A stretch of DNA of 30,307 bases from Spirogloea muscicola (lineage: Eukaryota > Streptophyta > Zygnematophyceae > Spirogloeales > Spirogloeaceae), in NCBI GenBank assembly GCA_009602725.1, contig WELB01000055.1, forward strand, positions 204,589 to 234,895. The letters run 5' to 3'. Positions 1-30,307 of this stretch are shown here, one piece after another. Below the pieces are notes generated by a model, which had not been told where the DNA came from, ran no database searches, and worked only from the letters and a program-made list of their open reading frames with translations. The stretch's first letter is position 1, and the number at the start of each line of letters is the position of its first letter. The position numbers were made by a program, and so were the translations under genes.

Positions 1-945
1 GGCGGCGGGGCGGCGCCGGCAGTGGCCCGCGGCCTGCATGAAGGTGGCGGCGGCGGCGAAGGCGCGCCGGAGGACGAGAGCTTCGCGGCGCAGCTCCGCG
101 GCGACGACGGCCGGCTCCACCGCTTCGCCGCGGTCGTGGCCAACGTGAGAACGGGCCATGGCGCCGTCGTGGGTGAGCCCCCGAGCCGAGCCCGGGCTCC
201 GGAGCTGCAACGTCCGGGCCTTTGGCGATGGCCCTCTGGAACGCCGCAGGCGCCGCTAGCCCGTCGTCAGGAGCCACCGGGAACCACCAATGGCGGATCT
301 CCGCGACGACTTCACTGGCGAGGGTGATAGGGGAAATGCATTACTGATTCAGCTGTGCAGGCCGGCCGTTATCGTACACCAACGGGTTGTCATGGGAACC
401 TTTGGGCTACTCAGACCTCGGGTTAAGAGGGGCCGCTCGGTATGCAGAGGAGCGCCTCAATATGTCCGGCTGATCCCGCAGCTACGGGGATCAGAGACTG
501 CGGTCAGGATGTTGGCTTTATGGTCCACGTAAAGAGAAAGTCTACCAGTTAATTGCTGTTTCCTAATATCAAGCGGATATGCGTAGTATGCATGCTCCAT
601 TAGTGTTGCAGCTGCGAGCTGGTCGGTGTAGTTGACCAGAGTGCCTGCTTGAGCACTTGTGAGACTGCGAGGCTGATGAGGAGGCCGGTCTGTGCCACCG
701 CCCAAAGCCCTGTCAAGAGGGTTCAATGAGCATCAGTAATCTGGGCTTCTATGTGGAGCTTGAGTGACGGCCTCCTACTTAAGACGTTCAACGGCTCGCA
801 GTTGCTCTGCCGGACGCTTCGCGATGGACTCAGCTGACCGTAGAGGGGCAAAGCGCCTCTGGGAGCAACGTCAGCTGTGGCCTACTGGCGTGTCTTTGCA
901 GACGGGCGACAGTCATGGAGGTCATACAGAAGCTCATTCCAGCTC
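1..945. other. Left edge, no recognised gene
   Basis: The first ~300 bases are very GC-rich and open on both strands. A minus-strand frame opens with ATG at 160 and runs off the left edge (MARSHVGHDRGEAVEP...), and a plus-strand frame runs through 22-327. Either could be a terminal exon of a gene outside the window; I recognise neither protein and cannot choose. From about 330 to 945 composition is more balanced. I see only short frames without recognisable domains, including an open minus-strand frame at 457-726. This interval should hold the promoter, and possibly a short 5' exon, of the FIST-LON gene, whose frame is closed upstream by a TAG at 841. Confidence 0.4.
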
Positions 946-3900
946 ATGGCTGACAAGAGGCTGCTGTGGACTGCCGCAGAGGCGTGGGAGATGGCGCGGT
1001 CAATGGTTGGGGGCCCGCCGACCGCGGCCGTGGCCTTCGTGTCGAGCGCGTCCCCAGCTGCGGCCGCGGGCGTGGCGAAGCTGGCGGAGCTCCTGGCGTC
1101 CAGCCATGACGAGATGGCCGGGACCCCTCCGGAGGCTGGCGCTGCGCCGCCGCTTATTGGCTGCGTGGGCCTGCCCTGGCCAAATGTGCTCAGCCGGGAC
1201 CCCGGCAGCCGGTCGAGCACTGTGGCCGGCGAGCCGCGCAGCTCGGCAGAGAGGAGGGGCACGGCGGCGACAGCTGCGGCGGCAGCGAGCACCAGTGGGA
1301 GCGGTGGTGGCGAGCGGGAGAGCCGACGGAGTGGCGTCCTCAGCGTGGGCGGCTTCCGGATCCACGACGAGGAGGACCTTGCAGCGCTGCTGGAGCACGT
1401 GCGTGCAAGCAATGCGGGCTTCGAGTTCTTCTCTGCCACCGACGACAACGACGACGACGACGAAGACGACGAAAGCAGCGACAGCGGCGAGAACAGCAGC
1501 GGCAGCGACGAGGGGCACGGGGGGGTGACTGACACGGACGACGACGAGGACGACGAGGAGGCCGAGGAGGTGGACCTCGGGGCGCTGCTGGAGGACCTCC
1601 AGGAGGCGATGTGGGAGGAGGGCAAGCCCGGCGCGGCGGGGCAGCAGGACGCCGCCGCTTGCGCGGACGATGCAGAGAGCTGGGCCGCCTTCTTCCCGGC
1701 CCTGCATGCTGGCGGGCATGGCGGCCAAGGCTGCTCCTCGCGCCGGTCGGTCGCGCGGACGCCGCAGCACAACAGCAGCAGCAGCGCTGACTCCATCCTC
1801 GCTTCGATTACGTTCCCATCCTCCAGCCCGGCGCGTTACCGCAACTTGTACTCCTTTGGTGGCAGCGACCACCGGAGCCCCAACAGCTTCCGGCTCGTGC
1901 TTTGCCTCGCCCACTTGCCCGGTGTTGCGGCCACCTCCTTCCACACCGCCAGCCCGGCACTGCCGTACCTTCCCAACATGGAGCGTGCTGTGGTGGCAGA
2001 GAACCCTCACATGCTCTTCTTCTGCGCACCTGGTGAGTGGCGCAATCCTAGGAAATGCAGACTCTGAAAATTTTGAGAGCCTGGAGACCTTGTGTTGTCA
2101 GTGTAAGCATACCAGAAACGTTTTGCACTGCAACTTGATATTCAAATCACATAATGAGGATGGCTTTCTTGGCCTAACGGCAAGTGTGATGTTTGTGCTG
2201 CAGGCTTTGATTTCACAGAGTTTGTGCAGCGGCTAACTACTGTGTTCCCACAAGGGGCCAGGTGAACGAGCCTCGCTACGCACCATAAAATTTACTATGA
2301 ATGCCAGTTCGAAGTCCATTCACTACATCAAAAAGTCCAAACTCTCAATGCTGTGGTTTTCTGCAAGTATGGTATAATCTGATGAGATCGACGATCTAGC
2401 CAAGTAGACTGCAAACTGATGTGGCTTGTTTGCTGTCAAGTACTGTGGGTTGTTTAAGATCACTTGAAAATCATGAAGCCCGTTGAGGTTGCTAACACAT
2501 AACCAACAATGGACATTTGAGCATAAAGTGTTCTAAGTGAGGCTTAGTGGCTGTGTGACATCAACAGGGCTGGAGCCTTCCTGGGCCAAGCGGTCTGGAA
2601 GAGGTCGCGTGGTGGGGTGCAGCTGGATTCAGCCCAGTCTGACAACAATGAGACCCTCTTCTTCGGTGCAAACACCTCGACCACTGGAGCAGTGGGCCTG
2701 TCCTTCACCTCTGATGGTACCTATTCAGCCCAGAGCGGCTCTGGTGATATCTAAAATGTCGCGCTTGTGCAACAGCAAGGCTGCAGAATAAGCACTGAGG
2801 CCGTGCTTCGAACCTTGCTTGAAATCTTGAGACAGTAAGTAGCCATTTATACAAGCCTGAGATCCATGGAATGAGTAGGCACCGTAAATCCCAAACCCCA
2901 GGCCCTGACTCCTGGTCCTCAGCCCAAGGACTTCCGGTCCTCGGCCCGACTGTTGGCTCCAACTGCCATGTTCTTATGTATTGTCTTGTACTCCTGGCAG
3001 GGACCCATTTGCCAGTACCTCTTGAAGCCTTCTCACAATTTGTCCAGTTCTCGATTGGAGTACCACGACTGAATGCCATCCTGTACCTGGAGTAAGCTGA
3101 CAGTCAGGACGTTGATGCCTGAGACGTCGTGCCATGCCATCAATTGTATTGCACATGAATGACAGAAATTTGCGAAGTGCAGTGACTGAATTGATCACCT
3201 TTTCATACAGTGATGTGGTCAGCGAGAAGCTCTTTCTGCCAGTCAGCCAGCTGCAGGAGCAACCAGCAGGAGCGCAACAGGAAGGAAAGAGGGCGGCTAG
3301 AGCAGTCTCCATTCAGGCCATACCTGCCAGTTCACCTGTTGAGGCAGCTCAAAGTGCAGCAAGTCTTGCCGACGCTTTGTCGTCAAAGGCAGGCGAAGAT
3401 GCACGAGCAAACGTGAAGGCCTCCATTGTGCTCCTGAGGGAGCTGGCGAGTGCTGCAGCAAGTGGAAACAAGAAGCTGGATGCTGCAGGCATTCTCCAGG
3501 GAGGAACGCAGCAGGTGGTGCTTGACGCCATGAAGCGGGGCTCAAGAAGCGGTCAGAAGGGCGAAGAAGAGGCGAGGATGAGGCAGGAGGTGTTGCAGTC
3601 GAGAGTCGGTAAGCAGGATCAGACGGATAAGGAGAGGGTGTTGGCTGACGGCTTGGATCGGAGGAAAGCTGGCGAGCAGCGACGAGTCAGAGCAGGGTGG
3701 CGGGCGTGGAGCAGCGGCGATGTGGCGCTTGCCCTATTTGACGACGTTGTCTTCCCCGGCTGGTCACGAGCGTACCACATTTTTGAGCCCCGCTACCGAC
3801 TCATGGTAGCCCAACCTGACAGAAACTCCAACCCCACATACAATATATGATCTCATCATGCCTGGAAGATTTGCAAGACATGAAGCATATACACTGTGAC

Positions 3901-5579
3901 ATTTACTTTGTCTAATACTGTCAGGACATCCTTCTTGCAACCCCTGGTGTCAAGACAATTGCTACCTTCTCTATCTTAACCTCGTCTCCTCGAGCCACTT
4001 TTGTCCGTTATGGACAAAAGTGTGAAGTAAGGCCCTTCTGCCAACTGCTTCAGGTCAAGGAGTGCGTTCAAGAAGGAAGGCCATTTGGCATAGCTGGGTT
4101 GGACTATTCCTCGGGCTCTCAGGAGTCGACGTCGTCAAGCGGTGTTGCACATGTCATTGGCACCCTTGCTGTGAGTTGTCATACTTGAGCTGCATTGTGA
4201 GGCCAAGTAATTGGCTGTGATTGCCGATTGTTGTGCCTGACAGTACTAAATTGCACTGCTATCAATGGTCATATATTACTTCGGCTACTATCCACAAAAT
4301 GAAGCGACGCAACATGATTTTAATTTGGTCTGTGTTTCTTGAGATTGTTTATCCTGATTGACACTTCTTGCCCAATTGACACTTCTTGCCCACCATCAAT
4401 ACCACTTAGTCAGAACCTCAAAGTTCAACACAATGAACCAGATGGTCGATCTGTGATTGTAGCTCACGGGGTTAGGCGCTTTCAAGTGCCTGAGACAAGG
4501 TCAGTGCCGCATGCTGCAGCTGACAAGCAGGCTATATCCATGAGGTGTTTCAGCCTGACATGTAGCAATACTTAGCTCTTCTTTGTTGGCATGTCTCATT
4601 CACGAAGCAGTCATGGCTGAGCCCAACTTTGAGTGAAAAGGAAAGCTTCACATTTGACCTCACAATGAAACAAAGCAATGGATTCTTTTGCTGTAAATGT
4701 GCAGTCTGAGAATACAAAGAGGTGGTTCTTTTGGTCTGCACGTCGCAAAGGTGCTAAATAAAGATCGGTGCATACTCAATCCAGCCAGGAAATGCAGGAG
4801 ACAAAGCATTTTGTTTTCAGTCAAATGGTGACATGGTCTTGATCTCGAGTGGGTGCACTTCAGACTTTAGTCGATGTTGAGAGATTTGCAGCACTGAGAC
4901 AAGCTGTAAATTCATGTCAGGCCCCGATTGAGCTCTTGGAAGATGACGCAGTGGAGGAGGGCCGGAAAATGAGGCAGTTGCTCTACCTTACCAAACGAAC
5001 CATTGAGCTTTGTCAGCGGATAGTACCTAAGGTTAGTATGACCCTCTTGTGATCAAGTCACTGTCATGCATGCCTTAGACAAAAGTACAGCAGCATACAT
5101 GAAGCTCTCATGGTTGATGCCGCTTATTTCCTGATGCGATTGTTGTCCTTGTTGCCAGGCGGAAGCACTTGTTAATTTGAGCAGCAAGGCGGATGACCCA
5201 GTTGCAGCGTCCTTTGCCTTGGCTCACGTTTTAGAAGCACCAGTATGCTCCTGAAAGTGCTTCCCATGCTGCTTAGAATTAGATTTCCAGGTCTTCCTCT
5301 GTGCAGTGAAAATATTTCTCATCAACGACTACAAGTCGATATTTGAGTGCTGATATCTGTTAGGTGTGTATCCTAAGATTCTGGCAACGCCCAGGATGAA
5401 GTTGAACACCACACCCTCTGTGATGCTGATGTGCACTGATGGGGGCTTTGCTTATGTCTGACATGTAGACGGCGGTCAAGAGAAGGTGGTTGTGCACCAC
5501 TGATACAAGGCTCCGTCTCCTTGACCTCTCACAGCACCTGAAAATGCTCTCGCTGCCCGCCTCTGACAACAACCAATAA
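946..5579 (+). CDS. FIST domain-LON domain fusion protein
   Basis: Proposed exons: 946-2032, 2204-2261, 2568-2716, 3001-3091, 3211-3805, 4054-4170, 4414-4499, 4884-5031, 5159-5242, 5469-5579 (about 841 residues). All junctions are GT-AG and keep phase; the 4499/4884 junction is the weakest (poor acceptor). The first half resembles FIST_N, the small-ligand sensory domain also found in F-box protein FBXO22: TAAVAFVSSASP, PPLIGCVG, then PHMLFFCAPGFDFTEFV, AGAFLGQAVW and TGAVGLSFTSD. A low-complexity insert with an Asp/Glu block (1438-1575) splits it. The second half is a LON substrate-binding domain: FEPRYRLM, RPFGIAG, HVIGTLA, PDGRSVIVAHGVRRFQV, then a helical tail with LTKRTIELCQ, ASFALAHVLEAP and TDTRLRLLDL. 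No AAA+ or Ser-Lys protease domain follows, so it is not Lon protease. The linker (3211 to about 3720) is charged and helical. ATG 946 is the first in-frame Met after a stop at 841; an extra 5' exon is possible. Role is inferred as ligand or substrate recognition. Confidence 0.75.
1438..1575 (+). repeat. Acidic GAC/GAG-repeat coding tract
   Basis: Runs of GAC, GAC-GAG and AGC codons encode an Asp/Glu/Ser-rich stretch (TDDNDDDDEDDESSDSGENS, then TDTDDDEDDEEAEEVD) within exon 1 of the FIST-LON gene. It interrupts the FIST-like fold, so it is probably a disordered surface loop expanded by slippage of the trinucleotide repeat. Confidence 0.8.
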
Positions 5580-5901
5580 CAGTATCTGAGGACAAAGCAC
5601 AGGCTCAGATGGTCATGAAGTGGCTTGCAGGCACGCCTTCATGGCAGATTTGGATGATGCTTGCTACTATCAGTAAGCGCACAAGTAAGTAGCAAATATA
5701 AAACTTGCTGTGTCAGGCCCTTTCGCCGGATTACCGGCCAATTTTCTGAGCCAAGCTAGCCCCAAAAAATGTACGCAGCCCTTTCAGGTTCTTCACTATT
5801 AGTGCCTGGCAAAGTATACATGCACAAGATGAAGTCCAGGAGGCAATCTGCCGCTGGCACCATTCTTTCACATAAGCTTGATAGAGCTCTGGCTTCTCCN
5901 C
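5580..5901. other. Short spacer between FIST-LON and Brr2, with an ambiguous base
   Basis: These 320 bases hold the 3' flank of the FIST-LON gene and whatever remains of the 5' part of Brr2. I find no exon resembling the N-terminal region of Brr2 here, and no TGTAA polyadenylation motif. Position 5900 is a single N just before the first recognisable Brr2 codons, which may mark a join between contigs. Confidence 0.6.
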
Positions 5902-8900
5902 GCCACGCGTGCGACAGCCAAGGAGCGGCAGAAGCTCATGGAGCGAAACATCCGGGAGGAAGCTCGGAAGCTGCGGGACGGCAGCAGCGTCAAGGCTGAG
6001 GGCGGTGAGGAGGACGTTGATGCGGGGAGGCGGGCTCTGGAAAGGGAAGGTGCTGTCGCGGACGAGGGCTGGCAAACCGGCCAGCGGCAGCTGCTGGACC
6101 TAGATGCCCTTTCCTTTGACCAGGCAAGCCACTTTGACATGTCATGCTTGGCACTTCAAAGTGAAATGATGTATAATATGCATGAAGCATGTCCTCCTCT
6201 CTAAACAGGCAGTAACAATGCCTTCTCTCGCTGTCACCACCTCAAGACCTCGGATATGTCTTTGGTAGTAATGAGACGGGGTTTTGATACTGCCTGTTTG
6301 GAGAGGACATTCTTCACGCGCATGTACGTACGGCACATGAATGATGACTCTTAAAGGTAGCACTCTGGCAGTATGACTCATTTCATTGTTGTGATGCTAT
6401 ACTGTACAGGGCGGATATCTCATGGCAAACAGGCGTTGCGAGCTCCCAGCTGGCTCCTACAGAGCCGCCAAGAAAGGTTATGAGGAAGTCCATGTCCCGG
6501 CGCTTAAGCCCAAGCCGTTTGAAGATGGGGAAGAGCTCATAAAGGTGTGCTATCTTGCTATTGTTGTTCGAATGCAAAGGCTCAGCCTTTCTCCTGATAC
6601 TATTTAATCCTGAAGTCTTGCTCTCAGCTGTGACCATTCGGTCAGAATGGAAATTAGTAATGAGCTCCTCCTGGCAGAAGCTCGGGCAAGATCATCCATG
6701 CTTAGTTGAAAATTCACCTGCAGGGCATGGAACACATTCTCACTTTCATGTCAGGGGCTGCTTCTGATTGTGTGTTTACTTTTCTGTTATACAAGCAGAT
6801 CGAGGACTTGCCCAAGTGGTGCCAGCCAGCCTTTACCAAGATGAAGACCTTGAATCGCATCCAAAGCAAGGTGTACCCGGCTGCTCTGCACTCTGCAGAG
6901 AACCTGCTCCTCTGTGCGCCAACCGGAGCCGGCAAGACAAATGTGGCCATGCTCACTGTGTTGCACGAGATTGGCCTGCACCGCAGGGAGGACGGCACCA
7001 TTGACACATCCGCTTTCAAGGTGCAGTGCGCAGCGTGCAGCGTCCTGCAGCCTGCAGCATGCAGCACTTGGCGTGCAGCGTACAGTATGCAGCGTGCAGT
7101 GTGCAGTGTGCAAAGTACGGTCTGCCTCTTGGTGCAGAAGTTAGATAGCAACAGACCATGACAAACTCCTGCTTGGTGGTAGACATGATCTGCCTGCATA
7201 AGTGTCTATCCATGCTTAGAAGTGGTGCGGTGCAGATTGTGTATGTTGCACCAATGAAAGCGTTGGTGGCTGAGATGGTGGGCAACTTCTCCGATCGTCT
7301 GAAGGACCACGGGCTCACAGTGAAGGTATTTTGGACTGCTTGATGGTGGCTACCCTTACCTTGTGCCACAAGAGTAGCAAGTCAGGAGAGGAATGCATCG
7401 AGAGTGTGAACATGCAGAGCATCATGCTATGCCCTTGGTATCGGTTTAATAAAGACTGTACACAGGACCATGTACAGGTGGTAAGGTCTCACTAGCTTTC
7501 GATCAGTACTTGAAAAAGGGTAATTTACCTTGTGACTTATTGGAATTTGATATGACTTTGGCTGCAGGAACTGACTGGTGATCAAACTCTTACGAAGCAG
7601 CAGATTGAGGAGACGCAGATGATTGTGACAACTCCAGAGAAATGGGACATCATTACAAGAAAATCAGGCGATCGCACCTACACTCAGGTTGCTTGCGAAA
7701 CCCCATAAGCTGCTCTAAGGACATGCACATCAACATCTCAACTGCAGAGTTTGAAGTTGTATTTTGATTGTCTTATGTCTTTCTTGACGTTCTCTGGACA
7801 CCACATGAGAACAGAGGCTCCATGGAAGAAGTGGCTACAAGGGCGATTAGTAATGGTGAACCTTACAATCAGATCGTTGTTTGCTAGCAGATGGTGAAAC
7901 TTTTGATCATAGATGAGATCCACCTCCTCCACGACAGCCGAGGCCCCGTTCTGGAGAGCATCGTGGCCAGGACAGTCCGGCAGGTGGAGTCGACGCGCGA
8001 GATGATCCGCTTGGTCGGCCTGTCGGCCACGCTGCCCAACTACTCGGACGTCGCTCTGTTCCTCCGTGTGGACCCTGACAAGGGCCTCTTCCGCTTTGAC
8101 AACTCCTACCGGCCCTGCCCCTTGGCACAACAGTACATTGGCATCACTGTCAGGAAGCCCCTGCAGCGTTTCCAGGTGCTCGACTTCATGCGGTCTTAGG
8201 GTGTAGGGCTCGAAGAGAAGAGGATCTCACACACCTCAATGCTTCTGAGTTAGCGGAAGTCAGCGCCAGTTTGACAGCAAGGGTGGTGACTGTGAAGGTA
8301 ACAGCTCTTGGGTTTTGGTTTTGTGGAACTCAGTCAGTTGTTGTGGTTGTTTGCAGCTCATGAATGATATCCTATATGAGAAGGTCATCGAGGCGGCAGG
8401 CAAGCACCAGGTGCTGATCTTTGTGCACTCGCGGAAGGAGACCGCCAAGACTGCCAAGCACCTCCGGGACACGGCTCTTGCAAACGACACCCTTGGCAAG
8501 TTCCTCAAGGAGGACAGCGCGACGCGACTAATCTTGCAGGAGGAAGTGGAGAATGTGAAAAGCCATGATCTCAAGGAGGTCCTGCCCTATGGCTTTGCCA
8601 TCCACCACGCGGGAATGGCGAGGAGCGACCGGCAGCTCATGGAAGAACTCTTTGCAGATGGGCACATACAGGTCAGCTTGCCACCTTGCCCTGCCTTGCC
8701 TTGCCTTGCCTTGCCTTGCTTTCCTGGCCTGATTTCACTGCTTGTTGGTCTCCAGTATCTTCTTGCCCGTGGCTGTGAGAGCATCGGCAGAGAGCGTACA
8801 ATCTGATATAATCTATGTCCTACAAGTAGCTTCATGTGATTCAAAAGTGTCTGGCAAGTAATGCTGTAGTGTAGGCTTGATCCTTGAGCCAGGCTTCTTC

Positions 8901-11900
8901 CAGTCCGTCTAATGGACAAGCCAATCCTTTTGCAGGTTCTGGTGTCGACAGCGACCCTTGCCTGGGGCGTCAACCTGCCCGCACATACCGTGATTATCAA
9001 GGGTACCCAGGTTTACAATCCTGAGAAAGGGTCCTGGGTGGAGCTCTCACCGCTAGACGTTATGCAGATGCTGGGCAGAGCTGGCCGCCCGCAGTTTGAC
9101 ACTTACGGCGAGGGCATCATCATCACTGGTCACGGCGAGCTGCAATTCTACCTCTCTCTCATGAATCAGCAGCTACCGATTGAGAGCCAGTACATTGCCA
9201 AGCTGGCCGACAACCTCAATGCGGAGATTGTGCTTGGCACTGTTCAAGACGCCAAGGAAGCTTGCCGGTGGCTGGCATATACATACCTCTTTGTGCGAAT
9301 GCTCCAGAATCCCACTCTGTATGGGGTCACCCAGGAGGAGCGGGATCGAGACCCCCTGCTGGAAAACCGCCGTGCTGACCTGGTAAGTCAACAGTTTGAG
9401 GAGTTGCATCTTCATCACCCTGTCCCAAGTGTAGCAAGCAGGCACCTTGCCTGCTCTAGGATAAATTTGAATACAGGACTGCTTTCTTTTGATGTCCCAC
9501 TATCAATCAGGTATGATCATGCATTAATCAAAGAGCTTGTCTTTCTTTTCATGATAGATCCACTCAGCAGCAATACAATTGGACAAGAACAATCTTGTGA
9601 AATATGACCGGAAGAGCGGCTACTTTCAAGTCACTGACCTTGGGCGCATTGCCAGCTTCTACTACATCAGTCACGGGACCATTGCGACATACAACGAGCA
9701 CCTCAAGCCCACTATGGGCGACATAGAGCTGTGTCGACTCTTTTCCCTGAGGTTCGCTAGCACAACAAAGTAACCTGCATTTCGTGTAACTTTGTCTTGT
9801 ATCAAGATTGAGAGGCAGGTTCTGTACAGAATGTTCAATGTGGTCTTTGGAAGTCCTTGACCGCAAGCCTTGTGCTGAGAACGTTACAGCACAAACGCTT
9901 TGCCAATGTCCAAGTGCATGTTTCTCTAGCAAGGCTTGTATAAGGGTGAGAAAATTGTTGTCATCTGCAGTGAAGAGTTCAAGTATGTTGGTGTAAGGGA
10001 GGAGGAGAAGATGGAGCTTGCAAAGCTGCTCGAAAGAGTGCCTATTCCAGTAAAGGAGTCATTGGAAGACCCAAGTGCAAAGATCAACGTACTCTTGCAG
10101 GCATACATTAGTCAGCTCAAGCTAGAGGGCCTCTCTTTGACATCCGACATGGTTTTCGTGACCCAGGTACTTTTCACACAAGGTTATTTATGATTCTGTC
10201 TGTTGCCAATTGCAGCCACCAAACAAGGGCTCGAAAGATTTTTGGCCTCAGCATTATAACGCATTGCATTGCAGATACTTCAATCTAATCTTGTCAGGCT
10301 TACTGTTTGTGATGCACTACTTTCACAGTCATTTTTGGAGGTTGGCTTGGGTGCATATGGCTACCCAATGTGCACAGACCATCGCAGTACATCTGTAGCA
10401 GGCGGACAAACTCATATGCAATCTTTGTGTGTCTGGCTTTTGCAGAGCGCCGGCAGGCTGATGAGAGCCCTCTTTGAGATTGTCCTCAAGCGGGGCTGGG
10501 CGCAGTTGACTGAGAAGGCCCTTTCTTTGTGCAAGATGGTGTCCAAGCGGATGTGGCAGAGCCAGACCCCACTGAGGCAGTTCCGAGGCATCCCAGCAGA
10601 CATTCTGTCAAGGCTGGAGAAGAAGGACTTGCCATGGCAAAGATACTACGACCTGTCCTCCCAGGAGCTTGGTGAGCTTGTGCGCTCGCCCAAGGTTGGC
10701 AAGGTTCTCCACAAATTGATTCATCAGGTAACTCATTGCACACTCACACTCACACTCACACACTGCTTACATGCATCATTAGACCCCCGGTATTTAGTCA
10801 CCTCTTCTCTCAAAGCTTGTGCGTTGTCAAGTGGAGCTCGAAGAAGCACTTGGACATCTTTGCTTATGGGTGCCTCTGTGCAAGTGCACCTGACCTTGCA
10901 CATAATCTGAGATTGACTGAGGTGGTATTCTGTGCCCTTGTTTGCAGTTCCCACGTGTTGAGCTTGCTGCTCACATCCAACCAATTACCCGGTCGATACT
11001 CAAAGTTGACCTCACAATCACGCCAGACTTTCAATGGGATGAGAAGATTCATGGCTTTGTGGAGCCCTTCTGGGTGATTGTGGAGGATAATGATGGCGAG
11101 GTCATCCTTCACCATGAATATTTTCTTCTCAAGATGCAGTATGCTGAGGTACCTGCTTTTACTGAATGCATGTCGTTGTGACTGTCATCATGACAATCTG
11201 TCTCTTCTTGCTTACTCAGGAATATGTTTTGCCATGTCTATGAATTACTATTGTGGAACCATCACTACAGTAGTTCACATTGTAGAGTGCAAGACATTTG
11301 TGGTAGAGACTTCAGCATTTACCTTGCTAGTCCACTGTGCAACAGGAGGACCACCATCTGAGCTTCACTGTGCCGACCTACGAGCCCCTGCCACCGCAGT
11401 ACTTCATCCGGGTGGTGTCAGACAAGTGGCTGAACTCAGAGACCGTGCTGCCCGTCAGCTTCCGGCACCTCATCCTGCCCGAGAAGTACCCGCCACCGAC
11501 GGAGCTGCTCGACCTCCAGCCTCTGCCCGTTACAGCACTCAGAAATCCAAGCTATGAGGTCCTTTATGCAAAAAAATTCACCCATTTCAACCCCATTCAG
11601 ACTCAGGTTGGTGTTACTCCTCATCCACCTCTGCTGTGAATATAGAGTAGTAGAGATGCGTAATTAGTATTTCAGTCCGTGGTTGATGCCAGCCGACATG
11701 GTAAATTCTTTTGCGATTTATTTGTGTAGCGGTATGATTCCTGCAGCATGTGCTATTCCTAATTTACAAAGGTTCACAGAGGTCATAGTATCAGATAGGG
11801 GAGAAATTCAGAGGATTACTTTCAGCTGGATGTGCCACTTATGAGCGTCCCTTGATCAGGTTTTCACGGTGCTGTATACTACCGACGACAATGTCCTGGT

Positions 11901-14900
11901 GGCTGCTCCAACGGGCTCGGGACAGACCATCTGCGCTGAGTTTGCCATCCTACGGTTGCTACAAAAACCGGCAGAGAAGCGAGGACATTGTGTGTATGTC
12001 GCTCCTCTTGAGGCGCTGGCGAAGGAGAGGTTGAGGGACTGGCAGGCAAAGTTTAGTGTGGGACTTGGTGTCAGGGTGGCCATGCTCACTGGAGAAAGTG
12101 CCACCGACTTGAAATTGCTTGAAAAATCCCAGGTGAGTGGCTGCTACTGCTCATGTGGTACCAATGTTGAAGTCGACGACTTACACATCTTAGCCTGGCA
12201 CTGATGTGGATTGGACTGGATCCTGGCTTTTGCTGATTTGTTGCGCTTAGGCTACTGCATTAGCCACTTGACTGTGCCTTCTATCAGCTTCTTGGTATGA
12301 ACGTTTCACTGCCTCGCTTGACTGGACAGATTGTCATCACAACGCCAGAGAGGTGGGACGTGCTGTCGCGCCACTGGAAGAGGAGGAAGCATGTCCAGAC
12401 GGTGGAGCTCTTCATCGTCGACGAGCTTCACCTCATTGGAGGCGAAGGAGGGCCCGCCCTCGAAGTCGTGTGCTCTCGAATGCGCTACATGGACAGTCAG
12501 ATAGAGAACAAGGTCCGCATAGTCGGCCTCTCGACATCGCTCGCCAACGCCAAGGACCTCGGTGAGTGGATTGGAGCCAGCAGCCAGGGCCTGTTCAACT
12601 TCCCGCCAGGCGTCCGACCTGTGCCGCTTGAGATCCACATACAAGGGGTCGACATTGCCAACTTTGAGGGCCGCATGCAGGTACTGTCTCCTGATAGTAA
12701 AGCATGTCAGCCCCTTATACTCTTTCATATCCTTTAAACAATGTCTGCTCCAAGTTATACCGCTTCATTGCACCATCTCTGCATGAGTTCAAGTGCTAGA
12801 TCATCCAAAGTTGACTAATATACCTGACTCTGAAGTGCATAAGTCAGGGCAGTGCTTGGTAATCACAGTGCCTGTGACTGGTGCAGGCTATGACAAAGCC
12901 GACATACACCGCCATCAAGCAGCACACGGGCAAGGGGGCGAAGCCGGCCCTCGTCTTCGTGCCCACTCGGAAGCATGCAAGGCTGGCGGCCCTGGACCTG
13001 GCAACGTATGCGGCAGTGGAGAGTTCCGCCACGGCGGCAGCCGGCGGGAAGTCCAGTGCTGCCAACTTCTTGCACTGCACGCCAGAGGATCTCGCTCCAT
13101 TCCTCGGGCGAGTCAAGGAGAAGGGCCTCCGGGATGCTCTGGAAGCTGGCATCGGTTACCTCCACGAAGGCCTGGCAGATGCGGAACAGGAGGTTGTCCA
13201 GCAGCTTTTTGCCTCCGGGGCTATTCAGGTCAGGCGACTAACTAAACCCCAACCACAAGCATTTAAGTCTTTATTTCAGTTGTCGATTGCAGGGGTTGTG
13301 CCACTATTTTTGCTTAGAAATGGCTTAAATATCTGCAATGGGATCACAAGTTGGGTGATACTGTGACCTTATGTCCAGAGTCCCTTCTTCTCATGCTTAT
13401 GCCACCAGCAGAGGAGCATATGACTTCAGTGCATCCTTCAACTTGTCCAATAAATGACAGAGATTATGTTGGCCATTCGCGCCAGTCAGTTCATGAGCTG
13501 CGGTGTTGTGTGCAGGTCTGCGTGGCCAGCGCCAGCACCTGCTGGGGCATGTCGCTGTCCTCGCACCTTGTCGTCGTCATGGGCACGCAGTTTTACGACG
13601 CGCGCGAGAGCTCGCACGCAGACTACCCGATCACGGACCTGCTCCAGATGATGGGCCGCGCGTCTCGCCCGCTGATAGACTCATCGGGCAAGTGCGTGAT
13701 CCTCTGCCACGCTCCTAAGAAGGAATACTACAAGAAGTTCCTATACGAGCCCCTTCCGGCGGAGAGTCACCTTGACCATTACCTGCACGACCACATGAAT
13801 GCAGAGGTACTTATGAGACCACTCATGGCTGCTATTGTCTGGGCAATATCTCCTCAATTTGTTATGATATGAAGCATGTCTTCTAATGAGGTTCAATTGA
13901 CCACGATGCACTTACAGGTAGTGGTGAGGACAATTGAGAACAAGCAAGATGCAGTGGATTACCTCACTTGGACATTCATGTATCGCCGGCTCGCTCAGAA
14001 CCCAAATTACTACAACCTGCAGGGCGTCACTCATCGGCACTTGAGGTACCTGCACTATCCATGATCCTTATGCGTGCCCTTCGAATGTGTGGCTACTCAC
14101 GCAACCAGGCATTGTCATCGTCTATTACCTGCCTAAGGACTCACAGTCAGCCTTCTGTTTGACTACAGTGATCATTTGAGTGAGCTTGTAGAGACAACGC
14201 TCTCTGACCTCGAAGCGAGCAAGTGCTTGAGCGTTGAGGATGACATGGACCTGTCCCCTTTGAACCTTGGAATGATTGCTGCATATTACTATATCACCTA
14301 CACCACCATCGAGCTCTTCTCCTCGTCGCTCACAGCCAAGACCAAGCTGAAGGTGGAAGTTGACATGTATTGTGCTTTCACTTGGGATTGTCTTTTGGGC
14401 TTTTCTGGGATGTCCTTGGACCAACCTTTTGCAGCAGCTGTTTGATTCGTCGTTGATCCATCGTACTCTTCAGGGCTTGATAGAGATTCTATCGTCTGCC
14501 ACGGAATATGAGAAGTTGGCCATGCGGCCAGGCGATGAGGAGAGCGTCCGGAAGATGCTCAATCATCAGCGCTTCACGCTTGATAACCCAAAGTTATCTG
14601 ATCCTCATACCAAGGCCAATGTTCTCCTTCAAGTAAGGACTTACTGATCTTCATACAATTGACAACACACACCCCCCTCCAGAATTCTGCTCTTACTACT
14701 GCATCTTACAGGAGCATTGTTCAGCAGTAGGGATTAGTCTGCTTGATTCCGTATTGCATGGCACCGGTGCGTCAATCAGCGACCCCTGTGCAACCATACC
14801 CACACAAGAGCAGGTCGACAAGCTCGAGGTGTACTTTGGCATGCAAATCTCCAGTGCACCTTGAAAGAAGTTGTTGGAAAAAGGTACCTTGACACTGCTA

Positions 14901-16156
14901 TTCTGACAAGCAGGCATGGATGTCCTTGTGCTGATCTCAATGAATGTCTGATTATTTTGCAGGCGCATTTTGCAAGGCACACAGTGCCTGGAACGTTGGC
15001 GCAGGATCAGAGGGATGTGCTCCTGGACGCTGGCAGGTTGCTCCAGGCGATGGTGGACGTTGTGTCCTCCTCTGGCTGGCTGGGACCTGCGCTCGCTGCC
15101 ATGGAACTCTCTCAGATGGTCGCTCAGGTACCAGCCTTGTTTGACTTATGGAACTTGAGCCTCAACATGGAGAATGCAAGTACTGTGGGTTGCTTCTAGC
15201 AGGGTGGCTATTGTGACGCGCAATCCCTTGCTAATGGAGAGGGAATCAGAACAATGTTCTATCTGCCTAATCATTATTGCTGAATGCTGATTACTGATAA
15301 CACAATAGTAACCTACCAGAAGTATCAATACGTGGCTATAGACCCTGCTAACTTGGTGAAAATGCTTTGCTCCACTGCTGTATGGCGCAGGGGTTGTGGG
15401 AGAGGGACCCTGTCCTGCTCCAGCTGCCGCACTTCACCAAGGACCTGGCCAAGGCGGCGGCTGACAAGGGCATTGAGACCATCTTCGACTTGATCGAGAT
15501 GGAGGATGATGATCGACAGAAGTTGCTGCAGATGAGTGAGGAGCAGCTTCTCGATGTTGCACGATTCTGCAATCGCTTCCCCAACATCGACCTCTCACAC
15601 ACTGTGACCAATGCCAATGACATCCTGCCTGGAGACACGGTGACCGTGCAAGTACGTATAGCAGATCCTTCATGGCTGTGAGAATGTTAGTTGATGGCGT
15701 GGCGAAATAATAGCGTCTCATCATATGGGCTGTGGGTACTATGCTCCAGCATACAAGCCGCCTTCACAAGAGCTGACCAGTCGTTATGGTGGCTAGAGTG
15801 CGTCTCAGATCCTGGTGAATGTGGCCCATGTTTGGCTGCAGGTGACGCTGGAGAGGGAGCTCGAGGCAGGGGCAGAGCTCGGCCCCGTAGACGCCCCGCG
15901 CTTCCCCAAGGCCAAGGAGGAGGGCTGGTGGGTGGTCGTCGGTGATGTCAAGAGCAACCAGCTGCTGGCAATCAAGCGCGTGAATCTGCAGCGGAAAGCC
16001 AGCCCTAAGCTGGAGTTCACGGCGCCCGCAGCCTCCGGAGGCAAGTCGTACACGCTCTACTTCATGTGTGACTCGTACCTGGGTTGCGACCAGGAGTACG
16101 AGTTCTCCATCAACGTGAAGGGCAGCGAGGGCACAGCAGCCATGGAAGAGGATTGA
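5902..16156 (+). CDS. BRR2: Brr2/SNRNP200, U5 snRNP RNA helicase (5' end missing)
   Basis: Exons: 5902-6123, 6410-6544, 6799-7020, 7236-7325, 7568-7687, 7891-8175, 8357-8671, 8936-9382, 9558-9751, 9971-10166, 10446-10727, 10948-11148, 11346-11606, 11860-12132, 12330-12680, 12887-13228, 13516-13806, 13918-14045, 14169-14352, 14474-14632, 14963-15127, 15391-15651, 15842-16156 (1812 residues seen). Brr2 is the Ski2-like helicase that unwinds U4/U6 to activate the spliceosome. Near-diagnostic strings are [106 protein letters not shown] and [10 protein letters not shown]. The architecture is two tandem helicase-Sec63 cassettes. Human Brr2 has 2136 residues; about 390 N-terminal ones, including the PWI-like region, are absent. 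The first intron (6124-6409) is GC-AG; the others are GT-AG. ASCC3 shares the two-cassette layout but not these strings. Confidence 0.97.
6124..6409 (+). other. GC-AG intron in Brr2
   Basis: The exon ends in CAG followed by GCAAGC, the usual context of a GC donor; the acceptor is TGTACAG at 6403-6409. Joining there gives [20 protein letters not shown], which fits the conserved plant and animal sequence (NQGGLLMANKKC in plants, TQGSHFMANKRC in human). No GT donor nearby restores this junction in frame. Confidence 0.75.
7021..7117 (+). repeat. Degenerate GTGCAGC minisatellite in Brr2 intron
   Basis: About a dozen imperfect copies of a 6-8 base unit (GTGCAGC, CTGCAGC, GTGCAGT) fill the start of the intron after exon 6799-7020. 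The upstream frame stays open to a stop ending at 7161, so retention of this intron would add a Cys-rich tail. Confidence 0.8.
8683..8720 (+). repeat. (CCTTG)n microsatellite
   Basis: Seven or so pentamer copies, one broken (CCCTG), near the start of the Brr2 intron 8672-8935. Confidence 0.9.
10739..10764 (+). repeat. (CACACT)n microsatellite
   Basis: Short CACTCA/CACACT run at the start of the Brr2 intron 10728-10947. Confidence 0.9.
11860..16156 (+). other. Brr2 C-terminal cassette with degenerate Walker A
   Basis: RecA1 (11860-12680) reads [16 protein letters not shown] where human Brr2 has GSGKT; the changed codon is CAG at 11923-11925. Motif II is DELH (12420-12431) and motif III is STS. 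RecA2 (12887-13806) carries [16 protein letters not shown] and motif [12 protein letters not shown]. Winged-helix and Sec63 parts follow (13918-16156), ending with the FN3-like [10 protein letters not shown] and [10 protein letters not shown] strings. This cassette is known in Brr2 as a regulatory pseudo-helicase and docking platform. The K to Q change should weaken or abolish nucleotide hydrolysis here. Reading frame and flanks are clean. Confidence 0.9.
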
Positions 16157-17488
16157 TGGGCATGTGCCATCAGCAGTGAACACCTTGAGAGCCAAGAGCA
16201 GGGTGCCACCATGTAATGATGAGTCACCATTTGTATAGTCTGTCACCAGTTAGGCAGTCATGCCCTGCAAGCATTCTTTGTCCGTGGCTATTAGAAAGGC
16301 TGTTGACCTTTGTCCAGCCAGAGGTGGCTACGAACTCCTGGAGGTTGTGCTCTTGAATTCTCCTAAACCTTGTCAGCATTCATTCGCAGGGTCATTCGCA
16401 GGGTATTTGCATCGACTGATTGAACACAAATCAAGTCCTTTAAGGTTTTAGAAGAACAGTGGCTGACGGAGGTCAGTCCAATATGGAGACACAGACCTGC
16501 GCGAGCAGCATTGAGTGGGCTTATGCTCTGGCCCCGATTGGCCTCTTTTGACACGAAGAGGCCAAGTGGGGATATGTACATAAGGTCCCTACGGTCGATC
16601 ATCACGATCAAACTTCCTGTCCTAGGCTGGCCGAGCACACCACCACTCCAGCAGGTGAAAGGAGAGTGCCCGCTATGAATGTGTGCCCCTTAGAACGCCT
16701 GATGAGGCGTCAGTCAATGGATGTGATACTTCAACATCATCATTGGTCAGGTGGGGTGCATGCTGGAGGGGTGCAAGCCAGTGAAAGACCATTTGCGTTG
16801 CTCCCATGGCCTCTGTTTGCGGTCTGACTTCATGACATGCTCTTTGATGTTGGCCAATCAGCGTCCAACAAGAATCACATGCACAGCCGAAGAAATTGCA
16901 GGGTAAGGGACCCGACATAATTCACTCACAAAATGCATCCAGACTGCAGCATTTCAAACTGACAGCAGACTGAAGCACGTTGATGAAGAAATACTTAGCA
17001 TGGCGAATTTACTAAGATAGTCTGACTACATGGACAGCACTAAGATAACAACAACCTTAAAAACCAAGGGTCGTGATTATGAGGTGTGGCTCACTGTGGC
17101 TCACTGCATGAACTGCCTGAGTTTCAGATCCAGCCAAGGAAGTTCTCAGTGCCAAGCTCCATCACCGCAGCTCGTACGTCGCGGAGCTATACCCAAAGCG
17201 GCCCTCATTGGTCGGCTGGAGCTCCAGCTTCTGGAATGGGCTGCAACGCTTGAGAAAACCACAGCGCGAATCCTTGAGGTCCATATAACAGAAACTTATA
17301 TAGCCTAGCTCATAATGGATCCACCTCAGTGAATACTCAAAGACACCATAAATGCCCTAGCCCAATACATGGGACCTTTTGCACATTGTAATTGCTGGGT
17401 GACCAGTGCAGGCCCTGCAAGCAACTTCCTCACAGCGAGGAGGCCTAAACTTTGAGAGAAACTTTGCCAGAGCATTGTTCATCGTACC
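16157..17488. other. Spacer between Brr2 and GID4
   Basis: This holds the convergent 3' flanks of Brr2 (plus) and GID4 (minus). Only short frames are present, without recognisable domains. I found no TTACA (TGTAA on the minus strand) that would serve as GID4 poly(A) signal. No RNA gene or obvious repeat is seen. Confidence 0.5.
16212..16216 (+). terminator. TGTAA polyadenylation motif for Brr2
   Basis: TGTAA lies 56 bases after the Brr2 stop codon, the usual poly(A) signal of chlorophyte algae; context and spacing fit. Confidence 0.6.
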
Positions 17489-19116
17489 CTAAGCGAAAAA
17501 CATCCAAGGGCTGCAGTTGGCTGTATCGAGTTGGAGGGCTCTGTAGACATCACTCTATGATCTGAAAGCCATCCGCTTCACATCGCCCACCAACGACAGT
17601 GAGGTCGACAACAAGGATAGCATGGTAAGGGGATAGTAGCGGCAACATTGCGCAGGGGGGCCACCTGCTGTGAGGGTCGTAGTAAAAGCCATGGATGGCG
17701 CCGTCTTCGCGCACGAGGCAGACGTAGTAGAAGCCCGCAATTGTGAGCCCGCACTCGCTGCCGACGTTGACAAAGAACTTTTCCTTCCACCGCTGCGGCA
17801 GCACCAGACGCCCCGTCGGCTGGTGCGGAGTGGGCGACTCGAGAGCGACACACTTGGCGCCAATGGAAAGTGCAGCAAGGCAGCGGCAGCATGTGCCGGA
17901 GGGCCTCACCATGAAGACGCATGGATAGGTTGCGAGGTCAATGGACTTGCCGCCGTCGCGCTGCACTGCGTCCTGAGCCCAGAGCCCTCAATCCCAGGCT
18001 CAATCGGGCTCGGTGCGACGCTTGAAGGACGAGCACCCAACTGACGATCGACAGTGACCAGAGGTTCTTCTCAGCCTCCGAGCCTTTTGCAACAAAGCAT
18101 TGCAGATTGAGCCTGAGTTCTGCATGATCACTGCAGAATCTAGCTTGAGGCTCAAGACGGGACGCTTGAGGAGGCGCGTACCCGGAGTGGGCCGAAGCTG
18201 GGGAACTTGGACCAGTGGCAGACATCCGTCTCCTGGCTGCGCACCGTTAAGGGGCCACGAGTGTCACGCCCGCCACCACGGAGCATACACTGGGTGTTTG
18301 GGGAGCTACTGTGATTACTAGTTTAGCTATTGCCGTCCCCGTAGTGGGAGACAGTAATGTTACTTGGCCAAGGGAATATTGACAGATATTGAAATGCGGA
18401 GCACAGCGGCGGCAGCGGCGGCCCTCGCCTGGCCTCCCACTGGTTGGTAATGAAGTGGTGGTTCCGGTTGTCAACGATCTCGCCCTCCCAGAACGTCACA
18501 ACCTGCCGCCGCCCAGCCGTAGCCGGCGTGGCCGCCGCCGTAAGCGGCCGCCGGCATGGCACTGAGAGCCCACATTCACACTTGGTAACGCAGGCCCCCA
18601 TGGTGCTCCCGCGGCACACCGGTCTGCCCTCAGCGACTGCCTTATCAAGCAAACCCCACACCCTAACCCTGAACCTTTATCCTAAAGTGTAGACCGTAAG
18701 CCTTAACCTAAACCCTAAGCTCTCAATCGTAGGAAATGACACTCAGTCCTGCTCCAAGAACCTCGTGGTGAGCGAGCTGCACTGCGCGTGCACTACGCCG
18801 GCCACGGCAGGAGACGCCAGGTGTACTGTCACCGGCGCAGCCGGCAGCGTGATGGGCAGCGGCGGCGGCGGAGGCGGCGGCGGCGGCGGAGTGCTACCGG
18901 CGTCTGCGCCGCGAGGGCCTCCATGGAGCCGCAGAGGTAGCCGGCGCGGGCGTCGCAGGCCTGGACGCGCACGAAGACGCGCCACGCCTCCTCCTTGGCA
19001 CTCGCGGCGCTGCTCACGTTCTGCGTGCCCATGAATGCCTGCGGCGCCGGCGGTGGCGCCGGCGGCGGCGGAGCGATGGCCGTCAGAGCCGCGGCGCCGG
19101 CGGCGAGGGCCGGCGG
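17489..19116 (-). CDS. GID4: GID4/Vid24 degron receptor of GID/CTLH ubiquitin ligase (5' partial)
   Basis: Exons on the minus strand: 19116-18898 (runs into the gap), 18502-18429, 18236-18182, 17972-17910, 17792-17665, 17540-17489. All junctions are in phase; about 196 residues are visible. GID4 recruits proteins bearing N-terminal degrons (Pro/N-degrons in yeast and human) to the GID/CTLH E3 ligase. Matching strings are FMGTQ, RAGYLCGSMEA, TFWEGEIVDNRNHHF, DVCHWSKFPSF, CVFM-RWKEKFFV and IAGFYYVCLVREDGAIHGFYY. From memory of the human structure, the pocket residues Gln132, Glu237, Tyr258 and Tyr273 have counterparts here (FMGTQ, RWKEKF, GFYY, HGFYY), whereas Ser253 and Phe254 become Thr and Ile. 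Intron 18428-18237 would need a GC donor. The last exon (ALQLDTANCS...) is the least certain. The region facing the gap is Pro/Ala-rich and likely disordered, as GID4 N termini are. Confidence 0.9.
18237..18428 (-). other. Candidate GC-AG intron in GID4
   Basis: On the minus strand the exon ends CCAG and the intron starts GCGAGG; the acceptor is GCGCAG. The join gives WEASQETDVCHW, the same spacing as human WDADEDVDRKHW. A GT donor further in (CT|GTCAAT) is also in phase but would add about 16 residues that the family lacks, so the GC donor is preferred. Confidence 0.55.
18652..18720 (+). repeat. Degenerate interstitial telomere-like repeats
   Basis: CCCTAA-type units with errors (ACCCTAACCCTGAACC, TATCCTAAAG, CTTAACCTAAACCCTAAGC) lie inside the first visible intron of GID4 (18503-18897). 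The unit resembles the plant and green-algal telomere repeat CCCTAAA. Confidence 0.7.
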
Positions 19117-19694
19117 NNNNNNNNNNNNNNNNNNNNNNNNNNNNNNNNNNNNNNNNNNNNNNNNNNNNNNNNNNNNNNNNNNNNNNNNNNNNNNNNNNNN
19201 NNNNNNNNNNNNNNNNNNNNNNNNNNNNNNNNNNNNNNNNNNNNNNNNNNNNNNNNNNNNNNNNNNNNNNNNNNNNNNNNNNNNNNNNNNNNNNNNNNNN
19301 NNNNNNNNNNNNNNNNNNNNNNNNNNNNNNNNNNNNNNNNNNNNNNNNNNNNNNNNNNNNNNNNNNNNNNNNNNNNNNNNNNNNNNNNNNNNNNNNNNNN
19401 NNNNNNNNNNNNNNNNNNNNNNNNNNNNNNNNNNNNNNNNNNNNNNNNNNNNNNNNNNNNNNNNNNNNNNNNNNNNNNNNNNNNNNNNNNNNNNNNNNNN
19501 NNNNNNNNNNNNNNNNNNNNNNNNNNNNNNNNNNNNNNNNNNNNNNNNNNNNNNNNNNNNNNNNNNNNNNNNNNNNNNNNNNNNNNNNNNNNNNNNNNNN
19601 NNNNNNNNNNNNNNNNNNNNNNNNNNNNNNNNNNNNNNNNNNNNNNNNNNNNNNNNNNNNNNNNNNNNNNNNNNNNNNNNNNNNNNNNNNNNNN
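19117..19694. other. Assembly gap (578 N)
   Basis: The run of N is flanked on both sides by very GC-rich GCC/GGC-repeat coding sequence. It hides the 5' ends of GID4 (leftward) and PGAP3 (rightward), and their shared promoter region. Confidence 0.99.
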
Positions 19695-21537
19695 ACCTCC
19701 GCCTGCTGCGCTGGACGTGCGCCGGCGAGTGCCGGCACCAGTGCGCCGCCGCCGCCGCCGCGGAGCGCGCCGCCGCCGGCCTCCCACCGCACAAGTACTT
19801 CGGCAAGTGGGCCTTCCGCCGCTTTCTTGGCGTCCAGGTTCGAATTCCAGCTCCAACATGCCATGGACCAGGCCTACGGCATGCTGATCACTCTTCTTTC
19901 TGGGCTGACTTGTATTTGGTGCAAGTACTTTGTTAATGAATCCTTCCATGAGCATCTTAGTAGATGATGTTCTCTTCCTATGCACTCAGCTGACAGAGAA
20001 TTCGTAGACCTATATGATTCGTCTTCTGTTTCAAGTATTGCACTTGTTGACACGTGCCCCTCTTTGAGAAACAATACTATTTCCGATCTTTAAGCCTGAA
20101 GACCACAACTCAGAGCAACGATTGAAGTTATGCTGGTGCGCCAGTAGGTTCAGGAACAGGTTCTCCTGTTACAGATTAATCAAAGGCTTCCAGAGAACAT
20201 AGCCGATTGCAGCCATTGCCCTCTACTGGATGAGCCTTTCTCGTGGCATGATTAAGAGTCTACAACCCAAACCACTGCTGGTGTCCCTGCAGGAGCCTGC
20301 GGCGGTGGCCTTCTCCCTCCTCAACCTCGTCGCCCATTTACACGGCCTGGCGGCGTTCCTGCGCCTGGTGTACCGCCGCCTGCCACGGCAGCCTGCCGGC
20401 GACGGCGGCCCCATCTACGAGTACGCCGGCCTCTGGGCCGTCTTCGGCGTGCTTTCCGCCAACTCCTGGCTCTGGAGCACCATCTTCCACACCAGGTCTG
20501 CACGGTCCTGGCCTTGGCCTGACTTGGGTTCTGGTCGTTAGTCTTTGCTGCCAAGGAAACTTTTGGTCACGGTAATCACTTAGTTGCCTTACACCCTTAC
20601 TTGTGGCAGGGACACCAAGTTCACAGAGGCATGGGACTACTCCTCGGTGATTGCGCTGCTGGGCTTCTCCCTCGTGCTCTCCATCTTCCGTGCCGCCGCC
20701 CTGCGCCTCGAGGCCGCGCGCGTCATGGTGTCGGCGCCCATCGTCGCGTTCGTCGCCACGCACATCCTCTACATGAATCTCTATTCCTTTGATTACGGTC
20801 TGCAGCTGCTCGACCAAGCCCCACTTCCAGCCGCCACTGGCGAGCAGAATGCCTTCAATTGTTGTTGCCCTGCGGCATATTGCCCCTCTCCTTCTGCCAG
20901 AATGCCTGCAAGATTACAGGGCTTATTGCCTGACACTGTTTCAACAAGAAGAATCTTTGTAGAGGGTTGTTACAGAGCCTACAAGTAGGCAAACCTCTTG
21001 TGGTCAAGGGCCAGATATCTGAGACGACTCGCTCGCAGCACTTGTGTCATATGGAAGTTTGACAACCAACCCCACACAGCAGTCCAGCTTTCCATCTTCC
21101 ATTCCACTGCTTCAGATCCCCAGATGCCCTGGCTTATGCTGCAAGTCGGCATGTGGACAGAATGAGATGAACGCTCTGAGTGTGACCGCGTGATTATGTG
21201 GGTTTCTGCAGGCTGGAATATGAAGGTGTGCCTGGCCATGGGCGTGCTGCAACTGGCGCTGTGGTCAACCTGGGCTGGGCTCACGCGGCACCCAGCGCGG
21301 GCGACGGTGTGGGCGACCGCTGCCGGGACGCTGCTCGCGGGCCTGCTCGAGGTGTTCGACTTCCCGCCGCTCGGCGGTGTGCTCGACGCGCATGCGTTGT
21401 GGCATGCCGCCACCGTCCCCCTCACGCTCCTCTGGTGGCGCTTTGCCGCCGAGGATGCGCTCTTCCGGACAACTACGCTCGTGGCGCGCGCCGCTAATGC
21501 TCGAGCACCCGCACATAAGGCTGGCAAAGATCACTAG
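19695..21537 (+). CDS. PGAP3: PGAP3/Per1-like GPI-anchor remodelling protein (5' partial)
   Basis: Exons: 19695-19837 (from the gap), 20293-20495, 20610-20797, 21212-21537, with GT-AG introns that keep phase. PGAP3/Per1 acts in the ER/Golgi membrane to remove the sn-2 acyl chain of the GPI anchor. It belongs to the CREST superfamily of seven-TM, metal-dependent hydrolases. Matching strings are LRLLRWTCAGECRHQC, GKWAFRRFLGVQEPAAV, SANSWLWSTIFHTRDTKFTE followed by WDYSS, LYSFDYGWNM, and EVFDFPPLGGVLDAHALWH. The Ser, His, Asp and C-terminal His pair thought to bind the metal are all present. Several hydrophobic helices are visible (for example the segments after AWDYSS and around WNMKVCLAMG). 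The signal peptide and first Cys-rich luminal part must lie in the gap. The stop TAG is at 21535-21537; the tail ends AHKAGKDH. Confidence 0.95.
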
Positions 21538-22205
21538 TTGCTCAAGAGCAGCGCGTCACTTTGCCGTCATTACGCACATAGCTCGTTGATCCACATTGTC
21601 AGGTTTAGCGTAAGTTGCATATGGCGCAGGAGAAGTCTCCATGCCCAGTTTGCATTATGACCCTTGACCCGAAGTTGCTCAAAGGAAAAACGGTGCAATC
21701 GCCGCCCGCGTGCGATCACTTTGGATCACTTGCTAGCGCAGCCACTCTTGACGATGTGGACTGAGCCTGTTCATCAGCGAGAGATATTCGCTTTGCATTT
21801 GTGCGCCATGTTTTACCACCGTGCTTTTCACCACTGCTCTGTGTGAGGCAACTAGCTCCCACCAGCACACTGAAGCAAGCACTGGATTACAGTTCTGCAG
21901 CAATTGGACTTGCTACATCACAGTGTCAGCTGGCGGGCAAAGGGGCTCAGCAAGTGGACGCGCTGCTGAGCCTCGGCAACCGCCATGGTTACTGCAGGGG
22001 GCGGCACCCCTTGGTATTCCGCCACTGTAACATACCAAACAACCGCGCCTTAGCACTGAGACCGTAGCGCAATGATGAGTGAGAATGGTGCAGACTGCAT
22101 GTGTTCATTGGCAACCGCTTGAGTTACAAGACCTTAACTAGCAGTTTAGTGTACATGGTCGCAAGCAGAAGCTACTTGCAATCTGGGCTGCTACAAAATC
22201 TGATC
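21538..22205. other. Convergent 3' spacer between PGAP3 and the pfkB gene
   Basis: No gene is recognised. A plus-strand TGTAA at 22026-22030 could end PGAP3 transcripts, although it is far from the stop (about 490 bases). The minus-strand signal for the pfkB gene is listed separately. Confidence 0.5.
22124..22128 (-). terminator. TGTAA polyadenylation motif for the pfkB gene
   Basis: TTACA on the plus strand (TGTAA on the minus) lies 78 bases past the pfkB gene stop, a normal chlorophyte spacing. Confidence 0.55.
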
Positions 22206-24864
22206 TTATGCTAGCTGCTCAGTGCTTAGCAGGTGAACAAACAGAGGCAGGTAAACTGCTGCTCGGCCTGGGCTGGAGAGCAGCTCACTGAAGCTCGCGG
22301 CCACGCTGCCCCACAGTGCCGCTGTCAGGAGGTTGCGCTCCTCAACCCATCCGGCGAGAAAGCCGCCGCAGAAGGCGTTGCCGCAGCCGGTTGTGTCAAC
22401 CACCTGTCGCGGCGGCGTCGTGCCAACTGCTTCCACTGCCGCTCCTCTGTCCCTGCCAGCAACTTGCTGCTCTGCTGGCGCATGGCGGTTCTCCTCAGTG
22501 CCGCTACCCCAACTGTCGTCGACTGACACAGGTTTTGCCAGCTGCTGGCCTCCTTCCCGCGGCGCATGTCGGGTTGTCGGCCTGCCCTCCCAGCAGACCA
22601 CGTGGTAGGCAGGGACCTCCCAAGTCTCGCCCGTGTCAGCTCTGTCATGGGTCGAGAGAGGCTCAGTCAAATATAAGACGAGCAATTGCCGCCTCCATCT
22701 GAGGCAGGGCTTGCATTCACGACCAAGATGAGAATCTTGGAAAAGTCAGTGGACATTTAGTACATCGATTCTGTGCTCTATATGTATGCATGAACATGAC
22801 TGGCAAGCCTTCTCCTAGTCTGAAGCCCAAATGTGGAGTCCTAGATCCACTATAGCAGCCTGCTTTGTTACCTGTGAACCACACAGCCAAGCTCCCCTCT
22901 TCTGAGTGACACCACCTACACAGTGTTTGGTAGGTGCGTAGCGCGAGAGGAGAAGTAAGGACACGTCTGACATTGTATGAGAGAATTCTGACTTTCCTAA
23001 CTTTGAGAGAGCTCCCACAAGTCTCGACCTTGGCACCGGCAATAGCTAATCAGCATACTGATCAGGGCCAAAAGAAAAGCGATGGTGATTGCCTTCACAG
23101 TAAGCCTCAAACCTCTGCTCCAAGCTCCACAAGTCGAGCAATGACCTCCAGCGGAGCCCCAGGTCCGACAAGGGACCAGGCCTCCTTTTCGTTCGGCGAG
23201 AAGATGTGCGTGCTCTGCAGCAGTGCTCTGGCACCATCCACCATGCTCCACGACAAGAATGAGGTGTTCAGGAGATGGGCCGCCAGAAGAGCATCATCAT
23301 GAAACGTTTTCAGGTTCCGAAGGCACGCCACAAGCATCTCTTGCGGCCATTCACAAGCAGCTACATGTCCAACACATTTGTCCAGATTCCAGCAGAAGCA
23401 GGTACACTTAGCTACGGCACCTGAGTTCACATAACGGCACTGGTTCGGTGGCGTGTGTGTACGTCTCAATGCTGATGGCTGCCGCCCCAGATGCACGTAG
23501 CTGCCGCACGAACGGCACGTCCCGCTCGCTTGGGTGCACGCCGGCATGGTAAGCCCTGGCTGTCCTGCACGTCTTGCAGGCTGCTGCCTGACCATCGCTT
23601 TTGTGGGTCCAAGCTCCACAAGTGGCAGTCAAATCAGGCAATCACCAGCTCGCTGCTGGTCATCTGACGAGGTGGCTTTCGAGCCATCATTGAAGCCCAG
23701 ATCTAGTGGCTGCAGAAATAGGGTTGAGAATCAGCATAGGATCTGTGGGGTCTGTCTAGGGTTAAGAAGAGACAAGAGTGCTCTAACCGATAGTGTGCAG
23801 GCAGAACGTCAAGCCGTGGCCGCAGCATCCGCCATGCATCGTTGCCGACTGGGACTTGCCACACCTGGCAGCGGAGGTAATGTTGGTAGGCAGAACTTTA
23901 GAGGCAGAATCAATCTCTACCCTGGCCAGCTGGAGCTCTTCCTTGCCAAATGTGGGCTCCTGTGATGGCTGCAGCACCCTGCAGAACGATGTGGGCGTGT
24001 CGGCTATGGTTCTGACCTGCGTCCGTTGCCCATCCTTCTCCGTCACCTGCGAAAGAGTCAATCAAATTGAGGACTCGAAAGAAAGCATAGTTAGGTGCTG
24101 GCGCTCGAGGTCATAGCATGGTGCTTTGACTGAGCAATGCTCCAGTTCCAGCTATTCAAGCTGTTGGCACGATTCCGACGTCGTTCTTGTAGATCGACTT
24201 CACTGTCTGGGTGAAGTTGATCAAGGTCCCTCATGCAGGACTGATAGTTGTTGTGATGGCTTCGAGGTCTGAGCATGCACTGTGAAGCAAGCGGCACCTG
24301 CCAAGCCCGCAGAGTCGGCTGCGGCCACCTTACAATGCCCTGGGTGTTGATACCAGCCGCCGACAGCCACTCCCAACAGGAGCCAGGCAGGTCTGCGCCG
24401 ACTCCTGCAGCCAGGCCAATGCTGCCGGCAGCAGATGCGCTTTCAGCAGTGTGTCATCGTAGCATGATATTGACAATGCCCTGCAGGTTCATGCGTAGCC
24501 TTGACCTTGCATCACCTACCTGCAGTCCTGCGGGGCCAGTAGCCTCATGCCAAAGGCCGTCTGGGCCCCTGCGGCAGCGGTAGAGCTCGAGATGCTGCAG
24601 TGAGTTGCAAGGCGCCTTGCTCCACCTCTACCGAAACTGTGGTCTATGGAGGGCGCTACTAAGGCAAGGAAGCCTCTAGTGCAGCACTTACCACAGTAAG
24701 CATTTCACATTTGGCCATTGCTAGATTGTGGTGCGCTCACCTCCTCCGCCGAGGCAGGCCATGCTCGTGCGACCGTCTGGGAAGACGATGTCATCCACGA
24801 TGAGCGTAAACGTCACATAGTCTAAAGAAGCTGGCTCGGCCTCGCCTTGCTGATTCGCCACCAT
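22206..24864 (-). CDS. pfkB-fold sugar-kinase-like protein, MAK32-like
   Basis: Nine minus-strand exons: 24864-24741, 24568-24520, 24421-24298, 24046-24017, 23864-23788, 23564-23421, 23227-23113, 22915-22872, 22641-22206. All are GT-AG and in phase, giving 380 residues. ATG 24864 ([11 protein letters not shown]) is the first Met before the conserved core. Family strings in order are [139 protein letters not shown], and [19 protein letters not shown]. PfkB proteins phosphorylate sugars or nucleosides; the substrate here is unknown. The signature normally has Asp as catalytic base where this one has Asn (GCGN, codon 22379-22377), as I recall for MAK32-like relatives. About 60 low-complexity residues are inserted just before this motif. 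An inactive or altered kinase is possible. Confidence 0.9.
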
Positions 24865-25500
24865 CTGCCGGAGGCTCGCTCTGTGCACCTCCTAACGGCG
24901 GCGGCATTGGCAGCTCAACTTCGGCAAAGGTTCTGCCTCCCACTGAGGCGAGTAGTGGCGGGTAGCCGGCGACTGCAGCATGTGTGCAAGCTCCACTCCT
25001 GCTTTCTCTCTCCTCTTTCTAGTCTCTTGATATGCCAATTCTCGTTCAGCTGGCCGGCTCTGCTGCTGGTGCTGCTTGCCCACCTCGATCGAATTAAGAT
25101 GGCGTAAGCGTAAGCGCGGCTCAACGACGGTCGTACGACCACCCAGGTGTGCGAGGCTGCTATGCGGAGTACTGATAGTCAAACGATGCTGCCGATTGCC
25201 ATAGCACCCACAAGTGCCCAGAAGGTGGAGCTGCCGGGCTAGCCCAGGCAATCACGTCCTCCCAGTGAGAAGGAACAGCTCTTCCATGTAAGGCAATGGG
25301 CTGTGAGAGGCCAGCCCAAAGAGAGACAAGAGGAAATGGTCTTCCCAGGCATTCTCCCGCCATTCCGCGTGCGAGCTTCTCCGACTTCCGGCTGTTGGAC
25401 TAAGAGGAATTCCGTGTATAAGAAATAAATGTAGGCCAAATGGCCAAGTACAAAGGCAAGCATAACTAAGGGTCAATGAGCACCCATTTCCAGTACTCAC
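24865..25500. other. Upstream region of the pfkB gene
   Basis: This should hold the pfkB gene promoter; no clear TATA box is seen. Frames on both strands are short and unrecognised. The repeat block begins inside it: a copy of the hairpin motif (GGGCTGTGAGAGGCCAGCCC) lies near 25297-25316. Confidence 0.45.
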
Positions 25501-25839
25501 TTGCGTGGCTGCGTGATCTGAAATTCCTGGTCCCTTTTTCTCTTGCGCGCTCTTTCGCGCTCAGGGTCAGGCCATCGGCTTCCGTGGCCGCGGTCCCAAG
25601 TTAGTTGTCGGATTTGTATGTGCTCAGCCCGCGGGTACCATTAAGCAATGCTTCAATTGGCCACCCTATCATTGCACCGCGCGCCTTCTCTCTTTTGCTG
25701 GCAGTTTACAGCCGATTCTTTATCATTTGCAAAAGTTTCTGCCTGATCTTTCCGTCTGAGCAGGCATCCTTAGCGGACCTCCACAGTTTCCGACTGCATT
25801 CCTTCTGGGCTAGAGAAAGTGCTCGCCCATTGAGAATAG

Positions 25840-25858
25840 GGGCTGGAAAAACCAGCCC
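25840..25858 (+). repeat. Perfect hairpin copy (GGGCTGG-AAAAA-CCAGCCC)
   Basis: Seven-base perfect arms around an A5 loop, followed by AAAAAAGAATGAACAGAG. This is the cleanest stem of the hairpin family; other copies keep the CCAGCCC arm and vary the loop. Confidence 0.8.
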
Positions 25859-25931
25859 AAAAAAGAATGAACAGAGTACGAGAAGGGGGCCAGGGGAAGC
25901 GCTAAGAAACAGAAACAAAGCAGCTACGAAT

Positions 25932-26065
25932 CACTCAGTAACCTCTGCTAAGCAGCCGCAGGTCGGAGATGCTAGGCTCGTTGAAGTGGGTTCCCTGGCC
26001 AGAGCCAGAGCCAGCAGCGAGGGCTCTGCCGGCACGAAGGTGCATCGCCCGTGCCATAGACCTTT
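25932..26065 (-). repeat. HLRAGRALAA module, copy 1 (inverted, near-identical to 29507-29640)
   Basis: On the minus strand it reads SMARAMHLRAGRALAAGSGS then DLRLLSRGY. The ~134 bases match the reverse complement of 29507-29640 with only a few differences, so this pair is a recent duplication. Confidence 0.85.
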
Positions 26066-26639
26066 GCAGCGAGACAGCCAGGCGCATTCGATACACTTAC
26101 GCCAGCGACCCGGCTGCAGGATAGTCCACCGGCTCCCCATGGAAGCGACGGGCGATGGTGTGGCGGGCGAGCTGAGTGAGCAGCTCGAGCCACCGAGCGC
26201 CCTTTCTGGGCTGCCCTCTCACAGCCATTGCCTGACACTCGACAAGCTGTTTCTTCGTTCTTCTTCAGACCTCAGTCATTCTTTGATTGCTAGGGCTGGG
26301 TTAATACAGCCTAAGCCCCTTTGCAAGAGCTTCCTCAATATGTATAGATTCTTCCTTTCGAGCATTTTCTATGCTTGCTTTTCACAGCATCCACAGGCTG
26401 AGCATGCAGCAGCACACGCGGCTCGTGGCAAGGAGGGCCAAGTACTCGGACCATTCGGAAGGAAGGGATGAATTTGCTGCACTGGTATTGTCACGGGGCT
26501 TTCGGGTCTCAGTGCTTGGACCTCGTGACCAGGCTTGCGCGTAGCTCGGTGTCACACTGGCGGCACCTCGAGTAGGCTGACTTCAACACCGCTGGCTGGC
26601 TACCGCAGGTGTTCTGTTTGCGCCTTTCCCTTCTCTCAA

Positions 26640-26840
26640 GCGGTCCTTGGCCCACGCCTTGCATCTGCGAGCTGCCCGTGCTCTAGCTGCCGCCGCTTGC
26701 TATCGTCAAGAGAGACTCTTGCAGTAGAGGGCGATGGCTGTGTGAGTAGCCAGCCCAGACAAAGGCTTGAACAAAGTCAAGGGGACTGCTTTTCCGCGGC
26801 TAGTCGTTCTGACTTGCGGCTGCTTACTCAAGGTAAGTAA
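26640..26840 (+). repeat. HLRAGRALAA module, copy 2, interrupted by a hairpin element
   Basis: The left half (26640-26722) reads LAHALHLRAARALAAAACYR; the right half (about 26788-26840) reads DCFSAASRSDLRLLTQGK. Between them lie ~65 bases carrying the hairpin motif (GGCGATGGCTGTG, then GCCAGCCCAGACAAAG). Copy 4 has the two halves directly joined. Confidence 0.7.
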
Positions 26841-27299
26841 GTGACCATCCTTCGCTGGCACTTGCTTGATTGTATCTTAAGTGCATGCCAGCCCTTTTGG
26901 ACCTTGTCCACTCTTTTCGGGCTGGCTTTCACAGCCCTCGCCCCCTTGTGGAACTGCTTACTTTTGTGGAAGAGCTGCTTCCCTTGGACCACATTTTTCA
27001 TGGGCTGGTCCCTTCACATCCTTCATGGCTTAGCTCTGTGTTGTCACGCTTTCCGGTCCCCTGCAGACCTTGTCCATTCTTTTTCTCCCGTCGCTTGGCG
27101 GCACGGGGCAAGGATCGGAAGTATGCAGATCACCCCCCAGGCGATGAATTCGCGGCCCTTGCCATCGACGTCCACGGGGCTTATGGCAGCGGCTGGCTGG
27201 ATCTCCTCCTGCGGCTTGCCCTGCAGGCCATCGAGCGGCGGCCGGGTCCGCCAAGGGGGGCTGCCCGGCTTTAACGCGCTTCCTGGCCCAGGTCTTCCG

Positions 27300-27455
27300 G
27301 ATGCGGCTCTCCGTGTCCCTTCAACGCTCCCTCGCTCATGCCGTCCACTCGCGCGCGGGCCGTGCTATAGTTGCTGCTTTTGGGTCTCGTCTGCCTGCAT
27401 CTTTTCCAGCTTCGAGCTACTCTGACTTGATGTTGCTCACCTGCGGGTATTGAGC
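27300..27455 (+). repeat. HLRAGRALAA module, copy 3 (diverged)
   Basis: Translation reads SLAHAVHSRAGRAIVAAFGS then SYSDLMLLTCGY and a stop, recognisably the same module with many changes. Confidence 0.6.
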
Positions 27456-27689
27456 TACCTGTGGTTCTGTCGTGTCTAGTTGTCTAGATGCCTAGCTGTG
27501 TACTTCCCTTCTCTCCGGCGCCTGTTGTGGCTCTTTGGTTTTTGTCCATTCTTTTTGGCTGGCTTCTGCCAGCCCCTCGTTTCTATGGGCGAGCTCCTCT
27601 CTTTTTCGGGCTGGCCTCTCACGGTTGGCCTCTAATGACCGCTGGCTCGCTAGTGCAGACAATGTCATAGCGCCTTTCCGTTTCCCTCC

Positions 27690-27812
27690 AGCGGTCCTTG
27701 GCTCACACCTTGCATCTGCAAGCTGGCCGTTCTCTAGCTGCCGCCTCTGACTATCGTGAAGGGCACTGCTTCCTGGCGGCTAGTCTTTCTGACTTGCGGC
27801 TGCAAAATGAAG
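27690..27812 (+). repeat. HLRAGRALAA module, copy 4 (uninterrupted)
   Basis: Translation reads RSLAHTLHLQAGRSLAAASD then YREGHCFLAASLSDLRL. It serves as the unfilled counterpart of copy 2. Confidence 0.7.
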
Positions 27813-28130
27813 GTCATACTTGCAGCTGCAGAAGGAAGGTTACTAGATGATTAAGAAGTGGGAACAGAAGAGGAAAGGGCGACAGGGAGTGTGGATTGAG
27901 TGATGGAGAGCCTAAGTGGCCAAGTACAGAGGCAAGCACATTGACAGATGTACATCGCCTGATGCTAAGCTGACCCGCTCACGAGTCAGCACGTAGAGGT
28001 CGCCAAGTGATGCCCGAATACTAGAAGGCAAGACAAGCCATAATGGCACCAGCTAAAGAAGACAAGGGGCTCTTTCAAAGTAGGCTGAGGGCTGTGAATA
28101 GTCAGCCCGGAAGACATCTGACAGAATGAA

Positions 28131-28200
28131 GCGCGGCCAGATTGACTGGTGGCTGGGAAAGGCCAGCCCAAAGGAATGGACAAGGTCTGAGGGAGCCTGA
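28131..28200 (+). repeat. GATTGACTGG unit, direct copy 1
   Basis: GCGCGGCCAGATTGACTGG, then the hairpin GGCTGGGAAAGGCCAGCC, then AATGGACAAGGTCTGAGG. It recurs with few changes at 28709-28778 and 29057-29130, and inverted at 29328-29384 and 29708-29778. Confidence 0.85.
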
Positions 28201-28369
28201 GTGCGACAAGGGTCCTAAGAACCAGCTAGAGCTTGACCAACTTTGTGGTACAATACATAAAGAGCTCACTTCCAGTAGAGGGCGATGGCTGTGGTTGGCC
28301 AGAGAAAAGAATGAAGAAGTTTCGAAAGGGGCCAGGACAGACGCATGCGATAAACCTGGGCCCACGAGC

Positions 28370-28500
28370 CAGCGGTCCATGGCCCACGCCTTGCATCTGT
28401 GTGCTGGCCGTGCTCCCGCTGCAGCGCCTGGCTTTCGTCAGGGGATAGTTGTCCGGCAGCAAGTCTGTCGAGTTTGAGGCTCCTCACTCGTAGCTACTGA
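28370..28500 (+). repeat. HLRAGRALAA module, copy 5
   Basis: Translation reads SMAHALHLCAGRAPAAAPGF then RQGIVVRQQVCRV. Its 3' part continues into the direct repeat shared with 29179-29260. Confidence 0.7.
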
Positions 28501-28531
28501 GTGGTCCATCCTACACCCCTTCTTACATAGA
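28451..28531 (+). repeat. Direct repeat, first copy (second at 29179-29260)
   Basis: About 80 bases beginning CCGGCAGCAAGTCTGTCG and including CTCACTCGTAGCTACTGAG and GTGGTCCATC; nearly identical to 29179-29260, about 730 bases away. Confidence 0.85.
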
Positions 28532-28708
28532 AGAAGTGGCACTCCCAGGGGGGGCAATGGCTGTGAGAAGCCAGCCCAAAAAGAACTGACAAAAGGTTCG
28601 AAGGGGCCAAAAAACGCTTAGCTGCTACGAAGGGGCAAGAAGAAGGGGCCTGAAGAAGCTCGTCAGGAAGTGCGCGCCCATAGAGTTGAAGGGCTGGCAA
28701 AAGAGAGA

Positions 28709-28778
28709 GCACGGCCAGATTGACTGGTGGCTGGGAAAGGCCAGCCCAAAGAAATGGACAAGGTCTGAAGGAGCCGGA
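28709..28778 (+). repeat. GATTGACTGG unit, direct copy 2
   Basis: Same unit as 28131-28200, followed by GTACGAAGGACTAGGAGTAA and CATCAGCCAGGGAACGC, a tail shared in part with 28861-28915 and with the copy at 29057. Confidence 0.85.
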
Positions 28779-28917
28779 GTACGAAGGACTAGGAGTAAGA
28801 CATCAGCCAGGGAACGCCCAAAGAGCTAACCAAAGAAAGGGTATGCACACAGAGAAGCTCAGCTAAGGAGCCGGAGTGCGAAAACTAGGACTAAGACATC
28901 AGCCAGGGAACGCTCGG

Positions 28918-29036
28918 TAACCTCTAGTCATGAGTAGCTAGCCGGCGGAAAGACGTCGCCCTGACGGAAGCCGGAGGCCGCCGCCAAAGCTCGGCCTGCG
29001 TGCAAGTGAAACCGCGAAGGCAAGGGACCGCTGCAT
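28918..29036 (-). repeat. HLRAGRALAA module, copy 6 (inverted)
   Basis: On the minus strand it reads RFHLHAGRALAAASGFRQGD then VFPPASYS. This is the clearest RALAAASGFRQG copy. Confidence 0.7.
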
Positions 29037-29056
29037 CGAGATAGCAAAACGAGAAA

Positions 29057-29130
29057 GCGCGGCCAGATTGACTGGTGGCTGGGAAAGGCCAGCCCAAAAG
29101 AATGGACAAGGTCTGAGGGAGCTTGAGTGC
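29057..29130 (+). repeat. GATTGACTGG unit, direct copy 3
   Basis: Nearly identical to 28131-28200 over about 65 bases. Confidence 0.85.
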
Positions 29131-29178
29131 GAACGACTAGGACTGGGACATCAGCCAATATAGCAAAAGGGGTTAGTT

Positions 29179-29260
29179 TTCCGGCAGCTAGTCTGTCGGG
29201 TTTGAGGCTCCTCACTCGTAGCTACTGAGTGGTCCATCTCTACACCCGTTTTGACATAGT
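29179..29260 (+). repeat. Direct repeat, second copy
   Basis: Matches 28451-28531; corresponds to the 3' tail of the HLRAGRALAA module without its 5' part. Confidence 0.85.
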
Positions 29261-29327
29261 GCTTTAGGAGCTCGCTTCTGTAGGCCCCTACGTCATCTGG
29301 CCCCTTCGAACCTTTGTCAAGTCCTTT

Positions 29328-29384
29328 GACCTTGTCCATTCCTTTGGGCTGGCCTTTCCCGGCCACCAGTCAATCTGGCCGAGC
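29328..29384 (-). repeat. GATTGACTGG unit, inverted copy 1
   Basis: Reverse complement of the unit: GACCTTGTCCATTCC, then GGGCTGGCCTTTCCCGGCC, then ACCAGTCAATCTGGCC. Confidence 0.8.
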
Positions 29385-29392
29385 TTTCTTCT

Positions 29393-29505
29393 TTGGGCTG
29401 GCTTCTCACAGCCTTTAGCCCCCATTGGCAGAGCCACTTCTTTGGCTGTCGTCCTCTATCATGAAGACAAGTGGCTCTCCCAATGGGGGCAAGGGCGGGC
29501 TGTGA
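29393..29505. repeat. Imperfect inverted repeat, ~40-base arms
   Basis: The left arm (about 29393-29435, ...GCCCCCATTGGCAGAGCCACTT) pairs with the right arm (about 29470-29505, AAGTGGCTCTCCCAATGGGG...). About 35 bases separate them. The outer ends are hairpin-motif sequence. Confidence 0.7.
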
Positions 29506-29506
29506 A

Positions 29507-29640
29507 AAGGTCTATGGCCCGGGCGTTGCACCTTCGTGCCGGCAGAGCCCTCGCTGCTGGCTCTGGCTCTGGCCAGGGAACCCACTTCAACGAGCCTAGC
29601 ATCTCCGACCTGCGGCTGCTTAGCAGAGGGTACTGAGTAA
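29507..29640 (+). repeat. HLRAGRALAA module, copy 7
   Basis: Translation reads RSMARALHLRAGRALAAGSG then NEPSISDLRLLSRGY and a stop. Inverted twin of 25932-26065, 3.4 kb apart. Confidence 0.85.
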
Positions 29641-29707
29641 TTCTCCTGTGAAAAGCCAGCCCGAAAAGAACTGACAAAGGTTCTCTGAAGTCCTAGTCCT
29701 TCGCACT

Positions 29708-29778
29708 CCGGCTCCTTCAGACCTTGTCCACTCCTTTGGGCTGGCCTTTTCCAGCCACCAGTCGATCTGGCCGCGCTT
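29708..29778 (-). repeat. GATTGACTGG unit, inverted copy 2
   Basis: Reverse complement of the unit, with CGCACTCCGGCTCCTTCAG then ACCTTGTCCACTCC, GGGCTGGCCTTTTCCAGCC and CCAGTCGATCTGGCCGCGC. Confidence 0.8.
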
Positions 29779-29919
29779 CCTTTCTTTGTTTCTGAATGAT
29801 GTAGCCCTGTTTAGTTTGCCCAGACTCTGTCTGAGCAATGTGTCGGCTTGAATTGGCCTCCAATTCATTTCATGCGCCCCGCGCGCCTTCTCTCTAGGAA
29901 AGGCCAGCCCCATGATGCA

Positions 29920-30307
29920 GATATAAGAGGTCACAAGGTCCGAAGGCGGTGTGGGTCCCAGGCCCCTCGGGTGCGCCGCCCGGCCGCCCCTGGCCGTCGC
30001 GGAGCACGTGCGCACGTGTCTCACGAGGCACGTGGGCGGTCCGATCGGACGGCCGCCGAACGGCGCCGGCGGGGCCGATCGGGCGGCCGGGTGTGCGCCC
30101 CGCGGGGCCGGGACCACAAGCGGCAAGCCCATTGGCCGAACCTCCCGCGGGGTGGGAGCAGGGGGGGCGGCCCGGGGGAATTTCGGTGGGCGAATGCCGG
30201 GTGGTGGTCAATGGGCGCACCACGCCCAGTAAGCCATTGGTCAGTGGCGGGCCCGTCTCGCTCCGATTTAAGAATTCCGACACCTGCAGGGAAGGGGGGG
30301 GGGGGGG
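29920..30307. other. GC-rich contig end with CACGTG cluster and poly-G
   Basis: Composition rises sharply. Three CACGTG sites lie within 30 bases (30005, 30013, 30029); the first two form a perfect 14-base palindrome CACGTGCGCACGTG. Two CCGATCGG palindromes follow. The last 14 bases are all G, probably a sequencing or assembly artefact at the contig edge. Open frames here are a by-product of high GC, and no protein is recognised. Confidence 0.5.

Follow-up and report, generated by a model that had tools for sequence, protein, structure and literature searches.

The locus examined here raises the question of whether one gene of the alga Spirogloea muscicola joins a FIST-like region to a LON substrate-binding domain, and what a protein built in this way could do. 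It lies in a stretch of 30,307 nucleotides (contig WELB01000055.1, positions 204,589 to 234,895), hereafter the window. No report of a FIST-LON pairing was found in the literature searched, in agreement with the initial annotation, whose author knew of no described protein of this kind; the pairing looks new.

The exon chain and its LON domain

The eleven exons listed in Table 1 form a chain, 946-5579 on the forward strand, which translates into 863 amino acids followed by a single terminal stop. All ten introns are GT-AG and their phases agree. The phase-consistent chain initially annotated is thus upheld, save for the number of exons, which was given as ten: exon 8 is also required, since the chain read without it contains 8 internal stops. 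A helicase gene neighbours the chain, and the model used for codon scores was derived from 901 of its codons. Exon 1 scored +7.7 bits in frame, none of its five other frames coming above -38, and exon 2 scored +0.9 bits, the other frames being at -7 or worse. Exon 3 was at +2.7 in frame but at +9.1 in a reverse frame; exon 4 was at -8.8 bits, with two reverse-strand frames higher, and codon usage leaves it undecided. Exon 1 has its frame open from 844 on, and an acceptor-like site ends at 901: the true start of exon 1 may be further upstream than 946.

Table 1. Features of the FIST-LON chain (nucleotide positions in the window, residues in the 863-aa translation)
Feature	Nucleotides	Strand	Residues	Content or basis
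Exon 1	946-2032	+		362 codons; FIST N-terminal part, then the large insert and its acidic run, then the first part of the FIST core
FIST-like N-terminal part	988-1170	+	about 15-75	weak; order agrees with FIST profile
Insert	1201-1881	+	86-312	about 227 residues; a 51-residue run is 51% Asp+Glu
FIST core	1888-2709 (1888-2032, 2204-2261, 2568-2709)	+	315-429	exons 1-3
Exon 2	2204-2261	+		GT-AG, phase-consistent
Exon 3	2568-2716	+		end of FIST core
Exon 4 (putative bridging exon)	3001-3091	+		GT-AG, phase-consistent; one of 37 phase-fitting choices
Exon 5	3211-3805	+		595 bases; charged linker, then start of LON
Charged linker		+	about 476-630	in exon 5; codon score
LON substrate-binding domain	3725-5543	+	634-852	PF02190; exons 5-11, including helical tail
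Exon 6	4054-4170	+		chain, phase, LON match
Exon 7	4414-4499	+		chain, phase, LON match
Exon 8	4705-4750	+		46 bases; chain leaves frame without it
Exon 9	4864-5031	+		chain, phase, LON match
Exon 10	5159-5242	+		chain, phase, LON match
Exon 11	5469-5579	+		ends with TAA; LON match

The second half of the chain is, on its sequence, certainly a complete LON domain. It matched Pfam LON_substr_bdg with an E-value of 7.1e-17 and 62.4 bits (cut-off 28.7), over positions 4-199 of the 200 in the profile. Pfam found no protease domain in the 863-aa chain, and neither an AAA+ ATPase nor a serine-lysine protease follows LON: the chain stops there and does not qualify as a Lon protease. The complete LON domain with its helical tail and no protease, as first described, is therefore confirmed. 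Among 34 short stand-alone LON proteins, 33 scored at least 17 bits against the window LON and the remaining one, from a Chloroflexi, 10.9. Scores were much lower for the 16 long frames of Lon-protease size: among the 12 listed, one was at 13.9 and the rest at 4.7 or less, the other 4 being lower or unreported. By these scores the window LON groups with the short stand-alone proteins and not with the long frames. Searches of viral contigs returned 16 pattern matches for the LON half and 57 for the LON alignment, with no relative in either set. A plastid or cyanobacterial origin of the domain was considered and dropped: two Dehalococcoidia proteins (42.6 bits each) came above the best cyanobacterial one (33.8 bits), although the short protein with the lowest score (10.9 bits) is likewise from the Chloroflexi.

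One gene or two

The linker that precedes LON is clearly coding (+18.5 bits in frame, with none of the five other frames above -24.8) and leads into LON inside one exon, as proposed in the initial annotation. Its armadillo-like look was dropped, there being no Pfam match. The same annotation had taken this placing of the linker, together with the keeping of frame throughout the chain, to mean that the link is more than two adjacent genes; the frame argument is weak at the very point where it matters, between exon 3 and exon 5. In the interval 2717-3210, 37 open bridging exons fit in phase, for a shuffle mean of 11.7, and one or more such exons turn up in 299 of 300 shuffles; phase-fitting acceptors are found at 3183, at 3243 and at four later places. 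Because phase-keeping bridging exons are abundant by chance, agreement in phase is not proof of fusion.

The first alternative to be weighed is that of two adjacent genes on the same strand, one a truncated FIST gene whose end would be near 2754, the other a LON gene that would start from the ATG at 3134 or nearby and so be much extended at its N-terminus. Exon 3 read beyond its donor does reach a stop at 2752-2754, exon 5 shares its frame with ATG 3134, bridges that fit in phase are supplied in number by chance alone, and exon 4 is without codon-usage support. Against this, the coding stretches that would have to be added score poorly for their length (-7.4 bits for 2717-2754 and -11.9 bits for 3134-3210), which is not decisive because LON exons 6-11, although accepted, are themselves between -1.7 and -7.9. 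The TGTAA signal, known from Chlamydomonas, does not occur within 2107-4691; this is a weak objection, TGTAA being no more frequent in the window than expected by chance. We regard the two-gene arrangement as rather unlikely, and a single FIST-LON gene, with both halves carried by one transcript, as probable.

The FIST region and the proposed adaptor

Pfam gave a divided answer on the two annotated domains: in contrast to LON_substr_bdg, neither FIST (PF08495) nor FIST_C (PF10442) matched at E <= 10, whether the search took the entire protein, segments of it or a version lacking the insert. A profile search rejecting FIST had been named at the outset as an outcome that would refute the proposal; it did occur with Pfam, but was overturned by a more specific profile of 406 positions, built from 96 bacterial FIST proteins. 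With this profile the whole protein scored 16.5 bits (single-sequence E 1.6e-7) versus 2.1 bits or less for 500 shuffles, and none of the 3820 other open frames of the fetched loci attained 16.5 bits. The core region (residues 295-480) scored 20.8 bits, which none of 1000 shuffles equalled. Comparison to FIST by hhalign had an E-value of 4.1e-6 and a probability of 87. When the 1083 frames of the window were ranked with the profile, the first was 844-2064, containing exon 1 (9.0 bits), and the second 2548-2751, containing exon 3 (5.7 bits).

The firm match is limited to model positions 94-200, within the FIST_N part. Upstream of it the fit is weak and depends on the segment taken: 12 of 1000 shuffles were as good for residues 1-165, 4 of 1000 for residues 1-100 (a further test gave 2 of 300) and none of 300 for residues 1-80. 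Within the insert, Pfam matches were all far below cut-off. FIST_C, the third structural repeat, had no profile match in residues 425-640 or 428-490, nor, frames of exons 1 and 3 aside, did any of the window's 1083 frames exceed 1.6 bits. The hhalign alignment runs on over the exon 4/5 junction. This junction was tried as part of FIST_C and as the FBXO22 strand LLNEDVSDEK; shuffles did equally well in 84 of 300, 45 of 300 and 335 of 1000 cases, so that neither was significant and both were dropped. Judged by these comparisons, the first half of the chain is a genuine FIST relative but an incomplete one, amounting to about two-thirds of the domain. What had been annotated as a FIST-like region split by a long acidic insert is correct as to the FIST relationship and the insert with its acidic run.

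Other searches added no relative. A NCBIfam scan of the FIST half gave no match, and a PHROGs scan only a family of unknown function (E 0.8). Pattern searches gave 121 matches for the window FIST core in genome contigs and 26 for a FIST piece in viral contigs, without a relative, and a DNA motif picked out 15 loci in viral contigs, none with a FIST frame. PF08495 matched none of five viral records; in the control it matched 2 of 14, Synechococcus elongatus and Methanocaldococcus jannaschii. The window protein is one case of a divergent eukaryotic FIST region missed by the Pfam FIST model and caught by a targeted profile; such regions may be under-counted.

The explanation that we find best overall, with a probability of about 0.45, is that of a single nuclear gene for a FIST-linker-LON protein acting as a non-catalytic adaptor. 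The predicted product, of at least 863 residues and without a recognised enzyme domain, would be made up of roughly two FIST repeats out of three, of which the first carries the large acidic insert, then a charged, flexible linker, then a complete LON of the stand-alone type. Provided that the protein folds, a client would be bound by its LON barrel and helical tail, while the FIST part may offer a second docking or ligand-sensing face, one partner being brought to another. The ligand-sensing adaptor first imagined keeps in its favour the LON without protease, the FIST relationship and the coding linker; it is weakened by the incompleteness of the FIST region. With FIST_C not found, neither a sensory role like that of bacterial FIST proteins nor a docking role like that of FBXO22 is simply transferable. 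That the adaptor would serve regulated turnover is something we infer, because Pfam reported no F-box, RING, TPR or CULT for the 863-aa chain.

The missing module could be upstream. The protein would then be a ubiquitin-ligase receptor with an F-box or other E3-binding module at its start, FBXO22-like but with its third FIST repeat exchanged for LON. Eukaryotic FIST is described in F-box proteins (PMC11185555), exon 1 stays open in frame above its ATG back to 844, past the acceptor-like site ending at 901, and it is preceded by an open exon, 1-172, of compatible phase, whose codon score (-13.0) is the best of its six frames, one reverse frame being close (-14.9). The upstream piece, once joined, however matched no Pfam family, the F-box among them, at E <= 10, and 902-945 scores better in another frame. 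We hold this receptor to be clearly unlikely. A further reading, rather unlikely, is that a lineage of green algae evolved a receptor with its third FIST repeat replaced by LON. Two FIST repeats and LON would then make a novel adaptor that senses a client or ligand and might belong to a ubiquitin ligase, its F-box being upstream of the window.

It is very doubtful that in a single gene LON alone is functional and the FIST part a relic in decay: the lack of FIST_C, the failure of the Pfam FIST profile and the interruption of the remainder by a low-complexity insert would fit, but exon 1 has stayed open over its 362 codons with a codon score above those of the five other frames, and FIST_N motifs are kept in the core. 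Finally, a chance resemblance in a composition-biased exon, suggested by the absence of a Pfam FIST match and by the GC-richness and low-complexity stretches of exon 1, is extremely improbable, being largely refuted by the shuffles, the open frames of other loci and the ranking of window frames.

Comparison with known FIST and LON proteins

With bacterial FIST proteins (PF08495 / PF10442; the AQGCRPIG group of cyanobacteria; NosP) the window protein shares the second half of FIST_N, with LPGV..FH and the later motifs to G.VGL in identical order. It differs from them by the lack of a FIST_C match, by the absence of the AQGCRPIG, GEIG and GRG motifs, and by its large insert and fused LON. Stand-alone bacterial LON proteins (e.g. 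BPP1347, 1zbo) also have LON without protease and gave the best pairwise scores with the window LON, but are short frames of 214-313 aa from stop to stop. The idea that FIST and LON are fused or closely linked in bacteria was followed and dropped: none of the 30 LON loci has a FIST frame, and none of the 146 loci fetched (110 with FIST, 30 with LON) has both, these loci being listed over 8 kb at most, which has little bearing on distant linkage.

Among eukaryotes, LONRF proteins have a non-protease LON adjoining regulatory modules, RING and TPR preceding LON. The likeness to the window protein is that of a eukaryotic non-protease LON; the 863-aa chain differs in having neither a RING nor a TPR match. 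Cereblon, another eukaryotic LON protein without protease, is presented in PMC4287342 as a LON-domain protein that serves the DDB1 ubiquitin ligase as cofactor, which by analogy favours an adaptor role. It came first (73.1 bits) when a profile of the window LON and four cyanobacterial LONs was run against the PDB; the window protein alone had two PDB matches at E <= 1, cereblon not among them. The difference is that the window protein ends with LON and has no CULT match.

FBXO22, which combines an F-box with FIST, is likewise a eukaryotic protein with a divergent FIST. The window protein lacks the third FIST repeat and has LON in addition, and no F-box was found within the window. In pairwise comparison the likeness is marginal at best: for residues 300-490, 19 of 1000 shuffles did as well, and for the whole protein 39 of 300. 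With the FIST profile FBXO22 reached 37.6 bits for FIST_C and only 3.6 bits for FIST_N: its match rests on the very part that is missing from the window protein. According to PMC11185555, FBXO22 recruits substrate through its FIST domain, an analogy in favour of the adaptor; it grips BACH1 via the third FIST repeat and shows no obvious ligand pocket, which counts against it. If the fusion holds, the window protein joins two recognition modules known separately in turnover receptors, FIST in FBXO22 and LON in cereblon; it would suggest that the third FIST repeat is replaceable, and would serve as a naturally occurring test of the role of the first two alone.

Gene model and LON half

The chain at 946-5579 was rebuilt using canonical splice sites; it has ten introns, every one GT-AG and of 113-306 bases, and splices into 863 residues with a single stop at the end. 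The chain proposed by the initial annotation was recovered, with eleven exons instead of ten. Internal stops arise if any one of exons 1-5, 7 or 8 is omitted, and none arises upon omission of exon 6, 9, 10 or 11. At 1-172 the window edge truncates an open frame, and the donor-like site that closes this frame agrees in phase with an acceptor-like site whose last base is 901. The frame could belong to the FIST-LON gene, as an upstream exon, or to a different gene. Introns and the Brr2-type helicase gene nearby led us to treat the window as eukaryotic; its assignment to a green alga is that of the initial annotation.

Residues 634-852 matched Pfam LON_substr_bdg (E 7.1e-17; 62.4 bits, the cut-off being 28.7) over profile positions 4-199 of 200, so that barrel and helical tail are both present and the LON domain is complete, as had been proposed. 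The sole PDB matches of the window protein at E ≤ 1 were 7cay, a chain of 193 residues named ATP-dependent protease (E 0.0071), and BPP1347 (1zbo, E 0.044). With a profile made of the window LON and four cyanobacterial LON proteins, cereblon came first in PDB (73.1 bits) and Lon proteases followed. Comparison was also made with 50 bacterial LON frames, 34 of them short and 16 long (450-778 aa, classed as Lon proteases by length alone). The short ones gave at least 17 bits in 33 cases and 10.9 in the remaining one; among the long ones, the 12 listed gave 13.9 bits once and otherwise at most 4.7, the other four being lower-ranking or absent from the matches listed. Two Dehalococcoidia, a Chloroflexi genome and the genome that hosts L113, one of the bacterial loci, supplied the four best of the 50; there is therefore no special cyanobacterial signal. 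The LON identity is confirmed.

Extent of the FIST region

The proposal of a FIST-like first half was to be checked against preset profiles, and the outcome was divided. Neither FIST nor FIST_C was matched in Pfam-A at E ≤ 10, be it with the whole protein, with pieces or with the insert removed, and NCBIfam had no FIST match, an outcome that on the criterion set in the initial annotation would refute FIST. A purpose-built profile, by contrast, scored 16.5 bits (single-sequence E 1.6e-7), while 500 shuffles gave at most 2.1. FIST reportedly goes back to a founding paper by Borziak and Zhulin in 2007. A DNA pattern for the peptide AQGCRPIG, taken as a FIST motif, hit at least 116 genome stretches; 112 open frames above 150 aa were found among those listed, and the 96 kept after length and motif filters formed the profile (406 positions).

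The core alone (residues 295-480) scored 20.8 bits, a value reached by none of 1000 shuffles. Among 3932 open frames of at least 80 aa (six frames, 146 loci), 112 scored 100 bits or more, as expected since the profile was built from them, none fell between 16.5 and 100, and two between 10 and 16.5. In one Elusimicrobia locus (L038), 712 aa precede the motif of a 901-aa FIST frame, which is perhaps another FIST fusion. Within the window, the exon 1 frame (9.0 bits, E 0.032) and the exon 3 frame (5.7 bits, E 0.32), each weak alone, ranked first and second of 1083 frames (≥ 15 aa, both strands), which is the expectation for a split FIST; no other exceeded 1.6 bits. Hhalign against seven FIST proteins gave a probability of 87 (E 4.1e-6, residues 311-464). 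The profile of these seven finds FBXO22 in PDB (E 3.1e-10), the match being carried by FIST_C (37.6 bits) with just 3.6 bits for the FIST_N stretch. Letter by letter, likeness to FBXO22 was at best marginal, with 19 of 1000 shuffles doing as well over residues 300-490 and 39 of 300 over the whole protein.

The firm match is limited to model positions 94-200. Residues 1-100 weakly fit positions 27-63 (4 of 1000 shuffles as good, 2 of 300 in a second test). Positions 200-406 found no match in residues 425-640, were matched no better than chance by residues 428-490, and could not be held by the introns separating exons 3 and 5 (284 and 119 bases), which are too short. The region is confirmed as a partial and divergent FIST domain. 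According to PMC11185555, the FBXO22 FIST domain consists of three structural repeats, the third of which binds BACH1 with its edge; a ligand pocket is not obvious there. We infer that the window protein retains repeats one and two, without the third.

One gene or two

Codon scores (in bits) were derived from 901 codons of the neighbouring helicase gene. The linker part of exon 5 scored +18.5 in frame, against -24.8 or worse in the five other frames, and passes into LON without any splice; the initial claim of a linker that enters LON inside one exon is supported. Two separate genes would call for other ends, and these scored poorly: -7.4 over 12 codons for a read-through end of exon 3, -11.9 over 25 codons for a LON start at 3134. 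The accepted LON exons 6-11 are likewise low (-1.7 to -7.9). The signal TGTAA, known from Chlamydomonas, is absent between 2107 and 4691, a weak point for one gene (its count in the window is no higher than chance).

Against this stands the bridge. Codon usage does not support exon 4 (-8.8 in frame, two reverse frames being better), and in exon 3 a reverse frame (+9.1) outscores the proper one (+2.7). The interval 2717-3210 permits 37 open bridging exons of fitting phase, and its shuffles at least one in 299 of 300 cases (mean 11.7). Exon 4 could even be skipped by way of in-phase acceptors at 3183 and 3243. On balance, we put the probability that both halves belong to one gene at about 0.7.

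Features of the probable FIST-LON chain and its surroundings
Feature	Position	Strand	Remarks
Exon 1	946-2032	+	
Exon 3	2568-2716	+	
Exon 4	3001-3091	+	putative bridge
Exon 5	3211-3805	+	linker and LON start
Brr2/SNRNP200-type helicase gene	about 5.9-16 kb	+	downstream of FIST-LON gene; outer limits read from frames
SNRNP200_wHTH frame	8888-9607	+	Pfam E 7e-23
Sec63 frame	10260-10910	+	Pfam E 4e-13
Vac_ImportDeg (GID4-like) frame	17550-17987	-	Pfam E 2e-12; past helicase gene
Assembly gap	19117-19694		578 N
Per1-like frame	20203-20541	+	Pfam E 3e-15
pfkB kinase frame	22206-22745	-	Pfam E 2e-8
Frame with SAKQPQVGDARLVEVGSLARARASSEGSAGTKV	25605-26471	+	
Frame with SAKQPQVGDARLVEVGSLARARASSEGSAGTKV	29415-29810	-	

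For the helicase gene, the Pfam search covered the two tabulated frames; a single N lies at 5900, between it and the FIST-LON gene. The Vac_ImportDeg frame is a relative of GID4, a known E3 substrate receptor. The peptide common to the last two frames, on opposite strands, may point to an inverted repeat or to mobile DNA.

Possible role and known relatives

The protein would most likely be a non-catalytic adaptor: its LON domain would bind a client protein and its FIST remnant would form a second docking or ligand face, both being carried on long flexible segments. The insert, roughly 227 residues long, includes an acidic run; the linker has 155 residues, 17% of them Lys or Arg. Pfam found no F-box, RING, TPR or CULT in the protein and its pieces within the window. 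No report of a FIST-LON protein was found in the literature searched, which covered few subscription journals; this silence is weak evidence that the pairing is new, and the same architecture may exist among unreviewed database entries. The probable fusion would be a new pairing of two kinds of module already known, with a possible connection to ubiquitin by analogy with FBXO22 and cereblon.
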